This document shows positions 1 to 64,000 of a stretch of 64,000 bases of DNA, piece after piece. Below the pieces are notes generated by a model. That model was not told the DNA's origin. It searched no databases and saw nothing but the letters and a program-made list of their open reading frames with translations. This DNA comes from Aegicerativicinus sediminis (lineage in GTDB: Bacteria > Bacteroidota > Bacteroidia > Flavobacteriales > Flavobacteriaceae). The DNA lies in assembly GCF_015476115.1 (NCBI RefSeq), contig NZ_CP064295.1, forward strand, positions 2,536,001-2,600,000, read 5' to 3'. The translations under genes and the position numbers were made by a program. Position 1 is the stretch's first letter. Every line of letters begins with the position of its first letter.

Positions 1-287
1 ACCACGTTATTAAGGGCATCATGCATAGCGATGGTAACCATGGCGTAAATTTTGGCAGAAAGTGGTTGAGGTAGTTTTTCGTCTACAGCAGCACCAAGTA
101 ATTCATTCCACTCTACGATGGTTTGACTGTCGTAAGATTTGATCATCCCGTTGTTGTATTTTCTAAGGGAATTTTCATCTGTAATTAGGAGTTCAGACGG
201 AGAAGTGTCTAAATCCTCTTGTTCACATGAATTAAAAAGTAGGATAGGAAGTATCAGGGCTCCAAAAATTTTAAAATAAGGTTTCAT
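1..287 (-). CDS. Vanadium haloperoxidase/PAP2-like lipoprotein, N-terminal fragment
   Basis: The first 95 residues of a minus-strand gene that runs off the left edge. The N-terminus is a lipoprotein signal peptide with a lipobox ending LFNSC, giving a lipidated Cys21. After it come WNELLG and a segment reading AKIYAMVTIAMHDALNNVV, which resembles the start of the alpha-helical core of vanadium-dependent haloperoxidase/PAP2-type phosphatase relatives in Bacteroidota. The vanadate or phosphate-binding residues lie outside the window, so activity cannot be judged. The ATG at 287 is the only sensible start, and a TACATTTG box lies about 25 bp upstream. The family call rests on the short helical motif. 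Confidence 0.55.
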   Translation of the reverse strand, partial: MKPYFKIFGALILPILLFNSCEQEDLDTSPSELLITDENSLRKYNNGMIKSYDSQTIVEWNELLGAAVDEKLPQPLSAKIYAMVTIAMHDALNNV

Positions 288-312
288 GACTCGTTATGTA
301 TTTAATTAAAAC

Positions 313-320
313 CAAATGTA
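313..320 (-). promoter_or_regulatory. -7 element TACATTTG for the haloperoxidase-like gene
   Basis: Matches the Bacteroidota -7 consensus TAnnTTTG on the minus strand, 25 bp before the ATG. No good TTTG -33 box is visible at 19-21 bp. The rest of the interval 288-489 shows only AT-rich sequence. Confidence 0.45.
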
Positions 321-489
321 GATTCCTTCTAGCTAAATAAAATTTAGGTATGACAATGGAACAAATAATAGGGATAAATAATGCATTTAGGTCGACGAAG
401 GATTTTGAAGCCTAGTATTGTTGTTTATAAAAACTTAAATTAATGTTAATTTAATTTTATATATTCGTAATAATCAGCAATAAATAAAT

Positions 490-3400
490 ATGAAGGATAA
501 TCCCTTAAATGGATTTTGCCCCCTTCAAGTATTGAATTTCTCCCTACCGTTTTTTTGTATTATAGTTTTATTTTTTGGTTGTTCTGGCTCTCTGCCTGAA
601 AACGTTTATCAAGAATATGAGGCCTTACCAGAAACAATAGACTATAATTACCATATTAAACCTATACTATCAGATCGTTGTTACGCCTGTCATGGGCCAG
701 ATGTAGCAACACGAAAGGCAGGTTTGAGATTAGATCTTGAAGAAGAGGCATTTAAAAAATTGCAATCAGGAAACTTCGCATTTGTACGAGGGCATGGCCT
801 AAAAAGTGAAGTTATCCAGCGACTTATTAGTGGTGATCCTGAAAAAGTGATGCCGCCACCCGATAGTGAATTGGAAATTTCCGACCGGGAAATAGCATTG
901 ATTGCCAAATGGCTAGATCAAGGTGCAGAATGGAAAGAACATTGGGCGTTTATTCCCTTGGAGACAATAACACCTCCTTCTATTACTGAAGACTGGAAAC
1001 AGTTTAATCCTATTGACAACTTTATTCAGGATAGGTTAAAATCCACTAACCTAAATCCCTCTCCCCAAGCCGAAAAGGAATACCTGATAAAAAGGGTTAC
1101 CATGGATTTAACAGGACTTCCTCCAACAATTGAAGAAATTGATAGGTTTTTAAATGATTCTTCCCCAAATGCATTTGAAAATGTTGTGGATCGACTGCTT
1201 CAAAGCGATGCTTGTGCGGAACGTTTGGCTCAAGAATGGCTAGATGTTGCAAGGTATTCTGACTCCCACGGGGTGTCTTTCGATGGTTATCGTACATCTT
1301 GGCCATATAGGGATTGGCTTATTAATGCATTTAAGCAGAACATGCCTTATGATGAATTTATTACCCAACAATTGGCTGGTGATCTAATCGAAGATCCAAA
1401 TGAGGAAACAATAAAGGCCACGGCATTTCTTCGTCTAAATCCATTGGAAGCTTCTGGAGGTTCTATTGATGAAGAGTTCCGTCTTGAATATGTCAATGAA
1501 AGGGCTTCAATGGTCGGAACTGCATTATTAGGTTTAACCGTTGAGTGTGCCAAGTGTCATGATCATAAGTTTGACCCTATCCAACAAAAAGAATTTTATC
1601 AATTATCAGCATTTTTTAACAATACTCAGGAATATGGATTGGCACCTGTTGATGCTGATAGACCACCAAGTTTAATATTGTTAGATGATAAGCAAAAAGG
1701 TGAAATAAATGAATACTTAAAAACTCTAGATAAAGAAGAGCAGAGGATATCAGACATTAAAAATACTGGTTCATTTGAATTTGATAAGGAGCTACCTATT
1801 AGTTCACCTACTGATTATGTGGCCTATTATCCATTTGATAAAATAGAGTTCTATAAAAAAGAAATAAAACGTCGTCCACCACCTGATGATGAAGACGATA
1901 AAAAGAAGAAAGAAAAAAAGAAGAAAGAAAAAAAGGAACCTAAGAAAAAAATCTTTCAGGAAATCCAAATTTTAGATGGCAATAAGAAGGAAGAGGCAAA
2001 CCTTAAGATAACATTAGAAGAAGGAAAATATGGCAAATCCTTATTTTTTAATGAGGAATATGATGTGGTGAGCCTTAGAAAAGTGGGAGAGTTCGACCAT
2101 ATGGATTCTTTTAGTGTGAGTGCTTGGATTTCTACAAACCAAGATTCTATTGGCTCTACGCAGACAATAATTGGAAACTCTGGTAATATTTTTCAATACC
2201 ATAGGGGCTGGGATATGGTTTTAGATTCCACAAATCACCTTCGAGTTCGGATGATTCATAGGCTACCGGATGAGTTTATTTCTGTGACATCCCAAGAGGA
2301 AATTTCTCCCAATGATTGGAACCATGTCGGTTTTACCTATGACGGAAGTAAGTCTTCTAAAGGAATTTCATTATTTCTAAATGGGAAAAAATTATCTACA
2401 GTTACAAATTATGATAAGTTAAAAAGGTCTATTCTTCCCATTAATGATGAAATGAAACGTGATACTATTCCCTTATTAGTTGGTAAAAGCTTTAGACTTT
2501 GGACGGGGGACCTAGGAATGTTCTCTGGCAAAATTGATGAAATTAAAATTTATAAACGGCAGTTGTCCCAATGGGAGATGGGACTTCTCGGAGAAGCTAA
2601 TTTAGATGCCAAGTCTGCCGACCTTTTGAAAGACCATTGGTTTATTTACAACCAACAGTTGGCTGCCGATCGTGAGAAATTGAGGGAAGTCAGGACAAAA
2701 TTAACTCGGGTTTTGGATAGCGCAAATGAGCTGATGGTAATGAAAGAGTTAGATAAGCCCCGAAAAACTTATGTGTTAGATAAGGGTATTTATAACCAAC
2801 CTTTAGAAGAGGTTAAACCAGGAGGAATTAGTAAAGTATTGCCTTATAATGAGGAACTACCTCAAAATAGATTGGGGCTTTCAAAATGGCTGTTGGATAA
2901 GAAAAATCCTGTTGTGCCTCGCGTAGCTATTAATAGGTATTGGCAAATGATTTTTGGTAAAGGTTTGGTGAAAACATCTGAAGATTTTGGAAGTCAAGGC
3001 GACCGTCCCACCCATCCAGAATTATTGGATTGGTTGGCAAAGGATTTTATGGAACATGATTGGGATATAAAATATGCTTTAAAACAAATGGTGATGTCTT
3101 ATACCTATCAGCAATCTTCCAAAACTTCAAATCTTGATAGGGAAATAGATCCAGAAAATAAATTATTGGCAAGAAGCCCTTCTTATCGTTGGTCCGCGGA
3201 AATGATTAGAGACAATGCGCTTAAGGCAAGCGGCTTATTAGTGGAAAAAATAGGTGGGCCCAGTGTTAAACCATACCAACCAGAAGGTCTTTGGAAAGAA
3301 GTGATCCAAGCCTCAGGTGTTCTTAAAAAATATAAACAAGATACGGGGGATAATTTATATCGAAGAAGTTTGTACACCTTTTCTCGAAGGTTTGCACCAA

Positions 3401-3816
3401 ATCCATTTATGATTAATTTCGATGCGACACCTCGAGAGATTTGTAATGTAAGAAGGAGTAATACCAATACCCCCTTACAGGCCCTTACTTTATTAAACGA
3501 TCCTCAATTTGTGGAAGCATCACGAGTTTTATCTGAGAAGGTTCAAAATTCTTATCCTGATGATACCCAAAAGCAGATTGAATTGGCCTTTAGGCGAGCA
3601 ACTTGTTTAACACCTACAGAGGATCAAATAGAAATACTCAATGAGCAGTATCAGCAATCAGTTAGCAAATTTGAGACAAATCCAAAATTGGCAGATTCCT
3701 TATTACAAGTAGGTGAGTTTCCCATCGATGAAAATCTACCCAAGACAAATACAGCGGCGTTAACGCTGGTTGTAAGTACCATATTTAATTATTCTGACAC
3801 TTATTTGAAACGATAA
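490..3816 (+). CDS. PSCyt1-DUF1549-LamG-DUF1553 lipoprotein (planctomycete-type cytochrome domain)
   Basis: A large (1108 aa) exported protein of the DUF1549/DUF1553 group. The N-terminus is lipoprotein-like, with FFGC at residues 28-31. A PSCyt1 domain carries a haem c-type motif C64-Y-A-C67-H68. DUF1549 follows, with a second CxxCH near residues 354-358. A very basic, low-complexity insert rich in K, E, D and P (about residues 461-488) precedes a LamG-like concanavalin fold (about 510-700), and DUF1553 closes the protein (about 820-1070). It probably sits in the periplasm or on the outer membrane. The substrate of the family is not established, but it is often encoded with sulfatases and polysaccharide-utilisation genes. 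It is first in a three-gene operon, with a 1-bp gap to the DUF1501 gene. Confidence 0.85.
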   Translation: MKDNPLNGFCPLQVLNFSLPFFCIIVLFFGCSGSLPENVYQEYEALPETIDYNYHIKPILSDRCYACHGPDVATRKAGLRLDLEEEAFKKLQSGNFAFVRGHGLKSEVIQRLISGDPEKVMPPPDSELEISDREIALIAKWLDQGAEWKEHWAFIPLETITPPSITEDWKQFNPIDNFIQDRLKSTNLNPSPQAEKEYLIKRVTMDLTGLPPTIEEIDRFLNDSSPNAFENVVDRLLQSDACAERLAQEWLDVARYSDSHGVSFDGYRTSWPYRDWLINAFKQNMPYDEFITQQLAGDLIEDPNEETIKATAFLRLNPLEASGGSIDEEFRLEYVNERASMVGTALLGLTVECAKCHDHKFDPIQQKEFYQLSAFFNNTQEYGLAPVDADRPPSLILLDDKQKGEINEYLKTLDKEEQRISDIKNTGSFEFDKELPISSPTDYVAYYPFDKIEFYKKEIKRRPPPDDEDDKKKKEKKKKEKKEPKKKIFQEIQILDGNKKEEANLKITLEEGKYGKSLFFNEEYDVVSLRKVGEFDHMDSFSVSAWISTNQDSIGSTQTIIGNSGNIFQYHRGWDMVLDSTNHLRVRMIHRLPDEFISVTSQEEISPNDWNHVGFTYDGSKSSKGISLFLNGKKLSTVTNYDKLKRSILPINDEMKRDTIPLLVGKSFRLWTGDLGMFSGKIDEIKIYKRQLSQWEMGLLGEANLDAKSADLLKDHWFIYNQQLAADREKLREVRTKLTRVLDSANELMVMKELDKPRKTYVLDKGIYNQPLEEVKPGGISKVLPYNEELPQNRLGLSKWLLDKKNPVVPRVAINRYWQMIFGKGLVKTSEDFGSQGDRPTHPELLDWLAKDFMEHDWDIKYALKQMVMSYTYQQSSKTSNLDREIDPENKLLARSPSYRWSAEMIRDNALKASGLLVEKIGGPSVKPYQPEGLWKEVIQASGVLKKYKQDTGDNLYRRSLYTFSRRFAPNPFMINFDATPREICNVRRSNTNTPLQALTLLNDPQFVEASRVLSEKVQNSYPDDTQKQIELAFRRATCLTPTEDQIEILNEQYQQSVSKFETNPKLADSLLQVGEFPIDENLPKTNTAALTLVVSTIFNYSDTYLKR

Positions 3817-3817
3817 A

Positions 3818-5245
3818 ATGGAACACGATCACCACCACCATAAACCGATTACCCGTAAGGAATTCTTGAGCAAAGCCTCCTTAGGTTTAGGAGCTATGTC
3901 TATGGCTTCATTGATAAACCCTATCAATCTATTTGGCCATAATAGTTTTCTCAATTCAGGAAACCACCTTGTTCCAAAAGCAAAGAGGATTATTTATTTA
4001 AATATGGTTGGTGCACCTTCCCAATTAGATTTGTTTGATTACAAACCTATTCTAACCAAAATGCACGGGCAAGAATTGCCAAATAGTGTAATGGGAGATA
4101 GGGTAACGGCTACGGCTGCTGCCCAAGCAACCAAGCCAGTTGTTATGCCTATATATGCCTTCAAACAAAGAGGCCAGAGTGGGATGTGGATGAGTGATTT
4201 ATTACCTTATATGTCGCAGGTTACGGATGAATTATGTATGATTAATTCAATGTTTACAGAGTCAGTGCAACACGAACCTGCACAAATGTTTACGCATACA
4301 GGGTCAGAAATACCGGGGAGGCCTACCTTAGGAGCTTGGGTGAGTTATGGTCTAGGTTCTGAAAATGAAAATTTACCTAGCTACATTGCTTTGATGACTA
4401 AAGGAAATGAAGGAGGCTCCTCCAGATTGCTTTCAAGTGGATTTTTGCCCGCAGAACATCAAGGTGTTCAATTTAGAAGTGGAAAAAATCCTGTGCTTTA
4501 TTTGTCTAATCCTCCAGGTGTAACTGAAGACATTAGAAAAATTCAATTAAAGTCCTTGGGTGAAATGCAGGAGAAGGATTTTGATAACTGGGAGGATCCC
4601 GTTATAAAAGCAAAAATGGCTCAATATGAAATGGCCTTCAGAATGCAAACATCTGTACCAGAGGTAATGGATACTGAAGGTGAACCAGAACATATATATA
4701 AGCTATATGGAGAGGATAGCAAAAAGCCAGGAACCTTTGCTAATAATTGTCTATTAGCAAGGCGATTGGCTGAAAGAGGGGTTAGGTTCATTCAATTATA
4801 TCATGGAAACTGGGATCATCATAGCTTTTTGCCTAAAGCAATTCCAACGAGATGTAAAGAGGTGGATCAGGCATCTGCAGCGCTTATAATGGACCTCAAA
4901 CAAAGAGGGTTACTTGAGGATACCTTAGTAATTTGGGGCGGTGAATTTGGCAGGACGAGTTTTTCTCAAGGGCAATTAACAAAAGACAATTTCGGAAGAG
5001 ACCATCACCCAGATGCTTTTACAATATTAATGGCTGGAGCGGGGGTTAAAAAAGGTTTAACCTATGGGTTAACAGATGAATTTGGCTACCATGTCGTTGA
5101 AAATAAAGTTCATGTTCATGATTTAAACGCTACAATTTTGCATCTTATGGGATTAGATCATGAAAAGTTAACTTATAAGTACCAAGGTCGACGTTTTAGA
5201 CTTACTGACGTTCATGGTATTGTAGCTAAAGATATACTGGCTTAA
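3818..5245 (+). CDS. DUF1501 family exported protein
   Basis: A 475-residue DUF1501 protein, a group with an alkaline-phosphatase/sulfatase-like fold that nearly always accompanies DUF1553 proteins. The N-terminus (TRKEFLSKASLGLGAMSMASL) is a Tat-like signal in which the twin arginine is reduced to R-K. Near the start is a His-rich HDHHHHK stretch. Family features include LNMVGAPSQLDLFDYKP, VQHEPAQMFTHTGS and the C-terminal WGGEFGRTSFSQG and FGRDHHPDAF motifs with likely metal ligands. The start follows the upstream stop by 1 bp, and the stop overlaps the next ATG (TAATG). The biochemical role is unknown; the operon suggests that it works with the two cytochrome-domain proteins. Confidence 0.88.
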   Translation: MEHDHHHHKPITRKEFLSKASLGLGAMSMASLINPINLFGHNSFLNSGNHLVPKAKRIIYLNMVGAPSQLDLFDYKPILTKMHGQELPNSVMGDRVTATAAAQATKPVVMPIYAFKQRGQSGMWMSDLLPYMSQVTDELCMINSMFTESVQHEPAQMFTHTGSEIPGRPTLGAWVSYGLGSENENLPSYIALMTKGNEGGSSRLLSSGFLPAEHQGVQFRSGKNPVLYLSNPPGVTEDIRKIQLKSLGEMQEKDFDNWEDPVIKAKMAQYEMAFRMQTSVPEVMDTEGEPEHIYKLYGEDSKKPGTFANNCLLARRLAERGVRFIQLYHGNWDHHSFLPKAIPTRCKEVDQASAALIMDLKQRGLLEDTLVIWGGEFGRTSFSQGQLTKDNFGRDHHPDAFTILMAGAGVKKGLTYGLTDEFGYHVVENKVHVHDLNATILHLMGLDHEKLTYKYQGRRFRLTDVHGIVAKDILA

Positions 5246-6660
5246 TGGACATTGAAACTTTTGTAGGGCGATTTCATCCCATTTTCGTCCATTTGCCAAT
5301 CGGAATTTTTATAATTGGCTTTCTCATCGATGTTTTAATTAGGTTTAAGCCTCAATACTTTCCTAATTCATTAAAGGTTTTAAAATTTATATATGCCACG
5401 GCATTTATTTCTGCGCTTATTGCGGTCATAACAGGTCTCCTTCTGTCGTGGTCTAATAACTATGAAGTAGATCGGTTAAATCTTCATAGGAATTTAGGAT
5501 TATTTTCATTGGCGGCGTTGGCCGTTCTCTTGTTTTTTACTTTAAGTAAATCCTTTAAGAAGGAGAAAGCTAGGTTTGTATTTTCCATTATTTGTGTGCT
5601 TTTAATAGCTCTAACAGGTCATTTTGGAGGTAATCTAACGCATGGTCCTGATTATCTATTAGAGAAAGGACCTAAATTTCTTCAGGGTTATACTGAGAAA
5701 CCTTTGTATGAAAATGAACAGTTTAAAACTGTTAATCCGGACTCACTTAACATATACTTGTCTATAGTTAAACCATTAATTGGTAGAAAATGTCTCGGTT
5801 GTCATGATTCAGAAAATGCCCTGGGTAATTTGAGTCTTGTTAACTTGAGTGATTTCAAAAATAATTTGAAACACGAAAATTTGATTGTGTCTGGTAATGC
5901 TCTCGAAAGTGAATTTTTTAAAAGAATAAGCTTGCCTATAGATGACCAATATGCTATGCCTCCAAATAATAAAAAATTAAACTATACAGATATTCAGGTA
6001 ATTAAGTATTGGATAGACAATGGGGCTGATAGCCTCAGTTATTTTTCTTCGGATTTAATGACCTCTGAATTAATAGGTTTGGTGAAAAGGGATTATGGAT
6101 TGGATTATACACCAAAGCCTTTTTATGAAAAAATAGCAGTGGAAAAGGTTGGTGATAGTATGATAAAAACATTAAAAAGCAATAAAATAGAAGCTAATTA
6201 CTTGTCCGAATCTAACAATTTATTGGATGTTAAAATCAATGTTGATTCAATATCAGAGGTTCAAATTGAAGGACTTAATAAAATTGCTGATAAAGTTACT
6301 TTTCTGAACATTGAAGGTTGTAAACTTAATAATATTCTGTTGCAGAAATTATCGACTTTTCCAAATTTAACCAAGTTGAATATCTCCGATAATCAAATAT
6401 TAAACGAGGATGCATCTTGGCTGTTAAAACAGGATAAATTGGAAGTTTTGAATTTGAATGGGACATTAATCTCAACGGATGTACTGAACTCTATTTTAAG
6501 TATGCCAAAAATAAGGCGTATTTATGTTTGGAATACAAATGTGCCAGCAGAGGAGTTAGATGATTTACGTAATAAAAATTCAGGCATTGAGATAATTTCT
6601 GAATTTACCTTTGAAGAATTTGAACAGCCGATACCAGTATTTTCAGCTGAAGAGCGGTAA
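5245..6660 (+). CDS. DUF2231 membrane protein with PSCyt1 cytochrome domain and leucine-rich repeats
   Basis: 471 residues. The N-terminal ~140 residues hold about four transmembrane helices of the DUF2231 type, with FHPIFVHLPIG at the start and a HGPDYLLE motif at the end. A PSCyt1 domain follows with one haem-binding motif C183-L-G-C186-H187. The C-terminal part (about 330-440) is a short leucine-rich repeat array. This would anchor a c-type cytochrome in the inner membrane. It is translationally coupled to the DUF1501 gene through TAATG and ends the operon 14 bp from a convergent gene. I infer that it is the electron-transfer partner of the DUF1553 protein; no substrate can be named. Confidence 0.82.
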   Translation: MDIETFVGRFHPIFVHLPIGIFIIGFLIDVLIRFKPQYFPNSLKVLKFIYATAFISALIAVITGLLLSWSNNYEVDRLNLHRNLGLFSLAALAVLLFFTLSKSFKKEKARFVFSIICVLLIALTGHFGGNLTHGPDYLLEKGPKFLQGYTEKPLYENEQFKTVNPDSLNIYLSIVKPLIGRKCLGCHDSENALGNLSLVNLSDFKNNLKHENLIVSGNALESEFFKRISLPIDDQYAMPPNNKKLNYTDIQVIKYWIDNGADSLSYFSSDLMTSELIGLVKRDYGLDYTPKPFYEKIAVEKVGDSMIKTLKSNKIEANYLSESNNLLDVKINVDSISEVQIEGLNKIADKVTFLNIEGCKLNNILLQKLSTFPNLTKLNISDNQILNEDASWLLKQDKLEVLNLNGTLISTDVLNSILSMPKIRRIYVWNTNVPAEELDDLRNKNSGIEIISEFTFEEFEQPIPVFSAEER

Positions 6661-6674
6661 TAATGATATTTCTA

Positions 6675-8258
6675 TTATTGTGAAACATCCTTGCAAGTTT
6701 TATTACCATTAGCATCGGTTGCACAAATTGTCAATGCCTTATCGTTGACTTCAGGTACTTTTACCCACCATAAATTTTCACCATACCATCTCAAAGGTGT
6801 ACCAAAAGTTTCATTTCCCATAATAATCTCGATGGATTTCCAATCTTGGGGCATGTTAGGGCTTTTATTATCATGAATCCTAGCTCGTATTTCTATAGTA
6901 TTATCGATGCTATCCAATTCTTTTGAAATGTGACTAATTATAGGTGGTGCGGAATCTTTTAGAATTGTATTTCCTATAAATATCCGTTCTTCTATTCCTT
7001 CACTGCCTTCGCCTTGACCCATAACAATATCTAATTTACCATCATTATTTATATCAGAAACTGCAATTGAAAGTGTTAGGGGAGTAGGGCTTCCTTTTAA
7101 AACAGGTTGAAAAAGTTTAAACCTACCATTGCCATCATTTTCCAATAATCGGTCTTCTCCCGTTAAAGAGCTAACCAAAAAGTCAGCATCCCCATCAGAA
7201 TCATAATCTAAGAAAACGACATTATTATCATCCTTTCCTATATTTTCAGTATCTGGCCATAATACAGTTGTAGTATCAACAAAGTAGTTGCCTTCTTTAT
7301 TGATAAACAAATGTTCTCTCCTAGAACTAGATTTACCATCTACAATGTCACCGTCATTTATTGTTACTAGATCCAAATAGCCATCCGAATTTACATCCAT
7401 GGGCTCGAAATCGTAATTATTAGTATATGCAGGAAGTCCACGGATATTCTTAAAATTTCCATCCCCATCATTTTGAAAAAGCCGACTATTTCCACATCGT
7501 TTACAAGAAATTGCGATATCCAAATCAAAATCATTATCAAAATCGATAAATTCTAAGTCCCATGAAAACTGAATTAAAATATCAGGCATTTGTGTATCGG
7601 TTACATCAGTAAAATTTCCAAATCCATCATTTAACCATAGCATTGTTCTTCCACCCGCATTACTCATGTTATTTCCAGGTCCCCAATCTGTTAAAACTAA
7701 ATCCAAGTCTCCATCAAAATCAACGTCACCTATTTCAATGTCGCCGACACTTGCATTTTTTTTAGGGAAATTAGTTGATGTAACATTTTTAAAAGTTCCA
7801 TTTCCTGATCCTAAATACAATTGGCTTTGTGTTTGGTATGTTGTGCCAATTATTAAATCAACGATGTCATCGTTATTTATATCTCTTGCCTTAATGACTC
7901 TTGAAATGAATTTTGCCTCACCAAATATATCTTTAGTAACTTCTGAAAATTGAGTATCTGGACCTTGATTTATAAAAATTCGACTATATTCTGCCTCACC
8001 TGGTTCAGAATAATTACCGCCATTAGCAAATAATAAGTCTACTCTACCATCATCATTTAGATCGGCAATTTCAACACGATTTGTCCATTCCTTGGTCGCT
8101 GGCAAATAAGTCTCTGTATTGTCTACCCAAAGTTCTTCAAAATTAACATCAGAATTGAGTTTCTTGGAGGTTGTTTCCTCTTGTTTACATGAGAAAACTA
8201 GCAACAATAATAGAATTAGGATGCAATAGGTTCTAAAACGAATGGTTAATAAAACCAT
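6675..8258 (-). CDS. FG-GAP/VCBS repeat lipoprotein
   Basis: A 527-residue lipoprotein (LLLLLVFSCKQEE, lipidated Cys24). It is built from repeated FG-GAP/VCBS units with calcium-binding D-x-D/N-x-D-G loops such as DLNDDGRVD, DINNDDIVD, DVDFDGDLD, DFDNDFDLD, DYDSDGDAD and DINNDGKLD. This predicts a seven-bladed propeller of the integrin alpha or CRTAC type. The C-terminal ~90 residues form a separate beta domain. It is convergent with the cytochrome operon; FG-GAP proteins commonly neighbour DUF1553/DUF1501 genes. It is probably a surface or periplasmic binding protein. Confidence 0.82.
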   Translation of the reverse strand: MVLLTIRFRTYCILILLLLLVFSCKQEETTSKKLNSDVNFEELWVDNTETYLPATKEWTNRVEIADLNDDGRVDLLFANGGNYSEPGEAEYSRIFINQGPDTQFSEVTKDIFGEAKFISRVIKARDINNDDIVDLIIGTTYQTQSQLYLGSGNGTFKNVTSTNFPKKNASVGDIEIGDVDFDGDLDLVLTDWGPGNNMSNAGGRTMLWLNDGFGNFTDVTDTQMPDILIQFSWDLEFIDFDNDFDLDIAISCKRCGNSRLFQNDGDGNFKNIRGLPAYTNNYDFEPMDVNSDGYLDLVTINDGDIVDGKSSSRREHLFINKEGNYFVDTTTVLWPDTENIGKDDNNVVFLDYDSDGDADFLVSSLTGEDRLLENDGNGRFKLFQPVLKGSPTPLTLSIAVSDINNDGKLDIVMGQGEGSEGIEERIFIGNTILKDSAPPIISHISKELDSIDNTIEIRARIHDNKSPNMPQDWKSIEIIMGNETFGTPLRWYGENLWWVKVPEVNDKALTICATDANGNKTCKDVSQ

Positions 8259-8315
8259 ATAAGAATTGAATTAATTTTTATGAACCTCTTTTTAGTTCTG
8301 TTTTTTTTGGAAATA

Positions 8316-10169
8316 TTACTTTAAGATTAAAAATTCCACTCTACGATTAATAGAATGTTCCAATTCTGAGCAGTTACTTCCGCAATTAACCAAAGGCTGT
8401 GATTCTCCAAAACCTCTAGATTGTAAACGATCTTTGCTTATACCGTTGGCGATTAAATATTCCATAGCTGATTTGGCCCTGTTCTCAGATAAAAACATGT
8501 TGTAATTGTCTGGGCCACGAGAATCGGTATGGGCCCCAAGTTGAACTTCCATCCTTGGATATTTGTTCATCAAATCAATTAATATGTTAAGGGTTTTACC
8601 GGCCTGAGGAAGGATATCCCATTTATTGAAATCGAAATAAAGATTTTCTAATGCTATATAGTTGAAACCATCCCGTTCCACAACAATTTCTTCTGCGTCA
8701 TCATAGGATAGCAATTCAATTTCTAACTCTTTCTCTACTACGCCATTAACATCGGTTGTAAATTCTTCTGTTGTAGGGATGTATAGATCTTTTAAAGCCT
8801 CAATTTTATAAGAGGAATTAGGTTTGGTTTTAAATTCGAAATTTCCATTTTCATCCACCTGCATTTCGGTAATTTTTTCGTCTTTATCATTAAATAAAAT
8901 AACTGTTGCGCCTTGGACAATTTCCTTGGTTGTTTTATCAATTACCTGTCCCTTAACCAAATTATTATATTTCGGTTTTCTTATAAAACTATAGAGGTTA
9001 TCCGTTCCAGATCTATTTGATGAAAAATAACCATGGTTTATTTTGTCTATTACATATCCAAAATCATCAAGGCCAGAATTGATTGGTTCACCAACATTTG
9101 AAGTCTCAATTTGGCTATCGCTGAGGATTGTCATGAAAACATCTAAGCCGCCAAGTCCCTGATGACCATCTGAAGCAAAATATAATGTATCACCTGTTAT
9201 AAAAGGAAACTGGTCTCTTTGTTTCGAATTAATTCTTGGGCCCATATTTACGGGCGCTCCGAAGGTGCCATTGGTGATATCGACATAATAAATATCAAAA
9301 TTACCTAAACCACCAGGCATGTCGCTAGAGAAATAAAGTTTTGTGCCATCACTACTTAAGGCAGGATGCTGAGTAGAATATAGATTGCTGCTAAAAGGCA
9401 ATTCCTTAACGTTTGTCCAAGTTGAATCCTTTAATTCTGCCTTAAATATTTTAACGTTGGCAATCTTCTCCTCTCCAATTTTAACACGTTTATTATTTGT
9501 TCTGGAGAAATACATCGTTTTTCCATCCTTGGTGAAGGTGGCATTACTTTCGTGGGTACGAGTATTAATTTTATCTGAAAATGGATGGATATTCTTCAGT
9601 TCACCTTCCTTGTCCACAGTTGCTTCAAATAAATCTAGATAAGGTTGATTGTTCCACTCATAATTAGGGCTACTAGAATTTCTGGTTGATGCAAAGACAA
9701 CCTTATCTCCGTAATATGAGATCCCAAAGTCACTAGATTGACTTTTTTTCAATTGCTTAATTTCATGTATGTATTCAGATTTTTCTTCAGTTTCAACTCT
9801 AAATCTGGCAGTATTTACCTGTGAGCCTCGATAGGTTGACATGAATTTATCAGCTTGTTCATAATCATTCAAGCCCATCAAGGTTTGGGCATATCTGAAG
9901 TAAATTTCTTCAGGAATACTATCCTTATATTTTTCGAATAATTTCTTATATGCTTTAGCAGCAGCACCCATTTTAGAGTTGAAGTAATAAGAATCTCCTA
10001 GGTTTTGAAGGACTTGTCTTCCAGTTCCTAGTTTTTCATACATGCTGGCCGCCTCTACATAAGCTTTTTTCGCAAAAAGTTTATTTGCTCTTTCAAGAAG
10101 CTGTACGTTCTGTGCAAAACCTATTGTGGTGATGCCAAAAACAAAGAATAAAATTAAATACTTTTTCAT
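8316..10169 (-). CDS. OmpA-family protein with TPR, PD40 and carboxypeptidase-regulatory-like domains
   Basis: 617 residues from the ATG at 10169. A longer reading frame extends upstream into the PorP gene, but this Met precedes the signal peptide KKYLILFFVFGITTIGFAQ. Next come TPR-like helices (about 25-130), PD40/WD40-like beta-propeller repeats with YFSS/YFAS motifs (about 170-410), a carboxypeptidase regulatory-like beta domain (about 425-510) and a C-terminal OmpA peptidoglycan-binding domain (LYFDFNKWDI, GAHTDSRG, NRRVEF). This architecture is typical of the partner of PorP/SprF proteins in type IX secretion and gliding modules. It would anchor the outer-membrane complex to peptidoglycan. 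It is last in the minus-strand operon, 10 bp after PorP. Confidence 0.9.
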   Translation of the reverse strand: MKKYLILFFVFGITTIGFAQNVQLLERANKLFAKKAYVEAASMYEKLGTGRQVLQNLGDSYYFNSKMGAAAKAYKKLFEKYKDSIPEEIYFRYAQTLMGLNDYEQADKFMSTYRGSQVNTARFRVETEEKSEYIHEIKQLKKSQSSDFGISYYGDKVVFASTRNSSSPNYEWNNQPYLDLFEATVDKEGELKNIHPFSDKINTRTHESNATFTKDGKTMYFSRTNNKRVKIGEEKIANVKIFKAELKDSTWTNVKELPFSSNLYSTQHPALSSDGTKLYFSSDMPGGLGNFDIYYVDITNGTFGAPVNMGPRINSKQRDQFPFITGDTLYFASDGHQGLGGLDVFMTILSDSQIETSNVGEPINSGLDDFGYVIDKINHGYFSSNRSGTDNLYSFIRKPKYNNLVKGQVIDKTTKEIVQGATVILFNDKDEKITEMQVDENGNFEFKTKPNSSYKIEALKDLYIPTTEEFTTDVNGVVEKELEIELLSYDDAEEIVVERDGFNYIALENLYFDFNKWDILPQAGKTLNILIDLMNKYPRMEVQLGAHTDSRGPDNYNMFLSENRAKSAMEYLIANGISKDRLQSRGFGESQPLVNCGSNCSELEHSINRRVEFLILK

Positions 10170-10179
10170 TCTATTAGCT

Positions 10180-11133
10180 TTAAAAGAATCTAGGTGATTT
10201 ATCGATTCCCATTCCGAACAGATCAATATCAAACAGTAACATTATTTCGTGGGTTCCATTATTAAATCTGCCCAAATTTGAAACGGTATGGTCATATGCA
10301 TATCCTATTCGCAGTGCCCTATTTATTTTGAAATTAACCATGGCATTCATTGCATCTCCAAAACGATAGCCTAAACCGAATTCTAATCTGTCATTATATA
10401 AAACATTGGCATTTAAATCCATTGACAAGGGAGCACCACCCACTGCCTTAGTCATAAAGTTTGGTTTTAGCTTCCATTTATCATCCAATTCAAAAATATA
10501 ACCTCCAGTAAGGAAAAAGTGAATTTCTTCTTTACCTAATGCCACTATTCCACTGTCTTTTTCGAGATGTTTAGATTTAAGTAGGTTAGGGGCGGAAAGG
10601 CCTGCATAAAAATTATCACCGAAGAAAAATACACCCATTCCTATATTCGGAAAGGTCCTGCTTAAATTTTCACTAAAGGCTGGGTCTGGTTCAGGATCTG
10701 AATAAATGAAACCGTTATAATTTGTACTAAAGAAAGTAGCACCTGCTTTAAGTCCAAAGGATAATTTGCTCCAATCATTTAGGGTTAATACATAAGCATA
10801 ATCTAGAAACACATTCGTTTCTTTAACAACATCACCAATTTCGTCGTGTACTATGGAAATTCCCCCTTCCATTTTCTTGGCTATTGGTGTATGTGCAAAG
10901 AACATACCTGTAGTCGGTCCACCAACAGCTCCTACCCATTGGGCCCTATAAAATGCCCCAAGATTTATAGTTTCAGGATCGTCCGTAGCGTAAGCAGGAT
11001 TCAATATACTCATGTTATAGAGATATTGAGTGGATACTGGATCCTGTTGGCCGAAGATCTTTTCTGGAGTACCAAATAGTAATACTACAATAAGCAGGAT
11101 CGAAATTTTATATGGATTATGATGCGTCTTCAT
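10180..11133 (-). CDS. PorP/SprF family type IX secretion membrane protein
   Basis: 317 residues with a signal peptide ending IFGQ, followed by the PorP/SprF signature QDPVSTQYLYNMSILNPAYA and a beta-barrel with GLGYRFGDAMNAMVNF near the C-terminus. In Flavobacterium, SprF is needed for secretion and surface anchoring of the adhesin SprB. PorP/SprF paralogues are encoded with individual type B-sorted adhesins. Here the gene begins 1 bp after the adhesin stop codon and precedes the OmpA-type gene, which implies a dedicated adhesin-docking role. It is a paralogue-type call, not proof of being the gliding SprF itself. Confidence 0.9.
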   Translation of the reverse strand: MKTHHNPYKISILLIVVLLFGTPEKIFGQQDPVSTQYLYNMSILNPAYATDDPETINLGAFYRAQWVGAVGGPTTGMFFAHTPIAKKMEGGISIVHDEIGDVVKETNVFLDYAYVLTLNDWSKLSFGLKAGATFFSTNYNGFIYSDPEPDPAFSENLSRTFPNIGMGVFFFGDNFYAGLSAPNLLKSKHLEKDSGIVALGKEEIHFFLTGGYIFELDDKWKLKPNFMTKAVGGAPLSMDLNANVLYNDRLEFGLGYRFGDAMNAMVNFKINRALRIGYAYDHTVSNLGRFNNGTHEIMLLFDIDLFGMGIDKSPRFF

Positions 11134-11134
11134 G

Positions 11135-14100
11135 TTACCTACTTAAATAAACCCTCCCTTGTTTTGTTTTTCGCTCACCATCATTGAAATCCAAAATGTA
11201 GAAATATACCCCTGTAGGTGCAGTCCCACTACCAAGTGTTGAGTCTGCATCGGATCTTCCATCCCAATCATCCTTATTTATGTTTCCTGTATACAGCCAA
11301 TTTCCGTAACGGTTAAATATTTTTAAATTGAAATTTGGATAATATTCTCTTAGATTTACTATTGTGAAATTATCGTTAATACCATCGCCGTTTGGAGAAA
11401 AGCCATCTGGTATAATAAGTAGCTTTTCACAATCTAAAACCGAAACAGTTACTACCAAACGTTGAAAACTTTCACAAGTTTTTAAGTTGTACACGCCATA
11501 ATATGTTCGGCCATCTATTAAAGATTCATTTTCCGACAAAATCGTTCCTCCTTCTGCAGTGTCATACCAAACAACGGATTGACTATCAACTAAATTACCA
11601 GATAAACTAGCTATTGTTGGGTCATCGAAGGAGCAAAACTCATTTCCTCCTTCAATAATTTCTGGAGTCGGTACTTCTATTACATTAAATTCAACCTCTT
11701 CTAGGTCTAAAACTATTGAACTACAATTAGATGATACCGAAGTAATTCCAATAACCGTTAAAATTGTATTTCCTGAATTAGGAATGTCGGTATGAGGTAT
11801 GGTAAAAGTTCCCTGACCGTTAGTAAATACTGCAGTTGAAGAATTATCTATTTCGTTAGAATCTGTTAATATATAATCGATAATATATTCTCCATCCGGT
11901 AATGAAGAGGCTCCAGAAATGGCAGCAAATCCATCGGTCCCAAGGCAAGGAGCGCCAATTGTAAGAGTGGCACCATCCAAATTTGGCTCACCAACAAAAA
12001 CAACTGTTACGGTAGCTTCATCTTGAATATTACAATTTCCATTTGTAAGAACGGTATAAGTATAATCCCCTTCGGAATCAACTGCAGGATCAAAAACTCC
12101 AGAACCACTTGTTAGGGCTGGAGACCAAGTACCTCCAACCTGGGCGTCGTCTCCCAAAAGCAAAAATAAATCTTGTGTTGAACCGTCATTGCAAATTTCT
12201 AGAGTGGTATCATTTCCTGCATTAGGGCCTTCCAATTTTGTTACTGTAACCATTGAGGACACATCTGGGCATGAACCATTTCCACTTAGGGTATAGATGT
12301 AATCCCCAGAACTATCCACTGCTGGGTCAAATATTCCACTTCCACTTGCCAATGCTGGTGTCCAAGCACCCCCTGTATCGGGATTCCCCCCCAAGCTATC
12401 AAACAGGTCTATTGGCGAATCATTGGAGCAGATCTCGAGTGTTCCATCTTCCCCTGCGTCCAATTGATCTACAATCGTTACGGAGACCTCGGCCGATTCA
12501 TCAGCGCAAGGCCCTGTTCCATTTACTGTATAGGTGTATGTCTCCGCTGTGTCTATCGCTGGGTTGAATTCACCGGTTCCGCTCGCAAGTGCAGGAGACC
12601 ATATGCCCCCAGTGTCTGGGCTTCCCCCCAGATAATCAAACAGGTTGACCGCGTCTGCACTTGAACAGATTGTTAAGTTGCCATTGGTTCCTGCATCGGG
12701 TTTCTGAACTACAGCCACGCTGACGGTTGCCGATGCATCTGGGCAGGGCCCGTTTCCACTTACGGTGTATGTGTAATCCCCAGCGCTATCAATGGCTGGG
12801 TCGAAAAGGTTGGTTCCGCTTGCCAATGCTGGAGACCAGCTTCCCCCAGGGTCTGGGGTGCCCCCAAGGCTTGCGGTGAGGTCGAAAGCCGAGTCGTTTG
12901 AGCAGATCTCGAGCGTACCGTCTGTACCTGCATCAGGTTCATCGGCGATGGTTACGGAAACTTCGGAAGTTTCTGGGCCACATGGTCCGGAACCATCCAC
13001 TGTATAGGTATAGGTTCCTGCTGCATCCACGGCAGGGTCAAAAATCCCCGTGCCACTGGACAGGGCAGGCGACCATGTCCCGCCAGAGTCGGGTGAGCCT
13101 CCAAGGCTATCGAATAGGTCCACGCTCGGGCCATTTGAGCAGACCTCAACGGAACCATCCATACCAGGGTTGGGCTCTTGAGCAACGGCAACCACCACTT
13201 GGGCACTTACTTCGTTACAGTCGCCATCCGCGGCTATCGTATATGTATATGTTCCTTCTATATCCACTGCTGGGTCAAATATTCCACTTCCACTTGCCAA
13301 GGCTGGTGTCCAAGCACCCCCTGCATCGGGATTTCCCCCCAAGCTATCAAACAAGTCTATTGGCGAATCATTGGAGCAGATCTCGAGTGTTCCATCTTCC
13401 CCTGCGTCCAATTGATCTACAATCGTTACGGAGACCTCGGCCGATTCATCAGCGCAAGGCCCTGTTCCATTTACTGTATAGGTGTATGTCCCCGCTGCGT
13501 CTACAGCTGGATCGAATTCACCGGTTCCGCTCGCAAGTGCTGGAGACCACATGCCCCCAGTGTCTGGGCTTCCCCCCAGATAATCAAACAGGTTGACCGC
13601 GTCTGCACTTGAACAGATTGTTAAGTTGCCATTGGTTCCTGCATCGGGTTTCTGAACTACAGCCACGCTGACGGTTGCCGATGCATCTGGGCAGGGCCCG
13701 TTTCCACTTACGGTGTATGTGTAATCCCCAGCGCTATCAATGGCTGGGTCGAAAAGGTTGGTTCCGCTTGCCAATGCTGGAGACCAGCTTCCCCCAGGGT
13801 CTGGGGTGCCCCCAAGGCTTGCGGTGAGGTCGAAAGCCGAGTCGTTTGAGCAAATCTCGAGCGTACCGTCTGTACCTGCATCAGGTTCATCGACGATGGT
13901 TACGGAAACTTCCGAAGTTTCTGGGCCACATGGTCCGGAACCATCCACTGTATAGGTATAGGTTCCTGCTGCATCAACGGCAGGGTCAAAAATCCCCGTG
14001 CCACTGGACAGGGCAGGTGACCATGTCCCGCCGGAGTCGGGTGAGCCTCCAAGGCTATCGAATAGGTCCACGCTCGGGCCATTTGAGCAGACCTCAACGG

Positions 14101-16393
14101 AACCATCCATACCAGGGTTGGGTTGTTGAATAATTGTTATAGAAACAATAGACGTTGCATCAGAACAGGGCCCGGTTCCATTAACCGTATAAGTATAATC
14201 TCCAGCACTATCGACTTCTGGGTTGAAAATTCCACTTCCACTTGCCAATTCTGGTGTCCATGTCCCACCTGATTCGGGCGTTCCACCCAATAAAGTAAAT
14301 AAATCAACTGTTGAATCATTACTGCAAATTTCTATTGAAGCATTTTCACCTGCGTTTGGTTCGGGAATAAGGGTTACAACAACTGAGGAAGAAGATGGAC
14401 CACAGGGGTCAATACCTTCTACTGTATATGTATAGGTGCCAGCTGAATCAACTAAAGGATCAAAAACACCAGATCCACTTGTCAATGTTGGGGACCAAGA
14501 TCCACCGGTGTCAGGTGAACCTCCCAATATTGTAAACAAATCCAAACTACTATCATTTGTACACAAATCAATTGAGCCATCAATACCTGAATTAGGTTCT
14601 TGAATTATTGTAATCGTAACATTTGAACTTGCATCTTCACAAGGACCTGTTCCACTAACTGTATAGGTGTAAATGCCAGAACTGTCTATAGAAGGGTCAA
14701 AAATTCCTGTTCCACTATCCAGTGATGGTGTCCAGGTTCCACCAGTGTCTGGTGTTCCATTTAATAGAGTAAAAAGATCTATGGGAGCATCATTGCTGCA
14801 TATTTCGGCTGAACCATCCTCCCCTGAATTTGGTTCAGGAATTATATTCACCTCAACCTCGGCAATATCAGGATCACAAGGTCCATTGCCTATTACGGTA
14901 TAGGTATAGGTTCCTCCCACATCAATGGTTGGATCAAAAATTCCTGTTCCACTGGCTAAGACAGGAGACCAAGTTCCCCCGGTTTCGGGAGTGCCGCCTA
15001 AGTAGTCAAATAAATTAATGGGGGTGCCATTACTGCAAATATCTATTGAGCCATTTTCTCCAGCATCGGGTTCTTGATACACTGTTACACTTACAATAGA
15101 GGTGGCAGGTCCACAAGGGGGTGTACCTGTAACTTCATAAGTATAGTCTCCAGAGGAATCAATTGATGGGTCAAAAATATTACCACCACTATTTAGTGCA
15201 GGAGTCCAAGTTCCTCCAGATTCAGGAGCGCCGCCTAAAAGTTGGAATAAATTTACCGGTGCATCATTACTGCAAATTTCTAATGTCGCATTTTCACCTG
15301 CATTAGGTTCAGCAACAATTATAACAGAAACTGTTGCAGATGTTGGAGGGCAAACACTATTCTGTTTTTCTACAGTATAAGTAAAAACATAAGGACTTCC
15401 ATCAACAGTCATTAATGAGGTATCCAGGTTGCCGTTGCCTCCTCCAGTTGTTGGAAATGGACCTGTCCATTCACCATTATTATCGGGGTTACCTCCTAGT
15501 CCATCTTTGAGTTTTACAAAACCTGAAGAAATATCGGTTTCGCAAATTAATATTTCACCATTTTCTCCCGGATTATTTATAGGATCTAATTTTATAAATA
15601 CCCTAAACCTTTGACTACTTTCACACGGTGGATCCACTGTAGTAGCATAATAATCTTCATTATTGGAAAGCAAAGTATTTGGGTCGAGCGGAGTATTTGA
15701 AACATTTGTATTGTACCATCTAACACTACCAGAAACTACTATATCTGAAATGGTGGGTGGGTTATTTGGGTCGTTACAAAAAGTTTGTTGAGAATCTCCT
15801 GTAGGGGTGGGAACATAACCTACCTGCACAAGAACTGAAAGTCTTGAGGTTCTACATCCTGTTACTGGATTTAACTGATCTGCATAATAAAAAGAATCGT
15901 CAAAAATTTGGGTTGTAAGAGGAAGTGGGCTACCTCCGCTGGGAGTATTATACCATTGAACATCGTTGCCAATTGCAGTTAAATCCTCCAAGGTGGCATC
16001 AGCTAAATCTTCAACGCATACCCCTTGGAATGGTGAACCTAAAGGGGCACTGTAGATGACCACGTCCACTCTTTCACGTGTACCGCAACTACCAGTACTA
16101 TCATCTGCATAATAATCTTCTCCATCTATTAATCCCTCGGTTGGTGAGTATGGAGTAGTGGATGTAGGGGTGTCATACCACACTATGCCACCACCATTAT
16201 CCGTTGCTTGTAAATCTGAAATTAAAATTGATTCATTATCGCAAAAGGTTTGGACATTTTCGTTAATTGTTGGACATTGAGCGCTAACCGATTGGTTGAT
16301 GCCGAAGCATAATTTGAAGAAAATGAAAATATGGATTTTAATAAATCCAGATAACTTTGTCTGTTGTGTTTTCAACACGATGTATTTAGTCAT
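11135..16393 (-). CDS. Giant repeat adhesin with type B (CHU_C) type IX sorting domain
   Basis: 1752 residues from the ATG at 16393. An in-frame TTG at 16414 would add seven residues before it and is less likely. A signal peptide ends SVSAQ. Three Ig-like (CHU_C-associated) modules with VxWYDTP and DDYYA-type motifs follow. Then come about 15 tandem units of ~79 residues with the pattern PxAGxxGxxxICSND..DLFxxLGGxPxxGGTWxPxLxSGxGxFDPxxDxxGxYTYTVxGxGPC. Another Ig-like module follows, and the C-terminal ~90 residues are the gliding-associated CHU_C sorting domain (IPDGFSPNGDGIND, KIFNRYGNWLY, GVYFYIL). This predicts a cell-surface filamentous adhesin secreted by the T9SS. Repeat units 7-10 and 11-14 are a recent 948-bp duplication. 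Confidence 0.92.
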   Translation of the reverse strand: MTKYIVLKTQQTKLSGFIKIHIFIFFKLCFGINQSVSAQCPTINENVQTFCDNESILISDLQATDNGGGIVWYDTPTSTTPYSPTEGLIDGEDYYADDSTGSCGTRERVDVVIYSAPLGSPFQGVCVEDLADATLEDLTAIGNDVQWYNTPSGGSPLPLTTQIFDDSFYYADQLNPVTGCRTSRLSVLVQVGYVPTPTGDSQQTFCNDPNNPPTISDIVVSGSVRWYNTNVSNTPLDPNTLLSNNEDYYATTVDPPCESSQRFRVFIKLDPINNPGENGEILICETDISSGFVKLKDGLGGNPDNNGEWTGPFPTTGGGNGNLDTSLMTVDGSPYVFTYTVEKQNSVCPPTSATVSVIIVAEPNAGENATLEICSNDAPVNLFQLLGGAPESGGTWTPALNSGGNIFDPSIDSSGDYTYEVTGTPPCGPATSIVSVTVYQEPDAGENGSIDICSNGTPINLFDYLGGTPETGGTWSPVLASGTGIFDPTIDVGGTYTYTVIGNGPCDPDIAEVEVNIIPEPNSGEDGSAEICSNDAPIDLFTLLNGTPDTGGTWTPSLDSGTGIFDPSIDSSGIYTYTVSGTGPCEDASSNVTITIIQEPNSGIDGSIDLCTNDSSLDLFTILGGSPDTGGSWSPTLTSGSGVFDPLVDSAGTYTYTVEGIDPCGPSSSSVVVTLIPEPNAGENASIEICSNDSTVDLFTLLGGTPESGGTWTPELASGSGIFNPEVDSAGDYTYTVNGTGPCSDATSIVSITIIQQPNPGMDGSVEVCSNGPSVDLFDSLGGSPDSGGTWSPALSSGTGIFDPAVDAAGTYTYTVDGSGPCGPETSEVSVTIVDEPDAGTDGTLEICSNDSAFDLTASLGGTPDPGGSWSPALASGTNLFDPAIDSAGDYTYTVSGNGPCPDASATVSVAVVQKPDAGTNGNLTICSSADAVNLFDYLGGSPDTGGMWSPALASGTGEFDPAVDAAGTYTYTVNGTGPCADESAEVSVTIVDQLDAGEDGTLEICSNDSPIDLFDSLGGNPDAGGAWTPALASGSGIFDPAVDIEGTYTYTIAADGDCNEVSAQVVVAVAQEPNPGMDGSVEVCSNGPSVDLFDSLGGSPDSGGTWSPALSSGTGIFDPAVDAAGTYTYTVDGSGPCGPETSEVSVTIADEPDAGTDGTLEICSNDSAFDLTASLGGTPDPGGSWSPALASGTNLFDPAIDSAGDYTYTVSGNGPCPDASATVSVAVVQKPDAGTNGNLTICSSADAVNLFDYLGGSPDTGGIWSPALASGTGEFNPAIDTAETYTYTVNGTGPCADESAEVSVTIVDQLDAGEDGTLEICSNDSPIDLFDSLGGNPDTGGAWTPALASGSGIFDPAVDSSGDYIYTLSGNGSCPDVSSMVTVTKLEGPNAGNDTTLEICNDGSTQDLFLLLGDDAQVGGTWSPALTSGSGVFDPAVDSEGDYTYTVLTNGNCNIQDEATVTVVFVGEPNLDGATLTIGAPCLGTDGFAAISGASSLPDGEYIIDYILTDSNEIDNSSTAVFTNGQGTFTIPHTDIPNSGNTILTVIGITSVSSNCSSIVLDLEEVEFNVIEVPTPEIIEGGNEFCSFDDPTIASLSGNLVDSQSVVWYDTAEGGTILSENESLIDGRTYYGVYNLKTCESFQRLVVTVSVLDCEKLLIIPDGFSPNGDGINDNFTIVNLREYYPNFNLKIFNRYGNWLYTGNINKDDWDGRSDADSTLGSGTAPTGVYFYILDFNDGERKTKQGRVYLSR
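12313..14123. repeat. 948-bp-period tandem duplication inside the adhesin gene
   Basis: The segment from about 12313 to 13175 reappears almost base for base 948 bp away, at about 13261-14123. Anchor points confirm the offset: the start of the TGTACC-type spacer block at 12760 corresponds to 13708, and the GCTGGGTCAAAT copy at 12321 to 13269. 948 bp equals four 79-residue repeat units. Homology ends abruptly near 13175/14123, inside the linker CCAGGGTTGGG. Only scattered substitutions separate the copies, whereas single units elsewhere in the gene differ widely, so this is a recent event. Confidence 0.9.
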
Positions 16394-16423
16394 TTGATCG
16401 GTCTCGATTACCAAGCATTCTAT

Positions 16424-18148
16424 TTAATTAATCTCCTTAATCCCTACTTGTGGATCATATTGGTACAAATAAAAACCATGATTTTCATAACCATTAGACC
16501 CTAGTTGGTATTGAAATTTTAAATTGAATTGTTTAGTTACTGAATTGTCAAATGTTCTGGTTAGTTCTTCATTTTGCGCAAGTCTTAATGCAGTATCGAA
16601 AATGATATCAAAACCATCTATAGCCTCTTCATTAGCTTGTGTGCCATAACGTTTGCTATAACTCCTTAAAAATTTTGCTTCGGAATTTGATACAATTAAA
16701 GGGGTGTTAGCCGGATACAGCATCTTTAAAATTCGGTACCTTTTTGTTGAAACTAAGGTTTCATCTGGAATGTAAGATCCATCCAATACCGCTAATTGCA
16801 TTTGGTAATCATTAATCTTCGTTAACAGTAAATTTGTTACGCCTAAAAATACATTTGGGTCCGAGCTATCAATTATTACTGCATTCCCCTGATCCTTTTT
16901 TAGGGCTGCAGTTAAAAGGGATTTATCGAATATACCTTTGTCGTCGGTTTGAACATAATTCGGATTAGTTATTACAGATTCAATAACCTGAATATCATTC
17001 ATTTGTTTTGGGTCGCTTACAACAACTACATTTAGATTTTTATTCTTTAGATAGTTAAGCAAACCTTTTTTAGAATCATCTGCTAATGGCCGTACACTTA
17101 TAAGATTGTTATTATCACTACCAATATAAGACCAACTAAAAATTGGAGTCTTATCAACCGACTTGAGAGCTGTTTTTACCTCTTGAGATGGATTTTTTGG
17201 AATGATTATACCTGAGAAACTGTTGGAATTATTCGTTAAATCAGATATGGATTTGGTGTAAAGAGTTGCTTTAATTCCAATCATTCTTAATGAATCCATT
17301 GCCAAATTTGCACCTCTCATGAAGTTAGCATGAACATCGTCATTACCGTGCATTATAACTGCAAGTTCTACCTGTTTAGAAGTATTAACCGTCCTGCTTA
17401 AATTTACATAGCTAGAGGAAGAATTGGATATTGGAGAAACCTTTATTGAATTAACAGGCATTTTCAAGGTTGTCCCTGCCTTTAAGTTTTCAGAAACATG
17501 AGGGTTAAGTTTTGAAAATTCATCAACCGACATACCCGCTTTTTGACTCAGTCCCCATAACGTATCGTCAGGTTGAACCGTATATAATTCATACCCCTCA
17601 GAATTTGAATGGGTTACGATATTTACAGGCTCAGTTTTGTCTTCTTTCAAAGAATTCACTTCATTAACTGAAGTTGTAAGATAATTACCTTGATTGGTGT
17701 TGGGAATATGTAGAACTTGACCAATTTTCAACATTGGTTTTATGTGAGGATTTGATGCCTCAAGCTGCTCAACCGTAACACCATTATTTTTTGCTAGACT
17801 AAACTTGGTGTCGCCTGCAACAACAACATACATAGTAGCAGGATCTTTTGCATTAGACACGGTTATCACCTGCCCAGCTAACAATTGTCTTTTTATCTGA
17901 GGATTTTCATTTTCCATTTGTTCAATGGACACATCAAAAGCTCGAGCCAAACTAAATTTTGTATCTCCAGGTTTTACTCTATAAGTCCTGGTTGCCCTTG
18001 TAGGGTTTTGAAACTGAGTTGAATTTTGAAAATAATATGTTGCTGCAAAATTCTCGAAATGAAAAGTTGTGAAGAGGAAACAAGCTAAAAAAATGGCCAT
18101 AAATCGGTTAAACCTAATTTGAAACCAGTTAGTTTTTAACGAAGTCAT
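16424..18148 (-). CDS. Triple-LysM protein with periplasmic-binding-protein-like domain
   Basis: 574 residues from the ATG at 18148, chosen because the signal-like hydrophobic stretch (RFMAIFLACFLFTTF) follows closely; the frame is open for 19 more codons. Three LysM modules follow (YRVKPGDTKFSLA, YVVVAGDTKFSLA, YTVQPDDTLWGLS). The C-terminal ~330 residues resemble a type I periplasmic-binding fold (VELAVIMHGNDDVHANFMRGANLAMDSL). It should bind peptidoglycan in the periplasm; any ligand is unknown. It is the first gene of the adhesin/PorP/OmpA operon, 30 bp upstream of the adhesin start, which suggests a wall-anchored partner. No promoter of the TAnnTTTG type is evident in 18149-18328. Confidence 0.8.
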   Translation of the reverse strand: MTSLKTNWFQIRFNRFMAIFLACFLFTTFHFENFAATYYFQNSTQFQNPTRATRTYRVKPGDTKFSLARAFDVSIEQMENENPQIKRQLLAGQVITVSNAKDPATMYVVVAGDTKFSLAKNNGVTVEQLEASNPHIKPMLKIGQVLHIPNTNQGNYLTTSVNEVNSLKEDKTEPVNIVTHSNSEGYELYTVQPDDTLWGLSQKAGMSVDEFSKLNPHVSENLKAGTTLKMPVNSIKVSPISNSSSSYVNLSRTVNTSKQVELAVIMHGNDDVHANFMRGANLAMDSLRMIGIKATLYTKSISDLTNNSNSFSGIIIPKNPSQEVKTALKSVDKTPIFSWSYIGSDNNNLISVRPLADDSKKGLLNYLKNKNLNVVVVSDPKQMNDIQVIESVITNPNYVQTDDKGIFDKSLLTAALKKDQGNAVIIDSSDPNVFLGVTNLLLTKINDYQMQLAVLDGSYIPDETLVSTKRYRILKMLYPANTPLIVSNSEAKFLRSYSKRYGTQANEEAIDGFDIIFDTALRLAQNEELTRTFDNSVTKQFNLKFQYQLGSNGYENHGFYLYQYDPQVGIKEIN

Positions 18149-18328
18149 TATTATTAGTTTATTACTAGATTGGTGGCCTGTTGCTAAAAAGCGACTGATA
18201 ATCAACTTATTAACAACAAATTGATTATATCGCTCCTACATAATTGAAACAATTATAGAACTAAGATAATAAACAAGTTGATTCTAGAGGCTTTTAGGTA
18301 AAGTGTTATTAACAATTTTATTAATAAT

Positions 18329-19417
18329 CTAGCCTAATTTCACGATGTTACCATTGTTTGATGCAGATTTTCTAATGGCATCTACAATTATGATATCCCT
18401 TAAACCTTCCTCTCCAGGTACTAGTACTTCCGTATTATTTATGATGGCTAAAGCATCTTCATCCATTTGTTTAGCTTGTTGATTTCCCTGATAAGAAGAA
18501 ATATTCTTTCCGTCACTGCTAGTAGCTTTCACACCGCGATATGATTGGAATGGTTGAACTTTAAACCACCCTTTGGTGCATTTGACATCTAAAATATTCC
18601 TATTTTCTGCAAAACTTGTTCGGCATGATGCCTTTATGCCTCCAGGAAACTCAAGATCGAAGGTTGTAATTTCATCAGCAGTAAATAAATCTTCCCGAAT
18701 AATTTGTTGTTTAGCAGAAACAGAAATAGGTTCCAATCCTGTTGTGTATCTAACGGCATTTAAAGGATAAACTCCCATATCGAACATTGCTCCACCTCCT
18801 AATTTTTTGTGCTTTTTCCAATGCTCGGGATTTTGGCTTCCCATGCTAAAGCCCGCTTCTGCATAAATGGATGAAATAGACCCATATGGTTTCTTTTTAT
18901 TCCAAGATATAATAGTTTGAGTTACTGGTTCGTGTTGCATTCTATAACCGATAGTGAGTTTGCGTTTGTTTTTATTGCAACTCTTTATCATTTCTCTACA
19001 TTCCTCTTCATCCATTGCCATTGGTTTTTCACACCAAACATGTTTGCCTGCTTCAGCCCCGACAATTGTATATTTTTTATGTAAGCTATTTGGTAAGACT
19101 ATATAAACCACATCAATTTCATTGTTGTCCGCTATTTGATGCATGTTTTCATAATTGTAAACATTTGAATCTTTAATGCCATATTTTTCTTGCCAAAAAG
19201 GGATTTTATCCGGTGAGCCAGTAACAATACCTTTTAATTCGCAATGTTGAGTCAATTGTAAGGCTGGAGCCAATAAATCAGTACTGTAATAACCTAAACC
19301 AACCAATGCTACACCGAGCTTCCTTTGCCGATTAGATTTGTATAAACCATATAGTGGTAGGGAAGAGGCTGCAAGAGCTAAACCGGTAGTTTTTATAAAT
19401 GATCTCCTTGTTGACAT
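18329..19417 (-). CDS. Gfo/Idh/MocA family oxidoreductase, Tat-exported
   Basis: 362 residues. The N-terminus STRRSFIKTTGLALAASSLPLYG is a twin-arginine signal, so the enzyme is predicted to be folded in the cytoplasm with its cofactor and exported. The NAD(P)-binding fold starts at LGVALVGLGYYSTDLLAPAL and contains the family EKPMA motif (CEKPMAMDEEEC) with its catalytic Lys. The second domain has GGGAMFDMGVYPLN with the usual Asp and His-region positions. Such proteins act on sugars or sugar derivatives (glucose-fructose oxidoreductase type). The substrate cannot be deduced. It lies downstream of fhs on the same strand, 82 bp apart. Confidence 0.88.
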   Translation of the reverse strand: MSTRRSFIKTTGLALAASSLPLYGLYKSNRQRKLGVALVGLGYYSTDLLAPALQLTQHCELKGIVTGSPDKIPFWQEKYGIKDSNVYNYENMHQIADNNEIDVVYIVLPNSLHKKYTIVGAEAGKHVWCEKPMAMDEEECREMIKSCNKNKRKLTIGYRMQHEPVTQTIISWNKKKPYGSISSIYAEAGFSMGSQNPEHWKKHKKLGGGAMFDMGVYPLNAVRYTTGLEPISVSAKQQIIREDLFTADEITTFDLEFPGGIKASCRTSFAENRNILDVKCTKGWFKVQPFQSYRGVKATSSDGKNISSYQGNQQAKQMDEDALAIINNTEVLVPGEEGLRDIIIVDAIRKSASNNGNIVKLG

Positions 19418-19458
19418 ATCTATCTTTTTATACCTATAAAGTACAAAAAAATATCAAC

Positions 19459-19470
19459 CCAAATATTTGG
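19459..19470 (-). terminator. Possible weak terminator dyad after fhs
   Basis: A perfect 12-bp palindrome CCAAATATTTGG is followed on the minus strand by GTTGATATTTTTTT. It lies 30 bp after the fhs stop. The stem is AT-rich and the T run is displaced by several bases, so termination would be weak. Confidence 0.35.
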
Positions 19471-19499
19471 CCAGGAATGGTTTTATTTTTTAATCAGAA

Positions 19500-21164
19500 T
19501 TAAAACAAACCAGATATTTTCCCTTCCGGTGAAATGGAAATATTCTCTGCAGAGGGAGTTTCGGGTAAACCGGGCATTCTTAAAATATTTCCGGCAATTG
19601 GAATTATAAAACCGGCACCTGCGGCCAATTCAAATTCCCTAATATTGATGTCAAAATTTTCAGGTCGCCCTAATTGTTTTTCATCATCACTAAGGCTTTT
19701 TTGTGTTTTGGCCATACAAATAGGAAGATTGCCATACCCCATTTTTTCATAACGGTTAAGTTGTGCTTTAGCCTTATTGGACAGAATTACATGGTTAGCG
19801 CCATAAATGGTTTTGCATACCTTTTCCATTTTTTCTCTAATGCTATCTTCGAGTTGATAGGTTGGGGTGTATTTTGTGCTGCATTTTTCAGTAGCCTCAA
19901 CAACTTTAGATGCTAAATCTGTGCATCCATTACCTCCTTCAGCCCAGCCATTATTTAACGCAACAGGCACCCCTAAACTATTACAATGTTGTATAAGCAA
20001 ATCTTTTTCTCGCTCGGTATCACTCACAAAGGAATTAATTGAGACAACTATTGGCACATTGAATGTTTGTAAGCTTTTAATATGGCGTTCCAAATTAGGG
20101 AGGCCAGCCATTAAGGCAGCTGTATCCTCTTCTTTAAGTTCATTCAGGCTTTTTCCGCCATGGTACTTAAGTGCCCTAATGGTTGCCACTAAAACAATTG
20201 CTTTGGGTGAAAGTCCAGCTGCCCTACATTTGATGTTCAAAAATTTCTCAGCACCTAAGTCTGCTCCAAACCCCGCCTCGGTAACAGTAAAATTTGCTAA
20301 TGCTAGTCCAGTTTTGGTGGCAATTATAGAATTTGTTCCTTGCGCAATGTTTGCGAATGGCCCTCCGTGGATTATTGCCGGGTTTCCTTCCAGGGTTTGA
20401 ACCAGATTTGGTTTAATAGCATCCTTTAAAAGAACTGCCATAGCACCCTGTGCATTTAAATCTTTTGCATAGATTGGTTTGCCATCAAAAGTAGAGCCTA
20501 TTAGAATTTGGCCTATGCGTTCTTTAAGGTCCTCAAAATCTTTGCTTAGGCACAATATTGCCATAATCTCGGAAGCCGCTGTTATGTCAAATCCAGATTC
20601 GCGTGGAATACCACCAGCCTTTCCGCCTAAAGCCACAATAATATTACGTAAGCTACGGTCATTCATATCCATGCAGCGTTTCCAAGTTACCGTGCGTGGA
20701 TCTATATTTAAATTTCTGTTTTTACTTTGTATGTTGTTATCTATGAGGGCTGCTAATAAATTATTCGCCTTTTCAATAGCATTAAAATCACCAGTGAAAT
20801 GCAAATTGATATCCTCCATTGGAATAACCTGACTCCAACCTCCTCCAGCAGCACCCCCTTTTATTCCAAATACCGGGCCTAAACTCGGTTCTCTTAGAAC
20901 AACAACTGTTTTTTTCCCAATTTTGTTAAGGCCATCAGCCAAACCAATTGAAGTTGTTGTTTTTCCTTCTCCCGCAGGGGTAGGTGTAATCGCTGTTACC
21001 AATACCAGATTTCCTTCGGATTTATGAGTTATTTTTAAATCTAAAGGAATTTTAGCCTTATACTTTCCGTATAATTCTAATTGGCCTTCATTTAATCCTA
21101 GTTTTTCCGCTATTTCTTGAATCCGTTGAGGTTGAACGCTTTGTGAGATTTCAATATCTGTCAT
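19500..21164 (-). CDS. fhs: Formate--tetrahydrofolate ligase
   Basis: 554 residues, full length for the family. It converts formate, ATP and tetrahydrofolate to 10-formyl-THF for one-carbon metabolism in the cytoplasm. The P-loop region TPTPAGEGKTTTSIGLADGL, the REPSLGPVFGIKGGAAGGG block, the NLHFTGDFNAI segment and TEAGFGADLGAEKF are diagnostic. The ATG at 21164 is preferred over an in-frame TTG three codons upstream. It has no functional link to its neighbours that I can see and appears to be a single gene. Confidence 0.97.
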   Translation of the reverse strand: MTDIEISQSVQPQRIQEIAEKLGLNEGQLELYGKYKAKIPLDLKITHKSEGNLVLVTAITPTPAGEGKTTTSIGLADGLNKIGKKTVVVLREPSLGPVFGIKGGAAGGGWSQVIPMEDINLHFTGDFNAIEKANNLLAALIDNNIQSKNRNLNIDPRTVTWKRCMDMNDRSLRNIIVALGGKAGGIPRESGFDITAASEIMAILCLSKDFEDLKERIGQILIGSTFDGKPIYAKDLNAQGAMAVLLKDAIKPNLVQTLEGNPAIIHGGPFANIAQGTNSIIATKTGLALANFTVTEAGFGADLGAEKFLNIKCRAAGLSPKAIVLVATIRALKYHGGKSLNELKEEDTAALMAGLPNLERHIKSLQTFNVPIVVSINSFVSDTEREKDLLIQHCNSLGVPVALNNGWAEGGNGCTDLASKVVEATEKCSTKYTPTYQLEDSIREKMEKVCKTIYGANHVILSNKAKAQLNRYEKMGYGNLPICMAKTQKSLSDDEKQLGRPENFDINIREFELAAGAGFIIPIAGNILRMPGLPETPSAENISISPEGKISGLF

Positions 21165-21233
21165 ATAAGCCAATACTTAGTTAGTCCTACAAAATAGGAA
21201 ATTTAGAAGACTTTTTTGGATAAGAATTTTCGT

Positions 21234-21614
21234 TTAGCTAAACAGCGGGTTGTATAATTTTCTATTGTAATGTACCAAAACAAAATTGAGAATTGCAACT
21301 ACAAATGCTGGCCAATTTTCCATCAAATCTTGGTTTGAAATACTGAAAATCAAGAATGCTAAGCTTAATGGAAATAGAACAATCAGTAAAAATGGAACCC
21401 ATTTGTTAAGTAAAATGAGAACGCCAACAATTATTTCAAATATATATAGTGCAGGAAGGTACGCAGCTACCGAATCAATAAACGCTTTTGAACTGTCTGG
21501 CATGGCCCCATAGCCAGTTGGAATGAAATGTAAAAATTGATTTAATGCGTACAGTATTAAAAACAAACCAAGAAAAATACGGAGAAATTTGTAGGTGGAA
21601 TCGGTGGTTTTCAT
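21234..21614 (-). CDS. DoxX-like small membrane protein
   Basis: 126 residues from the ATG at 21614. The frame is open for 13 codons upstream, but the promoter lies inside that extension. Four transmembrane helices are visible: LRIFLGLFLILYALNQ, ALYIFEIIVGVLILL, FLLIVLFPLSLAFLIF and AFVVAILNFVLVHY. The pattern is that of DoxX-like proteins, a broad group that includes a subunit of archaeal thiosulfate:quinone oxidoreductase. It contains no cysteine. The promoter has the same layout as those of sqr and the persulfide dioxygenase gene, so a role in sulfide or thiosulfate metabolism is inferred, not shown. Confidence 0.7.
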   Translation of the reverse strand: MKTTDSTYKFLRIFLGLFLILYALNQFLHFIPTGYGAMPDSSKAFIDSVAAYLPALYIFEIIVGVLILLNKWVPFLLIVLFPLSLAFLIFSISNQDLMENWPAFVVAILNFVLVHYNRKLYNPLFS

Positions 21615-21650
21615 GTTGGATAATTTTAGAATGTTATAGTTATGTTTGAA

Positions 21651-21658
21651 CAAAAATA
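21651..21658 (-). promoter_or_regulatory. -7 element TATTTTTG of the DoxX-like gene
   Basis: A TAnnTTTG match on the minus strand, 36 bp upstream of the ATG. No TTTG -33 box accompanies it. A 14-bp dyad lies 22 bp upstream, the same spacing as in the sqr and persulfide dioxygenase promoters. Confidence 0.65.
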
Positions 21659-21678
21659 CACCGTCAATGTAGAGATTA

Positions 21679-21696
21679 TTATGACATATGTCATAA
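21679..21696. promoter_or_regulatory. 18-bp perfect palindrome, putative Crp/Fnr-type operator
   Basis: TTATGACATATGTCATAA is a perfect 18-bp inverted repeat with a core of 5-4-5 layout (ATGAC-ATAT-GTCAT, 21681-21694). It overlaps the stop codon of the araC gene and lies 22 bp before the TATTTTTG box of the DoxX-like gene. The centre is about -41 relative to the predicted transcription start, the class II activator position. The half-site differs from GTAAC at the sqr and persulfide dioxygenase promoters at its first and third bases. Confidence 0.65.
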
Positions 21697-22716
21697 AAAG
21701 GCGGAGCCGTTTTTCTGTTTTAATTCTGATGGATTTACACCATACTCTTCCTTGAAAATCTTAGAAAAATAGCTACGACTATTTAGCCCAACTATGTCAC
21801 ATATCTCTGATATTGTCTTATCTGTATTTTCTACCAAATGCCTTGCTAATTGCATTCGCTGCTTTTGAATATATTGATTTACCGATTTTTCAAATAATTT
21901 TTGAAACCCGCTTTGCAATTTGTTTCCATTTAAACCAACGTGTTGGGATATATCTTGAATTGAAATACTACCATGTATATTTTGATCTATAAATTCTGCC
22001 GCTTTTCGTATCTGCTTTAATTCTGATGTCCGCAGAATTTTTCTATCTGAGGTAGCAAGAAGATCATCTTCAAACTGCATTATTTGACGGGTTAGAATTA
22101 AATTAGATTTCCCTTCCAAATAAACACGTTTTAGAAATTCCTGCCCTTCAAATTGGTGCATTTGATCAAACATATTTGCCAGTTGAAGGCTATAAAATCC
22201 TTCATAATAGAATTCCTCATTTGCATCGACGTCATAGAATATTTTTCTAGTTGTCGGTTCTAGGCTTTCAAGTTCACATTTAGATTTTTCCAGAAACTGT
22301 TTTCTAGACAGTTCTAAGCTGCTAATTTTGGTTGTAACATTTTTCTGGAAATGTAAAATATGGCCATGGTTATTACTACTGGCAACCATGGCATTTTGAT
22401 GCTGTTTTAGTTGGTGAGATTTTTTGCTATTTTCAAAACAATGGGTAATTGTCCCTTCAAGGCAATAAAGAAACTTTAATGGATGAATCTTGTTTACGAT
22501 AAACTTTAACTCAATATCGTCATTGAAGGTGCAATCATATTGAATTATTCCCATGCCACTTTCAAAATCGATACCCATTACCGTTCCAGTACCAAAAGAC
22601 TCTGGAATTACAAGTTTGTATTGATCGCAACTTTGGGTAAAGGTAGTATTCATGGCCTCTGCAAGATTTTCGATAACTTCATGCAGGGGCAGCGATTGCA
22701 CCAAAAGAGTCTTCAT
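21691..22716 (-). CDS. AraC family transcriptional regulator
   Basis: 341 residues. The C-terminal ~100 residues form the double helix-turn-helix of AraC proteins (SIQDISQHVGLNGNKLQSGF, then the second helix pair ending SRSYFSKIFKEEYGVNPSEL). The N-terminal ~220 residues are a divergent sensing domain without a recognised ligand fold, containing a CFENSKKSHQLKQHQ cupin-like stretch. It lies between the YeeE pair and the DoxX-like gene on the same strand. A short GC-rich hairpin plus T run near its stop codon may separate it from the DoxX-like gene. Its targets are unknown. Confidence 0.88.
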   Translation of the reverse strand: MKTLLVQSLPLHEVIENLAEAMNTTFTQSCDQYKLVIPESFGTGTVMGIDFESGMGIIQYDCTFNDDIELKFIVNKIHPLKFLYCLEGTITHCFENSKKSHQLKQHQNAMVASSNNHGHILHFQKNVTTKISSLELSRKQFLEKSKCELESLEPTTRKIFYDVDANEEFYYEGFYSLQLANMFDQMHQFEGQEFLKRVYLEGKSNLILTRQIMQFEDDLLATSDRKILRTSELKQIRKAAEFIDQNIHGSISIQDISQHVGLNGNKLQSGFQKLFEKSVNQYIQKQRMQLARHLVENTDKTISEICDIVGLNSRSYFSKIFKEEYGVNPSELKQKNGSAFL

Positions 22717-22818
22717 TTCAGAAAATGTCAGGTTAGATTATAACTGCCTATTGTGTTAAAAATAGCAATTATTTTCAATTTAACATTTTACAGAAAATCC
22801 TCCAAATTACCTATAACA

Positions 22819-23232
22819 CTAGTGTGGTAATTTGTCTCTCAATAAACCATAAATGAAAGTGCCGACCAATGCGGAAACAAAAAGTACCAAAACAGGGATG
22901 TAACCGGCACCCAATAAGGTAAAGATAGGTCCTGGACATGCTCCTACTAAACCCCATCCTAAACCGAAAATTATACCTCCTATGAGGTACCTAGGAATAC
23001 TCATGTCTTTGTCAGAAAAAACAATTGGTTCGCCGTAGATGGATTTGATTTTAAACCGTTTAATTACTTGCACAATTATCACCCCTAGAATTACAGCTGA
23101 ACCGATTATGCCGTACATTAAGAACGCATCAAATTTAAACATTTCATAAATCCTAAACCACGATGCAGCCTCAGATTTGAACATGGTAATTCCAAATAGC
23201 ATCCCTATGATTAAATATATAAGTGTTCTCAT
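22819..23232 (-). CDS. YeeE/YedE-type transporter, second half (DUF6691-like)
   Basis: 137 residues with about four transmembrane helices. The key motif is GLVGACPGPIFTLLGAG, with the cysteine placed as in YeeE/YedE sulfur-compound transporters (TsuA type), in which conserved cysteines relay thiosulfate through the membrane. The neighbouring gene encodes the other half, with the GGCTSGH motif. In many proteobacteria the two halves occur likewise as adjacent small genes. The start ATG at 23232 lies 2 bp after the upstream stop, so the two are co-translated. A thiosulfate or related sulfur transport role fits the sqr/persulfide dioxygenase island. Confidence 0.85.
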   Translation of the reverse strand: MRTLIYLIIGMLFGITMFKSEAASWFRIYEMFKFDAFLMYGIIGSAVILGVIIVQVIKRFKIKSIYGEPIVFSDKDMSIPRYLIGGIIFGLGWGLVGACPGPIFTLLGAGYIPVLVLFVSALVGTFIYGLLRDKLPH

Positions 23233-23234
23233 TT

Positions 23235-23792
23235 TTAAAATATTATTGGGTATAATAAATACACCATAATTAAACCTCCGATAAAAAATCCTATTGTTGC
23301 AATCAATGATGGCAATTGTAAATTGCTCAAACCTGAAATTGCATGTCCTGAGGTGCAGCCACCTGCATATCTAGAACCAAAACCTATTAACAATCCCCCA
23401 ATTATCAAAAGCCCCAAGTATTTAGGGTCAGAAAAGACAGACATTGAGAAAAATTTGTCAGGAGCATATGCTGCTCCTGCAGTTTCAAATCCATATGATT
23501 TTAATTCCTCAATGGTATCCGCAGAAATATGAACTGCAGGATCTGTTGTTAAATAATTAGCAGCTATATAACCACCAATTATAGTGCCTATAACAACTAC
23601 CAAATTCCAACGCTGTGCTTTCCAATCGAACTTAAAAAACTCTGCCCGTTTGTCTGCACCACACATAGTACACATAGTTCGGAGGTTAGCAGACATGCCA
23701 AAATTTTTGCCAACGATTATTAAGAGAAACATAATAAACGCTATCATAGGGCCAGAAACATACCAAGGCCAGGGGTCATAAATCCAATTCAT
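23235..23792 (-). CDS. YeeE/YedE-type thiosulfate transporter, first half
   Basis: 185 residues with four to five transmembrane helices. The diagnostic motif is GSRYAGGCTSGHAISGL, whose Cys is part of the YeeE/YedE transport path. A second cysteine pair (TMCTMCGADKRAEFF) lies on a loop after the first helix. Together with the downstream gene it would make one functional transporter for thiosulfate or a related sulfur compound. It lies 111 bp downstream of sqr, but a strong terminator stands between them, and no TAnnTTTG box was found in that gap (the best is TAACATTG with one mismatch). Expression may be by readthrough or from a weak promoter. Confidence 0.87.
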   Translation of the reverse strand: MNWIYDPWPWYVSGPMIAFIMFLLIIVGKNFGMSANLRTMCTMCGADKRAEFFKFDWKAQRWNLVVVIGTIIGGYIAANYLTTDPAVHISADTIEELKSYGFETAGAAYAPDKFFSMSVFSDPKYLGLLIIGGLLIGFGSRYAGGCTSGHAISGLSNLQLPSLIATIGFFIGGLIMVYLLYPIIF

Positions 23793-23845
23793 TTTTTATT
23801 TATTTTTTGCAATGTTAATCATAAAATTCAACTGTTCTAAAAAAA

Positions 23846-23873
23846 GGAGATGGAGTTAAAAACTTCCATCTCC
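23846..23873 (-). terminator. Rho-independent terminator after sqr
   Basis: The stem GGAGATGGA/TCCATCTCC (9 bp, 23846-23854 with 23865-23873) is followed on the minus strand by seven T. It lies 30 bp after the sqr stop codon and separates sqr from the transporter genes. Confidence 0.85.
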
Positions 23874-23903
23874 TGCTATTTAGGGAGTCTTATAAGGGTT
23901 ATT

Positions 23904-25151
23904 TTATACTTGTTTTCCTTTAAGCATCTTATTCCAATATAGATACGGTAACATATATTTTTTTAACATCCATAATCTCCAATGCTCTTTGCTGGAATCG
24001 GCTATAAGCATTTTCTTCAAATTCGGATCTGGTGTGAAATTATTGTCATAATCAAACTCTGCCAGTACCATTTTGCCGTAGTCTGTTACCAATGGGCAAG
24101 AAGAATATCCGTTGTAAGGTTTAAAATGACTTGCCTTATGCTCGATATTGGCTAAAATTTGAGCAACTATAATAGGAACTTGTTTTCTAATCGCTGCGCC
24201 AGTTTTTGCAGTCGGTAAACCAGCCACATCACCCACTCCATAAATATTGTCGAATTTATTGTGCTGCAGGGTGTGATGGTCTACATCTAACCATTTTTCT
24301 GCATTCACCAAAGTGGAATTTCTAACGAAATCTGGTGCCACTGATGGAGGCGCTAAGTGAAGCATATCGTAATGGATTCCAACGAGATCTCCATCTTTTT
24401 CTATATTCAAATCCTTATGGTTATACTCATCCTCATGTTCAGCCATTGCATACCATGCAATTTTATTTTTGCTATCAATTTTTTTCAACATGTAACCAAA
24501 CCGCAGATTGATGTCTTTTCTGTCGACTACCTCTAATAATGTCTTTTTAATTTCCGGTACACCAAAAATCACGGTACCAGGAGTTGCAAAAACTACTTCA
24601 GTGTTATTTCGTTTTCCATGCTTTCTGAAATAACTTTCAGATAAATACATGATTTTTTGAGGGGCTCCACCACATTTTATTGGAGTTGTGGGTTGTGTAA
24701 AAAGGGCAGTACCTCCTTTAAAGTTTTGAAGAACTTTATAGACATATTTAGGATCTGTATAGACGCTACATACCTCATTTTTATTCATGGTTTCCTCTAG
24801 GCCTTCTACCAAGCTATAATCATAAACCAATCCTGGAGAAAGTACCAAATAATTATAGGATATATCTCCATTATTTGCAGTTGAAACAGAGTTGTTTTCT
24901 GGATTTAATTTTACTGCTTTATCTTTAATCCAAGTTGCTCCTTTTGGAATATAATCCTTCATTGGGCGAGAGGTATTCTCATATTTATACGTTCCTGCAC
25001 CCACCAAAGTCCAAGCGGGTTGGTAGAAATGCGTTTCAGAAGGTTCTATTATGGCTACTTTTAGGTTTTTGTTAGCCCGGAGCAACTGAGCGGCTGTCAT
25101 AATGCCACCGGTTCCTCCTCCAATTACTAAGATATCATATGCTGAATTCAT
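23904..25151 (-). CDS. sqr: Sulfide:quinone oxidoreductase, type II-like
   Basis: 415 residues. A flavoprotein that oxidises sulfide to a persulfide or polysulfide and reduces the quinone pool. The FAD-binding start is ILVIGGGTGGIMTAAQL, followed by the SQR signature EPSETHFYQPAWTLVGAG. The redox cysteines are C160 in TPIKCGGAPQKIMYL and C352 in YSSCPLVTDYGKMVLAEFDY; both segments match the type II (mitochondrial SQOR-like) group. A third cysteine, C128, is also present. The C-terminus (WMLKKYMLPYLYWNKML) is the usual amphipathic membrane anchor. The ATG at 25151 is used; an in-frame GTG precedes it directly. The promoter carries a Crp/Fnr-type dyad. Confidence 0.93.
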   Translation of the reverse strand: MNSAYDILVIGGGTGGIMTAAQLLRANKNLKVAIIEPSETHFYQPAWTLVGAGTYKYENTSRPMKDYIPKGATWIKDKAVKLNPENNSVSTANNGDISYNYLVLSPGLVYDYSLVEGLEETMNKNEVCSVYTDPKYVYKVLQNFKGGTALFTQPTTPIKCGGAPQKIMYLSESYFRKHGKRNNTEVVFATPGTVIFGVPEIKKTLLEVVDRKDINLRFGYMLKKIDSKNKIAWYAMAEHEDEYNHKDLNIEKDGDLVGIHYDMLHLAPPSVAPDFVRNSTLVNAEKWLDVDHHTLQHNKFDNIYGVGDVAGLPTAKTGAAIRKQVPIIVAQILANIEHKASHFKPYNGYSSCPLVTDYGKMVLAEFDYDNNFTPDPNLKKMLIADSSKEHWRLWMLKKYMLPYLYWNKMLKGKQV

Positions 25152-25179
25152 CACCCAATTATTAATTATTTTACAATGC

Positions 25180-25187
25180 CAAAGGTA
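25180..25187 (-). promoter_or_regulatory. -7 element TACCTTTG of sqr
   Basis: A TAnnTTTG match on the minus strand, 29 bp upstream of the sqr ATG. No TTTG -33 element is seen. The GTAAC-N4-GTTAC dyad is 22 bp upstream, which suggests an activator-dependent promoter. Confidence 0.7.
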
Positions 25188-25209
25188 CTTTTATGCCTAA
25201 ATTTTAACG

Positions 25210-25223
25210 GTAACATTTGTTAC
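25210..25223. promoter_or_regulatory. Crp/Fnr-type dyad GTAACATTTGTTAC at the sqr promoter
   Basis: A perfect 5-4-5 inverted repeat, GTAAC-ATTT-GTTAC. Its centre (25216.5) is 36.5 bp from the near edge of the sqr -7 box, about -41 from the predicted start. The same half-sites and the same spacing occur at the persulfide dioxygenase promoter. On the plus side it lies 82 bp before the sterol desaturase ATG, without a matching -7 box at 22 bp. Confidence 0.75.
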
Positions 25224-25255
25224 ATAAATAGCACTATTTTAAGAGATAATGCGGT

Positions 25256-25289
25256 TTTGTATTAATTTGGCACCAATACCCTAAATTTG
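25256..25289 (+). promoter_or_regulatory. Promoter of the sterol desaturase-like gene
   Basis: TTTG at 25256-25259, a 22-bp spacer and TAAATTTG at 25282-25289 match the Bacteroidota consensus TTTG-N17-23-TAnnTTTG. The ATG at 25306 leaves a leader of only about 10-13 nt. Confidence 0.6.
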
Positions 25290-25305
25290 TTATAAGGTAC
25301 AAAAA

Positions 25306-26190
25306 ATGGAAATTCTTAAAGCTTTTTTTGAGGCCATTGGTGGGACAATAAACTGGACCTGGCAATCCATTATCTTTCAGGTTCCTTGGTATGAGAATTA
25401 TTTCTGGGGTTTAATTGTTATTTCATTTGTCGTTTGGGGCTTGGAAATAATTTTTCCATGGAGAAAAGATCAGCCTATAATAAGGAAGGATTTTTGGCTC
25501 GATGCTTTCTATATGTTTTTTAACTTTTTCATTTTTGCCATTGTTATTAGTGGTTTTTATAAGGTTTTAGAACTCGGATTCGCCAATTTGGGAATACACA
25601 TGGATTCTCTTGCCATAATTAATTTGGAAAGTCTACCTAATTGGTTGCAATTAATCTTGTTTTTCGTTGTTCTCGATTTTGTGCAATGGTTCACGCATAT
25701 TTTATTGCACAAATATGATGTGCTATGGCAATTTCACAAAGTTCATCACAGTGTGAAGGAAATGGGATTTGCCGCTCATTTGAGGTACCATTGGATGGAA
25801 AATGTTTTGTATAAACCATTAAAAACATTTGGTGTGATGATTTTGGGTGGTTTTGAACCAGAGCAAGCCTTTATTGTCCATTTTATTGCTATTTCAATCG
25901 GGCATTTAAACCATAGTAACATAAAGTTGACTTATGGACCTTTAAAATACATTTTTAATAATCCGGTGATGCACCTTTACCATCATGCTTATAAATTGCC
26001 TAGGGGAACTTATGGTGTTAATTTTGGGATCAGTTTAAGTGTTTGGGATTATTTGTTCCGCACAAATTATATTCCAGAAGAAAGTGGAACTATAGAACTA
26101 GGATATAGTGGCGATGAGGAAATGCCCAAAAACTTTTGGGGACAGTTGGTTTATGGTTTTGGCAAGAGAAAAGAAAAAAGCGGAGTATAA
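25306..26190 (+). CDS. Sterol desaturase/fatty acid hydroxylase superfamily membrane protein
   Basis: 294 residues with about four transmembrane helices. The di-iron histidine motifs of the superfamily are present: HILLH, FHKVHHS, HLNH and HLYHH. Members hydroxylate or desaturate sterols, hopanoids, fatty acids or ether lipids; the substrate here is unknown. It is divergent from sqr across a 154-bp shared regulatory region and convergent with the persulfide dioxygenase gene. Sterol desaturase-like genes recur near sulfide oxidation genes in Bacteroidota in my recollection, but no mechanistic reason is visible. A hairpin serving the opposite strand covers its stop codon. Confidence 0.88.
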   Translation: MEILKAFFEAIGGTINWTWQSIIFQVPWYENYFWGLIVISFVVWGLEIIFPWRKDQPIIRKDFWLDAFYMFFNFFIFAIVISGFYKVLELGFANLGIHMDSLAIINLESLPNWLQLILFFVVLDFVQWFTHILLHKYDVLWQFHKVHHSVKEMGFAAHLRYHWMENVLYKPLKTFGVMILGGFEPEQAFIVHFIAISIGHLNHSNIKLTYGPLKYIFNNPVMHLYHHAYKLPRGTYGVNFGISLSVWDYLFRTNYIPEESGTIELGYSGDEEMPKNFWGQLVYGFGKRKEKSGV

Positions 26191-26196
26191 CTCCGC
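26180..26196 (-). terminator. Terminator of the persulfide dioxygenase gene, overlapping a stop codon
   Basis: The stem GCGGAGT/ACTCCGC with a 3-nt loop is followed on the minus strand by TTTTTTC. It ends minus-strand transcription 51 bp after the persulfide dioxygenase stop. The hairpin contains the TAA (26188-26190) of the plus-strand sterol desaturase-like gene. Confidence 0.75.
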
Positions 26197-26246
26197 CTTT
26201 CCAGTAAATTAAAATTTGCTATCAATCCTCGTTAGTTTGTCAACTA

Positions 26247-27659
26247 TTATTTTATCGTTGTAGGGCATACATAATCTGAAACTTTTGCCCCTGCTTCTTT
26301 AAGTCCTACAATACCTCCTCCTATATCAATTAAATTATGGATTCCCCTACTTTTCAATATAGAGGATGCGATCATACTTCTATAGCCGCTTTGGCAATGA
26401 ACGTAGAAAGATTTATTTGAAGGAAATTCTGCAAGATGATCATTTATAAAATCCAAAGGTGCGTTTTGAGCATCTACAATATGTTCTGAGGTATATTCTC
26501 CAGGTTTTCTAACATCAAAGATTTCAAGCTTTTCTTCTTTTAAACGTTCAACCACTTCCTCCGCAGGGATAGAAGTTACTTTGTCATATTCAAAACCTTG
26601 TTTTTTCCAATTTTCGAAACCACCTTTCAGATAACCTATTACATAATCAAAACCTACACGAGATAATCTAGTAATTGCTTCTTCTTCCTTGCCTTCGGGA
26701 GAAATTAAAAGTATTTGTTGCTTAACATCACCAATAAGTGCTCCAACCCATGGAGCGAAGCTTCCTTCTAAACCAATAAAAATAGATCTTGGCACATGGC
26801 CTTCCGCAAAATCTTTTTCATTTCTCACATCTAGGATTACGGCATCAGTTTCATTTGCTACAAGCTCAAATTCCTTTGGTTCTAAAGCTTGTGCACCACG
26901 CTTTAAAACATCATCAAAATCTTCATAGCCTTCTTTGTTCATTTGAACATTTAAAGGAAAGTATTGTGGAGGAGGAAGTAATCCATCTGTAACTTCTTTT
27001 ATGAATTCATCCCTTGTCATATCTAACCTTAAAGCATAATTGGTTTCTTTTTGGCCACCAATTGTACCCACGGTTTCTTTGCTTAAATTTTTTCCACAAG
27101 CTGAACCAGCCCCATGTGCAGGGTAAACCAAGACATCATCATCTAACGTCATTATTTTAGACCTAAGACTATCAAACAAAGTTCCGGCTAGTTGTTCTTG
27201 TGTCATATCTGCAGCTTTCTGTGCGAGATCTGGTCTGCCAACATCTCCAAGGAATAGGGTATCCCCACTAAATATAGCGTGGTCTTTCCCATTTTCATCT
27301 TTCAGCAAATAGGTAGTGCTTTCCATTGTATGTCCAGGCGTGTGCAAAACCTTAATTGTGACTTTACCTAATTTGAACTCTTGTTCGTCTTCGGCAATAA
27401 GAGCATCAAATTTTGGATTTGCTAAAGGTCCATAAATAATGGGTGCGCCAGTTTCTTTAGAAAGTGTTACGTGCCCACTTACAAAATCTGCATGGAAGTG
27501 AGTTTCAAAAATATATTTAATTGTTGAATTGTCTTTTTCAGCCCTTTCAATATAGGGACCAACCTCTCTCAGAGGGTCTATGATGGCCACTTCCCCATCA
27601 CTTTCAATATAATAGGCACCTTGTGCAAGGCAACCCGTATATATTTGTTCAATTTTCAT
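26247..27659 (-). CDS. Persulfide dioxygenase-like MBL-fold protein fused to two rhodanese domains
   Basis: 470 residues from the ATG at 27659 (an in-frame GTG lies three codons upstream). The N-terminal metallo-beta-lactamase domain (about 1-240) is of the ETHE1/persulfide dioxygenase type: THFHADFVSGH, HTPGHTMEST, SGDTLFLGDVGRPDL and PAHGAGSACG supply the iron ligands. Two rhodanese domains follow (about 265-355 and 370-465). The first lacks the catalytic Cys (ISPEGKEEE at the active-site loop); the second has it (HCQSGYRS). The fusion should oxidise persulfides from SQR to sulfite and move sulfane sulfur. It follows the crp gene and is driven by a dyad-bearing promoter. Confidence 0.93.
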   Translation of the reverse strand: MKIEQIYTGCLAQGAYYIESDGEVAIIDPLREVGPYIERAEKDNSTIKYIFETHFHADFVSGHVTLSKETGAPIIYGPLANPKFDALIAEDEQEFKLGKVTIKVLHTPGHTMESTTYLLKDENGKDHAIFSGDTLFLGDVGRPDLAQKAADMTQEQLAGTLFDSLRSKIMTLDDDVLVYPAHGAGSACGKNLSKETVGTIGGQKETNYALRLDMTRDEFIKEVTDGLLPPPQYFPLNVQMNKEGYEDFDDVLKRGAQALEPKEFELVANETDAVILDVRNEKDFAEGHVPRSIFIGLEGSFAPWVGALIGDVKQQILLISPEGKEEEAITRLSRVGFDYVIGYLKGGFENWKKQGFEYDKVTSIPAEEVVERLKEEKLEIFDVRKPGEYTSEHIVDAQNAPLDFINDHLAEFPSNKSFYVHCQSGYRSMIASSILKSRGIHNLIDIGGGIVGLKEAGAKVSDYVCPTTIK

Positions 27660-27684
27660 AGTAATCACATTTTATTTTGCTTGA

Positions 27685-27692
27685 CAAAAATA
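27685..27692 (-). promoter_or_regulatory. -7 element TATTTTTG of the persulfide dioxygenase gene
   Basis: A TAnnTTTG match on the minus strand, 26 bp upstream of the ATG. No TTTG -33 box is seen; the dyad 22 bp upstream probably substitutes for it. Confidence 0.7.
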
Positions 27693-27714
27693 CGCTCGGC
27701 TGTAAAATGAGTAA

Positions 27715-27728
27715 GTAACTTATGTTAC
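27715..27728. promoter_or_regulatory. Crp/Fnr-type dyad GTAACTTATGTTAC at the persulfide dioxygenase promoter
   Basis: A perfect 5-4-5 inverted repeat, GTAAC-TTAT-GTTAC, located between the crp stop codon (27736) and the persulfide dioxygenase start. Its centre (27721.5) is 36.5 bp from the near edge of the -7 box, exactly as at the sqr promoter. Half-sites are identical to those at sqr. Confidence 0.75.
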
Positions 27729-27735
27729 AAAAAAT

Positions 27736-28368
27736 TTAGAAATCCAATAATTCTATATGGTTTCGGTTCAATTGGATCTTCTTTTGATTCTCGAGCTTCT
27801 TGAGCAATCGACTAATTACAACTCTTGATGTGTGTAGCTCAAAAGCAATTTCTTGGTGAGTATTTTTTATTGTGGTACTTCTATTAACTATAGCCTTGTC
27901 TTTTAAATATTTCAGCAGGCGTTCATCCATTTTAAGAAACGCAATATTGTCAATGGTTTCTAACATTTCCATCAACCTTGTATGGTAACTTTCAAATACA
28001 AACTGTCTCCATGATTTATATTTGGCAGTCCAAAGTTCCATTTTTTCTATTGGAATCATGATGAGCTCGGTATCTACCTCTGCAACAGCTTTAATTTCAC
28101 TTTTTTTATGCCCAAGGCAACAGGTCAACGTCATAGCGCAGGTATCTCCTCTTTCTAAAAAATACAGGAGCAATTCATCACCATCATTATCATTGCGCAT
28201 AATTTTTATTGCCCCATTTAGCAAGAGAGGCATCGATTTAACGTACTGTCCGATACTTATTAAAACTGTGCCCTCTGGCACGGACCTCAATGTTCCTACA
28301 CGTGCAATCTCTTCAATAAGTTCATTCTCAAAGAGATGTCCGTAATTAGTTTTTAGCATTTCAACCAT
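27736..28368 (-). CDS. Crp/Fnr family regulator with a three-cysteine cluster
   Basis: 210 residues: an N-terminal cyclic-nucleotide-binding-like beta roll (about 10-125), a dimer helix and a C-terminal winged helix (NTHQEIAFELHTSRVVISRLLKKLE, about 165-192). All three cysteines, C77, C83 and C84, fall in one segment, GDTCAMTLTCCLGHKKSE, where cAMP-binding members have their phosphate-binding cassette. This is unlike the N-terminal Fe-S cluster ligands of FNR. The gene lies directly upstream of the persulfide dioxygenase gene, and GTAAC-N4-GTTAC sites of Crp/Fnr geometry lie at that gene and at sqr. I infer an activator that senses sulfide or persulfide through cysteine chemistry. This is unproven. 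Confidence 0.9.
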   Translation of the reverse strand: MVEMLKTNYGHLFENELIEEIARVGTLRSVPEGTVLISIGQYVKSMPLLLNGAIKIMRNDNDGDELLLYFLERGDTCAMTLTCCLGHKKSEIKAVAEVDTELIMIPIEKMELWTAKYKSWRQFVFESYHTRLMEMLETIDNIAFLKMDERLLKYLKDKAIVNRSTTIKNTHQEIAFELHTSRVVISRLLKKLENQKKIQLNRNHIELLDF

Positions 28369-28496
28369 AGTGAATGTTTAAGGCGTAAATGTGTTTAAAA
28401 ATACTAAATTGTTAATTATATCTATTGCTAATTGTAATTCGTAATGTTATAGAAGTCGTAGATTTAATTTTCCATTACAATTTGCCAAAACTATTT

Positions 28497-29390
28497 ATGA
28501 AAGCCTCAAAGAAATTGAAATTGCGTTTAAAGGATTTTCCCGATTTATTAAAACAAACATATATTAATTGGAATAAGGATGGCCCATGGAGATTGAGTGC
28601 TGTGGTGGCTTATTATGCTGTTTTGTCCTTACCTGGATTGCTCATTATCCTCGTTAATTTGGTTGGAGGTTTTTGGGGGGAGGAAATTGTTCGGGGCCAG
28701 TTAACCAATGAAATTACCAGTATTTTAGGAGATGATACCGCACAACTTGTAGAAGGAATGGTGAGTGAGACCCTTGATTCTGAAAAAAATATTATTTCGA
28801 CCATCATTGGAATTTTTTCAATCATTTTTGGGGCAACAGGGGTGTTCTATCAATTGCAGATATCATTGAATAAAATTTGGAAGGTGGAAGTTGAGATGGA
28901 TAATTATTTTTGGTTAATTCTAAAAAAGCGGGCCAAGAGTTTGGTGTTCATTTTGGTAATCGGCTTTTTGCTGTTAATTAGTTTTGTTGTTACCGCGGCC
29001 TTATCGGTTTTAAGTGATTATTTAAATAGAATGTTGCCAGATATGGTAGTGTATTTGGCTAACGCATTAGATTTTTTAATCTCAATTACAGTAGTTTCAA
29101 CCTTGTTTGCCTTGATTTTTAAATATATGCCAGACATTCAAATAAGTTGGAGGACAGTTTGGATTGGGGCAATTTTAACCGCTTTGCTATTCGCCTTGGG
29201 TGAGCATTTATTGGGTATTTATTTCGGAAAGGCAAATCCGGGATCGACTTATGGGGCAGCGGGAAGTGTTGTTCTAATTTTATTATGGGTATCGTATTCT
29301 TGTTTAATTTTCTTTTTTGGGGCTGAATTTACTAGGGTTTATGCTTTGAAATATGGAATGATAGGTGAAGAAGAATTCAATGAGCATTAA
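28497..29390 (+). CDS. YihY/BrkB family inner membrane protein
   Basis: 297 residues from the ATG at 28497; an earlier TTG in frame at 28425 would add an unlikely leader. Six transmembrane helices are predicted, with the family signature WRLSAVVAYYAVLSLPGLLIIL near the start, and GAAGSVVLILLWVSYSCLIFFFGAEFTRVYA near the end. BrkB/YihY proteins are widespread, formerly misassigned as RNase BN, and their transport substrate is unsettled. It is divergent from crp; no co-regulation signal is visible. era follows 33 bp later on the same strand but has its own -7 box. Confidence 0.88.
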   Translation: MKASKKLKLRLKDFPDLLKQTYINWNKDGPWRLSAVVAYYAVLSLPGLLIILVNLVGGFWGEEIVRGQLTNEITSILGDDTAQLVEGMVSETLDSEKNIISTIIGIFSIIFGATGVFYQLQISLNKIWKVEVEMDNYFWLILKKRAKSLVFILVIGFLLLISFVVTAALSVLSDYLNRMLPDMVVYLANALDFLISITVVSTLFALIFKYMPDIQISWRTVWIGAILTALLFALGEHLLGIYFGKANPGSTYGAAGSVVLILLWVSYSCLIFFFGAEFTRVYALKYGMIGEEEFNEH

Positions 29391-29411
29391 TAGATAACCA
29401 AATTTTTAAGG

Positions 29412-29419
29412 TAGCTTTG
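29412..29419 (+). promoter_or_regulatory. -7 element TAGCTTTG just before era
   Basis: A TAnnTTTG match ending 4 bp before the era ATG. If used, the transcript would start at or next to the start codon, giving a leaderless or nearly leaderless mRNA. No clear -33 box. Confidence 0.45.
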
Positions 29420-29423
29420 GCAT

Positions 29424-30311
29424 ATGGGAGAACATAAAGCAGGTTTCGTTAATATTATTGGCAACCCAAATGTGGGCAAATCAACTCTTATGAATGCTTT
29501 GGTCGGGGAGCGCTTGTCCATAATTACTTCAAAAGCGCAAACTACTCGACATAGGATTTTGGGAATTGTCAATGGTGACGATTTTCAGATTATTTTTTCA
29601 GATACTCCTGGTATAATTAAACCCGCCTATCAGTTACAAGAATCCATGATGGACTTTGTAAAGTCTGCTATGGAAGATGCTGATGTGATACTTTATATGG
29701 TTGAGATAGGCGAGAAATCCTTGAAGGATGAAAGTATGTTCAAAAAAATTCAAAATGCCAATATCCCTGTTTTATTGGTTTTGAATAAAATTGATAAATC
29801 GGATCAAGAAACCTTGGAATCCCAAATAGACTATTGGCACGAACAGATACCTAGAGCGGAAATTATTCCGATTTCAGCTTTAGAGAAATTTAATGTTCAA
29901 AATCTATTCGAACGAATTCTGGAATTGCTTCCTACATCACCTCCTTTTTATCCAAAGGACCAACTTACAGATAAACCAGAGCGATTTTTTGTAAATGAAA
30001 CAATACGTGAGAAAATATTGCTCCATTACAAAAAGGAAATTCCATATTCTGTTGAGGTAATTACTGAAGAGTTTTTTGAGGAGGAATCTATCATTAGAAT
30101 TCGATCCATTATAATGGTAGAACGCGAAACCCAAAAGGGAATTATTATTGGCCATAAGGGTTCTGCCATTAAAAGGGTAGGCGTTGAGGCCCGAAAGGAT
30201 TTAGAAATTTTTTTCGGGAAACAAATACACCTAGAACTTGTGGTTAAAGTTAATAAGGATTGGCGAAGCGATTCCAAACAATTAAGGCGCTTCGGTTATA
30301 ATAATTCTTAA
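29424..30311 (+). CDS. era: GTPase Era
   Basis: 295 residues, normal length. An essential GTPase for 16S rRNA maturation and 30S assembly. The G domain motifs are G1 GNPNVGKST, G3 DTPG and G4 NKID; the C-terminal KH domain contains GHKGSAIKRVGVEARKDLE, which includes the GxxG loop. The start ATG at 29424 gives the expected N-terminus (HKAGFVNIIGNPNVGKS). Convergent with the SIMPL-domain gene, with an 87-bp gap that shows no strong terminator. Confidence 0.98.
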   Translation: MGEHKAGFVNIIGNPNVGKSTLMNALVGERLSIITSKAQTTRHRILGIVNGDDFQIIFSDTPGIIKPAYQLQESMMDFVKSAMEDADVILYMVEIGEKSLKDESMFKKIQNANIPVLLVLNKIDKSDQETLESQIDYWHEQIPRAEIIPISALEKFNVQNLFERILELLPTSPPFYPKDQLTDKPERFFVNETIREKILLHYKKEIPYSVEVITEEFFEEESIIRIRSIIMVERETQKGIIIGHKGSAIKRVGVEARKDLEIFFGKQIHLELVVKVNKDWRSDSKQLRRFGYNNS

Positions 30312-30398
30312 CATTCAATCCAATTCCCAATTGTATTGTTTTATTTAATTCTGAATCTACCTAGAAATCGGGTGTTAAAGATGATTTTTTTCCAATTT

Positions 30399-31130
30399 TT
30401 ATTTTATATCGTAGGTCAGTTTCATAGTTATAGATGCAGTCTTTTCTTTAGATGAGGTGTTATATGTGCCGCCCCAAGAATATTCCTCATTAGAGTTTTG
30501 ACCTGTAATTTGAAATACACCCATGTTTGCATTTAACAGGTCACCAAGTCTGCTGCCAGAATTTTCGGCGATCTTTTCGGCCCGAATTCGGGCATCCTCC
30601 GTAGCCTTTGATATCATTTCAATTTTTAAATCGGCTAGTTTTGTATAATAATATCTTGGAGGGCTTGAATATAATTGAACCCCTTGGTTCAAAAGTTCTG
30701 TTATTTCCCTAGAAACTGTTTCAACCTTTTCTACATCATTAGACTCAATCGTAATCGATTGGCTCAGGACATACCCAAGAAATTCTTCACCGATAAATCT
30801 TCCGTCCTCAGAATATTTAGATCGAGTATTTTTATTACTGTTAATGGCATTAAAAACTAATTCTTTATCGTTAATGCCTTTAGAATTTAAGTAGGCGGTT
30901 ATTATTTCTTTGTCTCTCTCTAAATCTGAATAGGCCTGTTGCAGGTCCACACTCTCCTTACTGAAAGACCCGTCCCAAACAATAAGATCTGAAGTAAAAT
31001 CGGCTTTGCCTAAACCGGTTACGGTAATAGTGCCATCTGCCTTGTTTCTGTTAATTATGGCATGCCCTAAAAGATAGGCAGCAATAATGATTGCAAAAGC
31101 AAAAATGATTGCAGTTAGTGCGCGTTTCAT
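30399..31130 (-). CDS. SIMPL (DUF541) domain membrane-anchored protein
   Basis: 243 residues with one N-terminal transmembrane helix (LTAIIFAFAIIIAAYLLGHAI) and a SIMPL/DUF541 domain filling the rest (GTITVTGLGKADF at its start, conserved SGSRLGDLL near the end). Family members are periplasmic and of poorly known function; oxidative-stress links have been reported for some. It lies 13 bp downstream of the small membrane-protein gene on the same strand, so the two probably form an operon. Confidence 0.88.
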   Translation of the reverse strand: MKRALTAIIFAFAIIIAAYLLGHAIINRNKADGTITVTGLGKADFTSDLIVWDGSFSKESVDLQQAYSDLERDKEIITAYLNSKGINDKELVFNAINSNKNTRSKYSEDGRFIGEEFLGYVLSQSITIESNDVEKVETVSREITELLNQGVQLYSSPPRYYYTKLADLKIEMISKATEDARIRAEKIAENSGSRLGDLLNANMGVFQITGQNSNEEYSWGGTYNTSSKEKTASITMKLTYDIK

Positions 31131-31143
31131 GGAATTGGGAAAA

Positions 31144-31668
31144 TTAATTTTGTTTAATGTTATAACGAATGTTGTGAGATTTTAATATGTTCTCGAGGAA
31201 GTTTATTAAGGCATGGGATTCCTTGCTGCTAGAGCGACGGCCAAACCTTCCGAGAAAATAAAGCCCAAACCATAAGAATACCATTAACAGCATAAAAAAA
31301 ATAGGAATAGCAATTGGCTCATGAGTACGGATATTAGAGTATAACCAAATTCCGAAGGTCATGAATAATATAGCAATAACGAAATGTAAAAACATGAAGA
31401 GCGTCCATAGCCCGGGGCTAGGACCCATAAGCGCATGGATTTGATGCGGTTGTTCATCTTGTGAGATTAATTCCAATTGAAGTTGGGGAGTAAACATTTC
31501 CCGTTTAACCCTAATGAATTTAATAAACACATGGTCATCCAATCGGGTAACTATAAGGTCCGATTGATTGGTTTTAGCTAGTTCAAAGGCATTAAGAATA
31601 GCTTTAGGTTCGGCATAAAGATCCATTACAAATCTTGGCCTTAGGGCAATTTCGTGGCTAATATCCAT
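31144..31668 (-). CDS. Uncharacterised two-helix membrane protein
   Basis: 174 residues. Residues 1-80 form a soluble alpha/beta segment (MDLYAEPKAILNAFELA, HVFIKFIRVKREMFTPQLQLEL). Two transmembrane helices follow (LWTLFMFLHFVIAILFMTFGIWL and IAIPIFFMLLMVFLWFGLYFL), then a basic cytoplasmic tail with GRRSSSKESHALINFLENIL. I do not recognise a family. It is probably co-transcribed with the SIMPL gene and divergent from der. Confidence 0.75.
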   Translation of the reverse strand: MDISHEIALRPRFVMDLYAEPKAILNAFELAKTNQSDLIVTRLDDHVFIKFIRVKREMFTPQLQLELISQDEQPHQIHALMGPSPGLWTLFMFLHFVIAILFMTFGIWLYSNIRTHEPIAIPIFFMLLMVFLWFGLYFLGRFGRRSSSKESHALINFLENILKSHNIRYNIKQN

Positions 31669-31719
31669 TCCCTTAAATTCTTAGGTGAAAATACAGTTTT
31701 TAGTTCGAATTCTTAGCAG

Positions 31720-31727
31720 TACCTTTG
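31720..31727 (+). promoter_or_regulatory. -7 element TACCTTTG of der
   Basis: A TAnnTTTG match 16 bp before the der ATG. The -33 region is only T-rich (TTTT). Confidence 0.45.
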
Positions 31728-31743
31728 TGGCAATTTTTTAACC

Positions 31744-33045
31744 ATGGGAATAGTTGCAATTGTTGGTCGACCTAATGTAGGTAAGTCCACTCTTTTTAAT
31801 CGCCTTATACAAAGACGTGAAGCAATCGTAGATGCAGTTAGTGGTGTTACTAGAGATCGCCATTATGGAAAAACGGATTGGAATGGTCGCGAGTTTACAC
31901 TAATCGATACTGGTGGATATGTTCGGGGAAGTGATGATGTTTTTGAGGAAGAAATAGATAAGCAAGTAGAATTAGCTATAGATGAGGCGGATGTAATCCT
32001 TTTTATGGTTGATGTAGAGTCGGGTATCACAGGTATGGATGAAGAAGTCGCAAATCTATTACGGAAAATAGAAAAGCCAGTATTTTTAGTTGTCAATAAG
32101 GTTGACAATAATAAGAGAGCTGAGGATGCGGTCGAATTTTATGGCTTGGGATTGGGTGAATATTTTACCATTGCCAGTACTAATGGTAGTGGAACCGGCG
32201 ATTTATTAGATGCTGTAGTTGAGGCCCTTCCAGATGGAGAAGAGCAGGAGGAGCGTGAATTGCCAAGATTTGCAGTAGTAGGCCGACCAAATGCTGGAAA
32301 ATCTTCCTTCATAAATGCATTATTAGGCGAGGATAGATACATAGTTACCGATATAGCCGGAACCACAAGAGATTCAATAGATACCACCTATAATCGCTTC
32401 GGTTTTGAATTTAATTTGGTTGATACCGCTGGTATTCGGAAAAAATCAAAGGTTAAGGAAGATCTCGAGTTTTATTCCGTTATGCGGAGCATAAGGGCTA
32501 TAGAACATTGTGATGTTTGCATACTTTTAGTTGATGCCACCAGAGGTTTTGACGGTCAGGTTCAGAATATTTTTTGGTTAGCACAGAGAAACCATAAAGG
32601 CATAGTTATTCTTGTTAATAAATGGGATTTGGTTGAAAAGGATAACCAATCGGTTAAGAATTTTGAAAAGGCCATAAAAAAGGAAATAGAACCTTTTACA
32701 GATGTACCTATTATATTTATTTCTGTTTTAAATAAGCAACGTATTTACAAAGCAATTGAAACAGCGGTCGAGGTTTATAAAAATAGAACCAAACGAATTA
32801 AAACTAGTAAGCTTAATGAAATTTTACTTCCTGTAATTCAAAATTACCCACCACCTGCATACAAGGGTAAATACGTTAAAATTAAGTATATAATGCAATT
32901 GCCAACATCTTATCCGCAATTTGCCTTCTTCTGTAATTTACCTCAATATGTTAAGGAACCGTATAAACGATATCTAGAAAATAAACTTCGGGAGGAATTC
33001 GATTTTACAGGAGTTCCTATTACCATTTACATGAGAAAAAAATAA
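31744..33045 (+). CDS. der: Ribosome-assembly GTPase Der (EngA)
   Basis: 433 residues with two tandem GTPase domains, the hallmark of Der, which acts in 50S ribosome assembly. The first P loop is GRPNVGKST and the second [13 protein letters not shown] and DTAG are the two G3 motifs, NKVD and NKWD the two G4 motifs. The C-terminal KH-like domain ends the protein ([16 protein letters not shown]). The start is fixed by the conserved [15 protein letters not shown]. Confidence 0.98.
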
Positions 33046-33076
33046 TAACACCTAAATAACCAGTATTCAGTTATAT

Positions 33077-33134
33077 GTAAATTTTATTTTCCAAAAAGTA
33101 AAGTTTATTTTACATTATGGAAAATTTGTTTTAC
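33077..33134. promoter_or_regulatory. 58-bp imperfect dyad, likely operator for the XRE cassette
   Basis: Half-sites GTAAA at 33077 and 33098 and TTTAC at 33109 and 33130 are spaced 21 bp on each arm around the centre 33105.5. 21 of 29 base pairs match across the dyad, including an internal TTTTCC/GGAAAA pair. The far arm overlaps the TACATTTG -7 box (33132-33139) of the next gene, a layout expected for a repressor site. The XRE regulator 480 bp downstream is the obvious candidate. Confidence 0.55.
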
Positions 33135-33139
33135 ATTTG
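33132..33139 (+). promoter_or_regulatory. -7 element TACATTTG of the membrane protein/XRE operon
   Basis: A TAnnTTTG match 19 bp before the ATG at 33159, overlapped by the outer half-site of the 58-bp dyad. Confidence 0.5.
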
Positions 33140-33158
33140 AAATCTAAATTTATATTGT

Positions 33159-33629
33159 ATGGTCACAAAATATTTTTTAGCCCCAAAGTGGAAGATACTG
33201 GGATGGATCATGTTTCTCGCGGGTTTTTTAACTGGATTATTTTTTATGATTTCAGATTATTCCATGGATTTCAAAGAATTTAAATTCTTTGCCATCGTAG
33301 GTTCAGACGATATGTTTTCTAAAAGAGAATTTTTCAAGTGGGTAGAAAATGACCCTATAGATGAGATTCTATGTCTTTTGGTAATTATTGGGGGATTGAT
33401 AATTGCTTTCAGTAGACAAAAGGTTGAGGATGAATTTATAAACAAACTCCGAATGGATTCCTTATTATGGGCAATTCTTATCAATTACGCTATCCTTATC
33501 TTGGCAATTATTTTTGTGTTTGATATGGCCTTTTTTGATGTTCTTATATTCAATATGTTTACTACAATTGTCTTTTATATTTTACGATTTCATTTCTTAT
33601 ATAGAAAATATCTCACCAATGAAGAATAA
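33159..33629 (+). CDS. Small four-helix membrane protein paired with an XRE regulator
   Basis: 156 residues with four hydrophobic helices (ILGWIMFLAGFLTGLFFMI, EILCLLVIIGGLIIAF, LLWAILINYAILILAIIFVF and VLIFNMFTTIVFYILRF). I do not recognise a named family; the arrangement resembles the many small membrane proteins encoded immediately before a short XRE-family repressor. Its stop codon overlaps the XRE start by 11 bp, so the two are translationally coupled. A role as membrane partner or sensor is inferred from the pairing only. Confidence 0.75.
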   Translation: MVTKYFLAPKWKILGWIMFLAGFLTGLFFMISDYSMDFKEFKFFAIVGSDDMFSKREFFKWVENDPIDEILCLLVIIGGLIIAFSRQKVEDEFINKLRMDSLLWAILINYAILILAIIFVFDMAFFDVLIFNMFTTIVFYILRFHFLYRKYLTNEE

Positions 33630-33819
33630 TCTAAAGGTCCAACGAGCCAAATTTAACTTAACGCAGGCAGAACTGGCAGACAGGGTGGGTGTGAGTCGAC
33701 AATCTATTAATGCAATTGAGAAAGGAAAATATATTCCATCTACTGTTTTGGCCTTGAAATTTGCACAGGTTTTTAATACGGAAGTGGAATCTATTTTTCA
33801 ATTGGAAAAGTTAGATTAA
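33619..33819 (+). CDS. Small XRE-family transcriptional regulator
   Basis: 66 residues consisting of one helix-turn-helix: KVQRAKFNLTQAELADRVGV then SRQSINAIEKGKYIPSTVLA, the YozG/short-Cro type. The ATG at 33619 is chosen because the domain starts right there; the longer open frame lies inside the membrane-protein gene in another phase. Probably represses its own operon through the dyad upstream of the membrane-protein gene. Confidence 0.9.
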   Translation: MKNNLKVQRAKFNLTQAELADRVGVSRQSINAIEKGKYIPSTVLALKFAQVFNTEVESIFQLEKLD

Positions 33820-33918
33820 TCTGATTTTCAATTGTTTTAAGATAATTTTAGATGTTTTAGAAATTCAAGGTTTTATATTCGTTTAAAGCTATTCATCAAT
33901 CATCTAACTTCAGCCCCA

Positions 33919-36693
33919 ATGAGACAACATTTTCTGTTGATCCTTATCTTTTTTTCCTTTTTATCATATTCACAATCCAAAAATTTCTCGATCAAGGGAA
34001 GTGTCTTTGCAGAAACCGACTCAATTCCGTTGGAGGCGGCCACAATCTATTTGGAAAGGGAGAAGGATACGACTTTGGTAACTTATACCATTTCTGATAA
34101 TAAGGGAAGGTTTGAATTGTTAGGTAACACTTACGATGACCATTTGCTTTTAAGAATATCATCAATTGGATTTCAGCCTTATTCTAAAAAAGTTAAGGTT
34201 ACCGATGGAGTGATCAATTTTCCGAAAATTTATTTGCCAGTTGCTAACCAATTAGATGTGGTAACCATAACATCTACTCCGCCAATCACCATAAAAAAGG
34301 ATACTTTGGAATTTAATGTTAAATCATTTAAGACTAAGAAGGATGCCACGGTGGAAGACCTCTTAAAGCAGTTGCCAGGCGTTGAAGTAGATGATACAGG
34401 AGCTATTACTGTTAATGGAAAGCCTGTGAATAAAATTTTGGTTAATGGAAAGCCATTTTTTGGTGACGATCCAACGATTACGACACGTAATTTAACGAAG
34501 GAAATTATTGAAAAGGTTCAAATTACTGATACTAAAACAAAATCTGAGGCATTTACTGGAGAAAAAGGAGATAGCGAAAACCAGACTATTAACCTAACCA
34601 TAAAAAAAGAAAATAATAAAGGAATATTCGGCCGGGTGGCCGCTGGTGCAGGTACAGATGATAGGTATGAATTTGCAGGTATTGTGAATTATTTTAATAA
34701 CGACCGTAGAATTTCTGCACTTTATGGAGGTAACAATATCAATTCTCCAGGGTTTAGTTTTGGTGAAATTGAAAAAATGTTCGGAAATCCTAGTAGTGTG
34801 TCAATAAATAGCAATGGTAACTTTGTTATGGATGGCCGGTCTTTTGGTGGTGGGGCAGGGATTACCACTTCACAAAATGCTGGAGTTAATTACGCCGATG
34901 TTTTGGCAAAAGATATTGATTTGCAAGGCGACTATTTTTTGTCTTCTAGCGATAGTGAAAATGAAACGCGTAGAAGCCGAGAAAACATCCTGCCAGATAG
35001 AAGGTATTTTTCAAACTTTAATTCTAGCTCAATTGCGGATTCAGAGAACCATAAGGTTAATATGGGGTTTGATATTGAAATAGATTCTACCTTTCTTGTA
35101 AATATAGCTCCTTCGTTTCAGTTTTCTAGAAATGATACATTTTTCAACAGCAGTGAAGAAACATTGGATGAAAATTTAGATAGGGTTAATAGTTCCACTA
35201 GAGATTCCAAGGTGGAAAATTCCGGGAAAGACTTTCAGACACGGTTAAGTGCAACTAAAAAATTTGGAAACAAAGGTGGATTTATAAAAGGTAATATCAA
35301 TACGCGTTTAGGCAATACTGAGATTGATGATTTTCTTTATTCTGAAACACTATTTGAAAGTGGCCAAGAGGATATCATTAGGGATCAATACAGTGATGAA
35401 CTTCGCAATAATCAATTTTTTGATGGTCAACTAACATTTCGTGTTCCGTTAATAGCCAAAAAGTTGTTTGCCAATATCAAATTCGGCCAGCGAAATGAAA
35501 TCACGGAGAATATACGTAGCACGTACGATTTCAATGAAACTACACAAGAATATTCAGATTTCAACACTCTGTTGAGTACTAATTTTACTTACAGGGATTA
35601 TAAGAGTAAACCGGAAATTGGATTAGAATATAGTGGTGAGAAACTGTCTATTCGTGGAAATGTCGGTTGGGCAATGAGAAAACTAGAATCTGAAGATATA
35701 TTAAGACCTCAAACTAATTTAAGTAGGAACTTTGATGCCGTTGAATTAGAAGCGAATGTCAGTTATAGATTCAGTTCAAAAGCATCAATTTACACTACCT
35801 ATCAACTAAGCAATAATCCCCCACAATTAAGACAACTGCAGGCTTTTCAAGACATTTCTGATCCTTTGAATGTGATTATAGGTAATCCAAACTTAAAACC
35901 CGAAAATAATCACAGGTTCTATTTAGGTTTCAACAATTTCGATTTTCAAAAAAGAACAGGAATTTTTGCTCATTTGTTTGGAAACTATTATGATAATCGG
36001 GTAATTTCTAAAACAGTTGTTGATTCCGAAACTTTGGCCCGAACAACAACCTATGAAAATGTTTCTGGAAATTACAATGTTGGGGGAAATATCTCAGGTA
36101 GTAAAACCATTAATTTGGATACCCTAAGGACTCTAAGGGTAAGGGTAAGTGCTTTTGCAAATTTAAATAAAAACATCAACTATAATAACGACATTCAATA
36201 TGCTTCGGTGAGCAAAACAATTACTCCCAATGTTCGCTTGGCATTCAATTGGAAGGATGTAATGGAATTTGAACCTAATTACTCAATTAGTTTTACCAAT
36301 ACTTCTTTTGATATTTCAGATTTTGAAGATAGGAACTTCACAAGGCACACTTTAGGCATTCGTACTGAGAGTTATATACCCAAAGGTTTTGAGTGGCGCA
36401 ATGACATTAGTTTTAACTATAATCCTAACATTTCAGGAGACTTTCAAAAGAGTTATTGGAGTTGGAATTCTACATTAGATTATAATTTCCACAATGATAG
36501 GGCAACCTTATCCTTAAAAGTCTATGATTTATTGAACCAAAATAATAATGCCAGAAGAACCTCTTCAGAAAACTTTATACAGGATGAGGAAAGTACAGTC
36601 TTAAGACGCTATTTTATGCTAAGTTTCAGTTGGAAGTTCAATACATTAGGTAAAAAAGGTGAAGTAGGAAGAAGTCGATTCTTCGTTTTTTAA
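33919..36693 (+). CDS. Outer-membrane beta-barrel receptor, TonB-dependent receptor-like
   Basis: 924 residues. Signal peptide (LLILIFFSFLSYSQS), a carboxypeptidase regulatory-like domain (about 22-105), a plug-like domain (EDLLKQLPGVEVDDTGAITVNGKPV, about 145-220) and a long beta-barrel with alternating aromatic strands, ending in F (RSRFFVF). This is the outer-membrane beta-barrel family close to TonB-dependent receptors of Bacteroidota. No SusD partner is adjacent, so the ligand is unknown. It ends 4 bp from the convergent TPM gene. Confidence 0.87.
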   Translation: MRQHFLLILIFFSFLSYSQSKNFSIKGSVFAETDSIPLEAATIYLEREKDTTLVTYTISDNKGRFELLGNTYDDHLLLRISSIGFQPYSKKVKVTDGVINFPKIYLPVANQLDVVTITSTPPITIKKDTLEFNVKSFKTKKDATVEDLLKQLPGVEVDDTGAITVNGKPVNKILVNGKPFFGDDPTITTRNLTKEIIEKVQITDTKTKSEAFTGEKGDSENQTINLTIKKENNKGIFGRVAAGAGTDDRYEFAGIVNYFNNDRRISALYGGNNINSPGFSFGEIEKMFGNPSSVSINSNGNFVMDGRSFGGGAGITTSQNAGVNYADVLAKDIDLQGDYFLSSSDSENETRRSRENILPDRRYFSNFNSSSIADSENHKVNMGFDIEIDSTFLVNIAPSFQFSRNDTFFNSSEETLDENLDRVNSSTRDSKVENSGKDFQTRLSATKKFGNKGGFIKGNINTRLGNTEIDDFLYSETLFESGQEDIIRDQYSDELRNNQFFDGQLTFRVPLIAKKLFANIKFGQRNEITENIRSTYDFNETTQEYSDFNTLLSTNFTYRDYKSKPEIGLEYSGEKLSIRGNVGWAMRKLESEDILRPQTNLSRNFDAVELEANVSYRFSSKASIYTTYQLSNNPPQLRQLQAFQDISDPLNVIIGNPNLKPENNHRFYLGFNNFDFQKRTGIFAHLFGNYYDNRVISKTVVDSETLARTTTYENVSGNYNVGGNISGSKTINLDTLRTLRVRVSAFANLNKNINYNNDIQYASVSKTITPNVRLAFNWKDVMEFEPNYSISFTNTSFDISDFEDRNFTRHTLGIRTESYIPKGFEWRNDISFNYNPNISGDFQKSYWSWNSTLDYNFHNDRATLSLKVYDLLNQNNNARRTSSENFIQDEESTVLRRYFMLSFSWKFNTLGKKGEVGRSRFFVF

Positions 36694-36697
36694 GGGT

Positions 36698-37516
36698 CTA
36701 CCAACTACCACCGGCTCCGCCACCGCTAAAGCCTCCACCACCGAAGCCTCCACCAAAACCTCCGCCTCCAAAACTGCCACCGCCGAAGCCTCCACCACCG
36801 ATTCGGCCTCCGCCTCTATAATTTCCACGGCCCATATTGCTTAAGATAATGGCTTCGAGGATATCCATCCCGGTAGATCTATTTCCTCGATTATTGCCAC
36901 GTCCTCCTCCTCGTTTCTTGGAAATAGCTATAATAAAAATGATAAAGAATATGATGAGGAAAAAAATGAAGCCAAATGGAAATTCTTCACCTTCTATTGG
37001 TCGAGTGCCTTGAAATTCCCCATTTAGAACCTCAAAAATTGCATCTGCACCCTTATCCAATCCTGCGTAGAAGTTTCCTAACCTAAATTCTGGAATAATG
37101 ATGTTCCTTATGATTTCGCCATTTATCCCAGCGGTTAACCTAGGCTCAACCCCATAGCCCGGAGCAATCCAAATTTTGCGATCATCTTTAGCTAAAAGTA
37201 TAAATACTCCGTTATCTTCTTTTGCCTGGCCAACACCCCATTCATGTCCCCATTTTGGTGCTAACAGGCCTATGTTTTCACCCTTTGTAGTACTGATAAT
37301 TGCCACCACAATTTGGGTGGAGGTAGTATCTGAATATTTTATAAGTTTTTGTTCTAACGAAGATTTTTCAAAACCAGAAAGCAAATTTATGTAATCATAA
37401 ACGCTAGTCTGTTCTTTGGGTTTAGGCGGAATATCAAATTGGGCTAAACAAGTAGTTGTAAATGCCAGCCATATCAATAAAACAGAGGAAAAGTGTTTTT
37501 TAAAGATCACTTCCAA
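36698..37516 (-). CDS. TPM-domain (YgcG-like) membrane protein with glycine-rich tail
   Basis: 272 residues: a signal peptide (LLIWLAFTTTCLAQ), a TPM domain (about 30-160, with VYDYINLLSGFEKSSLEQKL and DDRKIWIAPGYGVE), a transmembrane helix (FGFIFFLIIFFIIFIIAI) and a cytoplasmic Gly-rich tail of GGGGFGGGSFGG type. Such proteins accompany LemA and a second TPM protein in many bacteria; function is unknown beyond envelope association. The start overlaps the upstream TPM gene by 17 bp. Confidence 0.88.
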   Translation of the reverse strand: MEVIFKKHFSSVLLIWLAFTTTCLAQFDIPPKPKEQTSVYDYINLLSGFEKSSLEQKLIKYSDTTSTQIVVAIISTTKGENIGLLAPKWGHEWGVGQAKEDNGVFILLAKDDRKIWIAPGYGVEPRLTAGINGEIIRNIIIPEFRLGNFYAGLDKGADAIFEVLNGEFQGTRPIEGEEFPFGFIFFLIIFFIIFIIAISKKRGGGRGNNRGNRSTGMDILEAIILSNMGRGNYRGGGRIGGGGFGGGSFGGGGFGGGFGGGGFSGGGAGGSW

Positions 37517-37946
37517 AGGTTATTTCGTTGCTTAATTCATTGGTATCATCCTCGCGATAAGGAAAATGTTTTTTTAATTGTTTGCCAGCCATACTTATTC
37601 CAGCTATTAAACCATCCTTAAAATTCCCTTTTTTGAAATGTTTGAGCATAGCATCCCGTGTACTGTCCCAAAAATTAGTTTCAACTTTATTGTTTATTCC
37701 CTTATCACCATAGATTACAAAGTTTCTATCGTCTACCGCCACATATATTAGCACAGCATTATCCTCTTTTGTATTATCCATCTTTAGAAAATGGAATATC
37801 TCCATCGCACGATCAAAAGAATCAATAGGAGAGGTGCGTTCTATATGCACCCTAATTTCGCCTGATGTATCTAATTCCGCTACTCGTATGGCTTCAATAA
37901 TTTCCTCTTCCTGAGATTTACTTAGAAAATCTTCAATATCGGACAT
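37500..37946 (-). CDS. TPM-domain protein without signal peptide
   Basis: 148 residues, one TPM domain (EEIIEAIRVAELDTSGEIRVHIE at the start and DDRNFVIYGDKGIN in the middle), with no signal peptide or membrane segment. It is paired with LemA (12 bp upstream) and the Gly-rich TPM protein (overlapping downstream). Function unknown. Confidence 0.87.
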   Translation of the reverse strand: MSDIEDFLSKSQEEEIIEAIRVAELDTSGEIRVHIERTSPIDSFDRAMEIFHFLKMDNTKEDNAVLIYVAVDDRNFVIYGDKGINNKVETNFWDSTRDAMLKHFKKGNFKDGLIAGISMAGKQLKKHFPYREDDTNELSNEITFGSDL

Positions 37947-37958
37947 GGGTAATGAGGT

Positions 37959-38561
37959 TTAAGAATCGAAATCGAAGTCAACTTCAACAGGCTTTTCAGC
38001 TCCTGCCTCAGCGTCGAAATATGGCTTTCCTTCAAAATTCAGAATTCCTGCCAATATTGAATTCGGAAAGGTCTTTACATGGTTGTTGTAAGGTTTTATT
38101 GCCTCATTATAACGAACCCTGGCGGTTTGGATGGTGTTTTCCGTACTTGTTAATTCATCTTGTAATTTCAGGAAGTTTTGATTAGCTTTTAAATCAGGAT
38201 ATCGCTCCACGGTTACCAAAAGCCTAGAAAGAGCACCACTTAATTGGCCTTGGGCTTCATTAAATGCCTGTAGTTGTTCTGGTGTAATGTTTTCTGGATT
38301 TATAGTAGTTTGGGTTGCTCTAGCTCGTGCATCGATTACATCCTTCAAGGTATTGCGTTCAAAATCCGCAGCTCCTTGAACGGTCTTGACTAGGTTGCCG
38401 ATAAGGTCATTCCTCCTTTGGTAGGCCGTTTGAACATTTCCCCAAGCTTCACTGACATTTTCATTAAGTTGCACTGCGGTGTTGTTGAAACCCACTGCCC
38501 ATTGATAAATAATGAATGCAAAAACAGCCAGTATTATTACTGGGATAAGCCATTTTTTCAT
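37959..38561 (-). CDS. LemA family protein
   Basis: 200 residues: an N-terminal transmembrane anchor (WLIPVIILAVFAFIIYQW) followed by the helical LemA domain (NENVSEAWGNVQTAYQRRNDLIGNLVKTV, then LVTVERYPDLKANQNFLKLQDEL). The acidic C-terminal tail is short. LemA proteins are membrane-anchored and of unclear function. Second in a conserved run with TPM genes; 10 bp after the MerR gene. Confidence 0.95.
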   Translation of the reverse strand: MKKWLIPVIILAVFAFIIYQWAVGFNNTAVQLNENVSEAWGNVQTAYQRRNDLIGNLVKTVQGAADFERNTLKDVIDARARATQTTINPENITPEQLQAFNEAQGQLSGALSRLLVTVERYPDLKANQNFLKLQDELTSTENTIQTARVRYNEAIKPYNNHVKTFPNSILAGILNFEGKPYFDAEAGAEKPVEVDFDFDS

Positions 38562-38571
38562 AAGATTAAGT

Positions 38572-38901
38572 TTAAAGTTGGTTTTTGATTTTAATAAGTT
38601 GTGACTTGATAGATTCTAATTTACTAATAATTTCATAATTGGATAAGGCCTTTTTGCGGTCCTCTTTTAAATGAGTTTTAGCGCCATCTAAAGTGAACCC
38701 TCTCTCTTTAACTAGATGGTAAATGAATTTAAGGTTTTTAATATCCTCTGGAGTGAATTTTCTATTACCCTTAGCATTTTTCTTGGGCTTCAAAATATCA
38801 AATTCCTTTTCCCAAAAACGTATTAATGAGGTATTTACATCAAAGGCTTTAGCGACTTCACCAATACTGTAATAACGCTTTTCTGGAAGTTCAATAAACA
38901 T
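38572..38901 (-). CDS. MerR family transcriptional regulator
   Basis: 109 residues: a MerR winged helix (YYSIGEVAKAFDVNTSLIRFWEKEF and RKFTPEDIKNLKFIYHLVKERGFTLDGAK) followed by a short coiled coil (ISKLESIKSQLIKIKNQL). There is no cysteine, so no metal-binding effector site. It lies 3 bp after the M23 peptidase gene and 10 bp before lemA. It may regulate this envelope operon. Confidence 0.92.
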   Translation of the reverse strand: MFIELPEKRYYSIGEVAKAFDVNTSLIRFWEKEFDILKPKKNAKGNRKFTPEDIKNLKFIYHLVKERGFTLDGAKTHLKEDRKKALSNYEIISKLESIKSQLIKIKNQL

Positions 38902-38904
38902 AAT

Positions 38905-39876
38905 TTAATCTAGAGATTGATTTTCTAGTGAGGCTTTCTCTAGCAATTTACTAAATTCTTCTGCAGAAAGGTTGCCGTAATAGAAGTTTATTGGATTAAT
39001 GCGATCATCGTCCTTAAATATCTCATAATGAAGATGTGGTGCTTCTGAGCGACCAGTACTACCAACAAAGCCGATTAAATCTCCACGCTTAACTTTCTGG
39101 TTTGCTCTTACGTTGTATTTATAAAGATGAGCATATAGAGATACATATCCATAACCATGGTCAATGCGTATATGATTGCCATATCCAGTAGATTTATTAT
39201 CAGCCCTAGTTACAATGCCATCTCCTGTAGCATAAACAGGGGTTCCTCTTGGAGAGGTAAAATCCATTCCCCAATGAAACTTTCTAACTTTTGTAAATGG
39301 ATCGGTGCGATAACCGTAACCTGAAGCCATACGAGTTAGGTCTTCATTGTTTACTGGTTGAATTGCTGGGATGCTTGCAAGAAATTTTTCTTTATCCTTT
39401 GCCAGTTTTGCTATTTCGTCCAAAGAACGAGATTGAACCACAATGGCTTTTTGTAATTGATCTAATCTCTTGTGGGTTTCAATTATCATTTCAGAATTAT
39501 CGAACCCCTCATAATCCTTATATCGATTAACACCTCCAAAACCAGCACGACGTTGCTCTAATGGAATTGGATTTGCCTCAAAATAAAGTCGGTAAATTGT
39601 GTTATCCCTTTCCTCAACATTTTCAAGAGCACCGAAGGCATCTTCAACCCGCTTATTTAGCAGGTTATATTGCAATTGCATGTTCTGCAATTCGCGCTTC
39701 ATTGCTTTTTCCTTTGGGGATTCAACGAATTGTCCAGCTATAAAAACGAATAAAAAACCAAATAGGGCAGAAGCCAATAAGAAAACCGTAGCGTATTTAA
39801 AAGTGGTCCTTTTTTTTCGCTCAATTTTCCTATAAGACAGGGTGTCTGGGTCGTAATAATATTTAACCTTACTCAT
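38905..39876 (-). CDS. M23 family (LytM-type) metallopeptidase
   Basis: 323 residues. A cytoplasmic N-terminus, one transmembrane helix (YATVFLLASALFGFLFVFIAG), a coiled-coil stretch (about 60-105), and a C-terminal M23 peptidase domain with zinc ligands in HWGMDFTSPRGTPVYATGDG and HLHYEIF. It should cleave peptidoglycan cross-bridges or act as a division-related activator in the periplasm. First gene of the MerR/LemA/TPM/TPM operon, divergent from alaS. Confidence 0.95.
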   Translation of the reverse strand: MSKVKYYYDPDTLSYRKIERKKRTTFKYATVFLLASALFGFLFVFIAGQFVESPKEKAMKRELQNMQLQYNLLNKRVEDAFGALENVEERDNTIYRLYFEANPIPLEQRRAGFGGVNRYKDYEGFDNSEMIIETHKRLDQLQKAIVVQSRSLDEIAKLAKDKEKFLASIPAIQPVNNEDLTRMASGYGYRTDPFTKVRKFHWGMDFTSPRGTPVYATGDGIVTRADNKSTGYGNHIRIDHGYGYVSLYAHLYKYNVRANQKVKRGDLIGFVGSTGRSEAPHLHYEIFKDDDRINPINFYYGNLSAEEFSKLLEKASLENQSLD

Positions 39877-39926
39877 TTAGTTCAGTGGATTTGGACTTCA
39901 ATATTAAAGGGAAGTCCACAAGCAAA

Positions 39927-39934
39927 CAAAGCTA
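39927..39934 (-). promoter_or_regulatory. -7 element TAGCTTTG of the M23-MerR-LemA-TPM operon
   Basis: A TAnnTTTG match on the minus strand, about 50 bp before the M23 ATG. No clear -33 box. Confidence 0.45.
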
Positions 39935-40014
39935 AAAAAATATTTTCACTTAAGAATTCGTGAAAGTAACGACAAAAGTTTATTCACAGATAGGTCTATG
40001 CCCCTTTTTAACAA

Positions 40015-40022
40015 TATATTTG
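40015..40022 (+). promoter_or_regulatory. -7 element TATATTTG of alaS
   Basis: A TAnnTTTG match 47 bp before the alaS ATG at 40070. No TTTG at the -33 spacing. Confidence 0.45.
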
Positions 40023-40069
40023 CACAGAATTTGAATTTTAATTGCCGGAAAGTATCCCAAAATAGAATT

Positions 40070-42685
40070 ATGAAATCGAAGGAAATTAGAGAGACATTTT
40101 TAGATTTTTTCAAGAATAAAGAACATAAAATCGTCCCTTCGTCTCCCATGGTGGTGAAGGATGATCCTACCTTAATGTTTATCAATTCTGGTATGGCTCC
40201 TTTTAAGGAATATTTTCTTGGCAATGGGAAACCTCCTGCAGTTAGAATAGCAGATACCCAAAAATGTTTGCGTGTATCGGGTAAGCATAACGATTTGGAA
40301 GAAGTTGGCTACGATACCTATCACCATACTTTTTTTGAAATGATGGGTAATTGGAGTTTTGGTGATTATTTTAAAAAAGAAGCGATTGAATGGGCCTGGG
40401 AGCTTTTAACTGAAGTTTTCAAAATTTCAAAAGATCAACTTTATGTGACCGTTTTTGAAGGTTCTGATGATGAGGACAAATTGCCTATGGATGAAGAGGC
40501 ATATGCCTTTTGGTCTGAATTTGTTTCTCCCGACCGCATTTTAAAAGGAAATAAAAAAGATAATTTCTGGGAGATGGGTGATCAGGGACCTTGTGGACCA
40601 TGTAGTGAAATTCACGTAGATATTCGACCTTTATCCGATAGACAACAAGTTTCGGGAAGCGAGTTGGTTAATAAAGACCACCCTCAAGTTGTTGAAATAT
40701 GGAATCTTGTTTTTATGCAGTATAACCGTAAGGCAAATGGAAGTTTGGAACCTTTGCCAGAAAAGCATATCGATACTGGTATGGGTTTCGAACGGTTATG
40801 CATGGTATTGCAGCAAAAGACTTCTAACTACGATACGGATGTTTTTACTCCACTTATTGAGTGGTTAGAAGATCACACTAACATAAAATATGGATCCGAT
40901 GAGAAATCAGATATCGCAATGCGAGTGGTTTGTGACCATATACGCACGGTGGCTTTTGCTATTGCTGATGGACAATTACCTTCCAATACTGGTGCGGGTT
41001 ACGTAATACGACGAATTTTAAGAAGAGCAATTCGCTATGGGTTTACTTTTTTGAAACAAGAAGATCCATTCATGTTCAAATTGGTAAACGTGCTCTCTGC
41101 TAATATGGGTGATGCTTTTCCAGAATTAAAAGAGCAGCAACATCTTATTGAAAATGTTATCCGTGAAGAAGAACATGCTTTTTTGAGAACTTTGGAGCAA
41201 GGATTAAGTATGTTGAACAAAGTCATGGCTGAAAATTCCGGAAAAAGTTTATCCGGCACTAAAGTATTTGAACTTTATGACACTTTTGGATTTCCAGCAG
41301 ATTTAACCGCATTGATATTGCGTGAGAATGGACTGGAATATGACCATCAAGGGTTTGAAAAAGCTATGAAGGAACAAAAAGACAGATCCCGTGCTGCAGG
41401 TGAATCTAAAACTGGCGACTGGATTGAAGTTTCTTCCCAAAAGGAAGAGGGATTTGTTGGCTACGATCAGCTTACTGCTGATGTGAAGATTTTACGGTAT
41501 AGAAAAGTCGAGTCCAAGAAAGATGGAGTTTTATACCAATTGGTATTTAATAAAACACCCTTTTATCCGGAAGGTGGCGGACAAGTCGGTGATAAAGGAT
41601 ATTTAGAAGATATTCATGGTGATGTCGTTTATATTTTGGACACCAAAAAGGAGAATAATGTAGTCATACATTTCTCAAAAAATCTACCAAATCATTTAGA
41701 AGAACTTCATATCGCAGTTGTTGAGAACCAACAACGATTTTCAACTGAGTGTAATCATAGTGCTACGCATTTGCTACACCAAGCATTGAGGGAAATTCTA
41801 GGGACACATGTAGAGCAAAAGGGTAGCTCTGTCCATTCTAAACAATTACGATTCGATTTCTCTCATTTTTCCAAAGTATCACAGGAGGAATTGCAAGCAG
41901 TGGAGGATTTTGTCAATAAAGCCATAAAAAGTCATTTCCCTTTGGTGGAACAACGGAATATTCCAATGCAAAAAGCAATTGAGGAAGGAGCTATGGCCTT
42001 ATTTGGTGAAAAGTATGGCGATAAGGTCCGCACCATTCGCTTTGGTGACTCCATTGAACTTTGTGGAGGTACCCATGTCAAAAACACCTCTGATATTTGG
42101 TATTTTAAAATTTTGTCTGAAAGTGCTGTGGCTGCTGGAGTTAGAAGGATAGAGGCTATAACGGGAGAGGCAGTTAAAGACTATTTCAAGGAGCAAGAAA
42201 AAATACTTGAACAAGTAAAACAGTTGATCGGTAACCAAAAATCACCTATTAAGGCATTCCAAGATTTGCAAGAGGTGAATAATTCCCTACAAAAGGAAAT
42301 AGAACAGCTTAAAAAGGCAATGGCAGGTGACATTAAGGGAGAATTAAAATCGAAAATTGAACAGCTAAATGGGATAAACTTTTTGGCAGAAAATGTTGAT
42401 TTAGATCCTCAAGGCGTGAAGGATGTTTGTTACGAGCTAGGAAATGAATTGGATAATTTATTCATTTTGTTAGGGAGTGAAAATAATGGTAAGGCGATGT
42501 TAACTTGTTATATTTCAAAAGAAGTCGTAGCTGATAAAAAATTAAATGCAGGAACAATTGTTCGCGAGCTTGGTAAATACATACAAGGAGGTGGTGGTGG
42601 ACAGCCATTTTTTGCAACTGCAGGAGGAAAGAATGTTGAAGGTATTGCGCAAGCACTTGAAGCGGTTAGAAATTACATTAATTAA
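40070..42685 (+). CDS. alaS: Alanyl-tRNA synthetase
   Basis: 871 residues from the ATG at 40070, where the family N-terminus [14 protein letters not shown] begins; the 24 codons open upstream contain the promoter. The class II catalytic core has [20 protein letters not shown] and [14 protein letters not shown]. The editing domain carries the zinc ligands [10 protein letters not shown] and CGGTHV, and the C-terminal C-Ala domain ends with [14 protein letters not shown]. It charges tRNA-Ala. The GSCFA gene follows 2 bp later. Confidence 0.98.
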
Positions 42686-42687
42686 AA

Positions 42688-43647
42688 TTGGATTTTAGGA
42701 CACGCATATCAATCTCTGAAAAAGGTGATTCTAAACTTAATTACAATTCTAAATTATTTGGAATTGGTTCTTGTTTTGCTGAGAACCTAGGTGACAAACT
42801 CGATTATTTTCAGTTTCAAAATTTAACTAATCCATTCGGGGTTATTTTCAATCCAAATTCCATTTGCAGACTCCTCGACCGTATTGTAAACAGTGAGCTA
42901 TTCAAAGAAGAGGATTGTTTTTTTTTCAATGATCAATGGCAAAGCTATGAATTGCATTCTCGAATGAATGCTATTACAAGAGAAGAATTTCTTAATAAAG
43001 CAAATTCTACTTTAACTATAGCACATAATTTTATAAAGTCATGCACTCATTTAGTTTTAACATTAGGTACGGCTTGGGTGTATGAGCTCAAAGATAATTC
43101 TGTTACAGTTGCTAATTGTCATAAAGTTCCACAGGATAAGTTCCTAAAAAGATTGTTGAGTAAGGATGAAATACAAGATTCACTTTCCAAAATCAATGAT
43201 TTAATTAGGGCTATAAATAATGAAGCGATTATTATTTATACAATATCTCCGGTAAGACATTTAAAGGATGGTTTTGTGGAAAATAATATTTCAAAATCTC
43301 AATTACTAGTAGCTTCATATGAATTTACTGAACAATTATCTCACTGGTATTATTTCCCGAGCTATGAAATTTTGATGGATGATTTGAGGGATTATCGATT
43401 TTATGCTGAAGATATGTTACATCCTAATTCTATAGCAATTGACTATGTTTGGGAAAAATTTTCAAACACATTGATAGCGAAAGATGTGGTCAATCTTATG
43501 AAGAAGGTTGATTCAATAAGAAAGAGAAAAAGGCACATTCCATTTAATCCTGACACTGAATCACACAAAGAATTTTTAAAAAAACTAGAAATAGATATAG
43601 AGTCTTTAAAGCAATTTATCCCAAACCTGGAAACAGACAATTTTTAG
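42688..43647 (+). CDS. GSCFA domain protein, UUG start
   Basis: 319 residues of the GSCFA family, named for the motif seen here (FGIGSCFAENLG). It is an SGNH-like hydrolase relative; LTLGTAWVY, TISPVRHLKDG and EDMLHPNSIAIDYVWEKF are further family segments. The open frame begins with TTG at 42688, 2 bp after the alaS stop; the first ATG is about 90 codons on, inside the conserved domain, so UUG initiation is needed to keep GSCFA. The homologous N-terminus (M-x-F-R-T) supports this start. Substrate unknown. Confidence 0.9.
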   Translation: MDFRTRISISEKGDSKLNYNSKLFGIGSCFAENLGDKLDYFQFQNLTNPFGVIFNPNSICRLLDRIVNSELFKEEDCFFFNDQWQSYELHSRMNAITREEFLNKANSTLTIAHNFIKSCTHLVLTLGTAWVYELKDNSVTVANCHKVPQDKFLKRLLSKDEIQDSLSKINDLIRAINNEAIIIYTISPVRHLKDGFVENNISKSQLLVASYEFTEQLSHWYYFPSYEILMDDLRDYRFYAEDMLHPNSIAIDYVWEKFSNTLIAKDVVNLMKKVDSIRKRKRHIPFNPDTESHKEFLKKLEIDIESLKQFIPNLETDNF

Positions 43648-43703
43648 TTTAAATTTAATTTCTAAGAATCAATTGAAAGTCTTTCTACTAGCGGTTTAGA
43701 CAG

Positions 43704-43715
43704 TTGTATATACAA
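43704..43715. repeat. 12-bp palindrome TTGTATATACAA
   Basis: A perfect palindrome in the 253-bp gap between the convergent GSCFA and coaD genes. The same 12 bp lie in the marR promoter. Otherwise the gap 43648-43900 is AT-rich with no ORF or RNA feature I can support. Confidence 0.4.
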
Positions 43716-43900
43716 TAATTAATTGATTTGTAAGCTTATACTTTTTATTCTACGGTTTATCTTTTTAAATTGCTTCTTGTCGAAAAAATCCCACAAAAAA
43801 ACGATTATGGTTTATATTTATTATGCTATTAATCAATTTTTTAAAGAAAGCGTCAATTAAGCTGTGTAAACGGATTTATTGATGCTTTTTTATTTTAAAT

Positions 43901-44356
43901 CTAATGCATTTTTACACTGTCTGGTACCAAGACTGAGTAATTGCCCTTGTTTCTGATAACATCGCGAACTATGGAAGAACTGATGTAGGAGGTTCTTGAT
44001 GAAGTAAGTAGAAAAACTGTTTCAATTTCAGATAGCTTACGATTTGTATGGGCAATTGCTTTTTCAAATTCAAAATCAGCGGGATTACGCAATCCTCTTA
44101 AGATAAATTGTGCTCCAACTTTCTTACAAAAATCTACAGTTAGGCCTTCATAAGAAACCACTTTCACTTTTGGTTCGTCTTCAAAGGATTTTTTAATAAA
44201 TTCAATACGTTCCTCAAGAGAAAACATATACTTCTTTTCAGCATTAATCCCTACAGCCACAACAATCTCATCAAACAATTTAATGCCTCTAAGAATTATA
44301 TCCTGATGCCCAAGGGTTATAGGGTCAAAGGATCCAGGAAAAAGGGCACGTTTCAT
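43901..44356 (-). CDS. coaD: Phosphopantetheine adenylyltransferase
   Basis: 151 residues, normal length. It transfers AMP from ATP to 4'-phosphopantetheine in coenzyme A synthesis. The nucleotidyltransferase motif is PGSFDPITLGHQDII (TxGH), followed by RGLRNPADFEFE and the ISSSIVRDVI signature. The gene follows ddl by 25 bp on the minus strand, so it is probably in the same operon. Confidence 0.98.
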   Translation of the reverse strand: MKRALFPGSFDPITLGHQDIILRGIKLFDEIVVAVGINAEKKYMFSLEERIEFIKKSFEDEPKVKVVSYEGLTVDFCKKVGAQFILRGLRNPADFEFEKAIAHTNRKLSEIETVFLLTSSRTSYISSSIVRDVIRNKGNYSVLVPDSVKMH

Positions 44357-44381
44357 ACATTATTCACTTTAAAGACTAAAA

Positions 44382-45389
44382 TTAAGCTTCTTTCTTCGTT
44401 TTTAAGGCTTCATTTATGGCATTTTCAAACAAATCCTCCAGACTAATGCCTGCGCATTCTGCTTGTTTAGGAAGAATACTAGCGGTAGTTAACCCTGGTA
44501 CTGAATTAATTTCTAGGAGATGAGGTTCTCCGTCACTAAAAATATATTCACTTCTACTAAACCCTTTAAGCTCTAAAACCTCATATACCTTTTTTGCCAA
44601 ATCTTGAACGGTCTTAGACATTTCATCCGTAATTGTTGCAGGTGTAATTTCTTGGGATTCACCATTGTATTTGGCGTTGTAATCGAAAAAATCATTATTG
44701 GTTACAATTTCTGTTACTGGTAAAACCGTTATATTACCCTTATAAGTAATTACACCTACAGAAACTTCAATACCATCAAGAAAGGACTCCACAATAACTT
44801 GGTCGTCCTCTTTAAAGGCAAACTCAAAAGCTTTGTCCATTTCTTCTAATTTATGGACTTTACTTACACCAAAACTACTTCCGGCACGATTAGCTTTTAC
44901 AAAGCACGGTAGACCAACTGCACCAACAATTTTGTCATAATCTAATTGGTCACCCTTATTAACGTAATAAGACTTGGCTGTTTTAATACCATATTTTTTC
45001 AATACACTCAGGCAATCACGCTTGTTGTAGGTTAATGCAGCCTGGTACATGGGGCAACTTGTATGTGGAATTTCTAACAGTTCTAAATATCCTTGTATAT
45101 ATCCATCTTCTCCAGGGGTACCATGAATGGCGTTGAAAACACAATCAAAAAAAACTTCCTCACCATCAACGTCTATAGAAAAATTGTTTTTGTCAATTTT
45201 ATATTCTAAACCTTTGTCATCTACATATACCCAACGATCTTTAAAGATATGAACCCGGTATAAATTGTATTTGTCTTTACTTAAAGTATCGTAAACCACT
45301 TGTCCACTTTTCAGTGAAATTTCATATTCACTAGTGAATCCACCCATAATTATGGCAATGTTCTTCTTGATGGGGTTTTGTTCAATCAT
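44382..45389 (-). CDS. ddl: D-alanine--D-alanine ligase
   Basis: 335 residues, an ATP-grasp ligase that makes D-Ala-D-Ala for peptidoglycan. N-terminal IIMGGFTSEYEISLKSG, HGTPGEDGYIQGYLELL and the C-terminal EINSVPGLTTASILPKQAECAG are family motifs. Divergent from the PASTA gene across a 136-bp region holding back-to-back -7 boxes. Confidence 0.98.
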   Translation of the reverse strand: MIEQNPIKKNIAIIMGGFTSEYEISLKSGQVVYDTLSKDKYNLYRVHIFKDRWVYVDDKGLEYKIDKNNFSIDVDGEEVFFDCVFNAIHGTPGEDGYIQGYLELLEIPHTSCPMYQAALTYNKRDCLSVLKKYGIKTAKSYYVNKGDQLDYDKIVGAVGLPCFVKANRAGSSFGVSKVHKLEEMDKAFEFAFKEDDQVIVESFLDGIEVSVGVITYKGNITVLPVTEIVTNNDFFDYNAKYNGESQEITPATITDEMSKTVQDLAKKVYEVLELKGFSRSEYIFSDGEPHLLEINSVPGLTTASILPKQAECAGISLEDLFENAINEALKTKKEA

Positions 45390-45471
45390 AAACCTGGCGT
45401 TTTAAACTCTTTATTTTTTTTGAACAATATGATTGTAATTTCAGAGTTAAGCTAAAATATCACTAATTGGT

Positions 45472-45504
45472 CAAATCTAAAAACTTTGGGTTTTTATATA
45501 TTTG
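45472..45504. promoter_or_regulatory. Back-to-back -7 elements for ddl (minus) and the PASTA gene (plus)
   Basis: On the minus strand TAGATTTG (45472-45479) precedes ddl by about 80 bp. On the plus strand TATATTTG (45497-45504) precedes the PASTA-gene ATG by 21 bp. Neither has a clear TTTG -33 box. Confidence 0.45.
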
Positions 45505-45525
45505 TCCACCGTCAGAGATCAATTA

Positions 45526-46083
45526 ATGAGTTTGATAAAGTTTTTAACTAGTAAGACATTCCTAAAACAGATAGCCTTGGCTGCTGTAGCCGTAATCGTA
45601 ATTTCATTTTTAATACTGCAATGGTTGAAAAATACAACCAACCATGGAGAATTTGTGGAAGTGCCAGATTTGACGGGAAAATCATTAAAAATGGCCAATA
45701 TGGAATTGAAAGACCAGGATTTGGCAATGGAGATCCAGGATTCGGCAAACTTTAATCCAAATTACCCAAAGTTTGCTGTAATTGAACAGTATCCGTTGCC
45801 AGGCGCAAAGGTCAAGGAAAATCGAAAAATTTATCTTATTCTTAATCCTTCAGGTTATCGAAAAGTGGCAGTGCCAGATATAGTGAAACGTACTTTTAGA
45901 CAGGCCAAGCCAACTCTTGAAGCCGTTGGCTTTGAAGTTGGTAAAATAACTTATGTGGACGATATCGGTAAGGATGTAGTACTTGGTATGAAACATGACG
46001 GACAAGATTTATCAAGTGGTGACTTTTTACCGCTTACCTCTAAAATAGATTTGGTTTTAGGTAATGGAAACCGATCTGATTAA
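45526..46083 (+). CDS. PASTA domain membrane protein
   Basis: 185 residues from the ATG at 45526 (a TTG lies in frame upstream, but it is inside the -7 box). One transmembrane helix (QIALAAVAVIVISFLILQWL) precedes two PASTA domains (VEVPDLTGKSLKMANMEL and VAVPDIVKRTFRQAKPTLEAVG). PASTA modules bind peptidoglycan or act as spacers; no kinase domain is attached here. The stop is 2 bp before rluD, a pairing conserved in Flavobacteria. Confidence 0.92.
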   Translation: MSLIKFLTSKTFLKQIALAAVAVIVISFLILQWLKNTTNHGEFVEVPDLTGKSLKMANMELKDQDLAMEIQDSANFNPNYPKFAVIEQYPLPGAKVKENRKIYLILNPSGYRKVAVPDIVKRTFRQAKPTLEAVGFEVGKITYVDDIGKDVVLGMKHDGQDLSSGDFLPLTSKIDLVLGNGNRSD

Positions 46084-46085
46084 TT

Positions 46086-47123
46086 ATGTCTGAGCAATTT
46101 CCTTTACCAGACGATTCCGACGACGAACTCTACGAACATTATGCGTTTATTGCTGAGAAAGGGCAGCAACCCTTACGTATCGATAAATATTTAATGAATT
46201 TTGTAGAGAATGCCACTCGTAACAAAATTCAAAATGCCGCTAAAAATGGCAATATTTATGTCAATGATGTTCAGGTAAAGCAAAATTATAAGGTAAAACC
46301 TTATGACAAAATAAGAGTGATGTTCGAGCATCCACCTTACGAATATCTTCTTACACCTGAAAATATACCATTAGATATTGTTTTTGAGGATGAACAAGTA
46401 TTGGTGGTTAATAAGCCTGCAGGTATGGTGGTACATCCGGGACATGGAAATTACTCAGGAACACTTATAAATGCTTTGGTATATCATTTTGAAAACTTAC
46501 CGAATAACTCCAGTAACCGCCCCGGGCTAGTGCATAGAATAGATAAGGATACTAGCGGTTTATTGGTAATTGCAAAAACGGAGGAGTCAATGACAAACCT
46601 TTCAAAGCAATTCTTTGATAAGGTGAGCGAACGGGAATATGTGGCATTAGTCTGGGGGAATGTAGAAGAGGATGAAGGAACCATTGAAGGTCATATTGGT
46701 CGGCATCCGAAAAATAGACTTCAGAATACGGTTTTTGAAGGGGATGATATTGATAAAGGTAAGCCAGCGGTTACCCACTACAAAGTGTTAGAACGTTTTG
46801 GATATGTTACTTTGATTAGTTGCAAGCTTGAAACAGGTCGTACGCATCAAATTAGGGTGCATATGAAATACATTGGCCATACCTTATTTAATGATGATCG
46901 CTATGGTGGAGACCAGGTTTTAAAGGGTACAACATTTACAAAATACAAACAATTCGTTGAAAATTGTTTCAAAATACTACCAAGGCAAGCCTTACATGCA
47001 AAGACCCTCGGTTTCTATCATCCTAGTAATGGTGAATTTATGAAATTTGATTCGGAAATTCCTGAGGATATGCAAGCTTGTATAGAAAAATGGCGACATT
47101 ACGCTAAGCACCAAGATCTATAA
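46086..47123 (+). CDS. rluD: Ribosomal large subunit pseudouridine synthase, RluD-type
   Basis: 345 residues: an N-terminal S4 RNA-binding domain (LRIDKYLMNFVENATRNKIQNAAKNG) and a RluA-type catalytic domain with LVHRIDKDTSGLLVIAKT, whose Asp is the catalytic nucleophile. The closing motif is ETGRTHQIRVHMKYIGHTLFND. It is expected to modify 23S rRNA; exact target positions are inferred from the family. Confidence 0.93.
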   Translation: MSEQFPLPDDSDDELYEHYAFIAEKGQQPLRIDKYLMNFVENATRNKIQNAAKNGNIYVNDVQVKQNYKVKPYDKIRVMFEHPPYEYLLTPENIPLDIVFEDEQVLVVNKPAGMVVHPGHGNYSGTLINALVYHFENLPNNSSNRPGLVHRIDKDTSGLLVIAKTEESMTNLSKQFFDKVSEREYVALVWGNVEEDEGTIEGHIGRHPKNRLQNTVFEGDDIDKGKPAVTHYKVLERFGYVTLISCKLETGRTHQIRVHMKYIGHTLFNDDRYGGDQVLKGTTFTKYKQFVENCFKILPRQALHAKTLGFYHPSNGEFMKFDSEIPEDMQACIEKWRHYAKHQDL

Positions 47124-47162
47124 ATTTCAACTATCTAGGTATTGTGTTTTACTTTCTCAAGT

Positions 47163-47195
47163 TTTGGGTTAAACATTGTTTAGTCCTTAATTTTG
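47163..47195 (+). promoter_or_regulatory. Promoter of the VOC gene
   Basis: TTTG at 47163-47166, 21-bp spacer, TAATTTTG at 47188-47195. The ATG at 47202 is 6 bp after the -7 box, which implies a nearly leaderless transcript. Confidence 0.6.
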
Positions 47196-47201
47196 CATTA
47201 T

Positions 47202-47855
47202 ATGAAAATCGATAAACTGACTTTGTTTTCCACTAACTTATCCAATCAATTGGAGCTATACAAGGATGTATTTGGTTTTAGTTGTATTGTAGAGACCTCT
47301 AATAATATCGGTTTTCAGATTGGTGAAAGCCAGTTGTGGTTTGAAAAATCCACTACCTGTCGTCCTGCTCATTTTGCATTCAATATTCCTTATCCATCTA
47401 TACAAAAGGCTAAAGAATGGTTAGTGTCTAAAGGAGTAAATCTTCTTACATTTGAAGGCAAAGAAACTATCGAATTCCTAGATTGGAAGGCCCTAGCATT
47501 GTATTTTAAGGATGCTGATGGCAATATTGTTGAATTGATAGGAAGAAAACGATTGGATTATTCCTGGGATGGTATTTTCGGTGCTGACGATATTAAGGGT
47601 TTAAGTGAAATTGCAATCGCAACTACTGATATTGAATCCAATTTCCAACTATTAAATGGCCAAACCACATTGCCGATTTTCTCCGGAAATTTTGATCGTT
47701 TCTGTGCCGCAGGTAATGATGAGGGATTATTTATATTGGTAGATAAGAATAAAAAAGATTGGTTCCCTACCGGGGAAAAGGTTGAAATCGCTGATTTTAA
47801 GTTTAATGGCGATTACCATTTTGATTATATAAACGGAAAAATTGTATTGAATTAA
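47202..47855 (+). CDS. VOC (glyoxalase/dioxygenase) superfamily protein
   Basis: 217 residues with two vicinal-oxygen-chelate half-domains (ITLFSTNLSNQLELYKDVFGF-like start; LYFKDADGNIVELIGRKRL closes the first; IAIATTDIESNFQLLNG begins the second). The metal-ligand His and Glu positions appear at AHFAFN and VELIG. The substrate is unknown. The ATG at 47202 follows the -7 box closely. A TTG in frame at 47193 is part of that box. Confidence 0.85.
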   Translation: MKIDKLTLFSTNLSNQLELYKDVFGFSCIVETSNNIGFQIGESQLWFEKSTTCRPAHFAFNIPYPSIQKAKEWLVSKGVNLLTFEGKETIEFLDWKALALYFKDADGNIVELIGRKRLDYSWDGIFGADDIKGLSEIAIATTDIESNFQLLNGQTTLPIFSGNFDRFCAAGNDEGLFILVDKNKKDWFPTGEKVEIADFKFNGDYHFDYINGKIVLN

Positions 47856-47859
47856 CATA

Positions 47860-48618
47860 ATGAAACTAGTACTTTCACCCGCAAAAAGTTTAGATTACGA
47901 GACTAAATTACCCACAGATTTCAGTTCTGAAGCCCAATTTTTAAAGGAGGCGAAACGTATCAATTCAGTATTGAAGAAAAAGTCAATAAGGAGCCTTGGA
48001 AAGCTTATGGACATTTCCAAAGATTTAAGTGGCTTAAATTACGAGCGAAACCAAAAATGGGAGTTACCCTTTACTTTGAAAAATGCGAGACAAGCCATTT
48101 ATGCGTTTAATGGAGACGTTTATCGCGGGTTTGATGCGTATACTTTGGATTCTGAGAAATATGGCTCCATGCAGAATAAGGTTAGAATCCTATCAGGTTT
48201 GTACGGAGTTCTAAAACCATTTGATTTAATTCAGCCGTATAGATTGGAAATGGGCACAGACTTAAGAGTAGGGGGCAAGAAAAATTTATATGAGTTTTGG
48301 AAATCCAAAGTTACCAATGCCTTGAATAAGGAATTGGAAAAAGATGAACTCTTCGTTAACTTGGCTAGCAATGAATATTTTAAGGCTGTGGATGCCAAGA
48401 AACTAAAGGGGCAGTTGGTAAATATTAAATTCCAGGAGCTTAAAGGGGATACTTATAAAACAATTGCAATTTTTTCAAAATTAGCCAGGGGAGCAATGGC
48501 TCGATATATTGTTGATAACAATATCGAGGATTTGGAAGGGTTAAAGGGTTTTAATGTAGATAATTATAGCTACAACGAATCTATGTCTAAAGACAATGAA
48601 TTAGTGTTTGTTAGATAA
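47860..48618 (+). CDS. yaaA: Peroxide stress protein YaaA (DUF328/UPF0246)
   Basis: 252 residues, standard for the family. MKLVLSPAKSLDYETKLP at the start, YGSMQNKVRILSGLYGVLKPFDLIQPYRLEMG in the middle and ARGAMARYIVDNNIED near the end are conserved. In E. coli YaaA lowers free iron under hydrogen peroxide stress. It begins 4 bp after the VOC gene, so they are probably co-transcribed, and ends 2 bp from the convergent THX gene. Confidence 0.95.
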   Translation: MKLVLSPAKSLDYETKLPTDFSSEAQFLKEAKRINSVLKKKSIRSLGKLMDISKDLSGLNYERNQKWELPFTLKNARQAIYAFNGDVYRGFDAYTLDSEKYGSMQNKVRILSGLYGVLKPFDLIQPYRLEMGTDLRVGGKKNLYEFWKSKVTNALNKELEKDELFVNLASNEYFKAVDAKKLKGQLVNIKFQELKGDTYKTIAIFSKLARGAMARYIVDNNIEDLEGLKGFNVDNYSYNESMSKDNELVFVR

Positions 48619-48620
48619 AA

Positions 48621-48749
48621 CTATCCCTTTTTATTAACGCTTATTTTTTCTTTGGTTGTAGGTCTTTTCTTGATATTTTTTTTACGTCGAACACCATAAG
48701 AACCTATGGCAATTTTTCCGCGTCTTGTTTTTTTGTCTCCTTTTCCCAT
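48621..48749 (-). CDS. Ribosomal protein THX-family small basic protein
   Basis: 42 residues from the ATG at 48749; the 20 codons open upstream are not typical of the family. MGKGDKKTRRGKIAIGSYG begins the Thx signature, followed by a strongly basic tail. It should bind the 30S head as Thx does in Thermus. It lies on the minus strand between yaaA and the UDG gene. Confidence 0.9.
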   Translation of the reverse strand: MGKGDKKTRRGKIAIGSYGVRRKKNIKKRPTTKEKISVNKKG

Positions 48750-48821
48750 GTCTATTGATTTCGTTCTTTCAATTTTCTTAAAATTACAAAATTGAATTTT
48801 TAATCTCAAGTCAGTTAGCTA

Positions 48822-49490
48822 TTGTTTCATCACCATCATCCATATCCACCTTTTATTCATTCTACTACTGAGAAATTGATCGTAGGTACATTACCTCCTC
48901 CAAGATTCTCCACTGGCGAACTTTTAGAGCGGGATGTGGACTTTTGTTATGGAAGTTACTATAATAGTCTTTGGCTGTATATTGACGCTATCCATGATAT
49001 CGGATTTCGATATGATAATAGTAAAGAGGCAGTTAGGGAACGTCAGAAATATTTATGGGACCATAAAATTGGAATTTGTGATATAGTTGAAAGTGCCAAT
49101 AGAGCAAAAATCGATGCTTCAGATTTGGGTATGGAAGATATAGTTCTGCGGGATGTTATAGGATATCTTAAGTCCTATCCTAATATACATACCTTGCTAT
49201 TTACGGGCGGAAACAGTAAAAATGGACCGGAATATCATTTTAGGAGACATTTAAAAGACTACGGCAAATCATTAACTCTAGTGAGTGATGAGATTCCACG
49301 CATTCATCAATTCTCCCTTGAGGATGAAATGGGTGATTTAAGAAATATTAAAACGGTATCTCTTATTTCAGCCTCGGGTTCTGCAAATAGAGCAATAGGT
49401 AGTTTACCATTATACCGTCAATTAAAATCTAAAAACCCTGCATTCAACACCTTCGATTTTCGAGTGATGCAATACATGGAATTTTTATAA
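48822..49490 (+). CDS. Uracil-DNA glycosylase family protein, UUG start
   Basis: 222 residues. EKLIVGTLPPPRFS, GICDIVESANR, LLFTGGNSKNGPEYHFRRH and SASGSANRAIGS are characteristic of the Bacteroidota UDG-superfamily group and contain the expected catalytic and phosphate-contact positions. A TAG stop lies two codons upstream, so only the TTG at 48822 can initiate upstream of the conserved block; the next Met comes after residue 95. Probably removes damaged bases; substrate preference is not known for this group. Confidence 0.85.
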   Translation: MFHHHHPYPPFIHSTTEKLIVGTLPPPRFSTGELLERDVDFCYGSYYNSLWLYIDAIHDIGFRYDNSKEAVRERQKYLWDHKIGICDIVESANRAKIDASDLGMEDIVLRDVIGYLKSYPNIHTLLFTGGNSKNGPEYHFRRHLKDYGKSLTLVSDEIPRIHQFSLEDEMGDLRNIKTVSLISASGSANRAIGSLPLYRQLKSKNPAFNTFDFRVMQYMEFL

Positions 49491-49508
49491 TTTATGAGAA
49501 AGCTTATA

Positions 49509-49655
49509 TTAATGTTTCTCTTGGGTTTCTTTAATGTTTGTTTTACCAAATCCTAAATCTTTGTTCTTGTTTGGTTTTTTAACTTTAGGATTCAATGGCG
49601 TCTCTTGTTCCTTTGTGCGTTTAAATTTTTTTTTATCTGTTTTTGTAATTGTCAT
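49509..49655 (-). CDS. Small basic protein of 48 residues
   Basis: An open frame with ATG at 49653-49655 and TAA at 49509-49511, encoding MTITKTDKKKFKRTKEQETP at the N-terminus and ending KETQEKH. It is very rich in Lys (about 29%) and has no hydrophobic stretch, so it is probably disordered and nucleic-acid-interacting. It lies between the UDG gene and the YtxH gene in a gap of 295 bp. No family is recognised. Its reality is supported only by composition and the clean frame. Confidence 0.45.
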   Translation of the reverse strand: MTITKTDKKKFKRTKEQETPLNPKVKKPNKNKDLGFGKTNIKETQEKH

Positions 49656-49741
49656 AACTATTTGATTTTGTAATAGTTATAATACACAAATAAAAAGGGT
49701 ATTTCACTAAAACTATCTTAAAATTTAGTCTTTAAATGCAA

Positions 49742-49763
49742 AAATCCCGGTAAAACCGGGATT
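49742..49763. terminator. Bidirectional terminator after the YtxH gene
   Basis: The stem AAATCCCGG/CCGGGATTT (9 bp) with a TAAAA loop. On the minus strand it is followed by TTTTGC; on the plus strand by AATATTTTT. It lies 23 bp after the YtxH stop codon. Confidence 0.7.
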
Positions 49764-49785
49764 TAATATTTTTATTTGAAAATAC

Positions 49786-50079
49786 TTAAACAGTAGTATG
49801 GTTATTTATACTATCTGCGAATGCTTCAGTTTCTTTTTCTGTTTTGTGTAAAGCATTTTTGGTCTTTCTAGAAAAACTTTTGTAACCGTCTTCGACTGAA
49901 TGTTTAAAATCATTCATGGAATGCTTAAAGTCATCAGCTAAATCTTTGGTTCCATCAGCTATTTTCTTTCTTGTGTTCTTTCCGTTATCAGGTGCAAATA
50001 ATAAACCTACAGCGGCTCCCACGGCGGCACCAGCTGCTACTAAACCAGCTAGTAATCCAATATTTTTTACAGTTTTCAT
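49786..50079 (-). CDS. YtxH domain protein
   Basis: 97 residues: an N-terminal hydrophobic glycine zipper (NIGLLAGLVAAGAAVGAAVGLLFAPDNG) of the YtxH type and a helical, charged tail (FKHSMNDFKHSVEDGYKSFSRKTKNALHKTEKE). Such proteins are commonly stress-related membrane-associated proteins. It has its own terminator and a 135-bp upstream gap before trpA in which no typical promoter is evident. Confidence 0.88.
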   Translation of the reverse strand: MKTVKNIGLLAGLVAAGAAVGAAVGLLFAPDNGKNTRKKIADGTKDLADDFKHSMNDFKHSVEDGYKSFSRKTKNALHKTEKETEAFADSINNHTTV

Positions 50080-50214
50080 AATGTAATATTTTTGATTATA
50101 TCGTTATTTTCTCCCATTCTAGGGGCTTATATAAGATACGAAATATTAAGGACTTTTAGATTATTCATTATGAAAACTTTAGCATGATTTTTCTGATTTT
50201 ATAAAATCCTTAAG

Positions 50215-50979
50215 TTATCCTCTAATTGCACTTATAAAAGAACTGATACCAGCAATTCCTTTATCAGTCAACATCTTAATAAACGCACTCCCAATAATAG
50301 CTCCTTTAGAAAATTCGGTTGCCTGTCTAAAGGTCTTTTCATTACTGATACCAAAACCGACAATTTGCGGATTTTTCAAATTTAAGCAATCAATTCTTTT
50401 GAAATATTCTGTCTGTTCATTACCAAAACCGTCCTTTGCACCGGTAATACTTGCGCTGCTTACCATATAAATGAAACTATTGGAATTGTCATCAATTTCC
50501 TTAATTCGACCGTCACTTGTCTGTGGCGTTATCAACAACACATTTGCTAGATTGTAATTTTCAAATATGGTTTTGTAATCATTTATGTAAACATCTAATG
50601 GTAAGTCTGGTATAATTAAGCCATCTATGCCTATTTCCGAGCACTTTTCACAAAACTTCTCGACGCCATACTGCATAATGGGGTTGAAATAACCCATTAT
50701 CAACAAGGGTATAGTGATAGAAGATCTAACATTTTTAAGTTGTTCGAATAATAGTTCCGTTGTCATTCCATTATCCAATGCCTGTGTTGAACTGGCCTGG
50801 ATCGTTGGTCCATCTGCTAAGGGATCACTAAATGGCAATCCAATTTCAACTAGATCTACACCACTATCCTGTAATTCGATTAAAATAGGTAAGGTATCAC
50901 CAAGATTAGGAAAGCCTGCAGTAAAATAAATCGACAATAACTTCTTATCGGCTTTTAAAACGGTATTGATTCTATTCAT
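50215..50979 (-). CDS. trpA: Tryptophan synthase alpha chain
   Basis: 254 residues. Cleaves indole-3-glycerol phosphate to indole, which passes to TrpB. The family motifs LVEIGLPFSDPLADGPTIQ (catalytic Glu) and IDGLIIPDLPL (Asp) are present, with the phosphate-binding region VGFGISNEKTFRQA. Its start overlaps the end of the GHL10 gene by 8 bp and it is separated from trpB by two carbohydrate-type genes. It is the last gene of the trp operon. Confidence 0.97.
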   Translation of the reverse strand: MNRINTVLKADKKLLSIYFTAGFPNLGDTLPILIELQDSGVDLVEIGLPFSDPLADGPTIQASSTQALDNGMTTELLFEQLKNVRSSITIPLLIMGYFNPIMQYGVEKFCEKCSEIGIDGLIIPDLPLDVYINDYKTIFENYNLANVLLITPQTSDGRIKEIDDNSNSFIYMVSSASITGAKDGFGNEQTEYFKRIDCLNLKNPQIVGFGISNEKTFRQATEFSKGAIIGSAFIKMLTDKGIAGISSFISAIRG

Positions 50980-52087
50980 TGTTGAACTCTTTCGTTAGTT
51001 TTTTAAGTATATTTTTTTGTGTATCAGAAAGGTCATTCGCTGTAAAAAGTGAAACGCCAGAAGCTCCTTTCTCCTTAGATATCCTTATGGCTTTTTCTAA
51101 ATCTTCAGGATCGGATAATGCAGGCATATAGATACCCGCCATAATTGGATAATCTACAGTCTTAACGCCTTGTTCAGCTGCAAACCCTATCCAATTGATG
51201 TTTTCTCTATAAAAGTTATGGTATAGCATAGGAAATGCAGTATCCAAGTTCCAATCATTCCAAGCTTGGCGTACCATTTGCCGAGACATTTCTGGAAAAG
51301 GGAAGACAGCAGCAGTTAGTTTTTTCTTTTCCGAATGAACCATTTCGGCTATTTCATTAACTAAACTGGTAACGGCATTTAGCCTATATTGGCGCCATTC
51401 TGAACTTAATTCAGGATGCTCGTAATTAATAGGATCGACCCCAAAGATTGCTTTATAACCTTCTCTTGCAATAGGATGATAACCATAATCGTATTCTGGC
51501 ATTTCAGTAGTCTGTACAATATCGTATTTCGGTTGAAGATCGGCACCTAAAATAACGTCTACATAGCGCACATAATCTAAATGTATTGAAGCTAAGCCAT
51601 CCACGGCCATTAACTTTCGTACATTGTTTTTAATATGCTCCCTTGCTTCAGGATGAAATGGGCTCAACCATTGATAATAATCTACATAGGCTCTTTTTTC
51701 TAAAGAATTCTCACCATTTTTATTTACAGAATACCATTCTGGGTGTTTATTTGCTATAGTATCTCCAGGTCGATTAAGCGTCCACATCCACCCATGTATT
51801 TTAATACCCTTTTCCTTGGCTATGGGGATAATCTGTTCCAATATTTCCGGAGACCCATTAATCAGCGCCTCCGAGATGCCTACTTCTTTATAACCTTCAA
51901 GCCGATTCGCCCACTCTTCTGAATTGAATTCATTGCTAGCACCTGTCCAGGTTGAAAATCTAAAAGCATCCTTTTTATCTATTGATGTGGAGTCGTTTTT
52001 AGTTTCTTCAGTTTTTGTGTTGTTTTCTTGACATCCGAAAATAACCATGTAGGCTAGTAAGATCGATAGTGATTTTAATTTATTCAT
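50972..52087 (-). CDS. Glycoside hydrolase-like (GHL10/family 10-like) lipoprotein
   Basis: 371 residues. Lipoprotein signal (SILLAYMVIFGCQENN, lipidated Cys19). The remainder is a TIM-barrel of the GHL10/YngK type: KIHGWMWTLNRPGD, IHLDYVRYVD, KKLTAAVFPFPEM and GVSLFTANDLS. The Asp in LDYVRY is a candidate catalytic or substrate-binding residue. It would act at the outer membrane or periplasm on a glycan. Its ATG overlaps the CBM9 stop (ATGA) and its stop overlaps trpA, so it is an integral member of the trp mRNA. The biological reason is unknown. Confidence 0.82.
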   Translation of the reverse strand: MNKLKSLSILLAYMVIFGCQENNTKTEETKNDSTSIDKKDAFRFSTWTGASNEFNSEEWANRLEGYKEVGISEALINGSPEILEQIIPIAKEKGIKIHGWMWTLNRPGDTIANKHPEWYSVNKNGENSLEKRAYVDYYQWLSPFHPEAREHIKNNVRKLMAVDGLASIHLDYVRYVDVILGADLQPKYDIVQTTEMPEYDYGYHPIAREGYKAIFGVDPINYEHPELSSEWRQYRLNAVTSLVNEIAEMVHSEKKKLTAAVFPFPEMSRQMVRQAWNDWNLDTAFPMLYHNFYRENINWIGFAAEQGVKTVDYPIMAGIYMPALSDPEDLEKAIRISKEKGASGVSLFTANDLSDTQKNILKKLTKEFNNE

Positions 52088-53178
52088 TCTTTTATTGTTA
52101 GGAGGCCACTTTGGTTGATTGAATAGGTTTTATTGTTGGCAGAATTTGAATAGGTAAAAAGATATCCTTCCTCACGCCTTATAAATTGAATTGGTATATA
52201 ATCTTTTTGGTTAATTTTTACTTCATAAAATAACTCGACCTCATCTGATGTTTTTAGATTTTTAAGATTTCCATTCAGAACTTCCCTATACATAGTATAC
52301 ATTGCCTGTTTTACTTCCAAATCCTCTTCATAAGCAAATTTCGGATCTAGATTAGATGTAGAGTCTGAGAATTTAATATATCCCCACTTTTCAGGTTCGT
52401 GCATATTAATTACTTTTTGGTTGCTCCATACCCAATTGTATTCTTTTTTATACTCTCCACCTTCCATTTTCCGGTTATATCGGTTTTCAACCAAATCAAA
52501 ATCCCAATTGACCCTAGAAAAATTAAGTCGCCAAATATCACCTTCTTTAGGTGGTAAAGAATCATATTTAAGTGCAGACAAAGGTTTTATTGGTATGGCC
52601 ATTTCTACGGACCATAAAGAGTCGATGTCCTTAGGATTATTTAATGTCCCATAAATATGTACAGCCGTTTTAATGTTTTCTAAATTCCATGAATCTTCAG
52701 CCTTGCCACCAGCTCGATATGGCTTTGGTAAACGCAGATCCCAAACTGTATTTAAAGCATTTATTTCAATTTCTCCATAATTCATGGTTGTGCCCGATGG
52801 ATCTATGAAAACCTCAAAATCATTGTTGTAGAAAATGACAGTATCGCGTTGTTTTAATGTCGCCCAAATGTGTGGCTCTTCTAGTTCGGCATACACGTAT
52901 AAGAAATTATCATCCCAAAGCAGTTTTGCTCTAGTTTTATATTTTGGGGTTTTAGCACCTTCAATATCAATAAAATAATTTGTGAACCTAGAATTATCGT
53001 ATGACTGTTCATTTGCTAAACCATCGATGTAGATTGTATCATTAGTTCTTGGTACCTCGTAGAATTTTGGAGTAACCAGTAATTCTGAAATATCTATTTT
53101 TTGTATGTCCGAACCTGAAGTTTCAGGTTTACAACTAATTAGAATATTCAAAAAAAATATATAATGAATTAACCTCAT
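52084..53178 (-). CDS. CBM9-like carbohydrate-binding lipoprotein
   Basis: 364 residues. A lipoprotein signal (IHYIFFLNILISCKPETS) is followed by a family 9-like carbohydrate-binding domain (about 40-250: DTIYIDGLANEQSYDNSRFTNYF, AKLLWDDNFLYVYAELEEPHIWA, NDFEVFIDPSGTTMNYGEIEINA). The C-terminal ~100 residues are unassigned. It starts at the stop codon of trpB (TAATG, 1-bp overlap) and is followed by the GHL10 gene (4-bp overlap). The pair is probably an outer-membrane or periplasmic glycan-binding and hydrolysing set. Confidence 0.85.
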   Translation of the reverse strand: MRLIHYIFFLNILISCKPETSGSDIQKIDISELLVTPKFYEVPRTNDTIYIDGLANEQSYDNSRFTNYFIDIEGAKTPKYKTRAKLLWDDNFLYVYAELEEPHIWATLKQRDTVIFYNNDFEVFIDPSGTTMNYGEIEINALNTVWDLRLPKPYRAGGKAEDSWNLENIKTAVHIYGTLNNPKDIDSLWSVEMAIPIKPLSALKYDSLPPKEGDIWRLNFSRVNWDFDLVENRYNRKMEGGEYKKEYNWVWSNQKVINMHEPEKWGYIKFSDSTSNLDPKFAYEEDLEVKQAMYTMYREVLNGNLKNLKTSDEVELFYEVKINQKDYIPIQFIRREEGYLFTYSNSANNKTYSINQSGLLTIKE

Positions 53179-54359
53179 TATAGTTTGAAATAATTGATAT
53201 AAGTATTTAAATCTTTATCTCCTCGACCGGATAGATTAACAACAACAATCTCATTTTCCTGAAATTCTCTTTTTTCGAGTACGGCCAAGGCATGTGCTGT
53301 TTCTATAGCAGGTATAATGCCTTCCAATTTACTTAGTATCATTCCAGCTGACATGGCTTCATCATCCGTTATCGAATGAAATTCTGCCCTTCCAGATTTA
53401 TATAGGTGAGCGTGTAATGGCCCAACTCCAGGATAGTCTAAACCTGCCGAAATAGAATATGGTTCTGTAATTTGCCCATCATCAGTTTGCATTAAAAGGG
53501 TTCTGCTACCATGTATAATCCCCTCATGACCTAGTACGGAGGTTGCCGCACTTTCTCCTGTATCTATCCCTTTTCCGGCAGCCTCCACTGCTATTAGGTT
53601 AACATTTTCATTATCTAAGTAATGATAAAATGCACCAGCAGCATTACTTCCGCCTCCAACACATGCAATAACATGATTTGGATTTTCAGTACCTTCCTGT
53701 TCCATTAGCTGCCATTTCATTTCTTCAGATATTACAGATTGAAATCTAGCAACCATATCCGGATAGGGGTGAGGACCAACAACACTTCCAATGATATAGT
53801 GTGTTTCTACGGGGTTATTTATCCAATCGCGAATGGCCTCATTGGTAGCATCCTTTAAGGTTTTACTCCCAGAAGTTGCAGGGATAACTTTTGCTCCAAG
53901 CATTTTCATCCTAGCAACATTAGGTGCCTGCCTGGCAATGTCAATCTCTCCCATATAGACGATACATTCAATTCCCATAAGCGCACAGACAGTTGCAGTA
54001 GCAACACCATGTTGACCCGCGCCAGTTTCCGCAATTATTCGGTTTTTTCCAAGCCGCTTAGCCATTAAAATTTGGCCAATTGTATTGTTTACTTTGTGTG
54101 CACCTGTATGGTTGAGATCTTCGCGCTTTAGATAAACCTTTGTGTTGTATTTTTCTGAAAGACGTTTTGCAAAATAAAGAGGAGAAGGACGACCAACATA
54201 ATCTTTTAAAAGTTGTTGGAATTCCTTTTTGAAGTCCTCCTGAGACATAATGTCTAAATAATTTTTTCGTAACTCCTCAACGTTTGGATAGAGCATTTCT
54301 GGAATGAAAGCCCCGCCAAATTCTCCGTAATATCCTTTTTCGTTTACATTGAATCCCAT
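53178..54359 (-). CDS. trpB: Tryptophan synthase beta chain
   Basis: 393 residues, a PLP enzyme that joins indole and serine. The lysine in [15 protein letters not shown] binds PLP, and the phosphate loop is GGGSNAAG. Further motifs are [12 protein letters not shown] and [14 protein letters not shown]. It overlaps trpF by 16 bp upstream and the CBM9 gene by 1 bp downstream. Confidence 0.98.
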
Positions 54360-54994
54360 AATTCAAGAATAAATTGTTTTAGTAATGTTGGATTTTTTAA
54401 TCCTGGTTTTATTTCGAATTGACTATTGACATCTATGCCATAGCATTTATTTGAAATCTCTGAATTGAAGAACATTTTAATGTCCAATATCTGTTCTACT
54501 CCGATTCCCCCACTCAAAAAGAATGGCTTGTCTGAGTTATAGGTATTTAAAACATTCCAATCGAAAACATATCCATTGCCCCCGGGTCGTTTACCTTTGG
54601 TGTCAAATAAAAAGAAATCGCAAAATGCTTCATATGGTTTTAAAACTGAAAAATCGAATTCATCTTTTATAGAAAACACTTTTAAGATTTCTACCAAAGG
54701 AAAATCAGAACGTAACTCTTTGCATAGCTCAGGAGTTTCATTTCCATGTAATTGCACTGCATGAAATTTATGTTCTTCTATCAATTCTGAAATTTGAGCT
54801 TTTGAAGCATTGACGAAAACAGCCGTTTTTTTAATTTCTGAATTTATTTTAGGGATCGATCCACTAAAATTCCTTGGGCTATCGGGATAAAAAATAAAAC
54901 CCAAATAATCTGGTCCAAGGGCTGAAACCTCCTGTATATTTTCAGGATATTTCATTCCACAGATTTTAAGTTTTATATTTTTCGGAATTGACAC
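54344..54994 (-). CDS. trpF: Phosphoribosylanthranilate isomerase, GUG start
   Basis: 216 residues, a TIM-barrel isomerase. The catalytic Cys is in [12 protein letters not shown] and the catalytic Asp in FLFDTKG. The start is GTG at 54994, overlapping the trpC stop as TAGTG; the first ATG lies within the catalytic motif, so GTG is the real start. Translation is coupled to trpC. Confidence 0.95.
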
Positions 54995-55785
54995 TAATAA
55001 TTCTCGTATAAATTGCTCATAAATTCTTTTGCTGCCTTACCTGCATCGTCCGTCTTCATAAAGTTTTCACCAATTAGATAGCCTTTATATCCAAATTCTG
55101 AAAGTTCTTTGATGGCCCTTATATTACTGATGCCACTTTCAGAAACCTTCGTAAAATCATCAGGTATTAATTTTGAAAGGGCTTTACTGATTTCCAGATT
55201 GACCTCAAAAGTCTTTAGGTTTCTATTGTTTACACCCATCATATCTATGTTGGGCATTAAGCATTTCTTTAATTCGTCTTCATTATGAACTTCCATGAGA
55301 ACTTCCATTCCCAAACTTTTTGCTTGCTTAGAAAAGTCTATAATCTCATTTTTGGATAGAATTGATGCAATTAATAAAATCACATCGGCTCCATAGGCTT
55401 TGGCTTCGGTAATTTGATAAGATTCTATTATGAATTCTTTTCGCAATAATGGTAAATCGCAACTGGCACGGGCCAACATTAAATCTGTTAAGGACCCGCC
55501 GAAATATTTTCCATCAGTCAGTACTGACATTCCACATGCGCCAGCATTTTCATATCCTCTAGCCACATCGAAGACGTTCAAACTCAGGTTTATGACCGAT
55601 TTTGAAGGAGACCTACGTTTATGCTCGGCTATAATACCATAGGTGCTATTTTCAATATTGTCTCTTAATGAAATAGTTTCTCTGTCGAACAACGGAAATT
55701 TTTCTAACTCCTTTTCAGAGACCATAGATTTTTTTAAATCAACCTCTGTTTTTTTATCTGCTACAATTTTATCTAAAATGTTCAT
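54994..55785 (-). CDS. trpC: Indole-3-glycerol phosphate synthase
   Basis: 263 residues. Closes the indole ring from CdRP. The motifs IIAEHKRRSPSKSVIN, EFIIESYQI, GVNNRNLKTFEV and VSESGISN carry the catalytic Lys and Glu residues. ATGA overlap with trpD upstream. Confidence 0.97.
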   Translation of the reverse strand: MNILDKIVADKKTEVDLKKSMVSEKELEKFPLFDRETISLRDNIENSTYGIIAEHKRRSPSKSVINLSLNVFDVARGYENAGACGMSVLTDGKYFGGSLTDLMLARASCDLPLLRKEFIIESYQITEAKAYGADVILLIASILSKNEIIDFSKQAKSLGMEVLMEVHNEDELKKCLMPNIDMMGVNNRNLKTFEVNLEISKALSKLIPDDFTKVSESGISNIRAIKELSEFGYKGYLIGENFMKTDDAGKAAKEFMSNLYENY

Positions 55786-56783
55786 GAAGCTTTACTTAAG
55801 TTTATTAATTCAACAAAAGCGTTTTTTGCATTTCCGCTTTCCAATGAATATTTTGCATCGTCCATACTTTCCAAATATCCTTTACCCGTTGCCGTCGCAA
55901 TAGCCACTGCGGCATTGGCACAAACCACATTTTTTTGAGCTTCTGTTGCCTCATTATCTAAAACGGACATAAATATTTTGGCGGCCGATTCAATGGAGTC
56001 ACCACCATAAATTTCCTGCATAGATAGTGATTGTAAATTTAAGTCCCCCGGGGTTAATAGCCGCTCTCCCTTATCGTGACTCATAATTTTAGAATCGCCA
56101 GTTAAAGAGATTTCATCATACCCATCCAGGGCATATACAATAGAATACTTCTTGTTTGTGTTCTCATACAGATATCCATATAACCTAAGTAATTCTAAAC
56201 TGAACACACCTACCATTTGGTTCTTAGGGAATGCAGGATTCACCATTGGCCCAAGCATATTAAAGAACGTTTTTACACCTAATTCTCTCCTTATTGGAGC
56301 GACATGTTTCATTGCTGGGTGAAATAAAGGGGCATGAAGTATACATATACCTGCCTTATCCATTGATCTTTTTAAGAAATCCTGATCTGATGTGAATTTA
56401 ATTCCTAGGTATTCCAAAACATTGGAAGACCCACAGGCTGAGGAAACACCATAATTACCATGTTTTGTAACAGGGACACCTGCTCCAGCGGTAACAAAGG
56501 AGGCCAGTGTTGAAACATTAAAGGTGTTTTTTCCGTCCCCACCTGTGCCACATAAATCGATTGTTTCAATTCCGTCGAATTCCACCGGAATACACAGTTC
56601 TAAAAGTGCATCCCTAAATCCCTTTAACTCCTCAATGGTGATGCTACGCATCATATAAACTGTTAAAAAAGAAGCAATCTGACTGCTATTGTATTCACCT
56701 TTTGAGATTTTAACTAAAGCATTCTTGGCCTCTTCAGTAGAAATGTATTCTTGATTAATGAGTCTTGTTAATAATTCTTTCAT
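55782..56783 (-). CDS. trpD: Anthranilate phosphoribosyltransferase
   Basis: 333 residues. Transfers the phosphoribosyl group from PRPP to anthranilate. The PRPP-binding DLCGTGGDGKNTFNVST and the KHGNYGVSSACGSSNVLE segment are diagnostic. Starts 10 bp after trpG and overlaps trpC by 4 bp. Confidence 0.98.
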   Translation of the reverse strand: MKELLTRLINQEYISTEEAKNALVKISKGEYNSSQIASFLTVYMMRSITIEELKGFRDALLELCIPVEFDGIETIDLCGTGGDGKNTFNVSTLASFVTAGAGVPVTKHGNYGVSSACGSSNVLEYLGIKFTSDQDFLKRSMDKAGICILHAPLFHPAMKHVAPIRRELGVKTFFNMLGPMVNPAFPKNQMVGVFSLELLRLYGYLYENTNKKYSIVYALDGYDEISLTGDSKIMSHDKGERLLTPGDLNLQSLSMQEIYGGDSIESAAKIFMSVLDNEATEAQKNVVCANAAVAIATATGKGYLESMDDAKYSLESGNAKNAFVELINLSKAS

Positions 56784-56793
56784 CTTCCTTCGT

Positions 56794-57366
56794 TTAACAT
56801 AATTTCAACCAATTTTCAAGAATTTGTTTTCCGTTTGGTGTGAGTACCGATTCTGGATGGTACTGGACCCCACGAATATTATAGAATTTGTGTCTTATAG
56901 ACATTATTTGTCCTTGTTTATCAATCGATGTTACCTCTAAAACCTCAGGAAAGGTGTTCTGGTCAATAACCCAAGAATGATACCTGCCAATTTGGAATTC
57001 ACTTTCTAATCCAGTAAACATTGGATCATCATCAACCGTTAATTGCACTTCTGTAGAGACCCCATGAAATACCTTTGAAAGATTAATCAAATGTCCACCA
57101 TAAACCTCACCAATGGCCTGTTGCCCCAAACAGACACCCAGTATAGGTTTGGTCGGGCCATATCTCTCAATTATAGGCTTTAATAAGCCGGCCTCATCAG
57201 GAATTCCTGGACCAGGTGATAAAACAATGCGATCGTATTCTTCCGGCTCATGCATTTCAAGTTGATCATTTCGTTTTACCGTTACATCACATTCCAAATC
57301 CTCCAAATAATGGACAAGATTATAAGTAAAACTATCGTAATTATCTATAACTAAAATACGTTTCAT
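56794..57366 (-). CDS. trpG: Anthranilate synthase component II (glutamine amidotransferase)
   Basis: 190 residues, a class I glutamine amidotransferase. LSPGPGIPDEAG and ILGVCLGQQAIGEVYGG carry the oxyanion and nucleophile Cys; GVQYHPESVLTP has the His and Glu of the triad. It supplies ammonia to TrpE. One base separates it from trpE. Confidence 0.97.
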   Translation of the reverse strand: MKRILVIDNYDSFTYNLVHYLEDLECDVTVKRNDQLEMHEPEEYDRIVLSPGPGIPDEAGLLKPIIERYGPTKPILGVCLGQQAIGEVYGGHLINLSKVFHGVSTEVQLTVDDDPMFTGLESEFQIGRYHSWVIDQNTFPEVLEVTSIDKQGQIMSIRHKFYNIRGVQYHPESVLTPNGKQILENWLKLC

Positions 57367-57367
57367 G

Positions 57368-58771
57368 TTATATAGATTGTGCCAATTCTATGGCTTTATT
57401 GAGAGCTCCCAGTTTATTGTATACTTCCTGTAATTCATTTTCTGGTTTGGATTCTGAAACCATTCCAGCTCCTGCCTGCCAATGTAGTTCATGATTTTTA
57501 CTTAAAAATGTACGTATCATTATGGCATGGTTAAAATTGCCGTGGAAATCCATAAATCCAATAGCACCTCCATAAAATTCGCGACTTGTTTTCTCATAGC
57601 GTTCAATGAGTTGCAGGGCCATATGTTTTGGTGCACCGCTCAATGTTCCAGCCGGGAAAGTATCTGCTACTACTTGCATAGTCGAGATTTTATCATTTTT
57701 AAAACCAGTAACTTTACTTACCAAATGAATAACATGAGAGAAAAATTGAACCTCCCTATATGTCTCAACCTTAACGTCACGTCCATTTCTACTTAGGTCG
57801 TTTCTTGCCAAGTCAACAAGCATAACGTGTTCACTATTTTCTTTTTCGTCTTCAGACAGTTGCCTTGCTAGTGTTGCGTCTTGTTCATCATTCCCCGTAC
57901 GCTTAAAAGTCCCTGCAATTGGGTGTATTTCAGTTTTTCCATTAGCCACAATTAATTGAGCTTCCGGAGAACTTCCAAAAATCTTGAAATTTCCATAATC
58001 AAAATAGAACAGATAGGGTGAGGGGTTAATACTTCTTAATGCCCTGTAGACATTAAATTCGTCTCCTTTAAATGATTTACTAAATTTTCTTGATAAAACT
58101 AGCTGGAAAACATCACCGCGCGCGCAATGTTTTTTGGCTAGGGCAACATGTTCCAAAAACTCTTCATCTGTAAGATTACTTGTGGTTTCTCCTTCAGTCC
58201 TAAAATTAAATGTGGCATAATTTCTAGATTGGATGAGATGTAAAAGAGCATCTAAGTTGTCCTCGGTATTGTAACAATGTGCAAAAACATAAGCTTCATT
58301 TTTAAAATGGTTGATAGCTATAATGTTTTGGTAAACTGAATATATTAAATCTGGAACTCCTAAATAACCTATTTTTTTGGAAATAGTTACATCTTCAAAA
58401 TACCTAACCGTATCGTACCCGGTATAGCCAAATATTCCATTATAAATAAATTTGAAATCAGATAGTGTCTCCACTGCAAAACTATCAACGAATTCCTGAA
58501 TTTCATCTACGATTTTTGACTTGTCTGAAAGCTTTTTTGTTCGATTAGTGCCATCTGGATAAGAAGAAATCAGCTCATCATTCTTAAGTTCAATTGAAGC
58601 AATGGGATTACAACAGATGTAAGAAAAGCTATTGTCCGAGGTATGGTAATCACTACTTTCTAGTAATATGCTATTTGGGTATCGATCCCTAATTTTGAGA
58701 TAAACGCTTACCGGTGTTAAGGTATCGGCAAGTACTTTGGTGTAATGTGTTTTAAGATGATATGTTGCCAT
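57368..58771 (-). CDS. trpE: Anthranilate synthase component I
   Basis: 467 residues. Converts chorismate to anthranilate. SPSPYLFYFDYGNFKIFGSSPE, IAGTFKRTG, MLVDLARNDLSRNG and FPAGTLSGAPKHMALQLIERYE are chorismate-binding motifs. The N-terminal LLESS segment corresponds to the tryptophan feedback-binding site. First structural gene of the trp operon, 15 bp after the attenuator's T run. Confidence 0.98.
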   Translation of the reverse strand: MATYHLKTHYTKVLADTLTPVSVYLKIRDRYPNSILLESSDYHTSDNSFSYICCNPIASIELKNDELISSYPDGTNRTKKLSDKSKIVDEIQEFVDSFAVETLSDFKFIYNGIFGYTGYDTVRYFEDVTISKKIGYLGVPDLIYSVYQNIIAINHFKNEAYVFAHCYNTEDNLDALLHLIQSRNYATFNFRTEGETTSNLTDEEFLEHVALAKKHCARGDVFQLVLSRKFSKSFKGDEFNVYRALRSINPSPYLFYFDYGNFKIFGSSPEAQLIVANGKTEIHPIAGTFKRTGNDEQDATLARQLSEDEKENSEHVMLVDLARNDLSRNGRDVKVETYREVQFFSHVIHLVSKVTGFKNDKISTMQVVADTFPAGTLSGAPKHMALQLIERYEKTSREFYGGAIGFMDFHGNFNHAIMIRTFLSKNHELHWQAGAGMVSESKPENELQEVYNKLGALNKAIELAQSI

Positions 58772-58786
58772 ATGCGCTATTTAATT

Positions 58787-58816
58787 AAAAAAGGCCTGTC
58801 GTGAAAGACAAGCCTT
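58787..58816 (-). terminator. trp attenuator terminator hairpin
   Basis: The stem AAGGCTTGTC/GACAGGCCTT (nine pairs of ten, one mismatch) with a 6-nt loop (TTTCAC) is followed by TTTTTT (58787-58792 in plus coordinates) on the minus strand. It sits between the WWW leader peptide and trpE and is the regulated terminator of the operon. The loop and closing bases (58800-58807) can pair with a segment just upstream (58847-58853) to form a competing structure. Confidence 0.9.
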
Positions 58817-58846
58817 GATATTTTGAATTAATACAAAAAGGATATG

Positions 58847-58853
58847 CTTCACG
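58847..58853 (-). promoter_or_regulatory. Predicted antiterminator strand of the trp leader
   Basis: RNA CGUGAAG (minus strand) is complementary to CUUUCACG in the terminator loop (58800-58807): six Watson-Crick pairs plus a G-U. The strand contains the UGA stop of the leader peptide. A ribosome stalled at the Trp codons would leave it free, while one reaching the stop would cover it. Confidence 0.5.
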
Positions 58854-58902
58854 CTTCAAAATTGCGATAGCACCACCACCATGTATTAACTGATTTATTC
58901 AT
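58849..58902 (-). CDS. trpL: trp leader peptide, 17 residues with three consecutive Trp codons
   Basis: ATG at 58902, TGA at 58849-58851, encoding MNKSVNTWWWCYRNFEA. The three tandem TGG codons (58873-58881) followed by a terminator hairpin before trpE define a ribosome-mediated attenuator. Scarce charged tRNA-Trp should stall the ribosome at WWW and allow readthrough. Confidence 0.92.
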   Translation of the reverse strand: MNKSVNTWWWCYRNFEA

Positions 58903-58920
58903 CTGATTTTATTGTTGCCT

Positions 58921-58951
58921 CAAATATAGAAATGAATTTTATGTTTGCAAA
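58921..58951 (-). promoter_or_regulatory. trp operon promoter
   Basis: TTTG (58948-58951), a 19-bp spacer and TATATTTG (58921-58928) on the minus strand fully match the Bacteroidota consensus. The ATG of the leader peptide lies 19 bp downstream. The remainder of the 343-bp interval 58772-59114 holds the attenuator on one side and the marR terminator on the other. Confidence 0.88.
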
Positions 58952-58995
58952 TTTTTGATTTTAAATATTTCAATTTTTATTTGGTCCAATAAAAA

Positions 58996-59025
58996 AACCC
59001 TGCCAAATAAGGGTTTGGCAGGGTT
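58996..59025 (-). terminator. Rho-independent terminator of marR
   Basis: A perfect 12-bp stem, AACCCTGCCAAA/TTTGGCAGGGTT, with a 6-nt loop, followed on the minus strand by seven T. It ends the marR transcript before the trp promoter, about 90 bp after the marR stop codon. Confidence 0.92.
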
Positions 59026-59114
59026 CTAATAAATAGAAGCTATTAATCCTATTAGTCAGTTAAAGAATATAAAGGTCGGTTAGTTAGAAATCCCATTAAC
59101 GGTACTAATAATAT

Positions 59115-59570
59115 TTAAAATTCTCTCATTTTACTTAAGAGAATATTAAGTTCATTTAATTCATTTTCGGAAAAACTAGAACAAATTTCATTTTCAATTT
59201 CATCCACCAAAGGGTCTAATATCTCTAATAGTTTTAGACCATTATCAGTAATTGAAATTTGAACTTTCCTTCGGTTTTCCGTAGAAATTCTACGTGTTAC
59301 CAAATCTTTCCTGATCAATTTGTCAACCAATCGAGTGGTATTGCTCATCCTCGTTACCATTCTTTTCTGAAGGTCTTGAAGATTTGTTTCCTTTCCTTTT
59401 TGCCCTCTTAAAATCCGCAGCACATTAAATTGCTCCATGGAAATATCATGGTTCTTTATGCTATCGGTCCACTTATCCCTTACCCTTGAGTAGGTATAAA
59501 ATAGGTTTATAACAGTTTTTCGATTGAGGGGAAGAGGGGAGGAAACTTGCAAGAGCTCGCTTAACTCCAT
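59115..59570 (-). CDS. MarR family transcriptional regulator
   Basis: 151 residues from the ATG at 59570 (an upstream TTG frame would overlap the -7 box). The winged helix (MEQFNVLRILRGQKG, LQDLQKRMVTRMSNTTRLVDKLIRKDLVTRRISTENRRKVQ) has the MarR wing DRRxxx-like TENRRKVQ. Dimerisation helices flank it. No cysteine near the ligand pocket except one in the C-terminal helix. Divergent from the TlpA-like gene; probably autoregulated through the palindrome at its promoter. Confidence 0.9.
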   Translation of the reverse strand: MELSELLQVSSPLPLNRKTVINLFYTYSRVRDKWTDSIKNHDISMEQFNVLRILRGQKGKETNLQDLQKRMVTRMSNTTRLVDKLIRKDLVTRRISTENRRKVQISITDNGLKLLEILDPLVDEIENEICSSFSENELNELNILLSKMREF

Positions 59571-59578
59571 ATACAACG

Positions 59579-59592
59579 TTTGTATATACAAA
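59579..59592. promoter_or_regulatory. 14-bp palindrome TTTGTATATACAAA at the marR start, putative MarR operator
   Basis: A perfect palindrome overlapping the TATATTTG -7 box (59589-59596 on the minus strand), 8 bp before the marR ATG. The geometry fits repression by a MarR dimer. A second, degraded half (CCATATACAACG) adjoins it at 59568-59579. Confidence 0.6.
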
Positions 59593-59596
59593 TATA
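59589..59596 (-). promoter_or_regulatory. -7 element TATATTTG of marR
   Basis: A TAnnTTTG match, 19 bp before the ATG; no good -33 TTTG (the region upstream is GTTAAAG). Confidence 0.6.
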
Positions 59597-59687
59597 AGAA
59601 TATTGCTTTAACCCTTTCTATTAATTTCAGTTTTATAATGTTTTGTTAAAAACTAATTGGCACGGAAGGAGATTTTTATTTTTAGGT

Positions 59688-60242
59688 ATGAAACATAGTC
59701 TACTCGTACTTGTATTAATTCTCTTTTTAGTTTGTTGCAAAGAATCTGGAGATCAAACTATTGTGGGTAAGGAGACCTCTAAAAATCAAGTGGAGGAAAC
59801 TTCTAAAACTACATCCAATTTCTCTTTTGAAATTGTAGATTTTAATGGGCTTAAACCGTATTTATCAACTGATAACGATTCTATTTATGTTGTAAATTTT
59901 TGGGCTACTTGGTGTAAGCCTTGCGTTAAAGAGATGCCTTATTTCCAGAGACTAGCAAAAGAATACAGTTCAAAAAAAGTGAAACTTCTTTTAGTTAGCC
60001 TAGATTTTCCTAACAAATATGAATCGCTTTTACAGCCTTTTATCGAAGAAAATAATATTGACAGTGAAGTTATTGCGCTGAATGATCCGAATTCTAATGC
60101 TTGGATCCCACAAATAGATGAATCTTGGTCTGGAGCTATTCCCGCAACAATAATTTTCAATAAAGATGAGCGTAAATTTTACGAACAGTCTTTTACCTAC
60201 GAAGAATTAGAAAATCAATTAAAATCCGTAATAAACAATTAA
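59688..60242 (+). CDS. TlpA-type thiol-disulfide oxidoreductase lipoprotein
   Basis: 184 residues from the ATG at 59688; a TTG at 59643 would add 15 residues before a clear lipoprotein signal (SLLVLVLILFLVCCKESG). A thioredoxin-fold domain follows, with the active site WATWCKPCVKEM. It should reduce or oxidise thiols in the periplasm, for example apocytochrome c. It begins a plus-strand run with the thioredoxin-family gene 12 bp on. Confidence 0.92.
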   Translation: MKHSLLVLVLILFLVCCKESGDQTIVGKETSKNQVEETSKTTSNFSFEIVDFNGLKPYLSTDNDSIYVVNFWATWCKPCVKEMPYFQRLAKEYSSKKVKLLLVSLDFPNKYESLLQPFIEENNIDSEVIALNDPNSNAWIPQIDESWSGAIPATIIFNKDERKFYEQSFTYEELENQLKSVINN

Positions 60243-60254
60243 ACACATTAAGTT

Positions 60255-60857
60255 ATGAAAACAGTTATGATTTTTCTCGCACTTATGGTTGGAGGTTTCC
60301 TATGCGATGCTCCAGTAAGTGAAGGGTATGATATCGGTGATAAAGCCACTGATTTTAAATTGGAAAATATCAATGGAAAGATGGTATCCTTATCGGATTA
60401 TAAGGATGCAAAGGGATATATTGTGATTTTTACCTGTAATACCTGTCCATATGCACAGGCTTATGAAGATAGGATAATTGCTTTGGATAAAAAATATGCC
60501 TCAAAGGGATATCCCGTAATTGCCATTATGCCAAATAACACTGCGGCCAAACCGGGAGATAATATGGATGCCATGAAAACTAGGGCAAAAGAAAAGGGTT
60601 TTACATTTCCTTATTTAATTGACAAGGAACAAAAAATTTATCCCCAATATGGAGCTACAAAGACTCCGCATGTATATGTTTTGGAGAAAACTAAGGCAGG
60701 TAACATAGTTAAGTATATAGGTGCTATTGATGATAATTACCAAGATGCATCATCAGTTAATACAACCTATGTTGAAAATGCTGTTGATGCCTTGTTAAAT
60801 GGAGAGCAAGTAAAAGAAACCAAAACTCGCGCAATAGGTTGTTCCATAAAGGCCTAA
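60255..60857 (+). CDS. Thioredoxin-family exported protein (CNTCP active site)
   Basis: 200 residues: a signal peptide (VMIFLALMVGGFLCDAP) and a redoxin-like domain with the active site TCNTCPYAQAYEDRI (CxxC). KTPHVYVLEK carries the cis-Pro equivalent. Last residues include RAIGCSIKA, a third cysteine typical of this family. Probably co-transcribed with the TlpA-like gene and ended by a terminator 23 bp after the stop. Confidence 0.9.
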   Translation: MKTVMIFLALMVGGFLCDAPVSEGYDIGDKATDFKLENINGKMVSLSDYKDAKGYIVIFTCNTCPYAQAYEDRIIALDKKYASKGYPVIAIMPNNTAAKPGDNMDAMKTRAKEKGFTFPYLIDKEQKIYPQYGATKTPHVYVLEKTKAGNIVKYIGAIDDNYQDASSVNTTYVENAVDALLNGEQVKETKTRAIGCSIKA

Positions 60858-60879
60858 GTTTAGAAATAAAAATTTTAAC

Positions 60880-60910
60880 AATCCGGGGTGTAACGCTTCG
60901 GATTTTTTTT
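60880..60910 (+). terminator. Terminator after the thioredoxin-family gene
   Basis: AATCCG/CGGATT stem (60880-60885 and 60899-60904) with additional inner pairing possible, followed by a run of eight T. Confidence 0.65.
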
Positions 60911-60932
60911 CGTCTTTATATTAAAGAAATGT

Positions 60933-60940
60933 TAATTTTG
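60933..60940 (+). promoter_or_regulatory. -7 element TAATTTTG of the rhodanese gene
   Basis: A TAnnTTTG match 24 bp before the rhodanese ATG; the -33 region is only T-rich. Confidence 0.45.
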
Positions 60941-60963
60941 CATCGAAACTTATTAGTAATTCA

Positions 60964-61278
60964 ATGGCAGATTTAACACAAGATGAATGGGTAGAACAAC
61001 TGAATAGCGCTGATGATGCGATGATTCTAGATATTCGAACCACTGAAGAGGTAGAAGCGGGACATATTCCCAATTCTGTTCAGCTTGATATATATAAAGG
61101 ACAAGAATTTATTGACGCTTTAGAGGAATTGGATAAATCTAAGACTTACTTTCTTTACTGCCGATCGGGTGCTCGTAGCGCTCAGGCTTGTAAACTGATG
61201 GAACAACTAGGTTTTGATAAAACTTTTAATCTATTAGGAGGTATTTTAGAATGGCGAGGAGAAATTGAAGTAGGATAA
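60964..61278 (+). CDS. Single-domain cytoplasmic rhodanese
   Basis: 104 residues, one rhodanese fold with the active site YCRSGARSAQACKLM. The catalytic Cys and following CxxGxR-type loop are intact. No signal peptide is seen, so it is cytoplasmic. It transfers sulfane sulfur; the acceptor is unknown. Followed 49 bp later by a lipoprotein rhodanese. Confidence 0.92.
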   Translation: MADLTQDEWVEQLNSADDAMILDIRTTEEVEAGHIPNSVQLDIYKGQEFIDALEELDKSKTYFLYCRSGARSAQACKLMEQLGFDKTFNLLGGILEWRGEIEVG

Positions 61279-61327
61279 TAATTTAATATTCATTACGTTA
61301 ACATTAGATAAAATTTGGTGATTACCT

Positions 61328-61729
61328 ATGGTTAGATTGTCAAGATTAGTTATAGGATTTTTAAGTTTCCTTCTAATATTAGGTTGTATGCAAAGCAAAA
61401 CAACCGAAGTTAAAGTTGTATCGCCAGACGAAATGGAAGCGATTTTGAATTTGGAGGAAGTTCAATTAGTAGATGTTCGAACTTCTGATGAATTTGCTGT
61501 AGAATCTATTCCTGGATCACAAAATATCGATTTTGAATCCCCAACCTTTGAAGAGGATATTGATAAATTAGATAAGACCAAGCCCGTTCTTCTTTATTGT
61601 AATGCCGGTAAACAAAGTGCCAAATGCGCAAAAAAACTGTTGGATGCTGGCTTCATAAAAATTTATGATTTGGAGGGAGGCATTACGAAATGGAAATATA
61701 AAGGAGGACATATAAAGCAACGATCTTAA
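61328..61729 (+). CDS. Rhodanese-domain lipoprotein
   Basis: 133 residues: a lipoprotein signal (LVIGFLSFLLILGCMQSK) and a rhodanese domain with the active-site loop YCNAGKQSAKCA; the second Arg of the usual CxxGxR loop is replaced (G-K-Q). It is predicted to be anchored to a membrane facing the periplasm. A paralogue of the preceding cytoplasmic rhodanese, placed between it and dsbD. Confidence 0.9.
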   Translation: MVRLSRLVIGFLSFLLILGCMQSKTTEVKVVSPDEMEAILNLEEVQLVDVRTSDEFAVESIPGSQNIDFESPTFEEDIDKLDKTKPVLLYCNAGKQSAKCAKKLLDAGFIKIYDLEGGITKWKYKGGHIKQRS

Positions 61730-61741
61730 AATTTAGATTAG

Positions 61742-61765
61742 AACCAGCAATTGCTGGTTTTTTTA
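61742..61765 (+). terminator. Terminator after the rhodanese lipoprotein gene
   Basis: The palindrome AACCAGCAATTGCTGGTT (61742-61759, perfect) followed by TTTTT. Confidence 0.85.
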
Positions 61766-61813
61766 TGACTTTAATTTTGTGATAGCTTTAAGGCTTCTTT
61801 CTTATTCTTCTTA

Positions 61814-61821
61814 TATTTTTG
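61814..61821 (+). promoter_or_regulatory. -7 element TATTTTTG of dsbD
   Basis: A TAnnTTTG match about 50 bp before the dsbD ATG; no TTTG at the -33 spacing. Confidence 0.4.
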
Positions 61822-61870
61822 TTCTATAACTAAACCTTTTCGTCATCCCAGACGTTCTTATGATTTACAA

Positions 61871-63871
61871 ATGGTAAGATTTACACTTTCCTTGTTCGTT
61901 GCTATCGTATTTACTTTTTCAGGAAACGGACAAATACTTGACCCTGTAAAATGGGAAAGCTCAGTTGAAAAAATAAATGACTCAACCTACAAATTAATTT
62001 CAGTTGCACACATAGATGATGGCTGGCATCTCTATTCACAAAGTGTTCCGGAAAATGGTCCTATACCGACCACCTTTTCTTATCCAGAATCGGATAGCAT
62101 AAAACTTTTAAATGAAACTATTGAAGATATAGGAACAACTGTCATGGATCCCGTTTTCAATATGGAAATTAAATATTTTGATGAAACTGCGAAATTCGAA
62201 CAGACTGTAGTTGTTAGTGGGGATGTTTCAAATTCAATTACTGCCGAGGTAGAATATATGGTTTGTGATGAAAGCCGATGCTTACCTCCAACTTATAAGG
62301 ATTTGGTTTTTCAATTAAGCAATGACACTAAATCCTCGTCAATAGATTTTAATACAATTGATGACAATTCAGTAAAAGATTCGGTGCTTAATTCGACCGC
62401 TGATTCTGAAGAATTTACACTTCCTTCTGAGGAACCAAAAAAAGGGCTTTGGGCTATTTTTATTATAGCTTTTTTATCTGGATTTGTCGCCTTACTTACT
62501 CCTTGTGTTTTTCCAATGATTCCAATGACAGTAAGCTTCTTTATTAAGCAAAGTCCAACCAAAGCTACAGGAATTAAAAATGCAGTTATTTATGGGCTTT
62601 CCATAGTAGTGATATATGTAGTGTTAGGTACACTGGTTACTTGGATTTTTGGAGCAGATTCTTTAAATGCTTTAGCCACCAATGTTTGGTTCAATCTAGT
62701 TTTCTTTTTGATTTTAGTGGTATTTGCTATATCCTTCTTGGGGGCTTTTGAAATTGTGCTGCCAAGTTCGTGGGCTAATAAAGTTGACGCTCAAGCCGAT
62801 AGAGGAGGTTACGTTGGAATATTTTTTATGGCTTTGGCATTGGCGATTGTATCTTTCAGTTGCACTGGCCCCATTGTTGGAACGCTTTTGGTTGAGGCCG
62901 CCTCTAAAGGAGGATTGGCCCCTGTAATAGGAATGCTCGGGTTTTCTTTAGCAATTGCAATTCCTTTTGCATTGTTTGCCGCATTTCCAGGCTGGATGAA
63001 TTCGTTGCCAAAATCAGGAGGATGGCTTAACACTGTTAAGGTGGTTTTGGGATTTTTGGAATTGGCACTTGCCTTCAAGTTTTTATCTCAGGCAGATCTT
63101 GTTTTACAGCTTCATTTACTTGAAAGAGAGGTCTTTTTAGCGATATGGATTGCTATTTTTGGAACATTGGCTTTTTATTTGTTTGGTAAAATCACTTTGC
63201 CTCATGATTCGCCATTATCGCATATTTCCGTTGGTAGATTATCTTTAGGACTATTGACTTTGTCTTTTACAATATATTTGATTCCAGGTCTTTGGGGTGC
63301 ACCTTTAAAACTCATTAGCGCTTTTCCTCCCCCAATTGAATATAGTGAATCTCCTTATGGTGTAGGGAATAGTCTAAATAGTGGTTTAATTAATTCACAT
63401 GCAGATGGTGATCTGCCGGATGGGGCACATTATTTACCCCCTCATCAGATTCTTGCTTTTAATGATTATGATAAAGGATTAGCTTATGCCAAAACAGTTA
63501 ATAAACCGGTTTTGCTTGATTTTACAGGATGGGCATGTGTAAATTGCAGAAAAATGGAGCAGAATGTTTGGGTTGATGATCAAGTACTTTCCATTTTAAA
63601 GAATGATGTTGTATTGGTATCGTTATATGTTGATGACAAGCGACCTTTAGACGAAAATGAAGTGTTGGATTCAAAATTACGACCCGGGAAAAAATTGAAA
63701 TATATAGGCCAAAAGTGGAGTGAGTTTCAGGCTGTTCGATATAAAACGAATACTCAACCTTTTTATGTTTTATTAAATAAAGAGGAAGCTAATCTAGTTC
63801 CACCAATTGGATACACCCCAGATGCAGATAATTTTGAGAATTGGTTAAGGGCAGGGATTTCAAATTATTAA
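61871..63871 (+). CDS. dsbD: Thiol:disulfide interchange protein DsbD
   Basis: 666 residues. A signal peptide ([18 protein letters not shown]), a periplasmic N-terminal domain (about 25-150, with CDESRCLPP carrying the two redox cysteines), an eight-helix membrane domain with cysteines in [17 protein letters not shown] and [10 protein letters not shown], and a C-terminal thioredoxin domain with the active site [10 protein letters not shown]. It moves electrons from cytoplasmic thioredoxin to periplasmic proteins, including TlpA-like partners encoded 1.7 kb upstream. Full length; ends 11 bp from a convergent gene. Confidence 0.95.
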
Positions 63872-63882
63872 TCCCTCAAATT

Positions 63883-64000
63883 TTACAACTTAAAGACGAA
63901 TCCCTGATCTGTTTTTTTGTTGTATTTGTCTTCGTCGAACTTGTATAAAAAAGACCCCTTCCTTGAGGAATTCATGTCTTTTTCATCTAATTTGATAAGA
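63883..64000 (-). CDS. C-terminal fragment of an unidentified gene
   Basis: The final 38 codons of a minus-strand frame ending at TAA (63883-63885), reading ...DMNSSRKGSFLYKFDEDKYN and ending GFVFKL. The tail pattern LYxFDxxxYxxxxxxGFxFxL resembles the winged-helix end of NrtR-like NUDIX proteins, but the fragment is too short for a firm call. The upstream part lies outside the window. Confidence 0.5.
   Translation of the reverse strand, partial: LIKLDEKDMNSSRKGSFLYKFDEDKYNKKTDQGFVFKL

Follow-up and report, generated by a model that had tools for sequence, protein, structure and literature searches.

A tryptophan attenuator of the catalogued Bacteroid-trp type ahead of trpE in Aegicerativicinus sediminis

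In Aegicerativicinus sediminis the trp operon is preceded by a promoter, a very short ORF with three consecutive Trp codons and a terminator, which raises the question whether transcription of the operon is controlled by a ribosome reading this leader and, if so, whether such a device is anything new for Bacteroidota. A sequence-only reading of the locus had proposed ribosome-mediated attenuation and had considered the case worth recording for this phylum. We analyzed a window of 64,000 nucleotides, i.e., the whole stretch of DNA under study, in which trpE (anthranilate synthase component I; 57368-58771, minus strand; TIGR00564, E 4e-125) is the first structural gene and is followed by the consecutive genes trpG, trpD, trpC, trpF, and trpB (53178-57366, minus strand; NCBIfam models), with trpA (50215-50979, minus strand; PF00290, E 2e-71) as the last trp gene. 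Two genes are inserted between trpB and trpA (50972-53178, minus strand) with short overlaps, namely those of a CBM9-like protein (52084-53178, minus strand) and of a glycosyl-hydrolase-like GHL10 protein (50972-52087, minus strand), both with a lipoprotein-like N-terminus. The GHL10 gene is missing from another genome of the same genus (G001), and in genome G005 its best relative is found on a different contig than trpE. A run of thioredoxin-like, rhodanese and DsbD-type genes (59643-63871, plus strand), probably a thiol-redox or periplasmic reduction cluster, adjoins the trp operon.

The promoter, the WWW leader, the terminator with its T6 tail and the loop pairing claimed by the sequence-only reading are all present on the minus strand, at the positions given there. 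The promoter is of the Bacteroidota type and spans 58921-58951, with TTTG at 58951-58948, a spacer of 19 nucleotides and TATATTTG at 58928-58921. The leader peptide ORF (58849-58902, minus strand) comprises 17 codons, encoding MNKSVNTWWWCYRNFEA and ending in a stop codon, and orthologous WW or WWW leaders occur in nearly all relatives possessing TrpE. Its putative Trp-sensing site, TGG TGG TGG, is located at 58873-58881, a position conserved among relatives. Folding of the leader RNA, suggested as a check by the same reading, yielded a predicted minimum-energy structure with a 1:2 protector hairpin and a 3:4 terminator. The protector hairpin (58827-58890, minus strand; outer pairing GTTAATACA:TGTATTAAT), to which the Rfam alignment also points, encloses the Trp codons and region 2, the 5′ strand of the antiterminator (CGTGAAGCATATCCTT, 58838-58853, minus strand), which overlaps the leader stop codon. 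Region 3 (AAGGCTTGTCTTTCACG, 58800-58816, minus strand), the pairing partner of region 2, is made up of the terminator 5′ arm and loop. The intrinsic terminator itself (58787-58816, minus strand) has a 10-bp stem and a 6-nt loop and reads AAGGCTTGTC-TTTCAC-GACAGGCCTT at 58816-58791, with the T6 at 58792-58787; its predicted stability is -15.2 kcal/mol, and the terminator scan in which it was found gave three sites where 0.2 were expected. As in a classical attenuator, it thus lies between the leader and the first structural gene. A second strong terminator is present at 59027-58994 (minus strand), 3′ of a MarR-family gene (59115-59591) and ahead of the trp promoter, which it insulates from upstream transcription.

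For an examination of conservation, TrpE loci were collected from 85 of 119 relatives and from 77 of the 247 genomes that represented the class, and the DNA upstream of 152 of these loci in Bacteroidia was checked for a T-tailed hairpin preceded by a short ORF in which Trp codons are adjacent (or spaced as W-x-W). Such a leader with terminator was present at 133 of the 152 loci, from 29 families, and at 71 of 72 loci in the window's own family. Retention of the Trp codons and the hairpin in relatives, on which the sequence-only reading had staked its interpretation, is thereby borne out. Both the number of Trp codons and their spacing to region 2 are conserved, with the other residues of the peptide varying. 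A strict promoter, TTTG-N18-21-TAnnTTTG, is found 5′ of 50 of the 71 own-family leaders (0.15 expected from shuffles), and the terminator is near-invariant in this family (AAGGCTTGTC...GACAAGCCTT). Some leaders carry interrupted Trp runs such as WRWQ, WLWQ, and WCW (L098-L100, L104, and L105 in family f27, L113 and L116 in f54, L091 in f39). TrpE is present with no Trp-run leader found upstream at L072, L075, and L077 of family f16 and at L083 of f1; since the f16 genomes are strongly reduced, to about 0.6 Mb, this suggests that family f16 has lost attenuation.

These observations bear on two other ways of reading the locus. As intergenic terminators are common, the hairpin could be the plain terminator of an upstream gene, or a constitutive block, with the WWW ORF present by chance. 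The upstream MarR-family gene, however, has its own terminator before the trp promoter, and the recurrence of leader and terminator at 133 of 152 TrpE loci, together with an alternative pairing that covaries (see below), is not what chance would produce; this reading is already refuted by conservation and has next to no probability left. Attenuation might also act mainly on translation, with the leader ribosome affecting initiation at trpE and not termination. Shine-Dalgarno sites are rarely used by Bacteroidota, which makes coupling by reinitiation conceivable. Against this stand the 77 nt that separate the leader stop codon from the trpE ATG (58771, minus strand), the strong terminator with T6 lying in between, and the near-invariance of that terminator in the window's own family, so that we consider a mainly translational effect extremely unlikely and control at the level of transcription termination the reading to be followed.

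As to the identity of the element, a scan of the whole window at Rfam gathering scores gave zero matches, T-box included. Taken by itself, this empty default scan would have pointed to an undescribed element, but a permissive Rfam scan of the leader region alone recovered RF01692, Bacteroid-trp, along the full model (model positions 1-131; 58807-58923, minus strand; 42.7 bits, E 3.4e-4). The curated gathering cut-off of RF01692 is 49 bits, and because the window copy lies about 6 bits under it, the element is missed by a default scan. RsaE, LPR17, SSRC10, and other permissive matches at the leader were far below their own cut-offs and were discarded. In a whole-genome search, orthologous elements exceeded the RF01692 cut-off in 43 of the 119 relatives, and these matches coincide with leaders that had been found independently from TrpE. 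The window element resembles Bacteroid-trp in its full-length match, in its site directly 5′ of trpE, followed by trpGDCFB, in a Bacteroidete, in its short ORF with consecutive Trp codons, to be compared with UGGuGGUGg in the RF01692 consensus, and in its 1:2 hairpin, which is the same hairpin as in the model. It differs in scoring under the cut-off and in having a terminator and a 2:3 loop pairing, whereas the Rfam model extends no further than the 5′ arm of the terminator and includes the 1:2 hairpin only.

A literature search by general terms for attenuation in Bacteroidetes returned nothing specific; it was the name Bacteroid-trp that led to the relevant papers. The family, described in Rfam as "Bacteroidete tryptophan peptide leader RNA", was reported by Weinberg et al. 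(2010; PMC2864571), whose Table 1 lists it for Bacteroidetes as cis-regulatory (y) but not as a switch (n). A paper from 2019 describes Bacteroid-trp upstream of the Flavobacterium psychrophilum trp operon and draws a parallel with the attenuator of E. coli (PMC6414381). Given the RF01692 match and these two papers, this kind of element is already known: it is a real trp attenuator, catalogued since 2010 as Bacteroid-trp and ordinary for its group, so the value as a new Bacteroidota record that had been attached to it falls away. The classification in Rfam and in Weinberg et al. (2010) as a cis-regulatory leader with the entry "switch: n" also speaks against a Trp-binding riboswitch or a TRAP-like protein-bound terminator controlling trpE, with the short ORF being incidental. 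A terminator with an alternative pairing would, on its own, fit such a ligand- or protein-operated switch as well; yet the conservation of the Trp codons in number and spacing to region 2, with the rest of the peptide free to vary, is at odds with it, as is the genome, in which neither TrpR nor TRAP (trpR, mtrB) gave a match (PF01371, PF02081). Control of this type is therefore very unlikely, and sensing by the leader ribosome remains the preferred reading.

Whether the antiterminator is built as had been claimed can be seen from region 2 and its partner. The 7-bp pairing between the terminator loop and the strand with the leader stop codon is present: CGTGAAG (58853-58847), which overlaps the stop codon TGA, pairs with TTTCACG of the terminator loop (58806-58800). 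The description of this antiterminator as unusually short does not hold, since the core continues, with small interruptions, into the terminator 5′ arm (ATA:TGT, 3 bp, and CCTT:AAGG, 4 bp), giving a duplex of 14 bp in total with a predicted energy of -12.0 kcal/mol, compared with -15.2 kcal/mol for the terminator. Covariation of the loop pairing, another check that had been put forward, is supported by a swap test over 29 families, in which region 2 paired with its own loop at -7.14 kcal/mol on average and with swapped loops at -5.11 kcal/mol (sd 0.34; lowest of 300 permutations -6.06), the use of one leader per family limiting, though not fully removing, the influence of kinship between families. 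Shuffled region 2 sequences paired at -4.57. In line with this, compensatory changes occur within the window's own family, where TCGTGA:TCACGA is replaced by TCGCAA:TTGCGA (L051), and further pairs are GCGATGA:TCATCGC (L054), TCGCGA:TCGCGA (L055), and AAGTGAG:CTTCACT (L066). Among leaders of the other families, just 26% have a loop pairing that is significant when taken singly, and pairing with the 5′ arm dominates. Mean energies follow the same division, with -8.9 for the loop, -5.0 for the arm alone and -12.8 for both in the own family, and -6.8 for the loop, -9.2 for the arm and -14.5 for both in the other Bacteroidia families. The loop-weighted antiterminator is therefore a habit at the level of the family and not an oddity of this genome, and its overall strength is normal. 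A pseudoknot combining the loop pairing with the intact terminator was considered separately and rejected by topological reasoning, there being no linker between the loop strand and the 3′ arm.

The geometry of the leaders was then compared with the expected positions of a translating ribosome. In the own family, the median distance from the opening base of Trp codon 1 to the start of region 2 is 26 nt (interquartile range 25-26); region 2 is situated at the stop codon in 99% of leaders. For modeling, the ribosome was assumed to shield the RNA up to about 13 nt beyond the codon under translation, and the free RNA 3′ of this footprint was folded for a transcript reaching as far as the terminator loop. 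A ribosome placed at Trp codon 1, 2, or 3 led to predicted capture of the loop by the upstream strand in 94, 100, and 97% of the 71 own-family leaders, respectively, as against 1% for one placed at the stop codon; the corresponding values for the window leader are -12.0 when stalled and -1.0 at the stop codon. If no ribosome is present, the model lets the 1:2 hairpin of the window leader form first and the terminator next; over the own family, however, some capture of the loop was predicted in 54% of the truncated ribosome-free transcripts, so that default termination appears less clear-cut than the other two states. In completed transcripts the terminator is the more stable predicted fold in 99-100% of leaders, which means that antitermination must be kinetic. 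Like a classical attenuator, the predicted folds and geometry thus show an antiterminator that excludes the terminator, with a 5′ strand that a ribosome at the stop codon would cover and that would be free upon stalling at Trp.

The following sequence of events is consistent with this anatomy. RNA polymerase would start about 7 nt past TATATTTG, and a ribosome would translate the 17-codon leader. When Trp-tRNA is scarce, it would stall on the three TGG codons, thereby breaking the 1:2 hairpin and freeing region 2, which could then pair with the emerging terminator loop and 5′ arm, so that no terminator would form and trpE would be transcribed. When Trp-tRNA is plentiful, the ribosome would reach the stop codon inside region 2 and cover this strand, the 3:4 terminator would form, and transcription would end ahead of trpE. 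In the absence of translation, the 1:2 hairpin would hold region 2, making termination the default. Ribosome stalling, termination in the cell and a response to Trp are thus proposed on the basis of anatomy, conservation, covariation and predicted folds. Taken together, conservation, the covarying loop pairing, the ribosome-position model and the site 5′ of trpEGDCFB uphold the initial idea of ribosome-mediated attenuation, and we put at roughly 94% the probability of a ribosome-mediated attenuator that acts on transcription of the trp operon and belongs to the Bacteroid-trp (RF01692) leader RNAs.

This design has much in common with the E. coli trpL leader, i.e., a short peptide with adjacent Trp codons and the logic of 1:2, 2:3, and 3:4 pairing, and E. 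coli trpL behaves alike in the ribosome-position model (-15.6 when stalled, no 2:3 pairing at the stop codon). Kinship in sequence between the two was assessed through Rfam. They differ in that the partner of region 2 in E. coli is the 5′ arm together with the bases preceding it (-14.0), with very little pairing to the loop (-2.0), whereas the window's own family puts most of the pairing on the loop. Trp attenuation outside Proteobacteria is also represented, in another phylum, by Corynebacterium glutamicum and Streptomyces venezuelae, for whose trp leaders PMC4833913 cites experimental support. It is possible, if rather doubtful at present, that the own-family attenuators follow a loop-capture design, in which a conserved strand at the leader stop codon begins to pair at the apical loop while the terminator is still forming, and that this 2:3 pairing, which is absent from Rfam, is an undescribed variant of the arm-directed antiterminator.

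Two further leaders were observed in the same genome (C1). The first (L154), 5′ of hisG (3651673-3652215, minus strand), encodes MINRLSHHHHFFGTCAQARW followed by a stop codon and contains four His codons (HHHH); it has a T7 terminator (-16.1) before hisG and a region 2 (GCGCTCAGGCG) whose partners are the 5′ arm and the loop of this terminator (-16.4), and it had no Rfam match. The second (L155), 5′ of a biosynthetic ilvD (614561-616174, minus strand), is a candidate branched-chain leader with a TTG start and the run IISIIVVV, ending in NQVIISIIVVVASVGR and a stop codon; its terminator (-18.1 kcal/mol) lies 255 nt before ilvD, its region 2 pairing is comparable, and it reached no Rfam family, with only a weak sub-threshold match to Phe_leader.

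For the biology of the group, Trp attenuation accompanies TrpE almost throughout the sampled Bacteroidia. What is gained for the description of Bacteroid-trp is modest: the covariation-supported 2:3 pairing could extend the Rfam model. As the his and ilv leaders share the layout of the trp leader, attenuation seems to be a general mode by which amino-acid operons are controlled in the genome of A. sediminis.
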